Shown in pieces: positions 1 through 64,000 of a stretch of DNA of 64,000 nucleotides. Under the pieces are notes generated by a model that was given only the letters and a program-made list of their open reading frames with translations, did no database searches and was not told the origin of the DNA. Origin of the DNA: Asaia bogorensis. GTDB lineage: Bacteria > Pseudomonadota > Alphaproteobacteria > Reyranellales > Reyranellaceae. The translations under genes were made by a program, and so were the position numbers. The DNA lies in NCBI GenBank assembly GCA_945889625.1, contig CAMDCE010000019.1, forward strand, positions 1 through 64,000, given 5' to 3'. Within the stretch, counting starts at the first letter, position 1, and each line of letters opens with the position of its first letter.

Positions 1-1
1 C

Positions 2-2047
<2,046 letters not shown>

Positions 2048-2202
2048 CGCGTCGCGCCAAGTCCGGTACTGCGGCCGAGGAATTCAAAGCGGTGCCCCGA
2101 CGAGGCGCTGGCCGCCCGCAAGCCGGTTCTGCGCTGGCGGCCGTCGAACAACTTCAAGCAAGCGGCGGAGCAGGCAGGGGCCGACCCGTTGCCCTCAAAC
2201 GA

Positions 2203-2230
2203 ACTCCGGGACCGCATGCGGTCCCGGAGT
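2203..2230. terminator. 28-bp perfect palindrome between convergent genes
   Basis: Arm ACTCCGGGACCGCA is followed directly by its exact reverse complement. It lies between the kinase (ending 2047) and the convergent exported-protein gene (ending 2266). On the minus strand it is followed by TTCGTTTGAGG, a weak T-rich tail, so it most likely ends transcription of the minus-strand gene; it could act in both directions. Confidence 0.55.
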
Positions 2231-2265
2231 CCTCTCGATGGTAGGTGCGCCGCCGTCGGCGGCAG

Positions 2266-2904
2266 CTAGCGGATGATCGTGGCCTTCAGCGCGGTCTGCA
2301 CGCTGTACACGGTGGTGATCTGGTCGCCCGGCTTCAGGGTCGCCAGGGCGGCCTTGCCGGCCGGCGAGACGATCTGCGGCATCTGGATGACCTCGCCGCT
2401 GTCGGGTGACGGCTTGTCGGGTTCGCCGCCGGAGGCATTGATCAGATAGACGGTGCTGGCCGCGGTATCGACCCGCGTGCACATGCCGTCCATGCTCCAC
2501 AGCCTGATCTTCTCCTGGGCGCCCGGAATGCCTTCGATCCGCGCCTGCTGGGCCATCATCGCCTTGCCACGCGCCGAGGTCTCGGGCGTCTTCTTGGCGA
2601 TCAGGAAGTCGACATAGTCGTACCAGTGGACATCGACGATCTGGCCGACCTTGAGCGAGGCGTAGTTGGTGACGAGGTCGGCGGCCTTGAGCTTCACCCG
2701 GCCGAGATCTTCCCAAATGATGACGAAGCCGCGCGTTGCCGGAGCGAGGCTGTGGATCGTGCCGCGCTTGAAGTTCTCGTAGGCCTTCGCGACGTAAAGA
2801 TCCTGCTGCGCGGCTGCCGTCAGCGGCAGGACAGGCAGGGCAGCCGCCGCGAGCCCGGCGCCTCCCAGCAACTTCAGTGTCGTACGGCGATTTGTTAGCG
2901 ACAT
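2266..2904 (-). CDS. Exported protein of unknown function with Tat-like signal
   Basis: 212 residues from the ATG at 2904, which has a strong Shine-Dalgarno (AAGGGGGGAG) a few bases upstream; the longer open frame to 3045 has no such site. The N-terminus, MSLTNRRTTLKLLGGAG followed by an Ala/Leu-rich stretch and TAAAQ, looks like a twin-arginine signal peptide cleaved near residue 34. The mature part has no membrane span and no catalytic motif I recognise. It contains acidic/aromatic segments such as VGQIVDVHWYDYVDFL and ends GDQITTVYSVQTALKATIIR. It is transcribed alone, with a palindrome just past its stop. I cannot assign a function. Confidence 0.75.
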   Translation of the reverse strand: MSLTNRRTTLKLLGGAGLAAAALPVLPLTAAAQQDLYVAKAYENFKRGTIHSLAPATRGFVIIWEDLGRVKLKAADLVTNYASLKVGQIVDVHWYDYVDFLIAKKTPETSARGKAMMAQQARIEGIPGAQEKIRLWSMDGMCTRVDTAASTVYLINASGGEPDKPSPDSGEVIQMPQIVSPAGKAALATLKPGDQITTVYSVQTALKATIIR

Positions 2905-3264
2905 GATGACTCCCCCTTCTCGTTGCAGAACTCTTGTCTCCGATGCGGGCGCCCCGGATGAGCGGACACACTCGCGAAAACATCCCTGGCCCAGACCCAC
3001 CGGCTCTCCGACGGATGACCGGCTTCTCCGGCCAATTGTAGCCATGAAATGCAGACGCTGACAAATCCATCGTCTTCAGGGCGACGGCAATATGTTGCAG
3101 TCCGGGCGACCGGGGCGCGCTTCCTGGCCCTGCGCTTTGCATCGCAACGTTCGACGGGTTTCGGCGAATCTACGATAAGTCTAATGCGCGGCCGGAAAGC
3201 CAGTCCTGAAGCGGTATGCTATGGTGGCTGCCGTCGAGCGACTTCAAGCAGGTGGCCGTCTAGC
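2905..3264. other. Divergent intergenic region
   Basis: These 360 bp separate the starts of the exported-protein gene (minus) and the LLM oxidoreductase (plus). Open frames cross it in both directions but show no conserved protein features or ribosome binding sites. It should hold both promoters; I could not find a convincing -35/-10 pair. Near its right end (3226-3256) is a 31-bp segment resembling 2136-2166 beyond the other side of the exported-protein gene. Confidence 0.5.
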
Positions 3265-4296
3265 ATGCGCGTCTTCACCACACTGCCGCAGGAAAATCTG
3301 CAAAAGGTCGGCCCGGCCGCCCAGGCGATCGAGGCGGCCGGCTACACCGGAGTCAGCACCCAGGAGAACAAGCACGACCCGTTCCTGTCGCTGGCCGTCG
3401 CCGGCGCTGCGACCGGGCGCATCGAGCTGCATACCAGCGTCGCCATCGCCTTCGCCCGCTCGCCCATGGTCTGCGCCAACATAGGCTGGGACCTCGCCGC
3501 CTCGACCGGCGGACGCTTTACCCTGGGTCTGGGCTCGCAGATCCGCGCCCATAACGAGCGGCGCTTTTCCGTGCCGTGGACCGCCCCGGCGCCACGCATG
3601 CGCGAGTACGTGCAATCTGTGCGGGCGATCTGGGCGGCGTGGAAGGGCGACGGCAAGCTCGCCTACGAGGGCAAGCACTACCGCTTCACCCTGATGACGC
3701 CCAACTTCACGCCGGAACCTTATGACGGTCCGCCGCCGCGCATCGGCGTCGCCGCGGTCGGCCCCTACATGCTGAAGGTGGCGGCCGAGGAAGCCGACAG
3801 CGTCAAGCTGCACGTCTTTTGCACGCGCAAGTACCTCGAAGAGAACACGCTGGCCATCATCGCGACAGGCCTGGCGAAGTCGGGCAGACCGCGTGAAAAG
3901 TTCGAGATCACCGGCGGCGGCTTCGTGGTCACCGGCAAGGACGACGAGGCGGTCGCCAAGCTGTTCGACTGGGTGCGCTACCGCGTGGCCTTCTACGGCT
4001 CGACGCCGGCCTACTGGCCGGTGTTCGAGGTCCATGGGCTGGGCGATCTTGGCCGCAAGCTGAATACGATGACCAAGGCCGGCCAATGGAACCAGATCGC
4101 CGCCGAAGTGTCCGACGACGTCGTCCACCTGTTCGCTGCCGTCGGCCGGCATGACCAGATCGCCAAGGCGATCACTGCGCGCTTCGGCGGGCTGGTCGAT
4201 GCGGTCAGCGCCAGCGCCAATTCGTCCAAGCCCGCCGATTTGCCGCCCGACCTGATTCAGGATCTGGCCAGGATCCCGACACGCTACAAGCCGTGA
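3265..4296 (+). CDS. LLM class F420-dependent oxidoreductase (TIGR03617-like)
   Basis: 343 residues from the ATG at 3265. The frame is open upstream to 3049, but only from MRVFTTLPQENLQK does it read like the family. Recognisable stretches are the early TQENKHDPFL, the SPMVCANIGWDLAA segment, GGRFTLGLGSQIRAHNERRF and APRMREYVQSVRAIW, typical of luciferase-like (bacterial luciferase alpha/beta barrel) flavin or F420 oxidoreductases. The likely cofactor is F420 or FMN; the substrate is unknown. It overlaps the following acetyltransferase by 4 bp, so the two are almost certainly co-transcribed. No F420 biosynthesis gene lies in the window. Confidence 0.88.
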   Translation: MRVFTTLPQENLQKVGPAAQAIEAAGYTGVSTQENKHDPFLSLAVAGAATGRIELHTSVAIAFARSPMVCANIGWDLAASTGGRFTLGLGSQIRAHNERRFSVPWTAPAPRMREYVQSVRAIWAAWKGDGKLAYEGKHYRFTLMTPNFTPEPYDGPPPRIGVAAVGPYMLKVAAEEADSVKLHVFCTRKYLEENTLAIIATGLAKSGRPREKFEITGGGFVVTGKDDEAVAKLFDWVRYRVAFYGSTPAYWPVFEVHGLGDLGRKLNTMTKAGQWNQIAAEVSDDVVHLFAAVGRHDQIAKAITARFGGLVDAVSASANSSKPADLPPDLIQDLARIPTRYKP

Positions 4297-4754
4297 GCGA
4301 CAGGGAGGAATTGCGTCAGGCGGTGGCATCGGACGCCAACGCGATCCGGGAATTGACGCGCGCGGCCTATGCCAAATGGGTGCCGCTCATCGGTCGCGAG
4401 CCCAAGCCCATGACGGCCGACTACGCCGAGGCCGTGCGGAACCATCGATTCGATCTTTTGTATGCGGCCGGCAAGCTGGCCGCCCTCATCGAGACCATAA
4501 AGGAAGCAGATCATCTGCTGATCGAGAACGTCGCGGTGTCGCCGTCCTTCCAGGGGCGCGGCCTCGGCCGCAAGCTGATGGCGCACGCTGAAGACCTCGC
4601 GGCATCATCGGGCTTCGGTGAAATCAGGCTCTACACCAACGTGCTCTTCGTCGAGAACGTCCAGTTCTACTGTAGGCTCGGGTACCGGGTGGACAGGGAG
4701 GAAGTGCTCCCGGTCGGCATCGCGATCCATATGAGCAAGCCGATCAGGTCATAG
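4293..4754 (+). CDS. GNAT family N-acetyltransferase
   Basis: 153 residues starting at a GTG that overlaps the stop of the oxidoreductase gene (GTGA). The acetyl-CoA pyrophosphate loop (motif A) is visible as VSPSFQGRGLGRKLMAHAE at about residues 82-100, preceded by the LLIENVAV beta strand. The C-terminal motif B region reads ENVQFYCRLGYRVDRE. Length and layout fit a single-domain GNAT. The acceptor is unknown; coupling to the LLM oxidoreductase suggests a small molecule processed by both, which is inference. Confidence 0.9.
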   Translation: MSDREELRQAVASDANAIRELTRAAYAKWVPLIGREPKPMTADYAEAVRNHRFDLLYAAGKLAALIETIKEADHLLIENVAVSPSFQGRGLGRKLMAHAEDLAASSGFGEIRLYTNVLFVENVQFYCRLGYRVDREEVLPVGIAIHMSKPIRS

Positions 4755-5228
4755 CAGAGCACTTTCCGCATTGACTTTAGACGCGATATATGCAATTCTA
4801 CTGTTATGAGCGTCAGTTCTTTCGGGCCACGTGTTTGCAGTGCGCTCGAAGTGGTGAGCGCGCTGGAAGCGCGCGGTTCGCAAGAGCGTGAAGGCTTTTC
4901 GGGAATTCCCGAGAATCGGCTAAGCGCCTGGAAGTGGTGAAATTCGGGAATTCGCGAATAGGCTTTTTTTGGAAGTGACGGGGACCCGGACCCGAAAGCG
5001 CGGGGGCCACAGGAGACGCCGGAAGGTGGGTCGGATCGAGTGTGGTGAACGAGGAAAGCGCTCTCGCCGTTTTCCGACTGTTTGTTGAACAGCAAACAAA
5101 GTCTGGGAGCGTCCCGTTATTTTTCCGTTTGTTTAAGCGTTACTTCCGGTAACTGCCACGACATCTGGGAGCACCCCCGGCGCTTGTGGTGATTTCTTCG
5201 CGTGGCGGATCATTCGCTTCGCTCAGGA
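4755..5228. other. Gene-poor region with candidate short transcription unit
   Basis: About 590 bp lie between the acetyltransferase and atpF without a convincing conserved gene. Within it is a possible promoter (TTGACT at 4771-4776, then AATTCT at 4794-4799 after 17 bp), a 44-codon open frame at 4806-4940 without Shine-Dalgarno (begins MSVSSFGPRVC, ends LSAWKW), a perfect 12-bp palindrome CGGGAATTCCCG at 4900-4911, and a hairpin ending in seven T's at 4964-4970. The rest, to about 5228, shows only small AT-rich hairpins. It may be a small RNA, a leaderless small gene or a gene remnant. Confidence 0.35.
4926..4970 (+). terminator. Candidate intrinsic terminator with T7 tail
   Basis: GCCT (4926-4929) can pair with AGGC (4960-4963), and ATTCG (4942-4946) with CGAAT (4955-4959), giving an interrupted stem immediately followed by TTTTTTT (4964-4970). 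It starts inside the 44-codon open frame, whose stop is at 4938-4940. Confidence 0.45.
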
Positions 5229-5267
5229 TTTTGAGGAAGGCGAACCAGAGGTTCGCCTTCCTCAAAA
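5229..5267. repeat. 18-bp inverted repeat with 3-nt loop downstream of atpF
   Basis: The arm at 5229-5246 (TTTTGAGGAAGGCGAACC) is exactly complementary to 5250-5267, with loop AGA. It sits just beyond the atpF terminator hairpin and shares that terminator's T-rich tail, forming a second hairpin for minus-strand transcripts. The sequence just left of it (ATTCGCTTCGCTCAGGA) resembles the dispersed inverted repeats elsewhere in the window. Confidence 0.7.
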
Positions 5268-5292
5268 GAAAACCCCCGCCTTGCGGCGGGGG
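5263..5292 (-). terminator. Intrinsic terminator of the F0 ATP synthase operon
   Basis: On the minus strand the arms CCCCCGCC and GGCGGGGG (5292-5285 and 5280-5273) flank the loop GCAA and are followed by TTTTCTTTT. It lies 50 bp past the atpF stop. Confidence 0.9.
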
Positions 5293-5342
5293 CCATAGGT
5301 AGCCCGCGATTGCTTTTGTGCGGGCGATTCGAATTCCGAAAC

Positions 5343-5870
5343 TCAGTGCATGCGGCGCGGCAGTTCGGCGATCGCCTGGTCGACCAGGGCCTCGGTCTTG
5401 CCGGAGCCGACCTGTTCGCGCAGCAAGGCGCGGGTGGCGGTGAGCGCAACGTCGACGGCGGTGTCGCGCACCTGCTTTGTGGCGGCGGCCTCGGACTGGG
5501 CGATGCGGTCGAGCGCCTGCTGCTCGCGCAGCGCCACGGCGGTTTCCAGGCTGGCAGCGGCGCGGGCCTGCATGCGCTGCACTTCCTCGTGGGCCAGACC
5601 GATGATGCCTTGGGCCTCGGCCGTCGCCTGGGCCAGCGTCCGCTCGGCCTCGGCCTTGGCCTTGAGCGCATCGGCGCGCAGGCGTTCGGCGTCGCCCAGC
5701 GCCTGGGCGATCGCCGCCGATCGCTTGTCGAGTGCTCCCGACAGGGCCCGCCACATGATGCGACCGGTGAGCACGAAGAACAGGACGAACGCCACCGCAA
5801 TCCACAGGGTGGGGTCGGCAAAGACACTCTCTTGGCCGCCGGCACCGGCAGCCCAGGCTGAACGGATCAT
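5343..5870 (-). CDS. atpF: ATP synthase F0 subunit b
   Basis: 175 residues. An N-terminal membrane span (about 20-40, DPTLWIAVAFVLFFVLTGRI) is followed by a long charged, Ala-rich coiled coil (from KRSAAIAQALGDAERLRAD), the layout of the b-type peripheral stalk that ties the F0 a subunit to F1. It starts within the stop of the upstream b' gene (4-bp ATGA overlap), implying translational coupling, and is last in the operon before the terminator. The pair of diverged b and b' subunits is typical of alphaproteobacteria and cyanobacteria. Confidence 0.93.
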   Translation of the reverse strand: MIRSAWAAGAGGQESVFADPTLWIAVAFVLFFVLTGRIMWRALSGALDKRSAAIAQALGDAERLRADALKAKAEAERTLAQATAEAQGIIGLAHEEVQRMQARAAASLETAVALREQQALDRIAQSEAAATKQVRDTAVDVALTATRALLREQVGSGKTEALVDQAIAELPRRMH

Positions 5871-6442
5871 CGGCTGGTTCCCTTCAGCGCAGCGGCGACC
5901 TTGGCGTTGAGCGCGCCCGCATCGGCCGGCTGGCCGGCAAGCTTGGCGTAGGCGCTCTGCGCAATCTCGCCCGCCATCTGTTCGAGGCCGGCCATGACGA
6001 CCGCGCGCTGCTCGCCGATCCGCTTCTCGGCTTCGTCGGTCCGGGCGCCGAGCTTCTCGCCGAGCTCGGCCAGACGTGTTGCAGCCGCCGCAGCGTCAGC
6101 TTCCGCCCGTTCGCGGGTCAGCCGCCGCGCCTCGTTGCGCGCGTCGGCCAGCTTCTTCTGGTAGGTCTCGATCAGCAGACGGGCATCGTCGCTCGCCTTG
6201 CCGGCCGCCGCCACGTCGCCCGCCATCTTGGCGTCGCGGGCTTCGAGCGTCGAGGCGATGCGCGGCAGCGCCACCAGCGACAACACCGCGTAGAGCACCA
6301 GGAACAGGATCACCAACCAGACGAGCTGGGGCGCGAGGTCTTCCTTGATCAGCTGCGGCATGCCGCCGCCCGCAGCCCACGCGGCCCCCGACGGCAGCAG
6401 CACGAGGGCTGCCGCCCATGAGGCCAATCCTGGCAAACGCAT
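5867..6442 (-). CDS. atpF': ATP synthase F0 subunit b'
   Basis: 191 residues from the ATG at 6442, the only Met between the atpE stop and the conserved part. The N-terminus is hydrophobic and signal-like (MRLPGLASWAAALVLLPSG), then comes MPQLIKEDLAPQLVWLVILF with the true membrane span, then a long charged helix (ARDAKMAGDVAAAGKASDDA and onward). Together with the following b subunit it would form a heterodimeric stator stalk. It lies 16 bp after atpE and overlaps atpF by 4 bp. Symbols for this gene vary (atpG/atpX in older annotation). Confidence 0.9.
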   Translation of the reverse strand: MRLPGLASWAAALVLLPSGAAWAAGGGMPQLIKEDLAPQLVWLVILFLVLYAVLSLVALPRIASTLEARDAKMAGDVAAAGKASDDARLLIETYQKKLADARNEARRLTRERAEADAAAAATRLAELGEKLGARTDEAEKRIGEQRAVVMAGLEQMAGEIAQSAYAKLAGQPADAGALNAKVAAALKGTSR

Positions 6443-6458
6443 CTGCAGCCTGCGCGTG

Positions 6459-6686
6459 CTAGAGCACGAACAGCAGCAGCAGGGCCACGACCAGGCCGAA
6501 CAGGCCGGTCGCCTCGGCCAGTGCGAAGCCCAGAATGACGTTGGCGAACACGCGCGGCGCCTGCTCGGGATTGCGGAACGAGCCGGAGATGAAGGCGGCG
6601 AAGATGTTGCCGATACCGACGGCAGCGCCGGCGAGTGCGATGGTGGCGATGCCTGCACCGATCATTTTGGCAGCGACGGGATCCAT
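6459..6686 (-). CDS. atpE: ATP synthase F0 subunit c
   Basis: 75 residues from the ATG at 6686, chosen because AAGGAA lies just upstream; the open frame extends further but without family character. Two membrane helices are joined by the polar loop RNPEQ. The first has the Gly/Ala-rich packing sequence, and the second carries the ion-binding Glu in [11 protein letters not shown] (residue 58). This is the rotor ring subunit. The Glu lacks the extra ligands of sodium-binding types as far as I can judge, so proton coupling is assumed. Third gene of the atpIBEF'F operon. Confidence 0.95.
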
Positions 6687-6723
6687 GGAAATTTCCTTCT
6701 GAGGTTGGGTGGGTTGAAAGAGA

Positions 6724-7452
6724 TCAGTGATGCAGGTGAAGCGCATCGTTGAGGTAGAGGCAGGTCAGCACGGCGAAGACGTAGGCCTGCAGGAACGCGA
6801 TCAGGATCTCGAGGCCGATGAAGGCTGTCGTGAAGAGCAGCGGAATCCAGCCGAAGAAGATGCCGAGCATGATCACGAAGCCGCCGAACACCTTCAGCAT
6901 GATGTGGCCGGCCAGCATGTTGGCGAACAGGCGGACCGACAGCGTCATAGGCCGGATCAGGTAGGAGATCACCTCGATCGGCACCAGGATCGGCATCAGC
7001 CACAGCGGCACGCCCTTGGGCGCGAAAAACGAGAAGAAGTGGATGCCGTGCTTGAACAGCGCGATCAGCGTGACGCCGATGAACACCACGGCGGCCATCG
7101 CGAAGGTCACGATGATGTGGCTGGTCGGCGTGAAGGAGTAGGGAATCATGCCGAGCATGTTGCAGCCCAGGATGAACAGAAACAGGCTGAGGATGAACGG
7201 GAAGTACTTCTTGCCGGCGTCGCCCACGTTGTCGCTCACCATCTTGGCGATGAACTCGTAACCGACCTCGGCAACCGACTGCAGCCGGCCCGGTACCAAC
7301 GCGCGGTGGCGCATGCCGTAGATGAAGACGAAGAGCGAGATGGCGACGGCGAAGGTCATCCAAAGCGCCGAGTTGGTATAGGAGACGTCGAGCCCGCCGA
7401 GCTTCAGCGACCACAGCCGCTTGATCTCGAACTGCTCCATAGGATTGTGCAT
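6724..7452 (-). CDS. atpB: ATP synthase F0 subunit a
   Basis: 242 residues starting [13 protein letters not shown]. Several membrane helices; the essential Arg of the proton channel lies in [13 protein letters not shown], followed by the conserved Gly/Phe-rich helix and a C-terminal TM ending in [11 protein letters not shown]. The internal [18 protein letters not shown] stretch is characteristic of subunit a. It lies 22 bp after atpI and 37 bp before atpE. Confidence 0.95.
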
Positions 7453-7474
7453 CGCGCTTTAGTCCCCCGACTTC

Positions 7475-7816
7475 CTACCGACCGGACCGTTGGTCCTTCT
7501 CCGCCTCCGCGGCGTAGGCCTTGATGGCGCGCCACGCGTTGTTGGCGCCACCGACGAGACCGAGAAAGATCAGCGTCACCAGCATCCAGGGCGCCGTGCC
7601 CCACCAACGGTCGAGCCAATAGCCGAGGAACCCCCCGACCAAAAGGCCCGCGATAATATCCACCAGAACGCGATAGGCAACGTTCGTCTGGCGCTGCGAC
7701 ACTTGGTTACTGTTGGCTTCCGGTTCGGGCTTTGTCGCGGCTTTGACGCGCGCCTCCAGCGCCTCGAGCCGGCGCATGTCGTCGTCGGGATCGGTTTCCC
7801 GAGAGGGCTCGGCCAT
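7475..7816 (-). CDS. atpI: ATP synthase accessory protein AtpI
   Basis: 113 residues from the ATG at 7816, preceded by AAAGGA; a TTG 12 codons upstream is possible but less likely. A charged N-terminal part (DPDDDMRRLEALEARVKAA) is followed by two membrane helices, LVDIIAGLLVGGFLGYWLD and WMLVTLIFLGLVGGANN, the AtpI/AtpZ-like arrangement thought to help assembly of the c ring. First gene of the F0 operon. It begins only 40 bp after the rhodanese-fusion gene on the same strand, so transcription may read in from there. Confidence 0.85.
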   Translation of the reverse strand: MAEPSRETDPDDDMRRLEALEARVKAATKPEPEANSNQVSQRQTNVAYRVLVDIIAGLLVGGFLGYWLDRWWGTAPWMLVTLIFLGLVGGANNAWRAIKAYAAEAEKDQRSGR

Positions 7817-7856
7817 GATCGATCCTTTGGCAGTATTTTCCTTGTCCGCCAATCGC

Positions 7857-10082
7857 TTAGCCGCTTTTCACCGGCTTGAGGACGGAAAATCTGGCGTCGC
7901 CGTCGCGCTTGACCTGCGGCACCAGATCGACCTCCCAGTCGAGATATTGGCGCATGGCTGCCTCGACATCCTCCTTGAAGTCGTAGGGCCGGTACCAGAC
8001 GTCGGTCGGCGGGTCGGCCATCCTCGCGTGTCCGGTCTCGACGCCAAGCTTGGCGTCGCGCCACGCCATCATGCCGCCGCCCAGGATCGCCACCGGCAGT
8101 CCACCGGCGGCCGCTGCGGCCTCGGATGCGGCCAGCGCTGCGATCTCGCTGTCGGGCGAAATCAGCACGATGCGTGTGACGCCGCTCTGCTGCTTCAGCA
8201 TCTCGGGGATCGTGCGGCCAAGACCGGCGCGCACCGCGAACCAGGCGCCGGGCACGTGGCCGTCGCGATATTTCAGGCTGGTGTCGAGATCGATTACCAG
8301 CGTCGCCTTGAGCGAGGCGTGGAGTTCGGCCGGCGAGACCGACGCTGCGTGGGGCAGCAGGAAACCCGCCGGGAAGCGCGGCTCGGCCTCGGTCGTAAGC
8401 TCGCTCGATAGAGGCTTGTGGTCGAGCACATAGGTGTTCTGCCAGTCCATCTGCTTCAGCCAGTGCGCGGTCATGGTGGCGCGCACCCCGTCGTTGTCGT
8501 GCAGCACGATCGTGGCGTGGCGGGCCCCGACATATTGGTCGGTCGCCTGCACGAGCTGGCCGCCGGCAGCGTGGCGGAAGCCCTTGATGTGGCCTTGGGC
8601 ATATTCGGCGGGATCGCGGACGTCGAGCTTGTGGAGCGGGCCGTCTTTTGCCTCCAGGGCGCGCAAGCCGGCGATGTCGATCTTCTTGAGGTCCATGCGC
8701 TTGGCGATGTTCGCCGCCGCCGCCTGGGCGAACTTGGCAGCCTGCGGCCCCTGCGGACCGAAACTCCTGGTCTCGCCGCGCGCTACCTTCAGGCCAGCGA
8801 GGTGCCAGCCCATGGTGCCGTTTTTCAGCGCCATCACCTTGTTGGGCAGGCCGGCATTGATCAGCGACTGCGCGCCGATGATCGAACGGGTGCGGCCGGC
8901 ACAGTTCACGACAACCAGCGTCTCCGGGCGCGGCGCGAAATCCTTGACGCGATAGACCAGCTCGGCGCCGGGGCAGTCGACACCGCTGGGGATCGACATG
9001 TTGTTGAACTCGGGCATTGGCCGGGAATCGAGGATCACCATGTCGGCCTTGTTGTCTAACAACTTCTGCACGTCGGCGGCATCGATGCGCGGCGTGTCGT
9101 TGTCGTGTTCGACCACTTCGCCGAACGCCTTGCTCGGGACGTTGACGCCGGTGAAGACCTCATATCCCGCGCCGGCCCACGCCTTGAGGCCGTCCTTCAC
9201 CACGGCAAGGTTGGTGTAGCCCAGCCTGGAAAGCTGCGCGGCGGCGCGGTTGGCGCGGCCACTCCATTGCGGGTCGAGCCCTTCCTCGCCGCTGTCCATC
9301 AGTACGATCGGCGTGCCGGAATCGGGCAGCAGGGCAAAGGCCCGTGGTTCAAGACGGGACAGCGGCAATGGCGTGGCAAACAGCGGATGGCCCTTGATCG
9401 AGAACTCGCCCTCCTCGCGCACGTCGAAGAAGGCGAAGACCTCGCCCGACTTCAGCATGCCCTTGACCTGCTGCACGGTGAGCAGCGGTGTCAGGATCTT
9501 GGCCTTGGACATGAAGCGCTTGGCTGTGCCCGTCGCCATGTCGACGCTGACGCGGTCGGGCAGGTGCTCGAGGCTGAGGCCATAGAAATGTAGATGCAGC
9601 GCGGTCCCTGAGTCGGCCCCAGAGGCGGCGGGCGTCTCGATATGGTGGAAGTCGCCGGGCAGGTAGGAGATGACGTCGCCGTTGCGCAGCGTCTTCTCTT
9701 TGGCCTGCGCCTCGCGCAGTTGCACCAGGTCGGCGCGGGCGCCGTTGTCCAGCCGGTCATAGACCACGTTGCGCTCGGAACCGTGCACGCCCGCGATGAT
9801 CGCCCAGGTCGTGTGATTGTGAGGTGGCACCTTCTTGCCGGGGCCGCCGGCCGAGGCATAAAGCGCGAAACGGTGGTCGGGGTCCTCGCTCAGGCGATAG
9901 ATGCCGCCGTCGGGGCCCAGGGGGAATTCATCCTGGGGGAAGAGGTCGGCGCGGCGGGCAAGCGCGGCCAGCAAACCGCCGATCCTGTCGAGCGTGGCGT
10001 AGGTTACGCCGCTTTTTTCGATCTGCCGGGCCTCGTCGACCAGGCGCCGCACGGCGGCGGCGCGCTCCTGATGCAGGGTCAT
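7857..10082 (-). CDS. Cupin (cysteine-dioxygenase-like) fused to four rhodanese domains
   Basis: 741 residues from the ATG at 10082, chosen for the GGAGG upstream. The N-terminal ~200 residues form a cupin of the cysteine dioxygenase-like COG5553 type, with the metal-binding pattern PPHNHTTWAIIAGVHG. Four rhodanese-like domains follow, at about 210-320, 330-430, 455-560 and 580-700. Only the second keeps an active-site Cys (VVNCAGRTRS). The others carry Asp or Ser at the corresponding loop (LMDSGEEG, LHDNDG, LISPDS). A thiol dioxygenase joined to a sulfurtransferase suggests oxidation of a thiol or persulfide with sulfane sulfur relay; the substrate is unknown. A second COG5553-like cupin lies at 12742. 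Confidence 0.85.
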   Translation of the reverse strand: MTLHQERAAAVRRLVDEARQIEKSGVTYATLDRIGGLLAALARRADLFPQDEFPLGPDGGIYRLSEDPDHRFALYASAGGPGKKVPPHNHTTWAIIAGVHGSERNVVYDRLDNGARADLVQLREAQAKEKTLRNGDVISYLPGDFHHIETPAASGADSGTALHLHFYGLSLEHLPDRVSVDMATGTAKRFMSKAKILTPLLTVQQVKGMLKSGEVFAFFDVREEGEFSIKGHPLFATPLPLSRLEPRAFALLPDSGTPIVLMDSGEEGLDPQWSGRANRAAAQLSRLGYTNLAVVKDGLKAWAGAGYEVFTGVNVPSKAFGEVVEHDNDTPRIDAADVQKLLDNKADMVILDSRPMPEFNNMSIPSGVDCPGAELVYRVKDFAPRPETLVVVNCAGRTRSIIGAQSLINAGLPNKVMALKNGTMGWHLAGLKVARGETRSFGPQGPQAAKFAQAAAANIAKRMDLKKIDIAGLRALEAKDGPLHKLDVRDPAEYAQGHIKGFRHAAGGQLVQATDQYVGARHATIVLHDNDGVRATMTAHWLKQMDWQNTYVLDHKPLSSELTTEAEPRFPAGFLLPHAASVSPAELHASLKATLVIDLDTSLKYRDGHVPGAWFAVRAGLGRTIPEMLKQQSGVTRIVLISPDSEIAALAASEAAAAAGGLPVAILGGGMMAWRDAKLGVETGHARMADPPTDVWYRPYDFKEDVEAAMRQYLDWEVDLVPQVKRDGDARFSVLKPVKSG

Positions 10083-10172
10083 GGGGGATCCTCCGTTTGG
10101 CCCAGTATAGCGAGCCGACGCTTGTCGCCACATGGCAGTTCAAACTACGGTGGGGGCCTGAAAGTGGGGGAC

Positions 10173-12017
10173 ATGGGAAAAATCGTTCCAGCTATTCTGC
10201 TGGGCGCGGCGAGCATGCTGCTGGCTGCCTCGGCGCCAGCGCAGACCGCGACCAAGCCGCCGCCCAAGCCGGCGACTGCGGCCAAGCCGGTCGCTGCCCG
10301 CGCTCCGGTGCGTGCAGCGGCCCCCGCGGTGCGGCGCCCGGTCTTCGTGCCGCCGCCGCCGGTCATCGAACTCGACGAGTCGGTGGTAGTTGCCGATCTG
10401 CCCACCGTCCTCGACAACGACAACCGCGACCGTTACCGGCGCATCTTCCAGGCGCAGGCCGCCGCCCAGTGGGCGCAGGCCGACGCAGAGATCGCCCGTC
10501 TCGGCGACAAGGTGCTGATGGGCTATGTCGGCGCCCAGCGCCTGCTCGCCACCGGCTATCCCGCCCGCTACGACCAGCTCGCCGCCTGGCTGCAGGAATA
10601 CAACGACCATCCCGATGCGCCGGCGATCTACCGGCTGGCGTTGGCCCGTCGCACGCCCGGCGCCGGCGAACTCACCCCGGCGAGCTTCGTCGGCAGCACG
10701 CCGGGGTCGCCGACCTTTGCCGCTGCCCGCACCGTTACCGGCGCCGATGCCGCCCGCGCCGCCGAGTTGCGCAGCCGGCTGCAGCAGATGGCCGACGATG
10801 GCGGCTTCAACGCCGCCTTTGTGCTCCTCGACCGCAAGTCGACGGCCGATACCCTGGGCCCCCAGGAGGTCGAGCTGTGGCGCGGCCGTATCCGCACCCG
10901 CGCGCTGGAGGCCGATTCGCAACGTGGCATGCAGGTTCCGGTCGAGGTCGGCGCGCCGCCCGACGCCAACTGGACCGCAGGCCTCACCGCCTTCACGCGC
11001 GGCAACATGGCCGAAGCCGCGCGCCGCTTCGAACTGGTCGCAGACGCACCACCCGACCGGGCATCGTCCTGGACGCTTGCCGCCGGCTCGTTCTGGGCGG
11101 CACGCACCAACCTGCTCGCCGGCAACCCGCAGAAATTCGCGCCCTATCTCAAGCGCGCAGCGCTGCATGGCCGCACCTTCCACGGCCTGATCGCGCAGAA
11201 GGCGCTCGGCATGCGCATCGAGCCGGACTGGAACCTGCCGGCGGTCGATCGCCAAAGGGCCGAGCAGCTGCGCGGTGACCGTGCCGGCCGCCGCGCGCTC
11301 GCCCTGCTTCAGCTGGGCGCCGTGACCGCCGCCGAACGCGAACTGTTCGCGGCCTCGATCGACGCCGATCCGCAGTTCATCGAATCGGTGCTGGCGCTCG
11401 CCGCCAAGGCGTCGTTGCCGAGCCTTTCGATACGCGTCGCCAACGCCGCCTGGGACCAGCGCCACAGGATCAAGGGCTACGACGGCGCGATGTATCCGGT
11501 GCCGCCGTGGCAGCCGGCCAGTGGCTTCTCGGTCGATCGCGCGCTGATCTACGGCTTCATGCGCCAGGAATCCGCCTTCAATCCCAAGGCGCGTTCCTAT
11601 GTCGGCGCCATGGGCCTGATGCAGCTGATGCCGCGCACCGCCCAGCTGGTGTCCGCCAAGTTCGCGCCCGAGACGCAGGGCGCCAGCCCGTGGGATCCGC
11701 CGATCAACATCTCGCTCGGCCAAGCCTACATCGTTTCGCTGCTGGGCGACGTCGACAACAACCTGGTGCGCACGGCGGCGGCCTACAACGGCGGGCCGGG
11801 CAACGTCATGCGCTGGGACAATTCGCTGAACGCATCGGCCGATCCGCTGCTGTATGTCGCCTCGATCCCGCTCAACGAGACGCGCGACTTCGTGCAGCGT
11901 GTGCTGGCGAACTACTGGATCTACCAGACCCGCATGGGCCAGCCGACGCCGTCGCTCGACCAGATCGCCGCCCACGAATGGCCGCGCTACACACCGCAGG
12001 ACGGTGGCAAGCGTTGA
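10173..12017 (+). CDS. Soluble lytic murein transglycosylase
   Basis: 614 residues from the ATG at 10173, with GGGGGA just upstream. A Sec signal peptide (MGKIVPAILLGAASMLLAAS, cleavage near APAQ) leads into a Pro/Ala-rich linker, an alpha-superhelical region, and the C-terminal catalytic domain. That domain has the catalytic Glu in GFMRQESAFNP, then VGAMGLMQLMPRTAQ and AAYNGGPGNVMRW, as in Slt70-type enzymes that cleave peptidoglycan to 1,6-anhydromuropeptides in the periplasm. It is divergent from the cupin-rhodanese gene. The -35 of the next operon overlaps its stop codon. Confidence 0.92.
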   Translation: MGKIVPAILLGAASMLLAASAPAQTATKPPPKPATAAKPVAARAPVRAAAPAVRRPVFVPPPPVIELDESVVVADLPTVLDNDNRDRYRRIFQAQAAAQWAQADAEIARLGDKVLMGYVGAQRLLATGYPARYDQLAAWLQEYNDHPDAPAIYRLALARRTPGAGELTPASFVGSTPGSPTFAAARTVTGADAARAAELRSRLQQMADDGGFNAAFVLLDRKSTADTLGPQEVELWRGRIRTRALEADSQRGMQVPVEVGAPPDANWTAGLTAFTRGNMAEAARRFELVADAPPDRASSWTLAAGSFWAARTNLLAGNPQKFAPYLKRAALHGRTFHGLIAQKALGMRIEPDWNLPAVDRQRAEQLRGDRAGRRALALLQLGAVTAAERELFAASIDADPQFIESVLALAAKASLPSLSIRVANAAWDQRHRIKGYDGAMYPVPPWQPASGFSVDRALIYGFMRQESAFNPKARSYVGAMGLMQLMPRTAQLVSAKFAPETQGASPWDPPINISLGQAYIVSLLGDVDNNLVRTAAAYNGGPGNVMRWDNSLNASADPLLYVASIPLNETRDFVQRVLANYWIYQTRMGQPTPSLDQIAAHEWPRYTPQDGGKR

Positions 12018-12043
12018 CCCTCGCGCCTATGTGACCATATAAT
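12014..12043 (+). promoter_or_regulatory. Promoter of the Phd/VapC toxin-antitoxin pair
   Basis: TTGACC (12014-12019), overlapping the TGA stop of the transglycosylase gene, is followed after 18 bp by a perfect TATAAT (12038-12043). The -10 box lies at the centre of the 31-bp palindrome, so anything bound there would block RNA polymerase. Confidence 0.8.
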
Positions 12044-12056
12044 ATGGTCACATAGG
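12026..12056. promoter_or_regulatory. 31-bp palindromic operator for toxin-antitoxin autoregulation
   Basis: The 15-bp arm CCTATGTGACCATAT, one central base, then the exact reverse complement. It spans the -10 box and ends 10 bp before the antitoxin ATG. Phd/YefM-family antitoxins are known to bind palindromes over their own promoter, so this is very probably the antitoxin-toxin binding site. Confidence 0.8.
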
Positions 12057-12066
12057 AATTCCGGCC

Positions 12067-12426
12067 ATGGACAGGAAGATCAACGCTTCGACGTTCAAGG
12101 CGCAGTGCCTTGCGCTGATCGACGAGGTCGCCGAAAGCGGCCAGCCCATCACCGTCACCAAGCGCGGCAAGGCCAAGGTGCAGATCGTCGCTGTGCGCGA
12201 AAAACCCAAGACGCTGATCGGAGCCACCAAAGGCACGTTCAAGATTCTGGGCGATATCGTCGGCCCGATTGTCGACGACTGGGACGAGGATCGAGAATGG
12301 CGGAACTACACCGGACAGTTCGATGACCCTCCTGCTCGATACGCACACGGTCCTGTGGATGACCGAGGATCTCCCAAGTCTCGGAAGAGTCGCAAGAAGG
12401 GCGTGCAACGCCGCTCTCGCCGCTGA
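12067..12426 (+). CDS. Phd/YefM-type antitoxin
   Basis: 119 residues. The first ~80 match the Phd fold: INASTFKAQCLALIDEVAES, then ITVTKRGKAKVQIVAV, the DNA-binding and dimerisation part, followed by LIGATKGTFKILGDIVGP. It should neutralise the PIN toxin and repress the promoter through the palindrome upstream. The C-terminus is odd. Instead of ending near the toxin start at 12323, the frame runs on for 104 bp into the toxin gene and ends in a very basic tail (SPKSRKSRKKGVQRRSRR) that looks like out-of-frame translation. Either the overlap is genuine or a frameshift has extended the protein. Confidence 0.82.
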   Translation: MDRKINASTFKAQCLALIDEVAESGQPITVTKRGKAKVQIVAVREKPKTLIGATKGTFKILGDIVGPIVDDWDEDREWRNYTGQFDDPPARYAHGPVDDRGSPKSRKSRKKGVQRRSRR

Positions 12427-12727
12427 CGAAATCGCCGTTTCGAGCATTGTCTTCTATGAGGCGGGTCTCCTTCTGAGACGTGGCCGGGTTGCCGGGCCGC
12501 CCACCGTACGGCAGTGGCGCGCCCGTTTGCTGTCGTTGGGAGTGAGAGAAGTCTCGCCGTCTGCTGAGATCGCGATGCTGGCTGCTGAACTCGACAATCT
12601 GCATGGTGATCCTCTGGATCGGATCATCGTTGCGACGGCGCTGGCCGAAGATGCAGTATTGCTGACCGCCGATCGTCCGGTGCTTGAATGGTCGGGCAGG
12701 TTGCGCCGCCAGGACGCGAGGCGCTGA
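12323..12727 (+). CDS. vapC: PIN-domain ribonuclease toxin, VapC family
   Basis: 134 residues from the ATG at 12323 (MTLLLDTHTVLWM); the open frame starts earlier but that part is not PIN-like. All acidic metal-site residues are present: Asp in LLLDTHT, Glu in SSIVFYEAGLL, Asp in HGDPLDRIIVATAL and Asp in LLTADRPVLEW. It is a predicted Mg-dependent RNase that cleaves RNA when free of the antitoxin. The gene overlaps the antitoxin reading frame by 104 bp. The pair is a chromosomal type II system; nothing around it marks a mobile element. Confidence 0.88.
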   Translation: MTLLLDTHTVLWMTEDLPSLGRVARRACNAALAADEIAVSSIVFYEAGLLLRRGRVAGPPTVRQWRARLLSLGVREVSPSAEIAMLAAELDNLHGDPLDRIIVATALAEDAVLLTADRPVLEWSGRLRRQDARR

Positions 12728-12741
12728 GGAGGCACGTCGAT

Positions 12742-13353
12742 ATGAACATCGCCCGCCTGCGCCGTTTCATAGTGGACATGACGTCCCTGGTGGGTGGCGC
12801 CTGGCAGGACAAGGACGAGGCGGCGGCCGTCGAAGTCGGCGCCAAGCTGCTCGGCGAACTGGTCAGCCACGACGACTGGCTGCCCGAGGCGATGGCCGAC
12901 TGTCCGCCGCATGGCTATGCGCAGAACCTGTTGTGGTGCGATCCGTTCGAGCGCTTTTCGGTGGTGAGCTTCGTGTGGGCGCCGAGCTCCTGCACGCCGG
13001 TGCATGACCATCAGACGTGGGGCCTGGTCGGCATGCTGCGCGGCTCGGAAACGTCGCAGCGCTTCGTGCGTGATCCCGCGACCGGCGCGCTGGCCAAGGG
13101 CACGCTCACCACCCTGGCGCCGGGCGAGGTCGAGGTGCTGCTGCCGTCGGCCGGCGACATCCATCAGGTGACCAATGCGCTGGGCGACCGCGGCTCGCTC
13201 AGCATCCATATCTATGGCGGCAATATCGGCGCGGTGCGCCGGCATACGTTCGATCCGGCCACGGGTGAGCCCAATCCGTTCGTGTCGGGTTACACCAACC
13301 GGCTCGTGCCCAATCTATGGGACAGGTCGGCGGAGGTTAGGGCAGAGTCCTAG
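12742..13353 (+). CDS. Cysteine-dioxygenase-like cupin (COG5553 type)
   Basis: 203 residues from the ATG at 12742, with GAGGAGG 12 bp upstream beginning inside the vapC stop. The metal-binding region reads TPVHDHQTWGLVGMLRGSE and the second cupin strand SAGDIHQVTNAL, as in cysteine or 3-mercaptopropionate dioxygenase relatives that oxidise a thiol to a sulfinate using Fe(II). It resembles the N-terminal domain of the 7857-10082 fusion protein. Which thiol it uses cannot be told. The 15-bp gap from vapC could allow read-through from the toxin-antitoxin promoter. Confidence 0.82.
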   Translation: MNIARLRRFIVDMTSLVGGAWQDKDEAAAVEVGAKLLGELVSHDDWLPEAMADCPPHGYAQNLLWCDPFERFSVVSFVWAPSSCTPVHDHQTWGLVGMLRGSETSQRFVRDPATGALAKGTLTTLAPGEVEVLLPSAGDIHQVTNALGDRGSLSIHIYGGNIGAVRRHTFDPATGEPNPFVSGYTNRLVPNLWDRSAEVRAES

Positions 13354-13384
13354 ACGTCCTTATCTTTTCTGCACTGCGCGGGAG

Positions 13385-13415
13385 GGCGCTTTTCGCGCAT
13401 GAGCGCGAAAACGCC
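13385..13415. repeat. Hairpin-forming inverted repeat
   Basis: GGCG plus TTTTCGCGC (13385-13398, with one bulged C) pairs with GCGCGAAAA plus CGCC (13403-13415), loop ATGA. It follows the plus-strand cupin gene but has no T tail, so termination is uncertain. Confidence 0.5.
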
Positions 13416-13461
13416 GACTCGCGCTTGGTTACCAGCGCAGCCGCGCGCACACCCTCACAAA

Positions 13462-13482
13462 CACTAGCGCCTTGCGCTAGTG
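13462..13482 (-). terminator. Terminator hairpin overlapping the stop codon of the cupin gene
   Basis: On the minus strand CACTAGCGC, loop AAG, GCGCTAGTG, then TTTGT. The TAG inside the first arm is the stop codon of the 13477-13950 gene. Confidence 0.7.
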
Positions 13483-13950
13483 CTTATGCGGGTGTGGATG
13501 CGTCGGATCCACCCAGTAGACTTCTTCGACCTTCTCGGCGGGTGCGATGTCGAGGTTGATCGCCACGGCCTCGTTGTCGGAGCGCACCAGCACGCATTCC
13601 AGCGGCTCGGTCTCCGAGGCGTTGATTTCCTGGTGCGGCACGTAGGGCGGCACATAGATGAAGTCGCCGGGTCCGGCTTCGGCGATGAACTGCAGCTTGT
13701 CGCCCCAGCGCATGCGGGCTCGGCCCTTCACGACATAGATCACGCTCTCGAGATGGCCGTGATGGTGCGCGCCGGTCTTGGCGTGGGCATGGATGGTGAC
13801 GGTGCCGGCCCATAGCTTCTGGGCGCCGACCCGGGCGAAATTGATCGCCGCAGCCCGGTTCATGCCCGGCGTCTGGGCAGTGTTGGTATCGAGCGAGCCG
13901 GCGGGGATGACCCGCACGCCATCGTGTTTCCAGTCGGTCATGGCCTCCAT
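13477..13950 (-). CDS. Single-domain cupin protein
   Basis: 157 residues from the ATG at 13950; a second Met three codons in is equally possible. Classic cupin motif 1 is visible as HHHGHLESVIYVVKGRARMRWG, cut here by its position at about residues 62-83, and motif 2 as GPGDFIYVPPYVPHQEIN at about 92-109. The C-terminus is His/Pro-rich (HPHPHKH) and may bind metal. Small cupins of this kind occur in many pathways, so function cannot be assigned. It is transcribed alone, opposite to moaB, with its own terminator. Confidence 0.85.
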   Translation of the reverse strand: MEAMTDWKHDGVRVIPAGSLDTNTAQTPGMNRAAAINFARVGAQKLWAGTVTIHAHAKTGAHHHGHLESVIYVVKGRARMRWGDKLQFIAEAGPGDFIYVPPYVPHQEINASETEPLECVLVRSDNEAVAINLDIAPAEKVEEVYWVDPTHPHPHKH

Positions 13951-13999
13951 TTAGTCCCGCGACCTCGCCTCGACAAGATGGCGGCGGTAAGATGACGCC

Positions 14000-14548
14000 A
14001 TGAACCGCATCGACGAGACCAAGCCCTTCAAGCCGGTGAACATCGCCGTGCTGACGGTTTCCGACACCCGCACGCTTGAGACCGACAAGTCGGGCGACAC
14101 CCTGGTCGAACGCATTGCGCGCGACGGCCATGTGCTGGCCGGCCGCGCCATCGTGACCGACGACGTGGGCGTGATCCGCGCCCAGGTGAAGAAGTGGATC
14201 GACGACCCCAAGGTCGAGGTCGTGATCACCACCGGCGGCACCGGCGTCACCGGCCGCGACGTCACGCCCGAGGCGCTGGAGGCGCTGTTCGAAAAGCGCA
14301 TCGAAGGCTTCGGCGAGATCTTCCGCTGGATCAGCTTCCAGAAGATCGGCACCTCGACCATGCAGTCGCGTGCCGTCGCCGGCGTCGCCAACGGGACCTA
14401 TATCTTCGCGCTGCCCGGCTCGACCGGCGCCTGCAAGGACGGCTGGGACGAAATCCTGCGCCAGCAGCTCGATATCCGGTTCCGGCCGTGCAATTTCGCC
14501 GAACTGATGCCCCGCCTGAACGAAGGTAAGATGCCGAGGAGCGGATAG
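14000..14548 (+). CDS. moaB: Molybdenum cofactor biosynthesis protein MoaB
   Basis: 182 residues. The molybdopterin-binding signature TTGGTGVTGRDVTPEAL and the early LTVSDTRTLETDKSGD are diagnostic of the MoaB/MogA fold, which adenylylates molybdopterin before metal insertion. The length and the ISFQKIGTSTMQSRA and FALPGSTGACKDGWDE segments fit the MoaB branch. The next gene starts 4 bp after its stop, so the two form an operon. No other moa gene lies nearby. Confidence 0.93.
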   Translation: MNRIDETKPFKPVNIAVLTVSDTRTLETDKSGDTLVERIARDGHVLAGRAIVTDDVGVIRAQVKKWIDDPKVEVVITTGGTGVTGRDVTPEALEALFEKRIEGFGEIFRWISFQKIGTSTMQSRAVAGVANGTYIFALPGSTGACKDGWDEILRQQLDIRFRPCNFAELMPRLNEGKMPRSG

Positions 14549-14552
14549 AGGA

Positions 14553-15575
14553 GTGGCGAACGCTCTGCTCGTCGCGCTGCGCGAGCGGCCGGCCTTCAAG
14601 ACCCTCAGGGCGGCCGATCTCCGGGCATTGCCGGCGACCGGCACGGCGCACGGCCATGTGCGCCTGCCCAAAGGCCTGCTGGCGCGCGTCGCCTATGCCC
14701 ATGACAACGACTCGACGGCTTCGGCGCGGCTCTTCACGCAAGCCGAGGCCTTTCGGCATCTTCTGCCGGCCGGCCGCACGCCCCGCCTGCACGAGGTGAT
14801 CGAGCGCCGCCCCGGATTGTCGGGCGGCGCGCTGATCGTCGACTTCATCGAAGGCCATGCTCCGCGCCTGCCGCAGGACCTCGGCGCCATGGCCGAGACG
14901 CTTGTCAGGATCCATGGCCTGCCTCTGCCGCCATCGGGGTCGCCGATCCCGCGGCAGGAGAATCCGTTTCTCGAAACCCTCGAAGCCGTCGAGCTGAATG
15001 CCATGCGCTTCCTCGACCAGGCTGTTCCCGATCCGGGTTCGCGCGCCGAGATCGCCGAGGAACTGGGCGCCATGCGCGGCATGGCGCTGGCGCTCGGCCG
15101 CCAGGCCCAGCCGCTCGCGGTCGCACTGGCCGATACGCACCCCGGCAACTTCATCGTCGACAAGAAGGGCGTTGCCTGGTTCGTCGACCTTGAGAAGGTC
15201 CATGTCGGCTCACCCGCCATCGACCTCGCGCACGCCATCCTGCCGACCTCGACGCTGTGGCATCCCGATGTCGGCAAGCTGCTCACGCGTCGGGAAGTCG
15301 AGCAGTTCTACGATTTCTATCTGGCGCGCATCGGCAGCAAGGCGGCGGCGGCGTTGCGGCCTTGGCTGGTGCCGATGCGTCGGCTGACCTGGCTGCGCAC
15401 GACTTTATTCATGGCGCGTTGGCGCGTGGAGACGCGCGTGCTGCGCGACCAGGCCAACCCCACCCAATGGAGCGATTCGGGCCTGGACCCCAAGATGAAG
15501 CGTCATATCGATGCGCGTATCGACCTCTGTTTCGGACGTGACACCATCAGGGCGATTCGCTCCGACTGGCTCTAA
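14553..15575 (+). CDS. APH/choline-kinase-like phosphotransferase
   Basis: 340 residues from a GTG preceded by AGAGGAG. The kinase-like catalytic loop appears as LADTHPGNFIVDKKG and the metal-binding DFG-like position as AWFVDLEKVHVGSPAIDLAH, the pattern of aminoglycoside phosphotransferase/choline kinase proteins. The usual catalytic Asp of HxD is represented by the Asp-Thr-His context, so activity should be checked. It is translationally close to moaB. The acceptor is unknown and there is no reason to call it a resistance gene. Confidence 0.75.
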   Translation: MANALLVALRERPAFKTLRAADLRALPATGTAHGHVRLPKGLLARVAYAHDNDSTASARLFTQAEAFRHLLPAGRTPRLHEVIERRPGLSGGALIVDFIEGHAPRLPQDLGAMAETLVRIHGLPLPPSGSPIPRQENPFLETLEAVELNAMRFLDQAVPDPGSRAEIAEELGAMRGMALALGRQAQPLAVALADTHPGNFIVDKKGVAWFVDLEKVHVGSPAIDLAHAILPTSTLWHPDVGKLLTRREVEQFYDFYLARIGSKAAAALRPWLVPMRRLTWLRTTLFMARWRVETRVLRDQANPTQWSDSGLDPKMKRHIDARIDLCFGRDTIRAIRSDWL

Positions 15576-15597
15576 CGGTGGGCGCCAGCGCAAATAC

Positions 15598-15626
15598 TTG
15601 ACTCGTTCCTGATTTGTTCTCAGAGT
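15598..15626 (+). promoter_or_regulatory. Putative LexA-controlled promoter (SOS box at 15605-15619)
   Basis: GTTC-CTGATTT-GTTC at 15605-15619 matches the alphaproteobacterial LexA box (GTTC, 7 bp, GTTC). It lies in the spacer of a possible promoter: TTGACT at 15598-15603, 17 bp, then a poor CAGAGT at 15621-15626. The radical SAM gene starts at 15636. Confidence 0.5.
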
Positions 15627-15635
15627 CGAGTCGCC

Positions 15636-16793
15636 ATGAAAAAGGACGGAGAGCCGCTTTATCCCGACGACGCAGTGCCCGAGCCGCAGCACAACGGCCG
15701 CGGCGCGCTCAGCAACGGCTCGAGTCGCTACGACAGCGAGAAGCGCATCCGCACGACCGACGGCTGGGAGACCGAGGCGTCGGTGCCTGAGACTGAAGAC
15801 GACGAGCTGCCGCCGCTGCGCACGACGCTGACGCGCGATGCCACGCGCACCATCCTGGCACGCAACACGTCTCCCGACATTCCGTTCGACCGTTCGATCA
15901 ATCCCTATCGCGGCTGCGAGCACGGTTGCATCTACTGCTTTGCGCGGCCGACCCATGCCTATCTCGGCCTGTCGCCCGGCCTCGATTTCGAAACCAAGAT
16001 CCTGTTCAAGCCCGAGGCGGCGAAATTGCTGGCGGCCGAACTGGCCTCGCCGAAATACCGCCCCGACGTGGTCGCCATGGGCACCAACACCGATCCCTAC
16101 CAGCCCGTCGAGCGTGAGCTCAAGGTCACGCGCTCGATCCTGAAAGTGCTGAGCGACTTCAACAATCCGGTGGGCATCGTCACCAAGGGCCACCTGGTGA
16201 CGCGCGACATCGACATCCTCTCCGACATGGCGCGGCGCAATCTCGCCGAGGTATTCCTGTCGGTGACCACGCTCGACAAGGATCTGGCGCGCGCCATGGA
16301 GCCGCGTGCCTCCGCACCGCGTCGGCGCCTGGACGCCATCCGCGCGTTGGCAGACGCCGGCGTTCCGGTAGGCGTCATGACCGCGCCGATGATCCCGGGG
16401 CTGAACGATCGCGAGATGGAGGCGATCCTCGAAGCCGCGACCGAGGCCGGCGCCACGCGTGCCGGCTTCACCGTCCTGCGCCTGCCGCTCGAGATCAAGG
16501 ATCTGTTCGACGAATGGCTGCGCACCCACAGACCGGAACGCGCCGAAAGAGTGCTGTCGCTGATCCGCCAGATGCGCGGCGGCGCGCTCTACCAGGCCGA
16601 GTTCGGCACGCGCATGCGCGGCGAAGGCCCGATCGCCCAGCTCCTCGCCGCGCGCTTCTCCGCCGGGGTGAAGCGGCTGGGGCTGAACAAGATCCGCTAC
16701 CGGCTCGACACGCTGCGTTTTGCCGTGCCAGAGCAGGCGCGCACCGCTTTGGTCGATGCCAAGCGCGACGCACGGCAGATGAAATTGTTGTGA
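15636..16793 (+). CDS. PA0069-family radical SAM protein (SplB-related)
   Basis: 385 residues. The radical SAM iron-sulfur motif is CEHGCIYC at about residues 91-98, preceded by DRSINPYRG and followed by the FARPTHAYLGLSPGLDFETK segment typical of the spore photoproduct lyase-like PA0069 branch. Later GTNTDPYQPVE, IVTKGHLVTRDID and PMIPGLNDREME complete the barrel. The first ~75 residues are polar and Asp/Glu-rich. The substrate is unknown; the SplB relationship and the LexA-like box upstream fit a role in DNA damage. The following GST gene starts 12 bp after it. Confidence 0.88.
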   Translation: MKKDGEPLYPDDAVPEPQHNGRGALSNGSSRYDSEKRIRTTDGWETEASVPETEDDELPPLRTTLTRDATRTILARNTSPDIPFDRSINPYRGCEHGCIYCFARPTHAYLGLSPGLDFETKILFKPEAAKLLAAELASPKYRPDVVAMGTNTDPYQPVERELKVTRSILKVLSDFNNPVGIVTKGHLVTRDIDILSDMARRNLAEVFLSVTTLDKDLARAMEPRASAPRRRLDAIRALADAGVPVGVMTAPMIPGLNDREMEAILEAATEAGATRAGFTVLRLPLEIKDLFDEWLRTHRPERAERVLSLIRQMRGGALYQAEFGTRMRGEGPIAQLLAARFSAGVKRLGLNKIRYRLDTLRFAVPEQARTALVDAKRDARQMKLL

Positions 16794-16805
16794 GGGAGAG
16801 CGACC

Positions 16806-17429
16806 ATGGCCGAAGAAATCGTCTTGTATACGAACCCGCAATCGCGCGGCGCCATGGCGCACTGGATGCTGGAGGAGATCGGCTGTCCTTATCGGATCGA
16901 AGTGAAGGCCTACGGCAGCGACATGAGGACGCCCGAGTACCTTGCCATCAACCCCATGGGCAAGGTGCCGGCGATCAAGCACGGCAACACTGTGGTGACC
17001 GAGACCGGCGCCATCCTCGGCTATCTCGCCGACCTCTTTCCCGAGGCCAAGCTGGCGCCGCCGCTTGGCGAGCGCGGCTCCTACTATCGCTGGCTGTTCT
17101 TCGTTGCCGGATGCTGCGAGCCGGCGATGGGCAACAAGGCGGCCGGCTGGAATCCCGACACGCCCGACTTGCAGGGCCGCTTCGGCTATGGCTCCTACGA
17201 GCGGACCATCGACACGGCGGCCAAGGCGGTCGCGGGAAGGCGCCACATCGCCGCCGACCATTTCACCGCGGCCGACCTCTACATGGCCTCGTTCCTGCAC
17301 TGGGGAATGACGTTCGGAATGGTCGAAAAGCGCCCGGCGTTTGAGGCCTATGCCCGGCCGCATCTCGAACGGCCGGCGGCGAAGCGGGCGGAGGAGCAGG
17401 CGGCCAAGCTCGTCGCCAAGCCGGCATAG
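16806..17429 (+). CDS. Glutathione S-transferase family protein
   Basis: 207 residues with GAGGGAGAG before the ATG. The N-terminal thioredoxin-like domain has the Ser region NPQSRGAMAHWMLEEIG, the cis-Pro element MGKVPAIKHG and TETGAILGYLADLFP, the glutathione-binding segment. The C-terminal domain is all-helical. The substrate is unknown. It follows the radical SAM gene closely and precedes an HxlR regulator separated by a near-palindrome, so the regulator may respond to the same stress. Confidence 0.9.
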   Translation: MAEEIVLYTNPQSRGAMAHWMLEEIGCPYRIEVKAYGSDMRTPEYLAINPMGKVPAIKHGNTVVTETGAILGYLADLFPEAKLAPPLGERGSYYRWLFFVAGCCEPAMGNKAAGWNPDTPDLQGRFGYGSYERTIDTAAKAVAGRRHIAADHFTAADLYMASFLHWGMTFGMVEKRPAFEAYARPHLERPAAKRAEEQAAKLVAKPA

Positions 17430-17439
17430 CTCATCTATA

Positions 17440-17463
17440 AATACTAAGTACGTATCTAGTATT
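17440..17463. promoter_or_regulatory. 24-bp near-palindrome upstream of the HxlR gene
   Basis: AATACTA (17440-17446) and TAGTATT (17457-17463) flank the palindromic core TACGTA, with only the AG/TC pairs breaking symmetry. The direct arrangement TACTAAGTAC recalls HxlR-family sites. It lies between the GST gene and the regulator, 28 bp before the regulator ATG, so it is a likely autoregulatory operator. Confidence 0.55.
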
Positions 17464-17490
17464 CAGGATGAGGCCTGTGTATCGTTAGGC

Positions 17491-17964
17491 ATGGCCCATC
17501 CACGTTTTCTCTACGATCTCGAACATTGCTCGATCCGGCGCGCCCTCGACGTGCTGGGCGAGAAATGGACCCTGCTCGTGCTGCGAGAAGCGATCTACGG
17601 CGTGCGGCGCTTTGACGATTTCGCCCGGGCGCTACGCTGCGGGCGGGGCGTCCTGAGCGCGCGGCTCAGGACCCTGATCGAAAGCGGAGTCCTTGAGCGG
17701 AAGGAATATCTCGAGCCGGGGCAGCGTCCTCGCGCCGAGTACCGATTGACGGACAAGGGTCTCGATCTCTTTCCGGCGCTGCTGGCGCTGTCACAGTGGA
17801 GCGAGCGCTGGATGCCACCGCCCGACGGTCCCGTGGCGCGCGTCACCGATCGGCGATCGGGCCGCTCCGTCGCCGTCGTCATGACGAGCAATCCCGCCGA
17901 GAATCTGACCATGCGCGACGTCGTGATCGCCCCCGGGCCCGGCGCGAAACTGCTCGCCGGTTAG
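17491..17964 (+). CDS. HxlR family winged-helix transcriptional regulator
   Basis: 157 residues from the ATG at 17491 (MAHPRFLYDLEHCSIRRA). The HxlR fold is clear: CSIRRALDVLGEKWTLLVLR with the conserved Cys near the start, RRFDDFARALRCGRGVLSAR as recognition helix, and ARGQR-like wing residues in PGQRPRAEYRLTDKGLDL. The Cys could make it redox- or electrophile-responsive, as in YodB/HypR, which is inference. A palindromic site precedes it, and the GST and radical SAM genes upstream are likely neighbours in function. Confidence 0.9.
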   Translation: MAHPRFLYDLEHCSIRRALDVLGEKWTLLVLREAIYGVRRFDDFARALRCGRGVLSARLRTLIESGVLERKEYLEPGQRPRAEYRLTDKGLDLFPALLALSQWSERWMPPPDGPVARVTDRRSGRSVAVVMTSNPAENLTMRDVVIAPGPGAKLLAG

Positions 17965-17967
17965 GAC

Positions 17968-18507
17968 CTAGTCGAGGAAGCGCACCTTCGGCCACAGCTC
18001 GCGCCAGCGCTTGGCAACGATGCGGCCGTCGTATTCATCGCGCCGCGTGCGGCCGAATTCCGTCGGCCGGCAGCAGAGGCCGAGCAGATCGTCGGTGCCG
18101 AGTGGCGCCACGACGGTGAGGCGGTCGTCGGCTTCCAGTCGCACGCCGACGGCGGTGACCGTTTCCAGCCAATAGGTCATCGCATCAGACGTGCTCTTGT
18201 GCTGCGGCAGTCCCTTCCAGAGGTGCATGCGCGCCTGATTGCGCACCTGCCACGGCGCGGGGACGAGGGTCGCGAGACGGCCCTCGAAGGCCTGCTCGGT
18301 CTCCTTCGAGAGGTCGTCTGCGTCGTAATAAAGCACGTCGATGTCGGCCGTTGGGCGCGGCGGGACGATGCCGTGCAGATGGTCCCAGACGCGATTGCGC
18401 ACGAAACCTGCGGCGATGCACCAGTCGGCTAGCGCGAGGGAGCGCGCTGCACGAAGCTGTTCCATACCCACAGGATCCTGCGCGATAATGTCGGAGATCA
18501 GGGACAT
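17968..18507 (-). CDS. Nucleotidyltransferase family protein (COG3575-like)
   Basis: 179 residues, ending 4 bp from the HxlR stop on the opposite strand. The pattern ADWCIAAGFVRNRVWDHLHG followed by PTADIDVLYYDADD places it in the DUF925/COG3575 group of predicted nucleotidyltransferases, the two Asp of DIDV being the expected metal ligands. The C-terminal PTEFGRTRRDEYDGRIVAKRW is typical of the group. Substrate and role are unknown. Its start is only 29 bp from the start of rnhB on the other strand. Confidence 0.85.
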   Translation of the reverse strand: MSLISDIIAQDPVGMEQLRAARSLALADWCIAAGFVRNRVWDHLHGIVPPRPTADIDVLYYDADDLSKETEQAFEGRLATLVPAPWQVRNQARMHLWKGLPQHKSTSDAMTYWLETVTAVGVRLEADDRLTVVAPLGTDDLLGLCCRPTEFGRTRRDEYDGRIVAKRWRELWPKVRFLD

Positions 18508-18536
18508 TCAGCAGCCTAACGCCAGCGTCTGGGGAT

Positions 18537-19166
18537 ATGCCGAGCTTCCGCTACGAATTGCGCTGCGAAGGACGAGTGGCCGGCATCGACGAAGCCGGGC
18601 GCGGGCCGCTGGCCGGACCGGTCGTCGCCGCCGTGGCCGTCATCGATCGCAGCGCGGCCAAGCGCAAGCTCCTGAAGCTGATTGACGATTCCAAGAAGCT
18701 TTCGGTCGAGCAACGCGAGGAAGCCTACGAATGCATGGTCGCCTCGGGCATCATTCAGTTTGCTGTTGCCGAAGCCAGCGTCGATGAGATCGACCGTTTC
18801 AACATCCTGCAGGCGACGTTTCTCGCCATGCGTCGCGCCGTGCTGGCGCTCGTCGAGCAGCCGGAAGTCGCGCTGATCGACGGCAACCTCGTGCCGCCGC
18901 AGCTCGGTTGTCGTGCCGAGACCATCGTCGGCGGCGATGCCCACTCCTATTCGATCGCCGCGGCTTCGATCTTCGCCAAGGTGACACGCGATCGCTATAT
19001 GGCCAAGCTCGCCGAAACCTTCCCCGGCTATGGCTGGGAGACCAACCGCGGCTATGGCAGCGAACGGCATCTCGAAGCCCTCAAACTTCTCGGGCCGACC
19101 CCGCACCACCGTATGAGCTTCGCGCCTCTGCGGCGAAGTAATCTTCGCCTCGACCGGCTACTGTAG
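18537..19166 (+). CDS. rnhB: Ribonuclease HII
   Basis: 209 residues. The first catalytic pair is in VAGIDEAGRGPLAGPVVAA (Asp18-Glu19), with DSKKLSVEQRE, LIDGN and SYSIAAASIFAKVTRD following and NRGYGSERH near the end. It cleaves the 5' side of ribonucleotides in DNA-RNA hybrids. In many alphaproteobacteria rnhB sits directly before ccrM. Here a GST gene and a mobile element intervene. Confidence 0.95.
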   Translation: MPSFRYELRCEGRVAGIDEAGRGPLAGPVVAAVAVIDRSAAKRKLLKLIDDSKKLSVEQREEAYECMVASGIIQFAVAEASVDEIDRFNILQATFLAMRRAVLALVEQPEVALIDGNLVPPQLGCRAETIVGGDAHSYSIAAASIFAKVTRDRYMAKLAETFPGYGWETNRGYGSERHLEALKLLGPTPHHRMSFAPLRRSNLRLDRLL

Positions 19167-19184
19167 CCGCGAAGGGAGATTGGG

Positions 19185-19811
19185 GTGCTCAAGCTCTACT
19201 ACGCCGCAAATACCTGCGCGCTCGCCACGCACATCGTCCTGGAAGAAGCCGGCGCCGACTATTCGACGGTGCGGATCGACTTCGCCAGGAACGAGCAGCG
19301 CTCGCCCGACTATCTCAAGGTCAATCCCAAGGGCCGCGTGCCGGCACTGGTCACCGATCGCGGCATCCTGACCGAGACGCCGGCCATGCTGGTGTTCGCC
19401 GCGCAGAGCTTTCCGGCGGCGAAGCTCGCGCCGCTCGACGATCCGTTTGCCTTCGCTGAGATCCAGTCGTTCAACAGCTACCTGTGCTCGACGCTGCACA
19501 TCAACCACGCCCACCGCATGCGCGGCTATCGCTGGGTCGATGCCGACGACGCTCACTCGATCGCGGCCATGCAGCGCAAGGTGCCGGAATCGGTCGGCGC
19601 CTCTTTCGAACTGATCGAGCGCGAGATGCTGAAAGGCCCCTGGGTGATGGGCGAGCGCTACACGATCTGCGATCCCTACCTCTTCACCCTGGCGCAGTGG
19701 CTGGAAGCCGACGGCGTCGATCCTCGGCGCATCCCGCGCGTGATCGAACATCGCCGTCGCGTGTCGGAGCGTGCCGCGACGCGCAAGGCGATTGCCGCAG
19801 AGCTTGCCTAG
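19185..19811 (+). CDS. Glutathione S-transferase family protein
   Basis: 208 residues from a GTG preceded by GAAGGGAGA. The thioredoxin-like N-terminus reads MLKLYYAANTCALATHIVLE (Cys at the beta-class catalytic position), with VNPKGRVPALVTDRG and LTETPAMLVFAAQSFP for glutathione binding. The C-terminal helical domain ends before the insertion element at 19846. The beta-class Cys suggests disulfide- or thiol-linked chemistry. It is 18 bp after rnhB and could be co-transcribed with it. Confidence 0.9.
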   Translation: MLKLYYAANTCALATHIVLEEAGADYSTVRIDFARNEQRSPDYLKVNPKGRVPALVTDRGILTETPAMLVFAAQSFPAAKLAPLDDPFAFAEIQSFNSYLCSTLHINHAHRMRGYRWVDADDAHSIAAMQRKVPESVGASFELIEREMLKGPWVMGERYTICDPYLFTLAQWLEADGVDPRRIPRVIEHRRRVSERAATRKAIAAELA

Positions 19812-19837
19812 GTCTGGTGTGCACAGTCAGTGGATCG

Positions 19838-19845
19838 ACTCGATG
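19838..19845. repeat. Left 8-bp target site duplication
   Basis: ACTCGATG immediately precedes the left inverted repeat. The same 8 bp immediately follow the right inverted repeat (22545-22552). Confidence 0.88.
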
Positions 19846-19867
19846 GATAGTGGCGCAGTTTGAAATC
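19846..19867 (+). repeat. Left terminal inverted repeat (IRL)
   Basis: Starts GATAGTGGCGCAGTTTGA. Pairs with 22524-22544, with one mismatch at position 2 and one extra A near the inner end. Confidence 0.88.
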
Positions 19868-19932
19868 ATGAGCAAAAGCAACGCTTTAACAGGACGGTTG
19901 CCAAGGTCTCCCTCGGCTGGCCTACTGCGCCC

Positions 19933-20175
19933 ATGCCTGAGCGGTCAAGAAAGCGCCCGCGCGACACTAGCCAGCTCGCCAAGTTCATCGTGGACGTGGC
20001 GACCGGTGATGTTGCCGACGTGTCCGCCCAGCCGGAGAAAAATCCGGCGGCGGTATCGCTTGGTCGCTTGGGAGGGCTTAAGGGGGGCAGGGCGAGGGCC
20101 GAAAGCCTATCGCCTAAGAAGCGTAGTGAGATTGCCCGAAAGGCCGCTCAAGCGAGGTACGGCAAGCGCAGTTGA
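19933..20175 (+). CDS. Small basic conserved protein, passenger gene 1
   Basis: 80 residues, Lys/Arg-rich. The pattern RPRDTSQLAKFIVDVATG followed by AAVSLGRLGGLKGGRARAES and LSPKKRSEIARKAAQARYGK recurs in small proteins of many bacteria with no settled function. The GRLGGLKGG segment and basic C-terminus suggest nucleic acid binding. No Shine-Dalgarno is evident before the ATG. It is the first gene inside the mobile element and lies 9 bp before the nucleotidyltransferase-like gene. Confidence 0.7.
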   Translation: MPERSRKRPRDTSQLAKFIVDVATGDVADVSAQPEKNPAAVSLGRLGGLKGGRARAESLSPKKRSEIARKAAQARYGKRS

Positions 20176-20184
20176 GCGCGCTCG

Positions 20185-20667
20185 ATGGCATCCCTCTACA
20201 AGGTCGAGTACCCGCCCCTCCTCATGGAAGGGCTGCATGAGCTTACTCTCGCCGATTTGCGTGTCCTTTGCGTCGATGGATTCCCGCTTTCAACGCGGCG
20301 GGACCCCGTGATGCGCGTGCTTGAATCGATGTGCTTGGCGATGTCCACGGCCCTGGTGCCGGCCGCCGTGTGGGTTGACGGCAGTTTTTTGACAGAAAAG
20401 ATCGAGCCGGATGACGTTGATGTCGTTGTTGTGATGCAGGCGGGAAATCGCACGTCGGAGCAGCAAGCGGTCATCGACAGGATCGAAAATCAGGAGTTTG
20501 TGTTTCCCGTTACGTGCGACAGCTATGTGAACGTGGAGTACCCGCAAGGTCACAAGAAGTATTGGTTTAGTCAATACATGCGGGCTTACTGGATTAAGCA
20601 ATTCGGCTTCGCGCGCAACGACAAGGTTATGAAGGGAATCGCCGTAGTCAGGACGCCTACGACATGA
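20185..20667 (+). CDS. DUF6932-like predicted nucleotidyltransferase, passenger gene 2
   Basis: 160 residues. An N-terminal segment, LLMEGLHELTLADLRVLCVD, resembles the usual opening of DUF6932 proteins. The minimal nucleotidyltransferase core follows as VWVDGSFLTEKIEPDDVDVVVV (about residues 66-87), with the Gly-Ser and the Asp pair for metal. The C-terminus CDSYVNVEYPQGH ... YWIKQFGFARNDKVMKGIAVV also fits. Its substrate is unknown. It overlaps the next gene by 4 bp (ATGA), so the two products are probably made in proportion and work together. Low GC, and no good ribosome binding site at the first ATG; a later Met at 20227 is possible. Confidence 0.72.
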   Translation: MASLYKVEYPPLLMEGLHELTLADLRVLCVDGFPLSTRRDPVMRVLESMCLAMSTALVPAAVWVDGSFLTEKIEPDDVDVVVVMQAGNRTSEQQAVIDRIENQEFVFPVTCDSYVNVEYPQGHKKYWFSQYMRAYWIKQFGFARNDKVMKGIAVVRTPTT

Positions 20668-21590
20668 CTGACCTAGTAGACCTCCAGGGCAAACTTCAGG
20701 ACACATCTGCCGCGATTTCTCGTGCGCGAAAGCTGCTTGCTGAGGATCCGCAGGACACTCAATTCGTGGCCGTTCTTTCGTCACTTGAACGTCGGCAGCG
20801 AAGGCTTGAGGAACAGTTCCTCGCCGAAGCCAATGCCGCTGGCGAAGACGTGTGCTCGTATCAGCTTGATCGGCATGGGGACTCCTTCCCCATTACTGCG
20901 CTAGCCGAGTCTCTTGCCGACTTTCAGTCTGGCCTAGCGGTCGTCTTTGAGGCGCAAAAGAGCGGTCCAAAGAAGACCGCTCATGTATCGGAAGTGACGA
21001 TTGCTCAAACGACACTCGGGTTCAGCCACACGTTCCATGGTTCTCTGGGCCTCGTCTTCACGATCCCCAATGAGAGATTGCTTGCAATCGAAAGCGAACT
21101 GGACCGAGCAGTCGAAACGTTCTTCCAAATGATACATGCGAAAACGGCCGACGATCTTGTGAGGTGGGCGAAGGAACTGGGGCCGGCACCGATTCGGAAG
21201 GTTCACCAGTGGGCTTTGAACAACGCCAAGCACGGTATCTCGGCGGCGATCAGATGGCGTCGAAACGATACCGTGCGGTTCGAGGTAGACGTTCAGGCTG
21301 CCGAAGCGGCGAGCCTCGTCTCGCTTATCGCGGAGACCAAGCCCAAAATCCCTGAGCCCCATACCCTTGTCGGATTGCTTGAAGGCGGCGACATGGTTGC
21401 GCGCACTTTTCATCTGTCATTTGCCGAAGGGGAGGACATCCGTGGGCATTTGGCGAAGGACTACAACCCTTTGGAATTGACGCTAAATAGGCGCTACCGC
21501 GCACGGCTTACCAAGCTTACGACCGTACAACTGGCTACGGAGAGCGAGGAAATCCATTGGGAATTGAATGGGTTAGAGGCGGTAGATTGA
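20664..21590 (+). CDS. 308-aa protein of unknown function, passenger gene 3
   Basis: I do not recognise this family. The first ~55 residues form a likely coiled coil (DLQGKLQDTSAAISRARKLL, then LSSLERRQRRLEEQFLAEA). The middle is alpha/beta, with GFSHTFHGSLGLVFTIPNER and a helical segment RKVHQWALNNAKHGISAAIR. The C-terminal ~70 residues look beta-rich: LVGLLEGGDMVARTFHLSF, then LELTLNRRYRARLTKL. No signal peptide, membrane span or known catalytic motif. Translationally coupled to the nucleotidyltransferase-like gene and followed by the transposase promoter. A partner, target or effector role for the pair is inference. Confidence 0.7.
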   Translation: MTDLVDLQGKLQDTSAAISRARKLLAEDPQDTQFVAVLSSLERRQRRLEEQFLAEANAAGEDVCSYQLDRHGDSFPITALAESLADFQSGLAVVFEAQKSGPKKTAHVSEVTIAQTTLGFSHTFHGSLGLVFTIPNERLLAIESELDRAVETFFQMIHAKTADDLVRWAKELGPAPIRKVHQWALNNAKHGISAAIRWRRNDTVRFEVDVQAAEAASLVSLIAETKPKIPEPHTLVGLLEGGDMVARTFHLSFAEGEDIRGHLAKDYNPLELTLNRRYRARLTKLTTVQLATESEEIHWELNGLEAVD

Positions 21591-21604
21591 AACTGATCTA
21601 TTGC

Positions 21605-21633
21605 TTGACCGATCAAGGATAGCCAGATAAAAG
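21605..21633 (+). promoter_or_regulatory. Likely transposase promoter
   Basis: TTGACC (21605-21610), 17 bp, TAAAAG (21628-21633); the transposase ATG follows at 21640 with AGGGAGG as ribosome binding site. The -10 and the ribosome binding site nearly touch, so any leader would be very short. Confidence 0.45.
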
Positions 21634-21639
21634 GGAGGC

Positions 21640-22524
21640 ATGAACAGCCTCCCAATCGCCAAGCGCGCCCAAATCCTCGGAATGCTCTGCGAGGGAATGT
21701 CGATGCGGGCCGCGTCTCGGCTGGCCGATGTCTCAAACAACACCGTGACCAAGCTCTTGGTCGAGACCGGCATGGCCTGCTCCGACTATCAGGATCAGGC
21801 ATTCATGAACCTCCCGTGCGACAAGCTTCAGCTCGATGAGATTTGGAGCTTCGTCGGCAAGAAGGCTCGCAACATCACCGGCAACGATACGGACAAGGGC
21901 CTGGGCGATACTTGGACGTGGACGGCCATCGACGCTGACACGAAGCTCATTCCATCTTGGTTCGTCGGCGACCGTACCGCGCGGTCAGCAACCATCTTCG
22001 TGTCCGATCTGCGTAAGCGCCTCGCTAATCGCGTGCAGATCACCACGGACGGCCATCGCGCCTACCTCAACGCTATCCGCGCCCAGCCGAATTGGGATGT
22101 CGATTACGCGATGCTGATTAAGCACTACGGCCCAGCACCCGACGGACCGGAACGCCGCTATAGCCCTGCCGAGTGCACCGGCACATCGATGGAAACCGTG
22201 ATCGGTGTTCCCGACTATCGCCACGTCAGCACGTCCTATGCTGAGCGCGCCAACCTCACGATGCGGATGGGCTGCCGTCGCTTCACGCGCTTGACCAATG
22301 CGTTTAGCAAGAAGGTCGAAAACCACGCTTGGGCCGTGGCGCTGCATCTGATGCACTACAACTTCGCGCGCATTCACAAGACGCTGCGGATCACCCCGGC
22401 CATGGCCGCTGGTGTCACCGATCACGTCTGGTCACTGGAGGAGATCGCAGAGCTTGGAAAGCCCACCGCGCCAGCAAAGCGCGGGCCATATCGGCAGAAG
22501 AATCTTGCCAATGCGGCTATCTAG
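21640..22524 (+). CDS. IS1-type DDE transposase
   Basis: 294 residues in one uninterrupted frame, unlike the frameshifted insAB of classical IS1. The N-terminal helix-turn-helix reads KRAQILGMLCEGMSMRAASR followed by LADVSNNTVTKLL. The DDE site is visible: Asp in LQLDEIWSFV, Asp in ITTDGHRAYLNA and Glu in TSYAERANLTMRM. The C-terminus RRFTRLTNAFSKKVENHAWA and HYNFARIHKTLRITPAM is typical of single-ORF IS1-like transposases. No stop or gap, so it is probably functional. Its stop codon overlaps the first base of the right inverted repeat. Confidence 0.9.
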   Translation: MNSLPIAKRAQILGMLCEGMSMRAASRLADVSNNTVTKLLVETGMACSDYQDQAFMNLPCDKLQLDEIWSFVGKKARNITGNDTDKGLGDTWTWTAIDADTKLIPSWFVGDRTARSATIFVSDLRKRLANRVQITTDGHRAYLNAIRAQPNWDVDYAMLIKHYGPAPDGPERRYSPAECTGTSMETVIGVPDYRHVSTSYAERANLTMRMGCRRFTRLTNAFSKKVENHAWAVALHLMHYNFARIHKTLRITPAMAAGVTDHVWSLEEIAELGKPTAPAKRGPYRQKNLANAAI

Positions 22525-22544
22525 ATTCAAACTGCGCCACTACC
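22524..22544 (-). repeat. Right terminal inverted repeat (IRR)
   Basis: Read inward from 22544 it begins GGTAGTGGCGCAGTTTGA, matching the left end at 19846. Confidence 0.88.
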
Positions 22545-22552
22545 ACTCGATG
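22545..22552. repeat. Right 8-bp target site duplication
   Basis: ACTCGATG directly after the right inverted repeat, identical to 19838-19845. Confidence 0.88.
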
Positions 22553-22571
22553 TTGTGGATCGATCGCGCAA

Positions 22572-23743
<1,172 letters not shown>

Positions 23744-23754
23744 GCCTCTGTCAT

Positions 23755-23832
23755 CTCGAGCGCAGCGAAGGATCCGGCGCCTGCCACAGGGCGATCTGTG
23801 GGGCATGCGTGAGGCCCTTCGCTGCGCTCGAG
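23755..23832. repeat. Inverted repeat element between ccrM and mutY
   Basis: CTCGAGCGCAGCGAAGG (23755-23771) is exactly complementary to 23816-23832, spacer 44 bp. It sits between convergent genes and may terminate both. Its arm core, GAGCGCAGCGAAGG, is shared with the elements at 47857 and, with one change, 50140. Confidence 0.8.
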
Positions 23833-23864
23833 GCGGGGTTTACTCCGCCGCTGACGACAGAACC

Positions 23865-24920
23865 TCACCCCTTCACCGCATGGGCGATGACCTTGCGCAT
23901 GACCGTCGGCAGCGCCCGTTCGGTCATGCGGTCCAGCGTGCACCAGGCGCTGCCGGGCGACAGCCTGGCCAGCCGCGAGGTCGTGGCGGTCGCCCGCGCG
24001 ACGGCGAGTTCGAGATGAAAGTGCGTGAAGGTGTGGCGCACGCCGCCCTCCATCACCTTCCAGCCGGCCGGCACCGGCGCTTCCTTGAGCGCGTCGGCGA
24101 TCACCAGCCTGCCCTCACGCCAGGCGCTCGACGGCACCTCGTCCATGCCGCCTAAAAGCCCCTTGGTCGGCCGCTTGCGCAGCAGGATGGCGCCGTCGCG
24201 GTTGGACAGCACGAAAGCCAGCCCGCGGCGCGTCGGCTTGTCGGCCTTGGCGGCGCGGCGGGGCAGGTCCTCGGCGATCCCGCGCTGGCGGGCACGGCAG
24301 GCCTTCACCAGCGGGCAGATGACGCAGCGCGGGTTGCGCGGCGTGCACACCGTGGCGCCGAGATCCATCATCGCCTGGGCATAGTCGCCGCCGCGTTGCT
24401 GTGGCACCAGCGCGGCGGCCCGTGTCTGGATTTCGGGCTTGGCGTCGGGCAGGGGCGTCTCGATGGCGTAGAGCCTGGCGATCACGCGCTCGACATTGCC
24501 GTCGACTGCCGAGGCCGGCAGGTCGAAGGCGATCGCGCGGATGGCCGAGGCCGTGTAGGGCCCGATGCCGGGCAGCCCCAGCAGGCTCGCCTCGTCCTCG
24601 GGAAAGCGGCCGGCGTAGCGTTCGGCCACGACTTTGGCGCAGGCATGGAGGTTGCGCGCCCGTGCGTAGTAACCGAGACCGGCCCAGGCCGAGAGCACTT
24701 CGTCGAGCGGCGCCGCCGCCAGCGCGCCGACGCTCGGCCAACGCTCGACGAAGCGGCGGAAATAGTCGCCGACTGTGGCCACCGTGGTCTGCTGCAGCAT
24801 GATTTCCGACAGCCAGACCCGGTAGGGCTCGGTGCGTTCACCGGCCGGTGAGCGCCACGGCATGGTGCGACGATGACGATCGTACCAGGCAAGCAAACGT
24901 GAGGCGTGGGTCATGGTCAT
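23865..24920 (-). CDS. mutY: A/G-specific adenine glycosylase MutY
   Basis: 351 residues. The catalytic Glu lies in WLSEIMLQQT, the helix-hairpin-helix in LLGLPGIGPYTASAIRAIAF, and the catalytic Asp in SAVDGNVERVIAR. The [4Fe-4S] cluster Cys are CTPRNPRCVICPLVKAC with the C-x6-C-x2-C-x5-C spacing. The C-terminal NUDIX-like domain that recognises 8-oxoG is present (LLRKRPTKGLLGGMDEVP). It removes A paired with 8-oxoguanine. Convergent with ccrM and divergent from the DciA-DsbA fusion gene. Confidence 0.95.
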   Translation of the reverse strand: MTMTHASRLLAWYDRHRRTMPWRSPAGERTEPYRVWLSEIMLQQTTVATVGDYFRRFVERWPSVGALAAAPLDEVLSAWAGLGYYARARNLHACAKVVAERYAGRFPEDEASLLGLPGIGPYTASAIRAIAFDLPASAVDGNVERVIARLYAIETPLPDAKPEIQTRAAALVPQQRGGDYAQAMMDLGATVCTPRNPRCVICPLVKACRARQRGIAEDLPRRAAKADKPTRRGLAFVLSNRDGAILLRKRPTKGLLGGMDEVPSSAWREGRLVIADALKEAPVPAGWKVMEGGVRHTFTHFHLELAVARATATTSRLARLSPGSAWCTLDRMTERALPTVMRKVIAHAVKG

Positions 24921-24940
24921 GTAAGGGGCCGTGGCCTAGA

Positions 24941-24980
24941 GCATAGTCCGTCCGGCTGGAATCAGCCGGACGGACTATGC
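24941..24980. repeat. 18-bp stem, 4-nt loop inverted repeat
   Basis: GCATAGTCCGTCCGGCTG (24941-24958) pairs exactly with 24963-24980. The loop GAAT and the next C form a GANTC site. It belongs to a cluster of three hairpins upstream of mutY. Confidence 0.8.
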
Positions 24981-24987
24981 AATCGAA

Positions 24988-25013
24988 GGAAACGCTTCGT
25001 ACAACGCGTTTCC
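24988..25013. repeat. 8-bp stem inverted repeat
   Basis: GGAAACGC (24988-24995) pairs with GCGTTTCC (25006-25013), loop of 10. Middle member of the hairpin cluster. Confidence 0.6.
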
Positions 25014-25049
25014 AGCCAAATTGAACCGCTGAGCGGTTCAATTTGGCTG
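25013..25049. repeat. 37-bp palindrome
   Basis: CAGCCAAATTGAACCGCT, one base, exact reverse complement. It ends 40 bp before the ATG of the DciA-DsbA fusion gene and could affect its expression, or be an extragenic palindromic repeat. Confidence 0.75.
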
Positions 25050-25089
25050 AAAGCCGCACTAGCATAGAGAACGGAGTTTGAAAGGGTCC

Positions 25090-26166
25090 ATGCGGGAAAA
25101 CGGCTTCCGCGCGATAGGCGGTCTGGCCCAGCATCTGACGTCCGGATTGGCCAAGGGCCGCGGCACGTCGATCGCCCGGCTGCGCGTCGATTGGCCGGCC
25201 ATCGTCGGCCCCGAGTTGGCCCGCAGCACGCTGCCCGAAGCGCTGCTGGCCGGTCGCGGTGCCCGAGGCAGCCAGGTGGCCGGAAAGGCCCTGCGGCTGC
25301 GCGTGTCGGGCGCCGTCGCGCTCGAAGTCCAGCACATGACCGGCCAGATCGTCGAGCGGGTGAACGCCTATTTCGGGCACAAGGCGATCGACGATATCCG
25401 CCTGGTGCAAGGCGCCGTCGCCCAGCCGCAGGCGCCGCGTCCGCTGGCCGCGCCCGACCCCGCGACGACGGCGCGGATGGCCAGCCGCGTCGCCGAGGTC
25501 AAGGACCCCGAGCTGAGGGCGGCGCTGGCGCGGCTCGGCGCGCGCATCGCGCTCAGCCGGCGGAGCGTCGTGGTGGGCGTCCTGGGGGCGCTGTTCTACG
25601 CCGACGGCGCGCCGCGCGCCCAGTCGAGCGACGCCGACCGGTTCCTGGCCGTCCTGCCGTCCGACCATGTGCTCGGCAAGCCCAATGCGCCCAACATCAT
25701 CATCGACTACTTCTCGCTGACCTGCCCGTACTGTGCCAACTTCAATGCGGCGGTTCTGCCTGTGGTCCGGCGCGAGTGGATCGACACCGGCCGGGTGCGC
25801 TTCATCTACCGCCACTTCCCGTCCGACTTGGTGGCCACCCGCGCCGCCCAACTCGCCGAGGGCGCCGGGCGGGCAAAATTCTATGACGCGGTGAGCGCCC
25901 TGCTGGGTTCGCAGGTCGACTGGCTGACCGCGGCCGATCCGGAGTCCGAGATGGTGAAGGCGGTCGGCGGCGTTGGCCTGTCGGTCGCCGCCGCCCGGGC
26001 CTGCTTTGCCGACGACCGGCTGTTGAACAAGGTCGTCGCCGACGTGCAGAGCGGCCAGGCCTTGCGGGTGAAGGCGACGCCTACTCTGTTCGTCAACGAG
26101 CAGAACTACGGCAGTCCCGCCGGCGCCGAGGGCATCAGCGCGATTTTACGCCAGATTGGGCGGTAA
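25090..26166 (+). CDS. DUF721/DciA-like domain fused to a DsbA-like thioredoxin domain
   Basis: 358 residues from the ATG at 25090, with GAAAGGG upstream. Residues 1-155 look like DUF721 (LRVDWPAIVGPELARSTLPE, then KALRLRVSGAVALEVQHM and ELRAALARLG). A twin Arg and hydrophobic stretch (SRRSVVVGVLGALFYADG, about 157-174) follows, then a DsbA-like domain with CPYC (Cys212 and Cys215) and the cis-Pro KATPTLFVNEQ. DUF721 proteins (DciA) act in the cytoplasm on the replicative helicase, while DsbA domains act outside, so one chain would have to span the membrane. A GTG at 25570 behind GGCGGAG could instead start a separate secreted DsbA protein. Confidence 0.8.
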   Translation: MRENGFRAIGGLAQHLTSGLAKGRGTSIARLRVDWPAIVGPELARSTLPEALLAGRGARGSQVAGKALRLRVSGAVALEVQHMTGQIVERVNAYFGHKAIDDIRLVQGAVAQPQAPRPLAAPDPATTARMASRVAEVKDPELRAALARLGARIALSRRSVVVGVLGALFYADGAPRAQSSDADRFLAVLPSDHVLGKPNAPNIIIDYFSLTCPYCANFNAAVLPVVRREWIDTGRVRFIYRHFPSDLVATRAAQLAEGAGRAKFYDAVSALLGSQVDWLTAADPESEMVKAVGGVGLSVAAARACFADDRLLNKVVADVQSGQALRVKATPTLFVNEQNYGSPAGAEGISAILRQIGR

Positions 26167-26219
26167 TCATTGACACCCCACAGACTGAATTTCCAAGATG
26201 TGGTAGAGAGGAAGAGTAA

Positions 26220-26879
26220 ATGCGGAATATCTTGATTGTCGCCGGCGGGATCGTCGCGGTGGCCGCGATTGCGGCTGGCGTCTATTTCGGGACCCGTCCT
26301 GGCGCCCCCGGACCGGCGCCGGTGGCCGTGGCGGTGACGCCCGACAAGACCGCTTTGCTCGCCGTCCAGCCGTCGGACCATGTGCTGGGCGATCCCAAGG
26401 CGGCCGTGACCTTGATCGAATACGCCTCGTTGACCTGCCCGCACTGCGCCCATTTCCACACCCTGGTGCTGCCGGAGCTCAAGAAGAAGTGGATCGACAC
26501 CGGCAAGGTGCGGCTGATCTTCCGCGACTTCCCGCTCGACCAGGCGGCGACCAGGGCTGCCCAGCTCGCCGAATGCTCCGGCAAGGACCGCTACTACGCC
26601 GTGCTCGACATGATCTTCACCAACCAGCCGGTGTGGGCCGCCGCCTCCGATCCGATCGCCGAGCTTTCCAAGTCGCTGCGCATCGCCGGCATGGGCGACG
26701 CCGAGGTCAAGGCGTGCCTGGCCAACGATGCCATCGCCAATGCCGTGATCGCCGACTATCGCGGCGGCGAGGTGCTCGGCGTCACCTCGACGCCGACCCT
26801 GTTCATCAACGGCCAGTTGTTCAAGGGCGCGCGTTCAGTCGAGGAACTCGACGGCGTGTTCGCCAAACTCGTCAAGTAG
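26220..26879 (+). CDS. DsbA family thiol:disulfide oxidoreductase
   Basis: 219 residues with AGAGGAAGAG before the ATG. An N-terminal hydrophobic signal or anchor (NILIVAGGIVAVAAIAAGVY) is followed by a Pro/Ala linker and a Thioredoxin_4 domain with active site SLTCPHCAHFH and cis-Pro TSTPTLFINGQ. It is a close relative of the C-terminal domain of the preceding gene (both share PSDHVLG and TRAAQLAE), so the two look like a tandem duplication. Periplasmic disulfide formation is the expected role. It lies 23 bp before smc, a neighbourhood I believe is common in alphaproteobacteria. Confidence 0.9.
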   Translation: MRNILIVAGGIVAVAAIAAGVYFGTRPGAPGPAPVAVAVTPDKTALLAVQPSDHVLGDPKAAVTLIEYASLTCPHCAHFHTLVLPELKKKWIDTGKVRLIFRDFPLDQAATRAAQLAECSGKDRYYAVLDMIFTNQPVWAAASDPIAELSKSLRIAGMGDAEVKACLANDAIANAVIADYRGGEVLGVTSTPTLFINGQLFKGARSVEELDGVFAKLVK

Positions 26880-26902
26880 GTTTCCTTTAAAGCGTGGTGT
26901 AG

Positions 26903-29900
26903 ATGGTTCAGTTCGACAAACTCCGGCTCTCCGGCTTCAAGTCCTTCGTCGATCCGACGGAGCTCGCCATCGAGTCCGGTCTCACCGGCATCGTCGGCCC
27001 CAACGGCTGCGGCAAGTCGAACCTCGTCGAGGCGCTGAAGTGGGTGATGGGCGAGACCTCGGCCAAGCAGATGCGCGGCAGCGAAATGGAGGACGTCATC
27101 TTCTCCGGCGCCGGCGTGCGCCCGGCGCGCAACATCGCCGAGGTCATGCTCTGCCTCGACAACAAGACCCGCACGGCGCCCGCGATGGTCAACGACACCG
27201 ATCAGCTCGACGTCGTGCGCCGCATCGAGCGCGGTCACGGCTCGGCCTATTCGGTCAACGGCCGGGAGATCCGCGCGCGCGACGTGCAGACCTTGTTCGC
27301 CGACGCCGCCACCGGCTCGCGCTCAACGGCGCTGGTCAGCCAGGGTCGCATCGGTGCGCTGATCAATGCCAAGCCGGCCGACCGCCGCTCCATCATCGAC
27401 GAGGCCGCCGGCATCACCGGTCTCTATGCCCGCCGCCATGAGGCCGAACTGCGGCTGCGTGCCGCCGAGCAGAATCTGGCGCGCGTGCAGGACGTGCTGG
27501 TGGCGCTCGACGAGCAGCACAAGGGGCTGAAGCGCCAGGCCCGCCAGGCCAGCCGCTACCGCAACCTAAGCGACCATATCCGCCGCGCCGAAGCAGCCGT
27601 GCTGGCGCTGAAGCTCGCGGCGGCCGAGAAGGAGCTGACTGAAGCTGGCGCGCGCCTGCACGAAGCCGAGGCCACGGTTGCCGATCTCACGCGTCTGGTC
27701 GGTCTTGCCACCACGGCGCAGGTCGAGGCCGCGACCGCGCTGCCGCCGTTGCGCAACGACGAGGCGGCCGCCGCCGCCGCCCTGCAGCGCCTGCGCGTCG
27801 CCCACGATGCGCTCGCCGCCGAGGCGGCGCGGGTCGCCCAGGCGCAACAGGAGGCCGAGACCCGTCTGCAGCAGACCCAATCCGATCTCGGCCGCGAGCG
27901 CGGTCGCAAGGGCGACGCCGAAGCCGCGATCGCCGAATTGGACAGCCAGCGCACGCGGCTCGAGCAGGAGCGCGTGGGCGAAGACGATCGCGCCGCGTCA
28001 GCCCAGCAGGCGCGCGACTCGGCCTATGGCGAGACCACGGCGGCCGAGACCGAGCACGATCGCCTGACCCGCCAGATCGCCGACGACGAGGCGCTGCGCG
28101 ACAGCGTCGGCCGCGAGATCGCCGAGCTGCAGGAGCGGCTGCGCCGGCTCGCCGCCCGCGCCGAGGAGATCGCCGTCCAGCAACGGCAGGTCGAAAGCGA
28201 GCTGGCCGGCCTGCCGAAGTTGTCCGAGGTCGAAGCCGCGCATGATGCAGCGCGCGTGGCGCTCGACAATGCCCGCCGTGAGGCCGAGCAGGCGATCGGG
28301 TCGGCGCGCGAGGCCGAGCGCTACGAGTCCGACGCCGCGCGCCAGGCGGTGGCCAAGGCCGAAGCTGAGCGCATCGACACCGAATTCGCGCGCGCCGCCG
28401 AACGGCAGGCCGCCGAAGCGAGCCATGCTGCCGCCGTCGAAGCGCTGCAGAAGACCAGCGCGCGGCTCACCAAGCTGCGCGCCGAGGAGGCAGGTGTTGC
28501 CGCGGCGCTGAAGTCGGCTGCGGATTCGCTCTGGCCGCCGTTGCTCGACGCTCTCGCCGTCGATCCGGGCTTCGAAAAGGCGCTGGGTGCGGCGTTCGGC
28601 GACGATCTCGAAGCCTCGTCCGATCGTGGCGCGCCGGTTCACTGGCTGGCGTTGGGCGAACTCGCCGATGCGCCGGCGCTGCCGCCGGGCACCGCTCCGC
28701 TCGGTGCCCACGTCAAAGCGCTGCCCGAGCTTGCGCGCCGTCTGGCCTTCATCGGCGTCGTGGCCGACGACGCTACGGGCGCGGCGCTGCAGGCGACGCT
28801 CAGGCCCGGCCAGCAACTCGTCACGCGCGACGGCGCGGTGTGGCGCTGGGACGGCTACACGATGCGCGCCGGCGCCCCCTCGGCCGCCGCCGTGCGTCTC
28901 AGCCAGCGCAACCGGCTGGCCGAGATCCGCCAGCAGGTCGACGCCATCGCCGCCGAGCAGGCGGCCGAGCAGGCGCATGTCGAAGCCCAAGCCGCCTCGC
29001 TTGCCGCGGCGCGTGACGCCGAGCGGACCTCGGTTGAGCAAGCGCGCCTGCACGAGCGCGAAGTGGCCGAAGCCGCACGGCGCAAGACGCAGGATGCCGG
29101 CGAAGCGACCCGCGCCGCCGAGCGCACCGCACAAGGAGCCATCGCGTCGGCCGAGCAAGCCGCCGCCGAGGCGCGCGACCGTCACACCGACGTGGCGCGC
29201 CGTACCGATCAGCTGCGCACCCGCATGGCCGGCCTCGACCGGGCGATCGCCGAGATCGCCGGCGACGTCGCCGATACCGAAATGCGCCGCACCTTCCGGC
29301 AGGCGCGGCTGTCGGCGATTTCCGACACCCAGGCCGACCGGGTCACTGCCGGCGCGCTGCGCGTGCGCATCGCCGAACTGCGCGCCGCCCTCGTGGAGGC
29401 CGAAGGCAACTGCGATCGTCTCGCCCGCGAGGCGGCGATGCGTGCCGAGCGGCTGGGCCAGATCGCCCAGGATCATGCCGGCTGGAGCAACCGCCTGGCC
29501 GATGCCCTGGGCCAGATCGTCGAACTCGACGCCCGCCGCGAGCAGATCGCCGGGTCGATCGCCGAGCTTGCCGCCAAACCCGCCGAGATCGAGACCAAGC
29601 AAAGGGCGCTGGGCGAGGAGATCGCCAAGGCAGAGCGCAATCGCCAGCAGTCAGCCGACCGTCTCGCGGTCGGCGAGACGCGGCTGGGCGAGGCCGACAA
29701 GGCGCTGCGCAGCGCCGAGGGCGAACTGGCACAAGCGCGCGAAAGCCGCGTGCGCCGCGAAGGGTTGGTCGAACAGGCGACCAAGGACCGCGACGCGGTG
29801 ATCGAGCGCATCGTCGAGCGGCTGCGCTGCGAGCCCGACGGTGTGCTGGCGCTGGCCGAAGTGCAGTCTCTGGAAGAGCTGCCGGAGATGGAGAAGGCCG

Positions 29901-30559
29901 AGCATCGGCTGGAGCGGCTGGTGCACGAGCGCGAGACCATGGGCGCGGTCAACCTGCGCGCCGAGGAAGAGGCAGGCGAGCTCGAGCAGCAGATCACCGG
30001 CATGACCTCCGAACGCGACGACCTGGTCTCCGCGATCGCGCGCCTGCGCCAGGGCATCCAGAGCCTCAATCGCGAGGGCCGCGAACGCTTTCTCGTCGCC
30101 TTCGAGCAGGTGAGCGGCCACTTCCAGCAGCTTTTCACCAAGCTGTTCGGCGGCGGCAAGGCCGAGCTCAGGCTGACCGAGTCGGAGGATCCTCTGGAGG
30201 CGGGGCTGGAAATCCATGCCAGCCCGCCGGGCAAGCGGCTGCAGGTGATGTCGCTGCTGTCGGGTGGCGAACAGGCGCTGACCGCGCTGTCGCTGCTGTT
30301 TGCGGTGTTCATGACCAACCCCGCGCCGATCTGCGTGCTGGACGAGGTCGATGCGCCTCTGGACGACCTCAACGTCGAGCGCTTCTGCGCCCTGGTGCAG
30401 GACATCGCCGGCCGCACCGACACGCGCTTCCTGATCATCACCCACCATCGCGTCACCATGGCGCGCATGGACCGCCTCTACGGCGTGACCATGGCCGAGC
30501 AGGGCGTTTCCCAGCTCGTGTCGGTCAATCTGCAGGAGGCCGACCGGATGGTGGCCTGA
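26903..30559 (+). CDS. smc: Chromosome segregation protein SMC
   Basis: 1218 residues. The N-terminal head holds Walker A (VGPNGCGKSNLVEALKWVMG). Two long coiled coils (about 170-500 and 680-1040) flank a Gly-containing hinge near 540-660. The C-terminal head has the ABC signature LLSGGEQALTALSLLFAVF and Walker B with ICVLDEVDAPLDDLNVERF. The coiled coils are unusually Ala/Glu/Arg-rich, as expected at this GC content. It forms the condensin that organises the chromosome with ScpA/ScpB, which are not in the window. It follows the DsbA genes directly. Confidence 0.95.
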   Translation: MVQFDKLRLSGFKSFVDPTELAIESGLTGIVGPNGCGKSNLVEALKWVMGETSAKQMRGSEMEDVIFSGAGVRPARNIAEVMLCLDNKTRTAPAMVNDTDQLDVVRRIERGHGSAYSVNGREIRARDVQTLFADAATGSRSTALVSQGRIGALINAKPADRRSIIDEAAGITGLYARRHEAELRLRAAEQNLARVQDVLVALDEQHKGLKRQARQASRYRNLSDHIRRAEAAVLALKLAAAEKELTEAGARLHEAEATVADLTRLVGLATTAQVEAATALPPLRNDEAAAAAALQRLRVAHDALAAEAARVAQAQQEAETRLQQTQSDLGRERGRKGDAEAAIAELDSQRTRLEQERVGEDDRAASAQQARDSAYGETTAAETEHDRLTRQIADDEALRDSVGREIAELQERLRRLAARAEEIAVQQRQVESELAGLPKLSEVEAAHDAARVALDNARREAEQAIGSAREAERYESDAARQAVAKAEAERIDTEFARAAERQAAEASHAAAVEALQKTSARLTKLRAEEAGVAAALKSAADSLWPPLLDALAVDPGFEKALGAAFGDDLEASSDRGAPVHWLALGELADAPALPPGTAPLGAHVKALPELARRLAFIGVVADDATGAALQATLRPGQQLVTRDGAVWRWDGYTMRAGAPSAAAVRLSQRNRLAEIRQQVDAIAAEQAAEQAHVEAQAASLAAARDAERTSVEQARLHEREVAEAARRKTQDAGEATRAAERTAQGAIASAEQAAAEARDRHTDVARRTDQLRTRMAGLDRAIAEIAGDVADTEMRRTFRQARLSAISDTQADRVTAGALRVRIAELRAALVEAEGNCDRLAREAAMRAERLGQIAQDHAGWSNRLADALGQIVELDARREQIAGSIAELAAKPAEIETKQRALGEEIAKAERNRQQSADRLAVGETRLGEADKALRSAEGELAQARESRVRREGLVEQATKDRDAVIERIVERLRCEPDGVLALAEVQSLEELPEMEKAEHRLERLVHERETMGAVNLRAEEEAGELEQQITGMTSERDDLVSAIARLRQGIQSLNREGRERFLVAFEQVSGHFQQLFTKLFGGGKAELRLTESEDPLEAGLEIHASPPGKRLQVMSLLSGGEQALTALSLLFAVFMTNPAPICVLDEVDAPLDDLNVERFCALVQDIAGRTDTRFLIITHHRVTMARMDRLYGVTMAEQGVSQLVSVNLQEADRMVA

Positions 30560-30666
30560 CGTCCAAAGCAAGCAACAAGACTATCTTCCTCTCATCTCGA
30601 CTGAGCGTCGGCTTTGCCCAAGCCGGCGCTCTTCTCTTTGGCGGGGCCGGGATGTAGTGTCCGGCC

Positions 30667-31854
30667 ATGCCCGATGCATTGGCCAACTCGGTCACGGACG
30701 TGGTCGAACTGACGCGCGAACTGGTGCGCTGCGAGAGCGTGACGCCGCGTGAAGGCGGTGCACTGGTGCTGCTCGAACGCACGCTCGGCAGCCTCGGCTT
30801 CCGCTGCGAGCGCATGGATTTCACCCAGGCCGGCACGGACGACGTGGCCAACCTCTATGCGCGTATCGGAACCGGCGGGAAGCACTTCTGCTTCGCCGGC
30901 CATTCCGACGTGGTGCCGGTGGGCGACCTCTCGTCGTGGACGATCGGACCGTTCTCGGCCGAGCTGTCGGCGGGCTACCTGTTCGGCCGCGGCGCCGCCG
31001 ACATGAAGGGTGCGATCGCAGCCTTCACCGAGGCTTCGCAGCGGTTCCTGGCCAAGCGCGGTCGCGACTTCGGCGGCTCGATCAGCCTCTTGATCACCGG
31101 CGACGAGGAGGGGCCTGCGGTCAACGGCACGGTGAAGATGCTGAAGAGGCTGGCCGAGCGCGGCGAGACGATCGACGCCTGCGTCGTGGGCGAGCCCACC
31201 AGCTCCAGGCGTTTCGGCGACATGATGAAGATCGGCCGGCGCGGCAGCATGACGATCGACATGGTCGTGCGCGGCATCCAGGGACACGTTGGCTATCCCG
31301 AGCGGCTGGACAATCCCATTCACCGGCTGTCGGCGCTGATCGAAGCGCTGATCCGCGAGCCGATCGACCAGGGCAGCACGCACTTCCAGCCGAGCTCGCT
31401 GCAGTTCACCACAGTCGATGTCGGCAACAAGGCGACCAACATCGCGCCGGGCGTCGTCAAGGCGCGCTTCAATACGCGCTTCAACGACCGCTGGACCTCC
31501 AAGACCCTGCTCGCCCATCTCACCGAGCGGCTGGAGCGCGCCAATAAGGCGCTGGGCGGCAACGGGACATTCGAGCTCAGCGCCGAGGTCTCGGGCGAAT
31601 CCTTCTATACGCCGCCCGGTCCGCTCTCCGAGCTGGTGGCCGGCGCCGTCCGCGACGTGGCGGGCGTCGAGACCGAGCTGTCGACGACCGGCGGCACGTC
31701 GGATGCGCGCTTCATCCGCAGCTACTGCCCGGTGCTCGAGTTCGGGCTGGTCGGCGAGACCATGCACAAGGTCGATGAGAAGAGCGCGATCGCCGACCTC
31801 AGGACGCTGGCGCGCGTCTACGAAACGGTGCTCGACCGTTACTTCGCGGCCTGA
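30667..31854 (+). CDS. dapE: Succinyl-diaminopimelate desuccinylase
   Basis: 395 residues. Zinc ligands and catalytic residues of the M20 family are visible: HSDVVPVGD, GRGAADMKGAIAAF (bridging Asp), TGDEEGPAVNGT (catalytic Glu and ligand Glu) and the C-terminal GETMHKVDE His. The lid domain carries GHVGYPERLDNP. It releases succinate from N-succinyl-LL-diaminopimelate in lysine and peptidoglycan precursor synthesis in the cytoplasm. It precedes a small membrane protein gene by 10 bp, and truA/fmt lie convergent beyond, a grouping common in alphaproteobacteria. Confidence 0.94.
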   Translation: MPDALANSVTDVVELTRELVRCESVTPREGGALVLLERTLGSLGFRCERMDFTQAGTDDVANLYARIGTGGKHFCFAGHSDVVPVGDLSSWTIGPFSAELSAGYLFGRGAADMKGAIAAFTEASQRFLAKRGRDFGGSISLLITGDEEGPAVNGTVKMLKRLAERGETIDACVVGEPTSSRRFGDMMKIGRRGSMTIDMVVRGIQGHVGYPERLDNPIHRLSALIEALIREPIDQGSTHFQPSSLQFTTVDVGNKATNIAPGVVKARFNTRFNDRWTSKTLLAHLTERLERANKALGGNGTFELSAEVSGESFYTPPGPLSELVAGAVRDVAGVETELSTTGGTSDARFIRSYCPVLEFGLVGETMHKVDEKSAIADLRTLARVYETVLDRYFAA

Positions 31855-31864
31855 CGGGCCGGCG

Positions 31865-32449
31865 ATGCTGAGTTCCACCGAAATCGCCCGCGGCGCGCAG
31901 GGCGCGTTGGGTTTTCTGCGACGCGACCCGGGCGCGCCGTTCTATTTCGACAACAGCTTCGCCGCCTGCCTGCGCTCGTTCCGAGTCATGGCGCTGGTGG
32001 CGCCGATCTACGGCCTCTACCTGCTGCTCTACTATTCGAACGTCGAAGTCGCGGCCGACGGCGTCGAGGTCCTTGCCATCGAGGCAATGCGTTACATCGT
32101 CGACTGGCTGCTCTTTCCGGTGATCTTCTACGAAATCGCCCGTCGCCGCGGCTGGCTCGACCGCTATCCGCGCTACATCGGCGCGCTGAACTGGATCAAC
32201 CTGCCGGCCATGATCCTGGCCATCCTCGGGATCTCCATCTCGCTGATGGCGCCGCATGCGGTCGCCGTCGGCGTCGAACTCGGCCTGCGCGGAGTGTTCT
32301 TCTACTGGTTCCTGACGGCAACGCGCATGACGCTCGGCACAAGCTGGCTGTTCTCGGGCCTCCTGCTGATCGTCAACTGGGTGCCTTCGCTCCTTCTTTC
32401 ACTGATCGTCGAGCGTTTCCTCGGCGTCACCGCGATCGTCGCTGGCTAA
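31865..32449 (+). CDS. Membrane protein of unknown function
   Basis: 194 residues from the ATG at 31865, the first Met after dapE. A soluble N-terminus (RDPGAPFYFDNSFAACLRSF) is followed by about five membrane helices, beginning VMALVAPIYGLYLLLYYS and ending with a span at LLLIVNWVPSLLLSLIV. No family motif recognised. It is 10 bp after dapE and therefore probably co-transcribed. Its last 51 bp overlap the 3' end of truA on the opposite strand. Confidence 0.75.
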   Translation: MLSSTEIARGAQGALGFLRRDPGAPFYFDNSFAACLRSFRVMALVAPIYGLYLLLYYSNVEVAADGVEVLAIEAMRYIVDWLLFPVIFYEIARRRGWLDRYPRYIGALNWINLPAMILAILGISISLMAPHAVAVGVELGLRGVFFYWFLTATRMTLGTSWLFSGLLLIVNWVPSLLLSLIVERFLGVTAIVAG

Positions 32450-33193
32450 GTCGGCCTTGTAACGCACCTCCATCAGGCAAAGTCCCTCAGGCGGTGCAGT
32501 CGGGCCGGCGCGCGTGCGGTCGCAGGCGGCCAGCGCCTCCTCGACGTCGCGCTTCGTCCATTGGCCGCGGCCGACCATCTTCAGGGTGCCGACCAGGATG
32601 CGCACCTGGTTGTGCAGGAAAGAGCGCGCGGCGACATCGACGTGGATCTCCTCGCCCTCGCGGTGCACGGCCAGCAGGTCCAGCGTCTTGACCGATGACG
32701 GTGCCTGGCACGAGGTCGAGCGGAAGCTGTTGAAATCGTGGTGGCCCTGCAGCACCGCAGCGGAGGCGGCCATCGCCTCGGCGTCGAGCGGCGCAGGCAC
32801 ATGCCAGACATGGCCGCGATCGAGCGCCGACGGGGCGCGGCGATTGAGGATGCGGTAGCGATAGCGCCGGTGCGTCGCCCAGAAGCGGGCGTGGAAACGC
32901 TCCGGCACCGTTTCGACCAGGGGCACCACGACCGGATTGGGCTTGAGGTGATAGTTGAGCGCGCTGCGCACCGTTTCGACCGGCCATTCGGTGGCGAGAT
33001 CGAGATGCGCCACCTGGCCCAGCGCATGGACGCCGGCGTCGGTGCGGCCGGCACACTGCGCCACTGCGCGCTCGCCCGAGAAGGCGAACACCGCGTCTTC
33101 AAGCGCGGCCTGGACCGACGGCCCCGTGTCCTGGCGCTGCCAGCCGACGAAGGGGCCGCCGTCATATTCGATGGTGAGCTTGTAGCGCGGCAC
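32399..33193 (-). CDS. truA: tRNA pseudouridine(38-40) synthase TruA
   Basis: 264 residues from a GTG at 33193, four bases after the fmt stop; the open frame continues upstream inside fmt but the conserved part begins PRYKLTIEYDGGPFVGWQRQ. The catalytic Asp is in CAGRTDAGVHALGQVAH. RSFLHNQVRILVGTLKMVG and PPEGLCLMEVRY close the family pattern. It makes pseudouridine at positions 38-40 in the anticodon stem-loop. Operon with fmt. The end overlaps the convergent membrane protein gene by 51 bp. Confidence 0.94.
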   Translation of the reverse strand: MPRYKLTIEYDGGPFVGWQRQDTGPSVQAALEDAVFAFSGERAVAQCAGRTDAGVHALGQVAHLDLATEWPVETVRSALNYHLKPNPVVVPLVETVPERFHARFWATHRRYRYRILNRRAPSALDRGHVWHVPAPLDAEAMAASAAVLQGHHDFNSFRSTSCQAPSSVKTLDLLAVHREGEEIHVDVAARSFLHNQVRILVGTLKMVGRGQWTKRDVEEALAACDRTRAGPTAPPEGLCLMEVRYKADLASDDRGDAEETLDDQ

Positions 33194-33197
33194 GTCG

Positions 33198-34160
33198 TTA
33201 CGTCGGCTTGGCTTGCGGCAGCGGCACCACGGTGGGTGGAGGCAGCACGGTGCCGGCGGGCAGGGCAAAGCCGCGCAGGAAGGCGTCGGCCTGAAGCGCC
33301 GCCTTGCCCGATCGCTGCAGTTTGAGCAGTCGTAATCCGCCGACGCCGCACGTCACCGCTGGAAAACCATCGCGTGCGATGCTCACGGTACCCGGCGCGC
33401 CTGACGCGAGCGTGAGGGCGGCCGCCAGCACCTTGATGCGCTCGCCGCTTATCTCGAACCAGGTGCCCGGCCAGGGATGGAAGGCCCGCACTTTGCGCTC
33501 GAGTTCGGCCGCGGGCCGCCGCCAGTCGAGGGCGCCTTCCTCCTTGCCGAGCTTGTGGGCGTAGGTGACGCCGTCCTCGGGTTGCGGCACCGCGCCCAGC
33601 GTCTTGCGCATCAGCCCGTCGAGGGTCGACACGATCAACCGCGCGCCGAGTTCGGCCAGCCGGTCATGTACGCTGTCGGCCGTGTCGGCCGCCGAGATCG
33701 GCGTGCGTTCGGCCAGCAACATCGGCCCGGTGTCGAGACCCTCGTCCATCTGCATGGTGGTGACCCCGGTCTCGGCGTCGCCCGCCAGGATCGCACGATG
33801 GATCGGGGCAGCGCCACGCCAGCGCGGCAGCAGCGAGCCGTGGATGTTAATGCAGCCCAACACCGGCGCATCGAGAAGGCTTTTCGGCAGAATGTGGCCG
33901 TAGGAGACGACCACTGCCGCATCTAGGTCGAGCGCCTTGAAGGCAGCCGCTTCGTCGTCACTCTTGAGATTCCCCGGCGTGCGCACGGCGAGAGCGAGCG
34001 TGTCGGCCGTTTCGTGGACCGGCGTCTTGCGTTCCTGCTGGCCGCGACCGGCGGGCTTGGGCGCGCGGGTATAGACCGCCACCACGTCGTGGCCGGCATC
34101 GACCAGCGCCCGCAGAGCGGGCACGGCGAAGGCGGAGGTGCCGAGAAACGCCAGCTTCAT
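33198..34160 (-). CDS. fmt: Methionyl-tRNA formyltransferase
   Basis: 320 residues. The start MKLAFLGTSAFAVPALRAL and the catalytic segment CINIHGSLLPRWRGAAPIHR (Asn-x-His) are diagnostic, with the Asp in MQMDEGLDTGPM. The C-terminal tRNA-binding domain reads KVRAFHPWPGTWFEI. It formylates initiator Met-tRNA with 10-formyl-THF. The usual upstream partner def (peptide deformylase) is not here; zapE diverges from the fmt start instead, with 51 bp between. Confidence 0.95.
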   Translation of the reverse strand: MKLAFLGTSAFAVPALRALVDAGHDVVAVYTRAPKPAGRGQQERKTPVHETADTLALAVRTPGNLKSDDEAAAFKALDLDAAVVVSYGHILPKSLLDAPVLGCINIHGSLLPRWRGAAPIHRAILAGDAETGVTTMQMDEGLDTGPMLLAERTPISAADTADSVHDRLAELGARLIVSTLDGLMRKTLGAVPQPEDGVTYAHKLGKEEGALDWRRPAAELERKVRAFHPWPGTWFEISGERIKVLAAALTLASGAPGTVSIARDGFPAVTCGVGGLRLLKLQRSGKAALQADAFLRGFALPAGTVLPPPTVVPLPQAKPT

Positions 34161-34211
34161 CGCCGCATCTTATAGGCAGCCGCGCGCGGCTGAGCTAGGT
34201 ATGGGCCAGTA

Positions 34212-35369
34212 ATGGACTCCGATATCCACACGACCGGCGAGGGACCCGCCGCCAACCTCGCCGCGCGGCGCGCCGCGGGCCAGGTCCATCCCGACCCGGT
34301 GCAGGAGCGCATCGTGCTGCGCCTGCAGGCGGTGTACGAGCAACTGCAGGCCATAGCCGACCATCCCGCCAAGCCGGGCTTTCTGGCGCGCTGGGGACTG
34401 CTCGGCCAGAACAAGCCGCCGGCCGGCCCGCACGGGCTTTACATCTGGGGTCCGGTCGGCCGCGGCAAATCGATGCTGATGGACCTCTTCTTCGCCGATG
34501 CGCCTGTGGCGAAGAAGCGGCGCGTCCACTTCCACGAGTTCATGCTCGAGGTCCATGCCCGGCTGCATCGCCGCCGCGAGAAACTGGCGGCCAAGGGCGC
34601 GCCGCCGGAGGCCGACACGATTGTGCCGATCGCGCGCGGGATCGCGGGCGAGACGCGGCTGCTCTGCTTCGACGAATTCCAGGTCACCAACATCGCCGAC
34701 GCCATGATCCTCGGCCGCCTGTTCGAGACCTTGTTCGACGAAGGCCTGACGGTGATCGCGACTTCCAATCGCGCGCCGGACGATCTCTACAAGGACGGCC
34801 TGCAGCGCGATCGCTTCCTGCCCTTCATCGAGCTGGTCAAGCAGCGCCTGGAGATCCTCGAATTGGGCGGCGATCTCGACTATCGACTGGATCGGTCGCG
34901 CAATCGCGACGTCTACCTGACGCCGGCTGGCGCCTCGGCCAACGCCAAGCTCGACGAGGAGTTCCGCGCGCTCGCTGCCGGCGCCGACGGCGAGCCGCGC
35001 GTCTTGCGCACCCAGGGTCGCGATGTCGACGTCCCACGCGCCGCGCCCGGTGTCGCTATGGCGCACTATCTCGACTGGTGCGACAAGCCGATGGGCGCCG
35101 CCGATTTCCTCTGCATTGCCGACAACTTCCACAGCGTCATCATGGCCGACATTCCCCAAATGGGTCCGGACAGCCGCGACAAGGCGGCTCGCTTCGTCAC
35201 CATGATCGACACATTCTACGAAAAGAAAGTGAAGTTCATCTGCTCGGCCGCGACGGCGCCCCAAGGACTCTATATCGACGGCGACGGCGCCTTCGAATTC
35301 GAGCGCACGGTGTCGCGGCTGATGGAGATGCAGAGCCCGGAATATCTGGCTTTGGACCACATCGCCTAA
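34212..35369 (+). CDS. zapE: Cell division ATPase ZapE (AFG1-like)
   Basis: 385 residues. Walker [21 protein letters not shown], then [16 protein letters not shown], Walker [17 protein letters not shown] and sensor [17 protein letters not shown] place it in the AFG1/ZapE family of AAA-like ATPases. ZapE acts at the division septum by destabilising FtsZ polymers; mitochondrial AFG1 works in protein quality control. In alphaproteobacteria zapE commonly precedes mdh-sucCD; here three other genes lie between. Confidence 0.93.
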
Positions 35370-35437
35370 TTGTGATTGTGGGCTGTCGGACGGGCGTCCT
35401 AGGCTCCGCCCCGCAATTCAACCAGGGAGATCACAAG

Positions 35438-36319
35438 ATGGATGGCGATCGTTTAGTTTATGGCGCCGAGAACGGCCTGTCACGGCGCGCGGCTCTAACC
35501 ACCGTGGCACTGGGCAGCACCTTCGCTTTGGCGGCTCAGCCGGTGACGGCGCAAACCATCATCACGACACCCGCCGACGGGCTGACGGCCGGCGTGGTCA
35601 AGGTCAAGACCAAGGACGGCAAGGACATGGAGGCCTATCGCGCCATGCCGGCGACCGGCACGGGCTTCGGCACCATCCTGGTCGTCCAGGAAATCTTCGG
35701 CGTGCATGCCCATATTGCCGACCTGTGCCGCCGCTTCGCCAAGGCCGGCTACTACGCCATCTCGCCCGAGCTCTATTTCCGCCAGGGCGATCCCAAGACC
35801 TACACCGAGATTCCAAAGCTGGTGTCGGAACTGGTGAGCAAGGTTCCGGATGCGCAGGTCATGGGCGATCTCGACTCGGCGGTTGCCTTCGCCAAAGGCG
35901 AAGGCAAGGCCGACACGGCCAAGCTCGGCGTCACCGGCTTCTGCTGGGGCGGCCGCATCGTATGGATGTACACCGCCCACAATCCGGCGGTGAAGGCGGG
36001 CGTGGCCTGGTACGGCCCACTGGTGCGCCCCGGCACCGAGCTTCAGCCCAAGAACCCGATCGACATCGTGAAGGATCTGAAGGGCCCGGTGTTGGGGCTC
36101 TATGGCGGCGCCGATACCGGCATTTCCCAGGACTCGGTCGACAAGATGAGCGCCGCGCTCAAGGCCGCGGGCACCCCCGTGGCGACCAAGTCGCAGATCA
36201 AGGTCTATCCGGACACGCCGCACGGCTTCAACGCCGACTACCGCCCGAGCTTCCGCAAGGATCAGGCGGAGGACGGCTGGAAGATGGCGCTCGCCTGGTT
36301 CAAGGCCAACGGCGTCTAG
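35438..36319 (+). CDS. Exported dienelactone hydrolase family protein
   Basis: 293 residues from the ATG at 35438 behind AGGGAGA. A Tat-type signal is seen: [20 protein letters not shown] with cleavage near VTAQ. The mature enzyme has the dienelactone hydrolase pattern: Glu in VVQEIFGVH, nucleophile Cys in [11 protein letters not shown], Asp in YGGADTGIS and His in DTPHGFN. It would hydrolyse a lactone or ester in the periplasm; substrate unknown. Its stop is 10 bp before the next hydrolase gene. Confidence 0.9.
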
Positions 36320-36329
36320 ACAACAACAG

Positions 36330-37190
36330 ATGGCCGAGACGATCGGCCTCAAGACCCGGTCGGGCCTGACGTTCACTTCGGACGTCGCAGGCCCGGCCGC
36401 CGGTCCCCTGGTTCTCCTGCTGCATGGTTTTCCGGAGTCGCGGCACAGCTGGCGCACCGCCTTGCCGGCGCTTGCGAAGGCGGGCTATCGCGCCGTCGCG
36501 CCCGACCAGCGCGGCTATTCGCCAGGCGCGCGGCCCGATCCGGCGGACCTCGCGAACTATGCTTTTGAGAAGCTTGTCGCCGATGCGATCGAGATCGTCG
36601 CGGCGGCCGGCCACGAGGGAAAGCGCTTCCATCTCGTCGGCCATGACTGGGGCGGCCAGGTATCGTGGGGCGTCGCGTCGGCCCATCCCGGTAGGCTGGC
36701 GTCGCTCACCATCCTGTCGCGGCCGCATCCGAAATCCTTCCGCCGCGCGCTCCTGAAAGAGGACGGCGACCAGAAGCATCGCTCACGCCATCACGGCAAG
36801 TTCCTCGAAGCCGACACAGGCCGGCTGTTGCTGGAGAACAATGCACGCCGCTTGCGCGCCGGATTGTTCGGCCAGGACGTGTCGAGGGCCGCGATCGAGG
36901 ATCATGTTTCGGTGCTGGGGAACCCGGCGGCGATCGAAGCGGCACTCGCCTGGTATCGCTCGAACAAGGGTCTGGCCGCCGACATCGGCACCATCACGGT
37001 GCCGACGCTCTACATCTGGGGCGATGCCGACGCCACGGTCGGCCCCGATGCCGCGCACGGCACCGGCGAGTTCGTGGGTGCCGCCTATGCCATGGAAGTG
37101 CTGCCGGGCGTCGGCCATTTCGTCATGGACCAGGCAGCTCCCAAGGCGGCCGAACTGCTGCTCGAGCACCTCAAAAAGCATCCGGTCTAA
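36330..37190 (+). CDS. Alpha/beta hydrolase, epoxide-hydrolase-like
   Basis: 286 residues. The oxyanion motif LLLHGFPESRHSWR and the nucleophile elbow LVGHDWGGQVSWG, where Asp replaces Ser, mark epoxide hydrolases and haloalkane dehalogenases. HGFP favours epoxide hydrolase. The acid is near IWGDADATVG and the His in GVGHFVMDQ. No signal peptide. It is co-directional with, and 10 bp from, the exported hydrolase gene. Confidence 0.88.
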   Translation: MAETIGLKTRSGLTFTSDVAGPAAGPLVLLLHGFPESRHSWRTALPALAKAGYRAVAPDQRGYSPGARPDPADLANYAFEKLVADAIEIVAAAGHEGKRFHLVGHDWGGQVSWGVASAHPGRLASLTILSRPHPKSFRRALLKEDGDQKHRSRHHGKFLEADTGRLLLENNARRLRAGLFGQDVSRAAIEDHVSVLGNPAAIEAALAWYRSNKGLAADIGTITVPTLYIWGDADATVGPDAAHGTGEFVGAAYAMEVLPGVGHFVMDQAAPKAAELLLEHLKKHPV

Positions 37191-37200
37191 TCGGGATACG

Positions 37201-37650
37201 TCACGCGGCCTTCAGGAGGCCGAGCTGCTGCAGCGCGGTCACGCCGTCGTCGAGACCGATTTCCTCGGCGATCATGCCGTTCTCGACACGCAGCACGGTG
37301 GTTCCCGTGAAGCGCATCTTGCGACCGGAACGCGCCGGAAGCGATCCGACGAGAAAATCGCTGAAGGCCGGCCCGGTGTGAGTGCCGCCGCCCTGCCAGC
37401 GGCCGACCACGAAGTCGCCCTCGGCGATGAGGTCGGCGGCGCCCTCGAAGCCCAGATCGGGGAAGGCTTCGCGGAAGCCAATCATGAAGTTCCTGACGTC
37501 CGCGCGACCGCGCCGTGGCTCATGCAGCGAATACTGCAAAAGAATGTCGGGCGCGGCAAGTTCGTCGACGATCCTGGGGTTCCAGGTGGTGCCCCAGAAC
37601 TCCGTGAACCAGCGGCCGACAACGGTCTTGTTTTCCTGTTCCTTCGACAT
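37201..37650 (-). CDS. SnoaL-like polyketide cyclase family protein
   Basis: 149 residues from the ATG at 37650, with GAAGGAG seven bases upstream; the frame is open much further upstream but only as the antisense of mdh. The NTF2-like SnoaL pattern is seen in VVGRWFTEFW, DVRNFMIGFREAFPDLGF, GDFVVGRWQGGGTHTG and the end MIAEEIGLDDGVTALQQLG. Such proteins bind small hydrophobic ligands; no specific role can be assigned. It is convergent with the epoxide-hydrolase-like gene, 10 bp apart. Confidence 0.85.
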   Translation of the reverse strand: MSKEQENKTVVGRWFTEFWGTTWNPRIVDELAAPDILLQYSLHEPRRGRADVRNFMIGFREAFPDLGFEGAADLIAEGDFVVGRWQGGGTHTGPAFSDFLVGSLPARSGRKMRFTGTTVLRVENGMIAEEIGLDDGVTALQQLGLLKAA

Positions 37651-37686
37651 GGCGTGCTCCTTCGCGTTGATGCCATGACCGAATAG

Positions 37687-38778
<1,092 letters not shown>

Positions 38779-38850
38779 TCCACAGGGTCGTCTGCGACTT
38801 TGGTCGAACGACGCAAAAGGATCACGCTTCCTCCGTTGCCATTGCGTTGG

Positions 38851-38897
38851 GGCACTCATAAAGTGCCTCAACTGTCTCTAAGTTGCTTTTTGCAACT
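38851..38897 (+). promoter_or_regulatory. Two small hairpins in the sucC leader
   Basis: GGCACT/AGTGCC (38851-38856 and 38862-38867, 5-nt loop) and AGTTGC/GCAACT (38881-38886 and 38892-38897, loop TTTTT) lie in the 129-bp gap before sucC. The second ends 10 bp before the ATG and could affect ribosome access. Confidence 0.35.
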
Positions 38898-38907
38898 GTA
38901 GGATTTC

Positions 38908-40104
38908 ATGAATATTCACGAGTATCAGGCCAAGGCATTGCTGGCCAAATTCGCCGTCCCGCTTCTCAGGGGCGGCGTCGCCTACACCAAGGACGAGGCG
39001 ATGGACGTGGCCCGCAAACTGGGCAGCCCGATCACCGTCGTGAAGGCGCAAATCCATGCCGGCGGCCGCGGCAAGGGCAGGTTCAAGGACGATCCCAACG
39101 GCAAGGGCGGCGTCAGGGTTTCGAAGTCGATCGAAGAGGTCGGCGCCGCCGCCACCGCCATGCTGGGCCACGAGCTGGTCACCAAGCAAACCGGCCCGGC
39201 CGGCAAGGCGGTCAAGCGCCTCTACATCGAGGAAGGCTGCGACATCAAACGCGAGCTCTACCTCTCGCTGCTGGTCGACCGCGCCGTCAGCCGCATCTCC
39301 ATCATCGCCTCGACCGAGGGCGGCATGGATATCGAGACGGTCGCCCACGACACGCCGGAGAAGATCGTCAAGCAGGCGATCGATCCCGCCGCCGGCTACC
39401 AGGCCTATGAGGGTCGCAAGATCGCCTTTGCGCTGGGCCTCAGCGGCAAGCAGGTCGCCGCTTTCGTCACGCTGCTCGGCAATCTCTACCGCAGCGTCAT
39501 CGAGCTCGACTGCTCGCTGATCGAGATCAACCCGCTGGTCATCACCGGCTCGGGCGACGTGATCGCGCTCGATGCCAAGATGAACTTCGACGACAACGCT
39601 CTGTTCCGCCACAAGGAGCTGGAGGATCTGCGCGATCTCGACGAGGAGGATCCGGCCGAGACCGAGGCCGCAAAATACGCGCTGAACTACGTCAAGCTCG
39701 ATGGCCAAATCGGCTGCATGGTGAACGGTGCCGGCCTCGCCATGGCCACCATGGACATCATCAAGCTCTATGGCTCGGCGCCCGCCAACTTCCTCGACGT
39801 CGGCGGCGGCGCCACCAAGGAGCGGGTGACGGCTGCCTTCAAGATCATCCTCAAAGATTCCAACGTCGAAGGCATCCTGGTCAATATCTTCGGTGGCATC
39901 ATGCGCTGCGACGTGATCGCCGAGGGCGTCGTTGCCGCGGCGCGCGAGGTCAACCTGCACGTGCCGCTGGTCGTGCGACTGGAGGGCACCAACGTCGATC
40001 TCGGCAAGAAGATCCTGAAGGAGTCTGGTCTCAAGATCACCTCGGCGGAGAACCTCGCCGACGCCGCCGAAAAGATCGTCAAGGCCGTCAAGGAGAGCAA
40101 CTGA
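38908..40104 (+). CDS. sucC: Succinyl-CoA synthetase (ADP-forming), beta subunit
   Basis: 398 residues starting [18 protein letters not shown]-grasp nucleotide-binding region [17 protein letters not shown], Mg-binding [15 protein letters not shown], and the CoA/His-loop partner segments [15 protein letters not shown]. It binds ATP/GDP and succinate and pairs with SucD. Its stop overlaps the sucD start (TGATGG), so the two are coupled. Confidence 0.96.
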
Positions 40105-40979
40105 TGGCCGTGCTGGTCGACAAGAACACCAAGGTGATCTGCCAGGGCTTTACCGGCTCGCAGGGCACCTTCCACTCCGAGCAGGCAATCGCCTACGGCA
40201 CTAGGATGGTGGGCGGCGTGACGCCGGGCAAAGGCGGCACCACCCATCTCGATCTGCCGGTGTTCGATACCGTGGCCGACGCGGTTGCCAAGACCGGCGC
40301 CACAGCCACCGTGATCTACGTGCCGGCGCCCTATGCCGCCGATTCGATCCTCGAAGCGATCGATGCCGAGATCCCGCTGGTCGTCTGCATCACCGAGGGC
40401 ATTCCGGTGCTCGACATGGTGAAGGTTAAGCGCGCGCTGACCGGCACCAAATCGCGCCTGATCGGGCCCAACTGCCCCGGCGTCATCACGCCCGGCGAGT
40501 GCAAGATCGGCATCATGCCGGGCCACATCCACAAGCGCGGAAAGATCGGCATCATCTCGCGCTCGGGCACCTTGACCTACGAAGCGGTGGCGCAGACTAC
40601 GGCGGTGGGCCTCGGCCAGACGACCTGCATCGGCATCGGCGGCGATCCGGTGAACGGCACCAACTTCGTCGAGTGCCTGGAGATGCTGCTGCCCGATCCG
40701 GAGACGCTTGGCATCGTCATGATCGGCGAGATCGGCGGTGATGCCGAGGTCAAGGCCGCCGAGTACATCAAGTCGTCGAAGACCAAGAAGCCGGTGGTCG
40801 GTTTCATCGCCGGCCGCACCGCCCCGCCGGGCCGCCGCATGGGCCATGCCGGCGCGGTGATCTCGGGTGGTCACGACACCGCCGAGTACAAGGTCGATGC
40901 GATGCGCGCGGTGGGAATCAGGGTCACGGATTCGCCCGCTGCGTTGGGCGAAGAAATGCTTAAGGCGATGAAGGGCTGA
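40104..40979 (+). CDS. sucD: Succinyl-CoA synthetase, alpha subunit
   Basis: 291 residues. CoA-binding start [20 protein letters not shown] and [39 protein letters not shown]; the phosphorylated His lies in [17 protein letters not shown]. It forms succinyl-CoA from succinate through a phospho-His. Its start overlaps the sucC stop by one base, and it is 53 bp before sucA. Confidence 0.96.
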
Positions 40980-41032
40980 CAGCGTACGGCCGCTCGGTCG
41001 TCGCATCGAGCAGGGCCATGGAGGGTCGGGCC

Positions 41033-43936
41033 ATGAAATCAGAACAGACATCGTTCCTGTTCGGCGCCAATGCGCCGTTCATCGAGGAGCTCTACGCGCG
41101 CTATCTCGAGGATCCGAGCAGGGTCGACGCCGACTGGCAGACATTCTTCGAAGCGCTGGCCGACGACAAGAGCGCCGTGCTGGCCGAGAATCGCGGCGCG
41201 AGTTGGGCGCCCAACGGCGTGCGGGTCATTGGCGCGGCCGAAACCGCCACGGATATCCAGGGGCCGCGCACGCCCGCCAACCGCAATGTGAAGGGCGGCA
41301 ACGGCGCCGCTGCCGCGCTCGCCGGCAAGACCGACGTCGAGATCCGCGCCGCCGCGTTCGACACGTCGCGGGCCTTCCTGCTGATCCGCTCCTACCGCAT
41401 CCGCGGCCATCTCGAGGCCGATCTCGATCCGCTGCATCTCACCAAGCGCGTGCTGCATCGCGAGCTCGATCCCGCGACCTACGGCTTCGTCGAGGCCGAC
41501 TGGGACCGGCCGATCCTGATCTTCGGCTCGCTGGGCCTCGGGGAATCAGCGACCCTGCGTCAGATCTGGGACCGCCTGCGCAAGACCTATTGCGGGCACA
41601 TCGGCGTCGAATACATGCACATCTCCGATCCCGACCAGAAGGCGTGGATCCAGGAGCGCATCGAGCACATCGAGAACCACACCGAGTTCACGGTCGAAGG
41701 TCGCCGGATGATCCTGCAAAGGGTCGTCGAGGCGGAGGGGCTGGAGAAATACCTCGGCATCAAGTTCGTCGGCACCAAGCGCTTCGGCCTCGACGGCGGC
41801 GAGTCGATGATCCCGGGCGTCGAGCAGATCCTCAAGCGCGGCGGCCAGCTCGGCATCAAGGACGTGGTGATCGGCATGCCGCACCGCGGCCGCCTCAATA
41901 CGCTCGTGCACATCATGCACAAGAGCTACACGGCGCTGTTCTCCGAGTTTCAGGGTCGCTCCTCGCAGCCCGAGGAAATGCGCGGCTCGGGCGACGTGAA
42001 ATATCACCTGGGTGCCTCGGCCGACCGCGAGTTCGACGGCAACACAATTCACCTGTCGCTGGCGCCCAATCCCTCGCACCTCGAGGCAGTCAATCCCGTG
42101 GTGCTGGGCAAGGCGCGCGCCAAGCAGGACCAGCGCCACGATTCCGATCGCGGCCAGGTCATGGCGATCCTGATGCATGGCGATGCGGCGTTCGCGGGCC
42201 AGGGCCTGGTGGCCGAGAGCCTCGATCTCAGCGATCTCGGCGGCTATCGCATCGGTGGCACAATCCATTTCGTGGTCAACAACCAGATCGGCTTCACCAC
42301 TCTGCCGACCTATTCGCGCTCCGGCCCTTATTGCACCGAGGTCGCCAAGATCGTCCAGGCGCCGATCCTGCATGTGAACGGCGACGAGCCCGAGGCGGTG
42401 GTGCATGTCTCGCGCATCGCCACGGAGTTCCGCCAGCACTTCAAGCGCGACATCGTCATCGACATGTTCTGCTACCGCCGCTACGGCCACAACGAGGCGG
42501 ACGAGCCGATGTTCACCCAGCCGCACATGTACAAGGAGATCGGCGGCCACAAGACGGTGAAGGAAGTCTACGCCGCGCGACTCGAGGCCGAAGGCGTGGT
42601 GAGTCCGGCCGACGTGGCGGCGATGGACACCGAGTTGCGCTCCAAGCTCGACAAGGCGCTGGAGGCCGCGACCAACTACAAGCCCAACAAGGCCGACTGG
42701 CTCGAGGGCAAATGGACCGGCTTCACCGAGGCGCCGGGCGAGGAAGACCGCAAGGGAACGACCGCTGTCGAGCTCGAGACGCTGCTCGGCGTCGGCCGCG
42801 CGCTCAGCGAACCGCCGAAGAATTTCGATCTCAACCGCAAGATCGCGCGCCAGCTCCTGGAGAAACGCAAGACCATCGATACCGGCAAGGACATCGACTG
42901 GGCGACCGGCGAAGCGCTGGCCTGGGGCACTCTGCTGGCCGAAGGCACGCCGGTGCGTCTCAGCGGCCAGGATTCCGGCCGCGGTACCTTCTCGCAGCGC
43001 CATTCGGTGCTGGTCGATCAGAGCAACGAAGCTAAATACATCCCGCTGAACAACGTCGGCGCCGGCCAGGCGCATTTCGAGGTGATCGACAGCCCGCTGA
43101 ACGAGGCAGGCGTGCTGGGTTTCGAGTACGGCTATTCCTCGGCCGAACCCAATGCCCTGGTGCTGTGGGAGGCGCAGTTCGGCGACTTCGCCAACGGCGC
43201 CCAGGTCATCATCGACCAGTTCATCTGCTCGGGCGAGAGCAAGTGGCTGCGCATGAACGGCCTGGTGATGCTGTTGCCGCACGGCTTCGAGGGGCAGGGG
43301 CCGGAGCACAGTTCGGCACGGCTCGAGCGCTACCTGCAGCTCTCGGCCGAGGACAACTGGCAGGTCGTCAATCCCACGACGCCCGCCAACTATTTCCATG
43401 CGCTGCGCCGCCAGGTCCGTCGCGGCTTCCGCAAGCCACTGATCGTCATGACGCCGAAATCGCTGCTGCGTCACAAGGACTGCGTCTCGAGCCTGGCCGA
43501 TTTCGGGCCTGGATCCAGTTTCCGCCGTATCCTGGCGGAGACCGACGATATCGCCGAGGGCGCCAAGGTCCGCCGGGTCATCCTGTGTTCGGGCAAGGTC
43601 TACTTCGATCTCGTCGCCGAGCGCCGCAAGCGCAAAATCGACGACATCGCGATCCTGAGAATCGAGCAGCTCTACCCGTTCCCGATCAACCGGCTCGGCC
43701 TCAGGCTCGCGCACTACCCCAACGCAGAAGTCGTATGGTGTCAGGAGGAGCCCGAGAACATGGGCGCCTGGCACTTCGTCGACCGCCGCATCGAGCGCGC
43801 GCTCGCCGGCCACGCCACCCGGTCGACGCGGCCGACTTACATCGGCCGGCCGGAAGCGGCGTCGCCCGCCACCGGCTCGGCGCGCACGCATCTCAAGGAA
43901 CAGGCCGATCTGGTCGACCGCGCGCTGACGATATGA
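41033..43936 (+). CDS. sucA: 2-oxoglutarate dehydrogenase E1 component
   Basis: 967 residues from the ATG at 41033, chosen because GGAGG lies about 10 bases upstream; an ATG at 41018 would place that site inside the gene. The N-terminus has NAPFIEELYARYLEDPSRVD; thiamine-binding regions are GMPHRGRLNTLVHIMHK and MHGDAAFAGQGLVAE, followed by NNQIGFTTLPTYSRS, and the C-terminal GFEGQGPEHSSARLERYLQL. It decarboxylates 2-oxoglutarate and passes succinyl to SucB. Confidence 0.96.
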   Translation: MKSEQTSFLFGANAPFIEELYARYLEDPSRVDADWQTFFEALADDKSAVLAENRGASWAPNGVRVIGAAETATDIQGPRTPANRNVKGGNGAAAALAGKTDVEIRAAAFDTSRAFLLIRSYRIRGHLEADLDPLHLTKRVLHRELDPATYGFVEADWDRPILIFGSLGLGESATLRQIWDRLRKTYCGHIGVEYMHISDPDQKAWIQERIEHIENHTEFTVEGRRMILQRVVEAEGLEKYLGIKFVGTKRFGLDGGESMIPGVEQILKRGGQLGIKDVVIGMPHRGRLNTLVHIMHKSYTALFSEFQGRSSQPEEMRGSGDVKYHLGASADREFDGNTIHLSLAPNPSHLEAVNPVVLGKARAKQDQRHDSDRGQVMAILMHGDAAFAGQGLVAESLDLSDLGGYRIGGTIHFVVNNQIGFTTLPTYSRSGPYCTEVAKIVQAPILHVNGDEPEAVVHVSRIATEFRQHFKRDIVIDMFCYRRYGHNEADEPMFTQPHMYKEIGGHKTVKEVYAARLEAEGVVSPADVAAMDTELRSKLDKALEAATNYKPNKADWLEGKWTGFTEAPGEEDRKGTTAVELETLLGVGRALSEPPKNFDLNRKIARQLLEKRKTIDTGKDIDWATGEALAWGTLLAEGTPVRLSGQDSGRGTFSQRHSVLVDQSNEAKYIPLNNVGAGQAHFEVIDSPLNEAGVLGFEYGYSSAEPNALVLWEAQFGDFANGAQVIIDQFICSGESKWLRMNGLVMLLPHGFEGQGPEHSSARLERYLQLSAEDNWQVVNPTTPANYFHALRRQVRRGFRKPLIVMTPKSLLRHKDCVSSLADFGPGSSFRRILAETDDIAEGAKVRRVILCSGKVYFDLVAERRKRKIDDIAILRIEQLYPFPINRLGLRLAHYPNAEVVWCQEEPENMGAWHFVDRRIERALAGHATRSTRPTYIGRPEAASPATGSARTHLKEQADLVDRALTI

Positions 43937-43958
43937 GCAAGAGAATAAACCGCACGAA

Positions 43959-44100
43959 CCTCACCCTGAGGAGCCCGCCGCTGGCGGGCGTCTCGAAGGG
44001 TGGGCCCCAGTCTTGTCGTTGCCCATCCTTCGAGACGCCGCGCTCAAGCCGCTTTCGCTGCCACGGCGGCGAAACGGCGACGCGGCTCCTCAGGATGAGG
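43959..44100. repeat. Nested inverted-repeat element between sucA and sucB
   Basis: Outer arms: 43959-43975 (CCTCACCCTGAGGAGCC) and 44084-44100, 16 of 17 paired. Inner arms: 43987-44005 (GGCGTCTCGAAGGGTGGGC) and 44021-44039, 18 of 19 paired, with a 15-nt loop. The gap between sucA and sucB is otherwise empty. It differs in sequence from the GAGCGCAGCGAAGG family. Confidence 0.8.
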
Positions 44101-44112
44101 TGGAGTTGAACC

Positions 44113-45363
<1,251 letters not shown>

Positions 45364-45389
45364 GGGCGCCGCATGTTGCAACACGCACC

Positions 45390-45463
45390 GTGTCATCCCG
45401 AGCGAAGCGAGGGACCCTTGTTCAAGCGCCGCGAAAGGTCCCTCGCTTCATTCGGGATGACAC
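45390..45463. repeat. Inverted repeat element between sucB and lpd
   Basis: The 27-bp arm at 45390-45416 (contains TCATCCCGAGCGAAGCGAGG) pairs at 25 of 27 positions with 45437-45463; loop of 20. It fills most of the gap between sucB and lpd and could fold in the transcript as a processing or attenuation site. Confidence 0.8.
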
Positions 45464-45490
45464 CGAGTTTGGAACGGGCGGCGTAGCGCC

Positions 45491-46903
45491 ATGGCGAACG
45501 AATCCTTCGACCTCGTCGTGATCGGCGCCGGCCCGGGCGGCTATGTGGCGGCGATCCGCGCCTCGCAGCTCGGCATGAAGGTGGCGATGGTCGAGAGGCG
45601 CGCCACCTTTGGCGGCACTTGCCTCAATGTCGGCTGCATTCCATCGAAGGCGCTGCTGCAATCCTCGCATCTCTTCGAGGAGACCGGCCACGATCTCGGC
45701 CAGCACGGCATCGTCGTCGCTCCGCCGACGCTCGACTTCGGCCAGATGATGAAACGCAAGGGCGAGGTGGTCGACGCCACGACCAAGGGCGTGGCCTTCC
45801 TGTTCAAGAAGAACAAGATCGCCTCTTTCCAGGGCACCGGCCGAATCGACAAGGCGGGCTCGGTCGCCGTGCTGGGCGACGATGGCGCCGTAAAGGACAC
45901 GCTCGCGGCCAAGAATATCCTGATCGCCTCGGGCTCGGAGGTGACGCCGCTGCCGGGCGTCGTAATCGACGAGAAGAAGATCGTCTCCTCGACCGGTGCG
46001 CTCGAACTGGTCGCAGTCCCTGCGCACCTGGTCATTGTCGGCGCCGGCATCATCGGCCTCGAGCTCGGCTCGGTGTGGCGGCGGCTGGGTTCCGACGTAA
46101 CGGTGGTCGAGTTCCTCGATCGTATCGTTCCCGGCGTCGACGACGAGATCACAAAGCATTTCCAGCGCGCGCTCGCCAAGCAGGGGCTGAAGTTCAAATT
46201 GGGTTCGAAGGTGACGAAGGCCGAAGCGTCAGCGTCGGGCGTCACGCTCACCGTCGAGCCGGCAAAAGGCGGTGCCGCCGAGACCCTGCAGGGCGATGTC
46301 GTCCTGGTCTCGATCGGGCGGCGGCCCCATGTCGAGGGGCTTGGGCTGGACAAAGCCGGCGTCAAACTGACGCCGCGCGGCCGCATCGCCGTCGATGCCC
46401 ATTTCCAGACGTCGGTGCCCGGCATCTACGCCATCGGCGACGTGATCGACGGACCGATGCTCGCCCACAAGGCGAGCGAGGATGGCGTCGCCTGCGTCGA
46501 GACCATCGCCGGCCAAAAGGGCCACGTGAACTGGGATCTGGTGCCCTCGATCATCTACACCCAGCCCGAGGTGGCGTGGGTCGGCAAGACCGAGGAGCAG
46601 CTCAAGGCTGCCGGTACGGCCTACAAGATCGGCAAATATCCCTTCACCGCCGATCCGCGCAGCCGCGCCAATGCCGCCACCGAAGGCTTCGTGAAGGTGC
46701 TGGCGGACAAGGCCACCGACTGCGTGCTGGGCGTGCACATCATCGGCGCCGAAGCGGGAACAATGATCGCCGAAGCTGCGTTGGCAATGGAGTTCGCCGC
46801 GTCAGCCGAGGATATCGGCCGGGTCTGCCACGCCCATCCGACGGTCAACGAGGCGATGAAGGAGGCCGCGCTGGCGGCCTGGGAAAAGCCGATTCATCTC
46901 TGA
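45491..46903 (+). CDS. lpd: Dihydrolipoyl dehydrogenase (E3)
   Basis: 470 residues. FAD-binding VVIGAGPGGYVAAIRASQLG, redox-active pair GGTCLNVGCIPSKALL, NAD-binding IVGAGIIGLELGSVWRRLG, FAD contact YAIGDVIDGPMLAHKA and the catalytic His-Glu in CHAHPTVNEAMKEA. It re-oxidises the lipoyl groups of SucB (and probably of other complexes). Last gene of the TCA block. Confidence 0.96.
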   Translation: MANESFDLVVIGAGPGGYVAAIRASQLGMKVAMVERRATFGGTCLNVGCIPSKALLQSSHLFEETGHDLGQHGIVVAPPTLDFGQMMKRKGEVVDATTKGVAFLFKKNKIASFQGTGRIDKAGSVAVLGDDGAVKDTLAAKNILIASGSEVTPLPGVVIDEKKIVSSTGALELVAVPAHLVIVGAGIIGLELGSVWRRLGSDVTVVEFLDRIVPGVDDEITKHFQRALAKQGLKFKLGSKVTKAEASASGVTLTVEPAKGGAAETLQGDVVLVSIGRRPHVEGLGLDKAGVKLTPRGRIAVDAHFQTSVPGIYAIGDVIDGPMLAHKASEDGVACVETIAGQKGHVNWDLVPSIIYTQPEVAWVGKTEEQLKAAGTAYKIGKYPFTADPRSRANAATEGFVKVLADKATDCVLGVHIIGAEAGTMIAEAALAMEFAASAEDIGRVCHAHPTVNEAMKEAALAAWEKPIHL

Positions 46904-46934
46904 CCAACTGTCAGCGAGGTGCGAGGGGTTCCGT

Positions 46935-47201
46935 ATGCGCAAGCCGTTGATGGTACTGGCGATCCTGGCTTGCCTGGTGATGTCGGTCATCGGTGGCCTG
47001 CTGCCTTTCCTGCAGGGCTGGATCTTCTTCGTGCTCGGGCTCTACCTGCTGGCCACCGAGTTCGAAATCGGTCGCACCTGGGTCAAGGCCGCCCGCCGGC
47101 GCTGGCCGTGGCTCAACCGCTGGATCGTGCGCGGTGGCGACCACCGCTGGGCGCCCAGCCATTTCAAGGAATTCGACGACCTCACGAACCCGTCGAAATA
47201 G
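46935..47201 (+). CDS. Small membrane protein, PGPGW-like
   Basis: 88 residues with GAGGGG before the ATG. Two adjacent hydrophobic spans (LMVLAILACLVMSVIGGLLP and WIFFVLGLYLLATEF) are separated by FLQG, followed by a basic cytoplasmic tail rich in Trp and Arg (RRRWPWLNRWIVRGG). It resembles the short PGPGW family of transmembrane proteins; function unknown. It lies 31 bp after lpd. Confidence 0.7.
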   Translation: MRKPLMVLAILACLVMSVIGGLLPFLQGWIFFVLGLYLLATEFEIGRTWVKAARRRWPWLNRWIVRGGDHRWAPSHFKEFDDLTNPSK

Positions 47202-47268
47202 GCTTTATGTTCCTCTCCCCCGTCGGGGGCAGAGGAGCTATAATGTCGTCCAGACGGAGGGATTCATT

Positions 47269-47844
47269 ATGGACAAGCCGGTCACACCGCGCGGCATCAA
47301 CCACCTCGTGCTCAACGTCCGCGACATCGAGGAGTCGCACCGTTTCTGGACCGAGATCGTGGGCTTCAAGCAGGTCGGTCAGCTCACGCCGACGGAGACG
47401 CGGCCGAACCCGCCCAAGATGCGCTTCTACTCGGGCGTCCGCGAGGACGGCACGAGCCATCACCACGACGTCGCCCTGGTCGAGAACCGCGACCTGCCGG
47501 CGCCGCCCAAGGATTGGGCGATGTTCGGCATGCCGGTCGCGATCAACCACATCGCCATCACCATGCCGACCCGCGAGGCCTGGCTCACCCACCTCGAGTA
47601 TCTCCAGAAGAAGGGCGTGAAGTTCGACCGCCGGGTCGAGCACGGCATGACCCACAGCCTCTACATCCACGATCCCAATGGCTATGGCGTCGAGTTCGTC
47701 TACGACCTGCCCAAGGAAGTGTGGAAGGACGACATCAACGCCGCGCTGAACTACGTGAAGGTCCTGCCGACCGAAGGCGCCGAGGCGCTCGAGGACCGGA
47801 CGAAGGGCATCCCGACCTTCAAGCAGCCTGCGCCCGCGAAGTAG
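47269..47844 (+). CDS. VOC family (glyoxalase/extradiol dioxygenase-like) protein
   Basis: 191 residues from the ATG at 47269 behind CGGAGGGA; the open frame starts earlier. Two beta-alpha-beta-beta-beta modules with likely metal ligands: His in RGINHLVLNVRDIEESHRFW, His in AINHIAITMP and Glu in GYGVEFVYDLP. Likely a metal-dependent dioxygenase or lyase of small molecules; substrate unknown. A TATAAT at 47239-47244 could be its -10 box, although no good -35 is seen. Confidence 0.88.
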   Translation: MDKPVTPRGINHLVLNVRDIEESHRFWTEIVGFKQVGQLTPTETRPNPPKMRFYSGVREDGTSHHHDVALVENRDLPAPPKDWAMFGMPVAINHIAITMPTREAWLTHLEYLQKKGVKFDRRVEHGMTHSLYIHDPNGYGVEFVYDLPKEVWKDDINAALNYVKVLPTEGAEALEDRTKGIPTFKQPAPAK

Positions 47845-47856
47845 GGACGTAGCTTT

Positions 47857-47963
47857 CTGTCGTCCTGAGCGCAGCGAAGGACCTCACGCTCGCTGCGCCC
47901 TCGGTTTCCACTGGTTCGTGTCTGATCGCTCTGCGAGGTCCTTCGCTGCGCTCAGGACGACAG
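47857..47963. repeat. Inverted repeat element with perfect 29-bp arms
   Basis: 47857-47885 (contains CGTCCTGAGCGCAGCGAAGG) is exactly complementary to 47935-47963; spacer 49 bp. It lies between the VOC gene and the MFS gene, the right arm ending 25 bp before the MFS start. Closely related to the element at 50140 (one base different in the shared core). Confidence 0.85.
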
Positions 47964-47988
47964 CTGTCCAGATGCTACACTCCCCGCA

Positions 47989-49164
47989 ATGAAGGGGCGC
48001 ACCCTCGTGTTTGCGATGGCGGTGGGGCAGGTCGGCGGTCTGCTGCCGCACGTCGCCGTGCCCGCGACCATGCCGACCCACCTGATCCCGCTCTGGCATC
48101 TCAACAACGCCGAGGCCGGTCTCATGGCGAGCGCCTATGCACTTGGCTACATGCTGGCCGTTCCCATCCTCACCACGCTCACCGACCGCATCGACGCACG
48201 CCGCATCCTGATCGGCGGCTCGCTGGTCAATGCGCTGGCCACGATCGCCTTCGGCCTGCTGGCCGACGGCATGGCCTCGGCCATGGTCCTGTGGGCGCTG
48301 GTCGGCATCGGCTTCGCCGGCGCCTACATGCCCGGTCTCAAGGCACTGACCGACCGGCTCGAGGGCGAGAGCTCGCGCAGCGTCACGATCTACACCGCGA
48401 GCTTCTCGTTCGGTGTCGGCCTGTCGTTCCTGGCCTGCCAGCTGATTGCCGACGGCATGGGCTGGCGCTGGGCCTTCATCCTGACTGGCCTGGCACCGCT
48501 GGCGATGACCGCCATTGCCTGGTCGCTGAAGCCGGTGACGCCGCAGCCCCGGCCCGGGCCGATCCTCGACCTTGGGCCGGCGCTCAGGAACCGCGCCGCG
48601 GTCGGCTACTCGCTGGCCTACGGCTGGCATTGCTTCGAGCTCTACGGGTTGCGCACCTGGCTGGTCGCCTTCTGGGGCTTCGTCGCGGCCCGGGACGGCG
48701 CGCCGCTCGGCGTCGTGGCGGTGAGCGCACTGGTGGCCGTGCTCGCCATGCCCGCCAGCATCCTGGGCAACGAACTGGCACTGAAGGTCGGCCGCCACCG
48801 CGCCGTCTCCATCGTGATGTTCTCCTCCGCCGCCGTGGCGCTCGCCATCGGCTTCAGCGCCGGCCTGTCGCCCTGGCTGTCGCTCGTGCTGATGTTCATC
48901 TATGCCTTCACCGTTCCGGGCGACTCGGGCGCCTTGACCTCGGGCATGACGGCCGCCGCCGACCCGAGGTTTCGCGGCGCCAGCATGGCCATCCATTCGG
49001 GCATAGGTTTTGCGCTGACGGCGGCCGGCGGCTGGGCCGTCGGCGTGGCGCTCGACGCGGCGGGCGGCGTCGACCAGCCGCGCGCCTGGGCGCTGGCCTA
49101 CACCGTGATGGCGGCAGGAGCGGTGCTGGGGCCGGTCAGTCTTTGGTGGTCGCGCCGGAGGTAA
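47989..49164 (+). CDS. MFS transporter
   Basis: 391 residues, about 12 membrane helices. The loop between helices 2 and 3 reads LTDRIDARRILIGG, the MFS motif A region, and a long cytoplasmic loop around residues 180-195 (PVTPQPRPGP) separates the two halves. The second half has the matching LALKVGRHRAVSIVMFSS. Substrate unknown. No clear ribosome binding site before the ATG; the repeat element ends 25 bp upstream. A secreted hydrolase gene follows after 24 bp. Confidence 0.88.
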   Translation: MKGRTLVFAMAVGQVGGLLPHVAVPATMPTHLIPLWHLNNAEAGLMASAYALGYMLAVPILTTLTDRIDARRILIGGSLVNALATIAFGLLADGMASAMVLWALVGIGFAGAYMPGLKALTDRLEGESSRSVTIYTASFSFGVGLSFLACQLIADGMGWRWAFILTGLAPLAMTAIAWSLKPVTPQPRPGPILDLGPALRNRAAVGYSLAYGWHCFELYGLRTWLVAFWGFVAARDGAPLGVVAVSALVAVLAMPASILGNELALKVGRHRAVSIVMFSSAAVALAIGFSAGLSPWLSLVLMFIYAFTVPGDSGALTSGMTAAADPRFRGASMAIHSGIGFALTAAGGWAVGVALDAAGGVDQPRAWALAYTVMAAGAVLGPVSLWWSRRR

Positions 49165-49188
49165 GCTCGGCCTATCCTGCGCGTCAGC

Positions 49189-50025
49189 ATGATGGCGCGT
49201 CTGCTCCTGGTCATGGGCCTCCTCTCTGCAGCGCCTGCCTTGGCGCAGCAACCTGTGCGCGTGAAGGTCGACAGCGCTGACTACAAGGTCGATCTCCCCG
49301 CCCAGCTCTATCGTCCCGCCGCACGTCAAGCGCCGGCCGTCGCGCTCTTCCATGGCTGCGGCGGGCCGGGGCAGAACACCGCGCGCATGGCCGAGCTGCT
49401 GAAGGGCTGGGGTTATGTCGCGCTGGTCGTCGACAGCTTCTCCTCGCGCGGCATCAAGGACGCCTGCGGGCGCAACTGGCCGACGCAGGCCGACGCCGAG
49501 AAGCGCGCTATGGACATCGACGCCGCCGGCCTGTGGCTCGGCACCCAGGACTACGTCGATCCTGGATTGCGCAATGCGTTCATGGGTTATTCCTACGGTG
49601 GCGGTGTCGGCCTGCTGCGCGCCCTCTCACCTCGCACCGAGATCCGCGTGCCGAGCGGCTGGCGCGCGGCGATCCTGGTCTATCCCGACTGCGCGCTGGC
49701 CGACATCCTGGGACCGAAGCTCCGGCCGCGCATGCCGACCATGATCGCCATGGGAGAGAAGGACGACTGGACGCCGGTCAGCCAATGCCAGGCGCTGCTC
49801 GATCGCGTGACGGTGGATCGCAATCTCATCGAGACGCATATCTATCCCGACGCCCATCACAGCTTCGACGCGCTTGGCCTGCCGGTGCGCTACCTCGAGG
49901 GCGTCGGCAACCGCAGCAAGCCGGGCGGCTGCTGCGGCGCGCACTACGGCGCCAACGAGGCGGCGTGGAAGGCCTTCACGGCCAACACGCAGGCCTTTCT
50001 CGCCAAGCACCTGGCGCCGCGCTAG
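49189..50025 (+). CDS. Exported dienelactone hydrolase-like protein
   Basis: 278 residues; a start one codon later is equally possible. Signal peptide ARLLLVMGLLSAAPALAQ. The hydrolase fold shows the oxyanion loop VALFHGCGGPGQNTARM, nucleophile FMGYSYGGGVGLL with Ser in place of the Cys of classic dienelactone hydrolase, Asp in MGEKDDWTPVSQ and His in YPDAHHSFDAL. An esterase or lactonase outside the cytoplasm; substrate unknown. Following the MFS gene, it may prepare a substrate for uptake, which is inference. Confidence 0.86.
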   Translation: MMARLLLVMGLLSAAPALAQQPVRVKVDSADYKVDLPAQLYRPAARQAPAVALFHGCGGPGQNTARMAELLKGWGYVALVVDSFSSRGIKDACGRNWPTQADAEKRAMDIDAAGLWLGTQDYVDPGLRNAFMGYSYGGGVGLLRALSPRTEIRVPSGWRAAILVYPDCALADILGPKLRPRMPTMIAMGEKDDWTPVSQCQALLDRVTVDRNLIETHIYPDAHHSFDALGLPVRYLEGVGNRSKPGGCCGAHYGANEAAWKAFTANTQAFLAKHLAPR

Positions 50026-50033
50026 CGCGGTAA

Positions 50034-50095
50034 CAATATTTCGCAGGGGGTGGGGCGGGATTCGGGACGAATCGTCTGAAACCCTTGTGCCATCG
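50034..50095 (+). repeat. 62-bp direct repeat, copy 1
   Basis: Matches 50250-50311 at about 51 of 62 positions. Each copy contains a small hairpin (here GATTCG GGA CGAATC), the conserved segment AAACCCTT and the end TGCCATCG, and each is followed 11-14 bp later by a GC-rich perfect palindrome. Confidence 0.75.
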
Positions 50096-50106
50096 ATATT
50101 AGAACC

Positions 50107-50130
50107 GTCCCGACCGGTCGGGACGTTTTG
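50107..50130 (+). terminator. GC-rich palindrome with T tail after the hydrolase gene
   Basis: GTCCCGACC directly joined to GGTCGGGAC (50107-50124), then GTTTTG. It is 80 bp past the hydrolase stop and a plausible intrinsic terminator. Confidence 0.6.
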
Positions 50131-50139
50131 CGACCTTCG

Positions 50140-50232
50140 TTGTCGTCCTGAGCGTAGCGAAGGACCTCACCGAACGATCAGACACGGACCTTGGGGTAAG
50201 CGTCAGGTCCTTCGCTACGCTCAGGACGACAA
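50140..50232. repeat. Inverted repeat element with perfect 28-bp arms
   Basis: 50140-50167 (contains CGTCCTGAGCGTAGCGAAGG) is exactly complementary to 50205-50232; spacer 37 bp. Same family as 47857-47963. It sits between the two copies of the 62-bp direct repeat. Confidence 0.85.
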
Positions 50233-50249
50233 AAGGCGGTGCGGTATTC

Positions 50250-50311
50250 CAATATTGCGCGGATGGTGTGGCTGGATTCTGGACGAATCGCCTAAAACCC
50301 TTATGCCATCG
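50250..50311 (+). repeat. 62-bp direct repeat, copy 2
   Basis: About 82% identical to 50034-50095. The hairpin stem GATTC/GAATC is kept although its loop differs. It is followed by the palindrome CCACCGCGGTGG at 50326-50337, 15 bp before the xerC stop. Confidence 0.75.
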
Positions 50312-50351
50312 GCATCGAAGGCTTTCCACCGCGGTGGGAAGTTTGGGAACC

Positions 50352-51287
50352 CTACCGCGCCTTGGCCCGGGGGTGAGCGGCGCGATAGACGGCGGCCAGG
50401 CGGGCGGAGTCGACGTCGGTGTAGCGCTGCGTGGTCGACAGGCTGGCGTGGCCCAAGAGCTCCTGGATGGTGCGCAGGTCGCCGCCGGCGCCCAGCAGGT
50501 GGGTGGCGAAGGAATGGCGCAGCGCATGCGGCGTCACGCTGTCGGCCAGGCCCAGTTGATGGCGCAGGTCGCGCACGCGCTTCTGCACGATGGCGGGATC
50601 GAGCGGCCCGCCGCGGGCGCCGAGGAAGAACGCGTCGTTCGGTCCCTGCGACTTCATGAAGGGGCAGGCGTCGCGATAGGCAGCGAGCGCTTCGAGCGCC
50701 TGCGGCAGCAGCGGCACCAGCCGCGCCTTGTTGCCCTTGCCGGTGATGCTGATCGTGTCCTGGCCCGCCGCCAGCAGGCCCTCGACGCGGCCGCGCGTGA
50801 GGCCGAGCGCCTCGCCGATGCGCAGGCCCGCGCCATAGAGCAGCAGCAGGATCGCGGTGTCGCGCAAGTCGATCCAGGCCGCACGCTCCTGCTCGGGCTG
50901 GGTGTCGAGCAGCTCGTTCATGTCGCGCTCGGAGAGCGCCTTGGGCACCGAGTGCGGCAGCTTGGGTGTCTGGATGGCGCCGATGCTGGCGTTGTGGGCG
51001 AGGCCGCGCTTGTCGAGGAAGCGGAAGAAGGAACGCACCGAGGAGAAGGCGCGCGCCGTCGAGGTGCGCGCCATGCCGAGTCGCGCCCGTTCGGCCAGCC
51101 AGGCGCGGAACTCGGCAGGCTTCAGCTTGGCCAGCGCTTCGAGCGTCGGCGCGGCGCCGAGGTAGCTCGTCATGAAGCCCAGGAAGGCCGCGACGTCGTG
51201 CTCGTAGGCGATCAGCGTGTGGCCGGCCAGCCGCCGCTCGCTCTTCAGCCAGTCCCGCCAGGCGTCCCGGGCCGCGGCGAGGCTCAC
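50352..51287 (-). CDS. xerC: Tyrosine recombinase XerC
   Basis: 311 residues from a GTG at 51287. N-terminal SAM-like core-binding domain (LAGHTLIAYEHDVAAFLGFM). The catalytic set is complete: Arg in YGAGLRIGEALGL, Lys in TGKGNKARLVPL, His-x-x-Arg in TPHALRHSFATHLL, His in ELLGHASLSTT and the nucleophile Tyr in TQRYTDVD. It resolves chromosome dimers at dif together with XerD; no dif-like site was noticed here. It follows DUF484 after 18 bp, a pairing widespread in proteobacteria. Confidence 0.94.
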   Translation of the reverse strand: MSLAAARDAWRDWLKSERRLAGHTLIAYEHDVAAFLGFMTSYLGAAPTLEALAKLKPAEFRAWLAERARLGMARTSTARAFSSVRSFFRFLDKRGLAHNASIGAIQTPKLPHSVPKALSERDMNELLDTQPEQERAAWIDLRDTAILLLLYGAGLRIGEALGLTRGRVEGLLAAGQDTISITGKGNKARLVPLLPQALEALAAYRDACPFMKSQGPNDAFFLGARGGPLDPAIVQKRVRDLRHQLGLADSVTPHALRHSFATHLLGAGGDLRTIQELLGHASLSTTQRYTDVDSARLAAVYRAAHPRAKAR

Positions 51288-51305
51288 GGTGATCTCACTC
51301 CGCGC

Positions 51306-52037
51306 TCACTCGGGCAGATCGAGCCAGGCGCGCATGGTGTTCTCCAGCACCTTGGCGAGGAAGAACAGCAGCTCGGTCGACATCTCGGGCCCAAACGCCT
51401 CGGGATCGCGCGAGCCGAAGCACATCACGGCGTCGGGTGAGCCGCTCGATACCTTGAGGCGCATCAGGACGTCGGACTGCACGAAGCGCGCGACGTCGCC
51501 GAAGAAGGCCTCTTCGCCGGCGATGGTACTGCGCAGGCGGGCGTGCTTCTCGGCGCCGAGCGCGGCATCGATGACGCCCGGTGCCAGCACATAGACGCCG
51601 CGCACCGGCACGCGCTTGGGCGCATCGGCGTTGGCCTCGATGGCCAGCGTGATGAAATCCACATCGAGCAGCTCGGGCAGCTCGTGCGTCACGACATGGA
51701 TCATCTTCTCGAAGGTCGTCGCCTGGATGATCGAGATCACCGCCGCCTGGATGCGGTTCTGCACGATCTGGTTCTGCTTGGAGTTGGCGATGATCTCGGT
51801 GCGCTCGTTCTTCAGCCGGTCGATCTCGGAGCGCAGGCGCTTGAGGATGGCCTGCTGCATGTCGATGACGCCCGGCCCCTGCGGCCGCGGCATCAGGGCG
51901 AGTTGCTCGGCAAGGTCGGGATGGTCGGCGAAGAAAGTCGGATGGGCCTTGAGGTAGGCCACGACGTCTTCGGCGGTGATCACCTTGACCTTTCGGCCCG
52001 AGCCGTCGGGCGCCGCGACCGTGCCGTCGCTGCTCAT
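51306..52037 (-). CDS. DUF484 family protein
   Basis: 243 residues from the ATG at 52037. The N-terminal VVAYLKAHPTFFADHPDLAEQL is the hallmark of DUF484, followed by a coiled coil (LKRLRSEIDRLKNERTEIIA) and a GAF-like domain (TFEKMIHVVTHELPELLDVD to VMCFGSRDPEAFGPEMSTE). The molecular role is unknown. Its constant place before xerC suggests a link to recombination or division. Its start is 10 bp from the transaldolase stop on the same strand. Confidence 0.9.
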   Translation of the reverse strand: MSSDGTVAAPDGSGRKVKVITAEDVVAYLKAHPTFFADHPDLAEQLALMPRPQGPGVIDMQQAILKRLRSEIDRLKNERTEIIANSKQNQIVQNRIQAAVISIIQATTFEKMIHVVTHELPELLDVDFITLAIEANADAPKRVPVRGVYVLAPGVIDAALGAEKHARLRSTIAGEEAFFGDVARFVQSDVLMRLKVSSGSPDAVMCFGSRDPEAFGPEMSTELLFFLAKVLENTMRAWLDLPE

Positions 52038-52047
52038 GGGATTGCCA

Positions 52048-52704
52048 TCATAGGATCGACTGCCCTGTCTTGGCCCAGTCATCGAGGAAGGCCTTCAGGC
52101 CGATGTCGGTCAGCACGTGTTTGAATAATCCGCGCAGCACGTTGGGCGGCAGGGTGGCGACATGGGCGCCGAGCTTGGCGGCGCGCACGACGTGGCCGGT
52201 GTGGCGGATCGAGGCCACCAGCACCTCGGTCTTGAAGTGCGGGTACTGGCGATAGATCGTCATGATCTCTTCGATCAGGGCCATGCCGTCGTGGCCGTTG
52301 TCGTCGATGCGGCCGACGAAGGGCGAGATGAAGGAGGCGCCGGCCTTGGCGGCGAGAAGCGCCTGCGCCGCTGAAAAGCACAGGGTAACGTTCACCATCG
52401 TGCCTTCGGACGTCAGGGCCTTGCAGGTCTTCAGCCCATCGGGCGTCAGCGGCACCTTGACCGCCACATTCTTGGCGAGCTTGGCGAGCTTCCTGCCTTC
52501 CTCGAGCATCTTCTTGTGGTCGGTTGCAACCGTCTCGGCGCTGACCGGGCCGGGCACGATGGCGCAAATCTCCTTGATCACGTCGAGCATCGGCCGGCCC
52601 GACTTCATGATCAGCGAGGGGTTGGTCGTCACCCCGTCGAGCAGACCCGAAGCCGCCAGATCCTTGATGTCGGCAACGTCGGCGGTATCGACGAAGAACT
52701 TCAT
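52048..52704 (-). CDS. Transaldolase-like / fructose-6-phosphate aldolase (TalC family)
   Basis: 218 residues from the ATG at 52704 ([16 protein letters not shown]). The Schiff-base Lys is in [15 protein letters not shown], the early Asp in [14 protein letters not shown], and the phosphate region [16 protein letters not shown]. The ~220-residue length fits the short TalC/fructose-6-phosphate aldolase subfamily. It would act in the pentose phosphate pathway. Divergent from priA, with only 29 bp between the two predicted starts. Confidence 0.92.
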
Positions 52705-52733
52705 ATAAAGTGCCCCAATGGCCAGTGGTTCCG

Positions 52734-54986
52734 ATGGACGTGCCGCCACAATTCCTAGCAGACCGGGCTACCCCCGTGCAGGCTGAATCGGTGGAAAACA
52801 CCGATCCCGGGCCGGCGCGGCGGACGGTCAAGGTGCTGCTGCCACTGCCACTGGGCGACGGCTACGACTACAGCGTCCCCGAAGGCATGGAGGTTGCGGC
52901 CGGCCACTTCGTGATCGTGCCGCTGGGCAGGCGCGAGACCGTGGGCGTGGTGTGGGGCGAAGGCTCGGGCGAGGTGGCGCCCGAGAAGCTGCGCGACATC
53001 GTCGAGGTGATACCGGCGCTGCCGATGGCCGATGCGATGCGCCGCTTCGTCGACTGGGTCGCCGCCTATACGCTGGCGCCACCGGGTGCCGTGCTGCGCA
53101 TGGCCATGAGCTCGCCGTCGGCGCTCGAGGCGCCCAAGACCGAACTGGTCTATCGCGCCGCAGCGGCGTCGGCCGACGACAGCTTGAAGCTTACCTCGGC
53201 GCGCCGCCGGGTGCTGGAGCAGCTGAAGGAGGGCCCGGCCTTGCCGGCCGCCGAGCTTGCCCATCTGGCGGGCGTCGGGACTTCGGTGATCAAGACCATG
53301 GCGACGGCGGGCCTGCTCGAAGCCGTCGAGCGCACCGTGCGTCGCGCCTTCGCACAGCCCGACGGCACGCGCCACGGTCCCACTCTCTCGGCCGAGCAGG
53401 CGAGTGCTGCGCAAGCGCTGATCGACAAGGTCAAGGCGCAGGCTTTTTCGGCGAGCCTGCTCGATGGCGTGCCGGGCGCGGGCAAGACCGAGGTCTATTT
53501 CGAGGCCGTTGCCGCGGCGCTCGCGGCGGGGCGGCAGGTGCTGGTGCTGCTGCCGGAAATTGCCCTGACCGCGCAATGGCTGAAGCGCTTCGAGGACCGG
53601 TTTGGTGCCCTGCCGGCGCCCTGGCACTCAGGCCTGACCAGCCTGGAGCGCCGCGAGACCTGGCGCGCCATCGCCGAGGGCAGGGTTGGGGTAGTGGTCG
53701 GTGCGCGCTCGGCGCTGTTCCTGCCCTTCGCCCGGCTCGGCCTGATCGTGGTCGATGAAGAGCATGACAGCTCCTACAAGCAGGACGATGGCGTGACCTA
53801 CAACGCCCGCGACATGGCGGTGGTGCGGGCGCGGCTGGTGGCGGCGCCGATCGTGCTCGCGTCGGCCACGCCTTCCCTGGAAAGCGTCACCAACGTCACG
53901 TCAGGCCGCTACGGCTCGCTGCATCTGCCGGCGCGGCATGGCAGCCAGGATCTCGCCATCCTGTCGGCCGTCGATCTCAAACGCTCGGCGCCCGCGCGTG
54001 GCCGCTGGCTGTCGCCGCCGGTCGTCGAGGCGATGAAGGAAACCCTCGCCGCCGGCGAGCAGACGCTGCTGTTCCTCAATCGTCGCGGCTATGCGCCGCT
54101 TACGATCTGTCGGGCCTGCGGCCATGGGCTGGAATGCCCGCAATGCTCGGCCTGGCTGGTCGAGCATCGCTTCCGCCGCACCCTGATCTGCCATCACTGC
54201 GGCTACACCGAGCCGCCGGCGCATTCCTGCAAGTATTGCGGCGCGATCGACCAGTTCGTGGCCTGCGGGCCCGGCGTCGAGCGGCTCGCCGAGGAGGCGC
54301 TGGAACTCTTCCCCGAGGCGCGTCTGGAACTCTTCACGTCCGATACGCTGATCAACCGCAACGAAGCCTCGGCCGCCATCGAGCGCATGATCGAGGGCAA
54401 GATCGACATCCTGATCGGCACGCAAATGGCGGCGAAGGGCCATCACTTCCCCAACCTCACCCTGGTCGCCGTGGTCGATGCCGATCTTGGCCTCAACGGC
54501 GGCGACCTGCGGGCGGCCGAGCGCACCTTCCAGATGCTCTACCAGGTGGCTGGCCGCGCCGGCCGCCAGGATCGGCCGGGCCGTGCCCTGGTGCAGACCC
54601 ACATGCCCGAGCATCCGGTGATGCAGGCACTGGTCTCCGGTGATCGCGACCGCTTCGTCGCGGCCGAACTGGCCGATCGCGCCGCCGCCGGCATGCCGCC
54701 CTACGGCCGGCTGGCGTCCCTCATCATCTCCGGACCCGATGCGGCGGCGGTCGACAATGTCTGCGCCGCCATCGCCCGCAGCGCGCCACAGCAGGAGGGC
54801 GTGAGCGTGCTCGGTCCGTCGACCGCGCCTCTGGCGCTTTTGCGCGGCCGCCACCGGCGGCGGTTTCTGCTCAAGACCTCGCGCGATATCGCGGTGCAAC
54901 CCCTGTTGCGGGTCTGGCTGGAACGGATCGGCCTGCCCGGTTCAGTGCGCCTGCAGGTCGATGTCGATCCCTATTCCTTCCTGTGA
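52734..54986 (+). CDS. priA: Primosomal protein N' (replication restart helicase PriA)
   Basis: 750 residues from the ATG at 52734; a GTG start further in (about 52773) would also leave the fold intact, since conserved sequence begins at [19 protein letters not shown]. The 3'-DNA-binding domain is followed by Walker [25 protein letters not shown] box [15 protein letters not shown] and the zinc Cys clusters [27 protein letters not shown] and CKYCG, then helicase motifs [17 protein letters not shown] and [14 protein letters not shown]. It reloads the replisome at stalled forks. The atp F1 operon follows after 178 bp. Confidence 0.93.
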
Positions 54987-55164
54987 CCAAGCGACGCGCA
55001 GCGTGCGCGCCAACGCGCTGAAAAACCGCGGTAATACGGGCCTTTGGCAATCTTGCGCGTGGGAAAACCACATGGTAGCAACGCGCGCTTTTGCGGCGTG
55101 GTTCGAGGGGCGCACCTGCCGGGAAAGCACCGTAGATTCAACGGTCTGGGGAGAGACTTTCAAC
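54987..55164 (+). promoter_or_regulatory. Leader/promoter region of the F1 ATP synthase operon
   Basis: This 178-bp gap must hold the operon promoter. I see no convincing -35/-10 pair or terminator. An ATG at 55072 is in frame with atpH and would add 31 residues (starting MVATRAFAAWFEG) without family similarity, so the GTG at 55165 is preferred. Confidence 0.4.
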
Positions 55165-55728
55165 GTGTCAGCTGCATCCTCCGCCACGACCGGCGTCGCC
55201 GGACGCTATGCCAGCGCCCTGTTCGAGCTGGCGGACAATGCCAAGTCGCTCGACCAGGTTGCCCAGGACCTCGCCACTTTCCGCAGGATGGTCGCCGACA
55301 GCAGTGACCTCGCCCGCCTGATCGCCAGCCCCGTCATCGGCCGTCCCCTGCAGGGCAAGGCGCTGCTGGCGGTGCTCGATGCCGGCGGCATCCAGGGGCT
55401 GACGCGCAATTTCATCGGCACGGTGGCAGCCAACGGCCGCGCCCGCGAGCTGGTCGCCATGGCCTCGGCGTTCCTCGCAGAACTGGCGCGCCGCCGCGGC
55501 GAGACCACCGCCACGGTCACCACGGCGGTACCGCTCACGCCGGCCCAGCTCACGCAGCTCACCGACACGCTGCGCGGCGTGCTGGGCAGCGCCAAGGTTT
55601 CCATCGACGCGCACGTCGAGCCCGACATTCTCGGCGGCCTGGTCGTCAAGGTCGGCTCGCGCCTGTTCGATTCGTCCATCCGCAGCAAGCTGCAGCGTCT
55701 GCAGCTTGCCATGAAGGGGGTTGCTTAA
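55165..55728 (+). CDS. atpH: ATP synthase F1 subunit delta
   Basis: 187 residues from a GTG at 55165, with GGGGAGAGA upstream. The N-terminal helical domain ([20 protein letters not shown]) binds the alpha subunits. The C-terminal part carries [20 protein letters not shown] and the family-typical [21 protein letters not shown]. It links F1 to the b/b' stalk made from the operon at 5.3-7.8 kb. First gene of atpHAGDC, ending one base before the atpA start. Confidence 0.95.
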
Positions 55729-57255
<1,527 letters not shown>

Positions 57256-57269
57256 GGCGGCAGGCTTCG

Positions 57270-58157
57270 ATGCCCAGCTTAAAAACCTATCGCCTCAGGA
57301 TCCGCAGCGTCCAGTCGACGCAGAAGATCACCAAGGCCATGAAGATGGTGGCCGCAGCCAAGCTGCGGCGCGCCCAGGAACAGGCCACGGCCGCCCGTCC
57401 CTATGCCGAAGCCATGGACAAGATCCTGGCGTCGCTGGGCGCGAGCTTCAAGGGCGGCACCGGCCCGCGCCTGTTGGCTGGCACCGGCTCCGACCAGGTC
57501 CACCTGTTGATTGTCGCGACCGCCGACCGCGGCCTGTGCGGCGCCTTCAACAGCTCGATCGTGCGCGAGGCGCGGCGGGCCATCAGGGCGCTCGAGGCCG
57601 AGGGCAAGACCGTCAAGCTGTTCTGCGTCGGTCGCAAGGGCCGTGACCAGTTGCGCCGCGACTACAGCCGGCTGATCGTCGAGACGATCACCGATCTCGG
57701 TCGTCCGCGTCTTGGCTTCGGCGATGCCCAGAAGGTGACGGCTCGCCTGATGGAGATGTTCGCATCGGGCGACTTCGATGTCGCCACCGTGGTCTTCAAC
57801 CGCTTCAAGTCGGCGATGACCCAGGTGGTGACGCGTCAGCAGCTCATTCCGCCACCGGCTCCCGAGGCCGGAGCGGCTGCGACCCCCGCCACGATGGGCG
57901 GCGCGGTCTATGAGTTCGAACCGGACGAGGGCGAGATCCTGGCCGACCTGCTGCCGCGCAACCTCACCGTCCAGATCTTCCGGGTGCTGCTGGAGAATGC
58001 CGCGAGCTTCTACGGCTCGCAGATGACGGCGATGGACAGCGCTTCGCGCAACGCCGGCGACGTGATCAAGAAACTGACCTTGCAGATGAACCGCTCGCGT
58101 CAGGCCTCCATCACCAAGGAACTGATCGAGATCATCTCGGGCGCCGAGGCCATCTAG
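57270..58157 (+). CDS. atpG: ATP synthase F1 subunit gamma
   Basis: 295 residues from the ATG at 57270 ([20 protein letters not shown]); the open frame starts inside atpA but is not gamma-like there. Two terminal helices form the rotor shaft: [19 protein letters not shown] at the start and [20 protein letters not shown] at the end, the latter being the family signature. The central Rossmann-like part has [18 protein letters not shown]. Confidence 0.96.
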
Positions 58158-59618
<1,461 letters not shown>

Positions 59619-59622
59619 GCGC

Positions 59623-60036
59623 ATGGCCAAGTTCTCCTTCCGCCTCGTGATGCCGGAGCGCGAGTTGCTCAACACCGAAGCCGACATGGTCGTGGTGCCG
59701 GGTAGCGAAGGCGACTTCGGCGTCATGCACGGCCACGCGCCCTTGATCTCGACCGTCCGTCCGGGCGTGCTCGAGGTCTTCCAGGGCAGCAAGGTCGAGC
59801 AGCGGTTCCTGGTCGCGGGCGGTTTTGCCGAGGTGACCCCGGAGCGCTGCACGGTGCTGGCTGACGAGGCTGTGCCGTTCGAGACCGTGACGGCCGAGCA
59901 GCTGGCCGAGCGCCAGCGTGCCGCCGAGCGCGACCTGGTCGATGCCGCAAGCGATGCCGAAAAGGCCACTGCCCAGAAGAATCTGGCCGTGGCCAAGGAC
60001 TTGCAGCGGGCACAGGCCTACTACGCCGGCCGTTGA
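59623..60036 (+). CDS. atpC: ATP synthase F1 subunit epsilon
   Basis: 137 residues. The N-terminal beta sandwich is FSFRLVMPERELLNTEADMV followed by VVPGSEGDFGVMHGHAPLIS, ending at VAGGFAEVTPERCTVLAD. The C-terminal helical pair that can brake rotation is present (EQLAERQRAAERDLVDAASD). Last gene of the F1 operon. Confidence 0.95.
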   Translation: MAKFSFRLVMPERELLNTEADMVVVPGSEGDFGVMHGHAPLISTVRPGVLEVFQGSKVEQRFLVAGGFAEVTPERCTVLADEAVPFETVTAEQLAERQRAAERDLVDAASDAEKATAQKNLAVAKDLQRAQAYYAGR

Positions 60037-60098
60037 CTTGGGCTAACTTCACTGTCAGCGCGAAATAATCTCCCAGGGATTCTCCTGGCCGGCCATTG

Positions 60099-60121
60099 AA
60101 AGCCGCGTCGGAGGCCGCTTT
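60099..60121 (+). terminator. Weak candidate terminator after atpC
   Basis: AAAGCCGC (60099-60106) and GCCGCTTT (60114-60121) pair except for one C-C mismatch. The T's are part of the stem, so the signal is weak. The next gene begins at 60159. Confidence 0.3.
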
Positions 60122-60158
60122 ATTACCGTAATGCGACTGTCGCTGGGGGCGGGCAACG

Positions 60159-60977
60159 ATGGCTAGTTGGACACTCGAGACGATCACCTGGGATCGCTTC
60201 GAAGCGTCGAAAGTCGATCCCGAAATTCTGCGCAACATCAAGGCTGCCGCCATGGTGGAACGCAACGGCGGCGACTACGGCGTCTACCTTGGCCGTGTCT
60301 TCGCCGACGATCCGGCCTTCGTCGAGGTCGTGAAGGGTTGGGCTGCCGAAGAGATCCAGCATGGCATGGCGCTCGGCCGCTGGGCGCAACTTGCCGATCC
60401 GAATTGGGATTTCGAGGCCGCCTTTTCCCGCTTCCGGGCCGGCTATCAACTGCCACTCGATGCCGCAAGCTCGGTGCGGGGCAGCCAGGCAGGCGAGATG
60501 ATGGCCCGCTGCATCGTCGAGACCGGCACCAGTTCCTATTACAGCGCCCTGCAGGACGCGTCCGATGAACCCGTGCTCAAGCAAATCTGCGGCCGCATCG
60601 CGTCGGACGAATTTCGTCACTACAAGCTGTTCTACGATCACCTTCAGCGCTGCCTCGAGCGCGATCGCCTGAGCAGGTGGCGGCGCCTCAAGATCGGCTG
60701 GGATCGCGTGGCCGAGAGCGAGGATGACGAACTTGCCTTTGCCTACTTTGCCGCCAATGAGCCCGCGAGCGCGACCTACGATCGTGCGCGAGCCAAGGCT
60801 TCCTATGCCCGTCGCGCTTATCCGCTCTACCGCCCATTCCACGTGCAGCGCGCCATTGCCATGGTGCTGAAGGCGGTGGGCCTGAAGTCACAGGGTCGGC
60901 TGAACGGACTTCTGACGCGCGCCGGTCTGTGGTTCATTCGCCGCCGCTCGAGCCAACTCGCGGCATCCGGCGCCTAG
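60159..60977 (+). CDS. Ferritin-like diiron protein
   Basis: 272 residues. A four-helix carboxylate-bridged diiron site is suggested by Glu34 in AMVERNGGDYG, the first ExxH (Glu65-His68) in WAAEEIQHGMALG, a Glu in RCIVETGTSSYYSAL and a second ExxH in ASDEFRHYKLFY. This spacing is that of ferritin-like oxidases and acyl-ACP-desaturase relatives. The last third is basic (RRLKIGWDR, RARAKASYARRAYPLYRP). Likely an O2-activating enzyme; substrate unknown. It lies 122 bp after atpC, and any functional link to ATP synthase is unproven. Confidence 0.8.
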   Translation: MASWTLETITWDRFEASKVDPEILRNIKAAAMVERNGGDYGVYLGRVFADDPAFVEVVKGWAAEEIQHGMALGRWAQLADPNWDFEAAFSRFRAGYQLPLDAASSVRGSQAGEMMARCIVETGTSSYYSALQDASDEPVLKQICGRIASDEFRHYKLFYDHLQRCLERDRLSRWRRLKIGWDRVAESEDDELAFAYFAANEPASATYDRARAKASYARRAYPLYRPFHVQRAIAMVLKAVGLKSQGRLNGLLTRAGLWFIRRRSSQLAASGA

Positions 60978-60978
60978 A

Positions 60979-61071
60979 GCGCGATAGCTGTCAATTGAAT
61001 CGCGCCATCGGCCCAGCCTGTGCGGCGTTCCGCTGCGGAGGCTGGGTCGATGGCTAAGGAGAAAGCCATCG
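60979..61071. repeat. Cluster of overlapping inverted repeats between convergent genes
   Basis: GCGCGAT/ATCGCGC (60979-60985 and 60999-61005); a 16-bp arm 61004-61019 (GCCATCGGCCCAGCCT) pairing at 15 of 16 with 61039-61054; and CGATGGCT/AGCCATCG (61048-61055 and 61064-61071). The last two share 61048-61054, so they exclude each other. It separates the diiron gene and rppH and probably serves as a bidirectional terminator. Confidence 0.7.
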
Positions 61072-61086
61072 CGCTTCAAGGCGCCG

Positions 61087-61557
61087 CTACGAGACGAGGT
61101 CGGCGAATTCCGCCAGGACGGCGGCATAGACCGCGCGCTTGAAGGGCACGATCAGGTCGGGCAACTCGCGCGCCGGAACCCATTTCCAGGCGTCGAACTC
61201 CGGCTCGTGGACAGCAATGTCGATGTCGGCGTCGGTTCCCGTGAAGGCGAGCGCGAACCATTTCTGCGCCTGGCCGCGCCACCGGCCTTGCCAGTGCGCC
61301 GGCTGCGCCACAGCCGGGACGTCGTAGACGATCCACTGGTGGCTTTCGCGCAGCAGCAGCGCCTTGGCGGTGCCGACTTCCTCGGCCAGTTCGCGGCAGG
61401 CGGCCTCGACCGGCATTTCGCCGCGATCGACGCCACCCTGGGGCATCTGCCAGGCATCGGGCTGCCCGGTCCGCCGGCCGACGAACACGCGCCGGTCGGG
61501 AGCGATCAGCATCAGCCCAACGTTAGGCCGGTAGAATTTCGGGACGGCGGCCTTCAT
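61087..61557 (-). CDS. rppH: RNA pyrophosphohydrolase RppH (Nudix)
   Basis: 156 residues. The start PKFYRPNVGLMLIAPDRRVF and the Nudix box in GGVDRGEMPVEAACRELAEE with the following VG are complete (G-x5-E-x7-REUxEExGU). DAWQMPQGG precedes the box as in RppH. It removes pyrophosphate from mRNA 5' ends, triggering decay. Its ATG overlaps the stop of the upstream yibQ-like gene (ATGA). Confidence 0.94.
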   Translation of the reverse strand: MKAAVPKFYRPNVGLMLIAPDRRVFVGRRTGQPDAWQMPQGGVDRGEMPVEAACRELAEEVGTAKALLLRESHQWIVYDVPAVAQPAHWQGRWRGQAQKWFALAFTGTDADIDIAVHEPEFDAWKWVPARELPDLIVPFKRAVYAAVLAEFADLVS

Positions 61558-62750
61558 GGGCGCAGTTGCAGCGGCTGGCGGCGGACGCGCGACATGCAGA
61601 TGTCACGGCATTCGAAATGTCCAATGATCGGCACCAGCGACACGCCGCCCTGTTTCAACACCCGGTCCCGCCACGCGGCAACGGCATCGATCGCCGCGGC
61701 TTGCGGCTGAATCACGCCGAAGGCATGGCGCGGCAGGCGATCGGACGAGGTTTTTCCCACCCATTCGACAAGACGGTTGAGATTGGAGTCGAGGCCCTCG
61801 CTGGCGAGCTTGTAGTCGAGTATGTCGGAGCTGCGGGCGTAGCCCACGCCGAGCTCGGCGGACAGGCGCGAAAGCTGCGAGGCGCCGGTGCCGGGGTTGA
61901 TCTCGACGATGGCGAGACCGCGCTCGGCAATCTCCTGCATCAGCGGCCGCAGGACCTGCTTGGATCGCGCCACCGGCCCCTGGGCCGGTATGACGAAGCC
62001 GACATAGCCTTCGCCACGGGCCATCGCCGCGCGCAGCCGGCGCACATTCTCGGCATCGCTGACCGACGCCTCGACCGGCTTGATGCCGCGCTCCGCCGCT
62101 CCGGTCGGATCCTCTACCGGCAGCATGAGGTAGCTCTCGTGGCCGCGCTCGCGCGCGCGCTGCAGCCAGCGCGCGAGATCGGGCGTGCTCGGCAGGAAGG
62201 CGAGGCTGATCTCGCCCGGCAGGTCGTCGATGGCGCGCTTCATGAGCCCTTCGTCGGCCCCGACATTGATCATCAGAAGGCCGACCCTGGGCGGCGGCCC
62301 GTCGGGGCTGTAGCGCCGGGCATGGGCGATCCACGGCATCCAGCCACTCTCGGAGATCTTGGGCAGACGCTGCCCGCCGTCAGCGGTTTCGATGAGAGCG
62401 GCACGATCGGCCGCCGGCAGGACTCGGAAGTATGACGGCGCCGCCGGAGCGGGCGGGGGTGGAGCCGGTGGAGCAGCTTGTGGCGGGGCGGATGGCGGTG
62501 GAGCTGGCGGGCGCGGTGGCAGCTTCAACGAGCTGCTTGGCCTGGGCGTGGGCTCAGGCAGTGGCGGCAGGGCCATCGCCGATTGTGACGTCACGGCCGG
62601 AGCGACGACTTGCGGCGGGTCGTCGCCGATGCCCAGCACGAAGATGGCGCAGACACCCGTCAACGCGAGCACGAAGCCATAGGCTGCGATCAGACCGTCG
62701 GGCCGGGGCTGGCGCGGCCGGTTGCGGTTTCTTCCGGTCCCCGCCGCCAT
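61554..62750 (-). CDS. Divergent polysaccharide deacetylase family protein (YibQ-like)
   Basis: 398 residues. A basic N-terminus and one membrane span (LIAAYGFVLALTGVCAIFVL) lead into a Pro-rich linker (about 60-105). The periplasmic domain begins VGLLMINVGADEGLMKRAID and contains SLAFLPSTPDLARWLQRARE, ESYLMLPVEDP and YVGFVIPAQGP, the pattern of DUF610/YibQ polysaccharide deacetylase-like proteins. The ctpA-yibQ-rppH order seen here recurs, to my knowledge, in alphaproteobacteria. A cell-envelope role is likely. Coupled by overlap to rppH. Confidence 0.88.
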   Translation of the reverse strand: MAAGTGRNRNRPRQPRPDGLIAAYGFVLALTGVCAIFVLGIGDDPPQVVAPAVTSQSAMALPPLPEPTPRPSSSLKLPPRPPAPPPSAPPQAAPPAPPPPAPAAPSYFRVLPAADRAALIETADGGQRLPKISESGWMPWIAHARRYSPDGPPPRVGLLMINVGADEGLMKRAIDDLPGEISLAFLPSTPDLARWLQRARERGHESYLMLPVEDPTGAAERGIKPVEASVSDAENVRRLRAAMARGEGYVGFVIPAQGPVARSKQVLRPLMQEIAERGLAIVEINPGTGASQLSRLSAELGVGYARSSDILDYKLASEGLDSNLNRLVEWVGKTSSDRLPRHAFGVIQPQAAAIDAVAAWRDRVLKQGGVSLVPIIGHFECRDICMSRVRRQPLQLRP

Positions 62751-62771
62751 GCCCCATACCTTGAGTCGCGC

Positions 62772-64000
62772 TCAGTTGGCGCGGCTGCTGTACAGCGAGA
62801 TGCCGCGGATCAAGTCGAGGGCGCGCAGCAGCTGATAGTCGGCCACCGCTTCCTTCGGTGGCTCGTCGGGGTCGCCCGTCTGCGGCGCGGCCGGCTGTCC
62901 GGTGGCGGTCTTGTCGTCCTTCTTGTCCTTGTCGGCCGGGGCGGTCTTGGCCTCGGGCGCCTTCTTGTCGCCGGGCTTCTCGTTCGGATTGACGATCGAG
63001 CGGCGCAGATTCTCCTCGCGGAAGCCGGCAGTCGGCTTGATGGTCTCGATCTTGGACTGCTCGACCTCGATGTCGGGCTTGATGCCTTCCTTCTGGATCG
63101 AGCGGCCCGACGGGGTGAAATACAGTGCCGTCGTGAGGCGGATCGCGCCGCCGCCGGTCACCGCCATGATGGTCTGCACCGAACCCTTGCCGAACGAGCG
63201 CGTGCCCAGAATGATCGCGCGGCGATGGTCCTGCAGCGCGCCGGCCACGATCTCCGAGGCCGAGGCAGAGCCGCCATTCAGCAGCACGACGATCGGCAGG
63301 CCATTTGTCACGTCACCCGGCTTGGCGTTCCAGCGCTGCACGTCCTCGCTCTTGCGTGCTTTGACCGAGACGATCTCGCCCTTGTCGAGGAAGGCGTCGC
63401 TCATGGAGATCGCCTGGTCGAGCAGGCCGCCTGGATTGTTGCGCAGGTCCAGCACGTAGCCCTTGAGCTTGCTGCCCGCCTCCTTCTTGATCTTCTCGAC
63501 CGCGTCGAGCACGCCCGAGGTGCTCTGCTCGGTGAACTGCGTGACGCGGATATAGCCGACGTCGCCTTCCAGACGCCAGCGGACCGACTTTACCTTGATG
63601 GTCTCGCGCGTCAGCGTGACTTCAATCGGCTCCTTGACCGAGGCTCGACGCACCGACAGTTTGATCGGTGTTCCGACCTTACCGCGCATCTTCTCGACCG
63701 CTTCCTGAAGGGTGAGGCCCTGCACCGGCTCGCCATCCAGTGCGAAGATCAGGTCGCCGGGCTGAATGCCGGCCCTGGAGGCGGGGGTGTCGTCGATCGG
63801 CGACACCACCTTGACGACGCCGTTCTCCATCGTGACTTCGATGCCGAGCCCGCCAAACTCACCGCGGGTCTGCACCTGCATGTCCTTGTAGGCCTTCGGA
63901 TTCATGTAGCTCGAGTGCGGATCGAGCGCCGACAGCATGCCGTTGATGGCGTTTTCTATCAGCTGCTTCTCGTCAGCCGGCTCGACATAGTCGCGGCGGA
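62772..64000 (-). CDS. ctpA: Carboxy-terminal processing protease CtpA (S41), 5'-truncated by window edge
   Basis: The frame runs to the last base of the window, so the N-terminus with the export signal is missing; about 408 residues are visible. RRDYVEPADEKQLIENAING and ALDPHSSYMNPKAYKDMQVQ mark the N-terminal S41 region; a PDZ domain follows (GLGIEVTMENGVVKVVSPID). The catalytic Ser lies in NGGSASASEIVAGALQD and the general-base Lys in TRSFGKGSVQTI. The C-terminus is a Lys/Ala/Pro-rich tail (KAPEAKTAPADKDKKDDK). A periplasmic protease acting on C-termini, probably in envelope maintenance. It is 21 bp upstream of the yibQ-like gene. Confidence 0.94.
   Translation of the reverse strand, partial: RRDYVEPADEKQLIENAINGMLSALDPHSSYMNPKAYKDMQVQTRGEFGGLGIEVTMENGVVKVVSPIDDTPASRAGIQPGDLIFALDGEPVQGLTLQEAVEKMRGKVGTPIKLSVRRASVKEPIEVTLTRETIKVKSVRWRLEGDVGYIRVTQFTEQSTSGVLDAVEKIKKEAGSKLKGYVLDLRNNPGGLLDQAISMSDAFLDKGEIVSVKARKSEDVQRWNAKPGDVTNGLPIVVLLNGGSASASEIVAGALQDHRRAIILGTRSFGKGSVQTIMAVTGGGAIRLTTALYFTPSGRSIQKEGIKPDIEVEQSKIETIKPTAGFREENLRRSIVNPNEKPGDKKAPEAKTAPADKDKKDDKTATGQPAAPQTGDPDEPPKEAVADYQLLRALDLIRGISLYSSRAN

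Follow-up and report, generated by a model that had tools for sequence, protein, structure and literature searches.

A DciA–DsbA fusion kept across a genus of Reyranellaceae, with an internal Tat-like junction between its halves

Among the closest described relatives of the gene analysed here are the DciA (DUF721) helicase loaders; DsbA proteins have their site of action outside the cytoplasm. DciA is described as essential in Caulobacter, where it acts on DnaB at replication forks and where leucines 163, 167 and 170 bind DnaB (PMC9825169). Arg106 of DciA is given as a residue that binds single-stranded DNA (PMC12547741), the DciA tail as a two-helix hairpin that contacts the helicase (PMC9865707), and the alphaproteobacterial gene order as mutY - dciA - trx-smc (PMC5109545). 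According to PMC7317946, a Tat signal has paired arginines, a core at least 12 residues long whose hydrophobicity is lower than in Sec signals, and an AxA site, frequently with a basic c-region; other positions of the Tat motif are described there as semi-conserved only.

In the window, by which we mean the whole 64,000-nucleotide stretch of DNA that was analysed, a single open frame on the forward strand holds a DciA half and a DsbA-like half together. This gene, dciA::dsbA1 (25090–26166), runs from an ATG at 25090 to a TAA at 26164–26166 with no internal stop and encodes 358 residues; the ATG is common to all 45 homologous loci that we collected, as is the MREN start in the 20 aligned rows where it was checked. 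The DciA domain covers residues 13–105 (25126–25404; PF05258, 43.8 bits against a cut-off of 24) and is followed by a predicted two-helix C-terminal tail at residues 124–156 (25459–25557). A junction of 22 residues, 157–178 (25558–25623), with its hydrophobic segment at 159–171, then leads to the DsbA-like domain at residues 191–353 (25660–26148), which matches Thioredoxin_4 (PF13462) with 107 bits (cut-off 23.2), with DSBA (PF01323) also above its cut-off in the fusion (29.8 against 25.6 bits), and has a CPYC active site at 25723–25734. The sequence-only reading, which had proposed DUF721/DciA fused in frame to a DsbA-like domain through a hydrophobic segment, is thus confirmed by the Pfam matches and the open frame.

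The fusion is flanked by a mutY-type gene on the opposite strand, a second DsbA-like gene and an smc-type gene. The second DsbA-like gene, dsbA2 (26220–26879, forward strand; PF13462, 139.5 bits), has its own N-terminal hydrophobic segment and is preceded by a promoter-like site, TTGAC...CAAGAT (26170–26199, forward strand), identified by pattern match. Between the divergent mutY and dciA genes lie two perfect or near-perfect palindromes (24941–24980 and 25010–25052), the latter of which recurs once elsewhere in the genome with 3 mismatches (G000:C49:17378-17418). Beside mutY and dciA there is also a DNA methylase gene whose product has a RAMA domain (22610–23743), a combination that we take to be the layout of CcrM, and just upstream of it an IS1-type transposase gene (21640–22524; PF03400, 32.6 bits).

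The DciA half looks intact by sequence and is predicted to serve the replicative helicase. PF05258 matched in each of 20 aligned members (with E-values up to 10 admitted; best 1.9e-13), and Leu142, Leu146, Leu149 and Arg90 are present in all 46 fused sequences, that is, in the window and the 45 loci. These leucines correspond to Caulobacter 163, 167 and 170, and Arg90 to Arg106, by spacing only, no Caulobacter sequence having been aligned; by the same spacing equivalence, the position of Caulobacter Leu119 holds Ile, Val or Leu in the fused sequences. Because a full-length model was weak in the DciA half (mean pLDDT 64), a separate model of residues 1–157 was built from 26 of the 46 sequences. 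This model (pLDDT 73) has a KH-like fold and a C-terminal helical hairpin formed by helices 124–133 and 140–156, the second of which ends where the Arg-Arg of the junction starts; its best match in the PDB is 7ykm, the DciA of D. radiodurans (E 2.5e-4), followed by 8a3v, a Vibrio DnaB–DciA complex (E 1.2e-3). Leu149 stands 7–12 residues ahead of Arg-Arg, and 8 residues ahead in 37 of 46 sequences. Each of the 67 family genomes with any PF05258 match has exactly one, the window's genome (G000) included. A DnaC-type loader may also be encoded: five matches to PF01695 exceed the cut-off in that genome, three of them strong, although these may be IS21 helpers.

The junction was compared in the same 46 sequences, with motifs placed by alignment column. 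Arg-Arg (157–158) and Ala-Gln (177–178) are invariant, although they sit in a stretch where mean pairwise identity is 43–57% (15-residue windows, residues 151–185). The uncharged core that follows Arg-Arg is 13 residues long in 39 sequences (159–171 in the window) and 15 or 16 in the other seven; the alanine lies 19 residues past the first arginine in 38 and 20 past it in the window, and a Lys or Arg falls at most 5 residues from this alanine in every sequence. The best 19-residue Kyte–Doolittle mean of the junction averages 1.21 (range 0.84–1.64; window 1.48), whereas the N-terminus of DsbA2 is more hydrophobic by the same measure (2.44) and has Arg-Arg in none of 43 cases. The putative cut would place Ala at -1 in all 46 sequences and Leu, Val, Ala, Thr or Ser at -3 in 37; the remainder have Pro (6, including the window) or Asp (3), both of which are poor residues for signal peptidase at that position. 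Beyond Arg-Arg the fit to a consensus is loose: Ser or Thr precedes the pair in 10 of 46, and the Lys of SRRxFLK is absent.

As in Tat signals, paired arginines are followed by a core that is moderately hydrophobic and no shorter than 12 residues, and the window's genome encodes TatC. Because the segment begins at residue 157, behind DciA, and not at an N-terminus, we call it Tat-like and do not count it among the classical Tat signals, whose description it otherwise resembles. With its short core, moderate hydropathy and invariant Arg-Arg and Ala-Gln, it looks less like a stable membrane span than like a signal peptide. Searches for signal-peptide families gave no NCBIfam match in six short junction peptides and no Pfam match at the junction in 20 full proteins, and profiles of this kind may miss short internal motifs. 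The Arg-Arg could also be kept for DciA's own sake, given that the unfused DciA of genus g5 ends with RR in 3 of 3 cases. Among 15 unfused DsbA proteins, two (L062 and L069) have Arg-Arg ahead of their own hydrophobic segment, as read by eye.

The fused DsbA half likewise looks intact by the features of its family: a thioredoxin fold with a helical insert, a CxxC motif in 46 of 46 sequences (CPHC in 37, CPFC in 6, CPYC in 2 and CAGC in 1) and the cis-proline, Pro331, in all 45 rows that extend that far. Its nearest solved relative is alpha-DsbA1 of Wolbachia (3f4r), both by sequence (E 5.3e-35) and by fold, and the window's genome contains two matches to DsbB. Of 44 loci examined for DsbA2, 27 have CSHC at the active site and 17 have CPHC, a change that may alter redox properties. 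The site TTGAC...CAAGAT, a pattern built after some of its sites had been seen, is found between the fusion and dsbA2 in all 44 fused-lineage loci that extend that far and between dciA and dsbA in 6 of 8 unfused relatives, with variants discernible by eye in the other two, L052 and L053. Its spacer is conserved across the family along with its ends (CCCCACAG in most loci), which suggests that a regulator is bound there besides polymerase.

How far the fusion extends was followed at three levels. A scan of a genome contig collection gave 45 homologous loci, all with both halves in one stop-free frame, which rules out a chance open frame; the stop codon comes next in 42 of them and one codon later in L018, and L033 and L043 reach contig ends. 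Most of these loci are titled Reyranella, Enhydrobacter, or Rhodospirillales, Alphaproteobacteria or Proteobacteria bacteria, and they include culture-collection and other named strains: R. aquatilis KCTC 52223, R. soli NBRC 108950, R. massiliensis 521 and E. aerosaccus ATCC 27094. At the family level, the fusion profile is covered in one stop-free frame, from position 1 or 2 through to 357 or 358, in 57 of 75 genomes. This count is not independent of the 45 loci because the two sets overlap (L046 and G070, and likewise L043 and G054, look like the same records). Of these 57, 56 belong to the window's genus, which has 65 genomes in the set, and one is the sole genome of genus g4. Three others of the window's genus (G054, G020 and G029) give a partial match that spans the junction, and six of its 65 genomes have no match to the fusion profile. 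None of the nine genomes of genera g2, g3 and g5 is fused; seven of them show separate DciA and DsbA matches. When these seven and one order-level relative were scanned from stop to stop, dciA and dsbA lay in separate frames, with one dsbA in each fetched stretch.

At the class level, PF05258 matched in 363 of 387 genomes scanned; ten frames of at least 309 residues among the matches listed were fetched, and all ten lack the fusion, seven having a separate dsbA and three no dsbA in the stretch. With the fusion profile against 385 class genomes, only four among the matches listed, all from the window's genus, cover positions 1–358 in one open frame, and in G304 and G121, likewise among the matches listed, the match crosses in-frame stops. 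In G304, which belongs to another family, one in-frame TAA lies between dciA and dsbA. In the unfused genome G074 (L054) a single TAG parts dciA from an open stretch in the frame of dsbA, so one change would already join the frames there.

Trees built from 19 of the 46 fused sequences place the fused DciA domains in one clade (100/98; seven class-level rows were omitted from this tree) and the fused DsbA domains in one clade (100/98), which fits a single origin of the fusion and does not prove it. In the sister genera dciA and dsbA are separate genes. As the promoter-like site now stands ahead of dsbA2, by position dsbA2 is the resident gene and dsbA1 an extra copy that lies between dciA and this site. 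In the DsbA tree the fused clade groups with the DsbA2 proteins of the genus, weakly and on long branches; dsbA1 may be a local duplicate.

Several accounts of this architecture can be weighed against one another. The least probable, with a negligible chance in our estimate, is that a base error in sequencing or assembly deleted a stop codon. Unfused relatives do have a stop at this place and the window's genome is split over 132 contigs, yet the open frame is shared by all 45 loci, named strains among them, and is carried by the single-contig genomes G012, G049 and G052. The sequence-only reading had suggested aligning homologues to see whether a stop is normally present, and had named a stop or frameshift between the domains as evidence against itself; no fused locus has one, and with 45 of 45 loci and 57 of 75 family genomes fused we reject sequencing error as the cause. 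A second option raised by that reading, that two proteins come from one message with a separate DsbA made by internal initiation, also fares poorly. The GTG at 25570 and the GGCGGAG at 25559–25565 on which it relied are both present in the window, but the latter falls within the codons CGG CGG AGC of Arg157-Arg158-Ser159, and a start past Arg-Arg would omit the invariant motif. A start codon with a Shine–Dalgarno-like site 0–8 codons past Arg-Arg occurs in the window only (1 of 46) and is missing from L002, which is 86% identical. In-frame start codons as such are frequent near the junction, both within 12 codons before Arg-Arg (20 of 46) and 0–8 codons after it (30 of 46), and leaderless or weak starts are possible. 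Against this, starts before Arg-Arg have a Shine–Dalgarno-like site in L004 and L041 only, and over the whole range from -20 to +24 codons just 7 of 46 sequences combine the two, at differing positions. Synonymous excess at the junction is also low (0.00–0.09, with 0.13 as the mean for the gene), which gives no sign of constraint on a hidden start signal. No internal start is conserved, and we regard internal initiation as very improbable.

The remaining accounts keep a single chain and differ in where its DsbA half resides. It could stay in the cytoplasm and act on DciA as a redox switch or chaperone, with the junction as a mere linker. DciA itself is cytoplasmic and the halves are covalently joined, but Arg-Arg and Ala-Gln are kept in every fused sequence and the 13-residue core in 39 of 46 (15–16 residues in the others), and in unfused genomes the related DsbA proteins have a hydrophobic segment at the N-terminus, as read by eye; this account is improbable, if slightly less so than internal initiation. 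A location outside the cytoplasm is what we predict, with the signal-like junction as the sole argument for it. The junction could then be a single uncut span that tethers DciA permanently to the inner membrane with DsbA outside, in the same frame and orientation as the reading that we prefer. The poor -3 residue of the window and eight other rows speaks for such an anchor, as does the occurrence of uncleaved Tat signals in Rieske proteins (PMC7317946). By contrast, a core of 13 residues is short for a span, its hydropathy is below that of the DsbA2 N-terminus, and Ala-Gln is invariant. These last features make a cut signal seem more likely to us than a lasting anchor, with the -3 residue of some rows opposing, and we consider the uncut span unlikely, though the most serious of the rivals. 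The reading that we prefer, at somewhat better than even chances, is one chain with DciA inside and DsbA exported, for which Tat is the probable route and Ala177 the probable residue after which the chain is cut. The one-chain option of the sequence-only reading, with a replication domain inside and a disulfide enzyme outside, fits best on the present sequence evidence, save that its membrane segment appears signal-peptide-like and not a stable span.

On this cut-signal reading, the first 156 residues of the expressed protein would form a complete DciA, comprising the KH-like domain and the two-helix DnaB-binding tail, and would be kept in the cytoplasm. The end of DciA would serve as the n-region of an internal signal peptide made up of Arg-Arg, a core of 13 residues and Ala|Gln, which would send the DsbA-like domain over the inner membrane in an N-in/C-out orientation, most likely by Tat, a Sec route also being possible. 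Signal peptidase would probably cut after Ala177 and free the DsbA domain in the periplasm. The cut DciA would then carry a C-terminal remnant of the signal peptide, some 20 residues long, close behind the DnaB-binding leucines; for as long as it stayed on, this tail would keep DciA at the membrane.

More broadly, the join affects the single DciA match that each genome was found to have, and it is kept across the genus. As for any effect on replication, either a replication factor would tolerate a membrane-seeking tail or replication and export would be linked. In a bolder form, which we consider possible but doubtful, the helicase loader would be made genus-wide as the n-region of a Tat-type signal, so that Tat transport and cleavage would deliver, and perhaps release, DciA at the inner membrane and thereby couple the export capacity of the envelope to helicase loading. 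The fusion would also be a natural case of a soluble domain ahead of a Tat-like signal. Both protein families are known, and an earlier description of their joint architecture is possible: we found no DciA–DsbA fusion described in the full-text literature searched, a scope outside which the main survey of DciA diversity falls, and in the available portion of PMC5109545 the words 'thioredoxin' and 'fused' are absent and 'fusion' occurs once, for two-hybrid clones.

Compared with known systems, the N-terminal half belongs to the same family as the DciA/DUF721 loaders of Caulobacter and Vibrio, shares their key residues by spacing and has DciA structures (7ykm, 8a3v) as its best structural matches. 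Whereas the Caulobacter and Vibrio proteins end after the helicase-binding tail, the fusion continues past this tail with a signal-like segment and then a DsbA domain. Its locus, beside mutY and smc, is the usual alphaproteobacterial place of dciA; the join and the extra dsbA are unusual. The fused DsbA has CxxC, cis-proline and fold in common with the alpha-DsbA1 type of Wolbachia but differs from it in lacking a start codon of its own, in standing behind DciA and in being followed by a second, separate dsbA. Finally, in the actinobacterial Rieske proteins, as PMC7317946 describes them, a Tat-type signal likewise comes after other protein segments. There, membrane helices placed by Sec precede the signal; in the fusion, by contrast, a soluble replication factor precedes it, and cutting seems likely.
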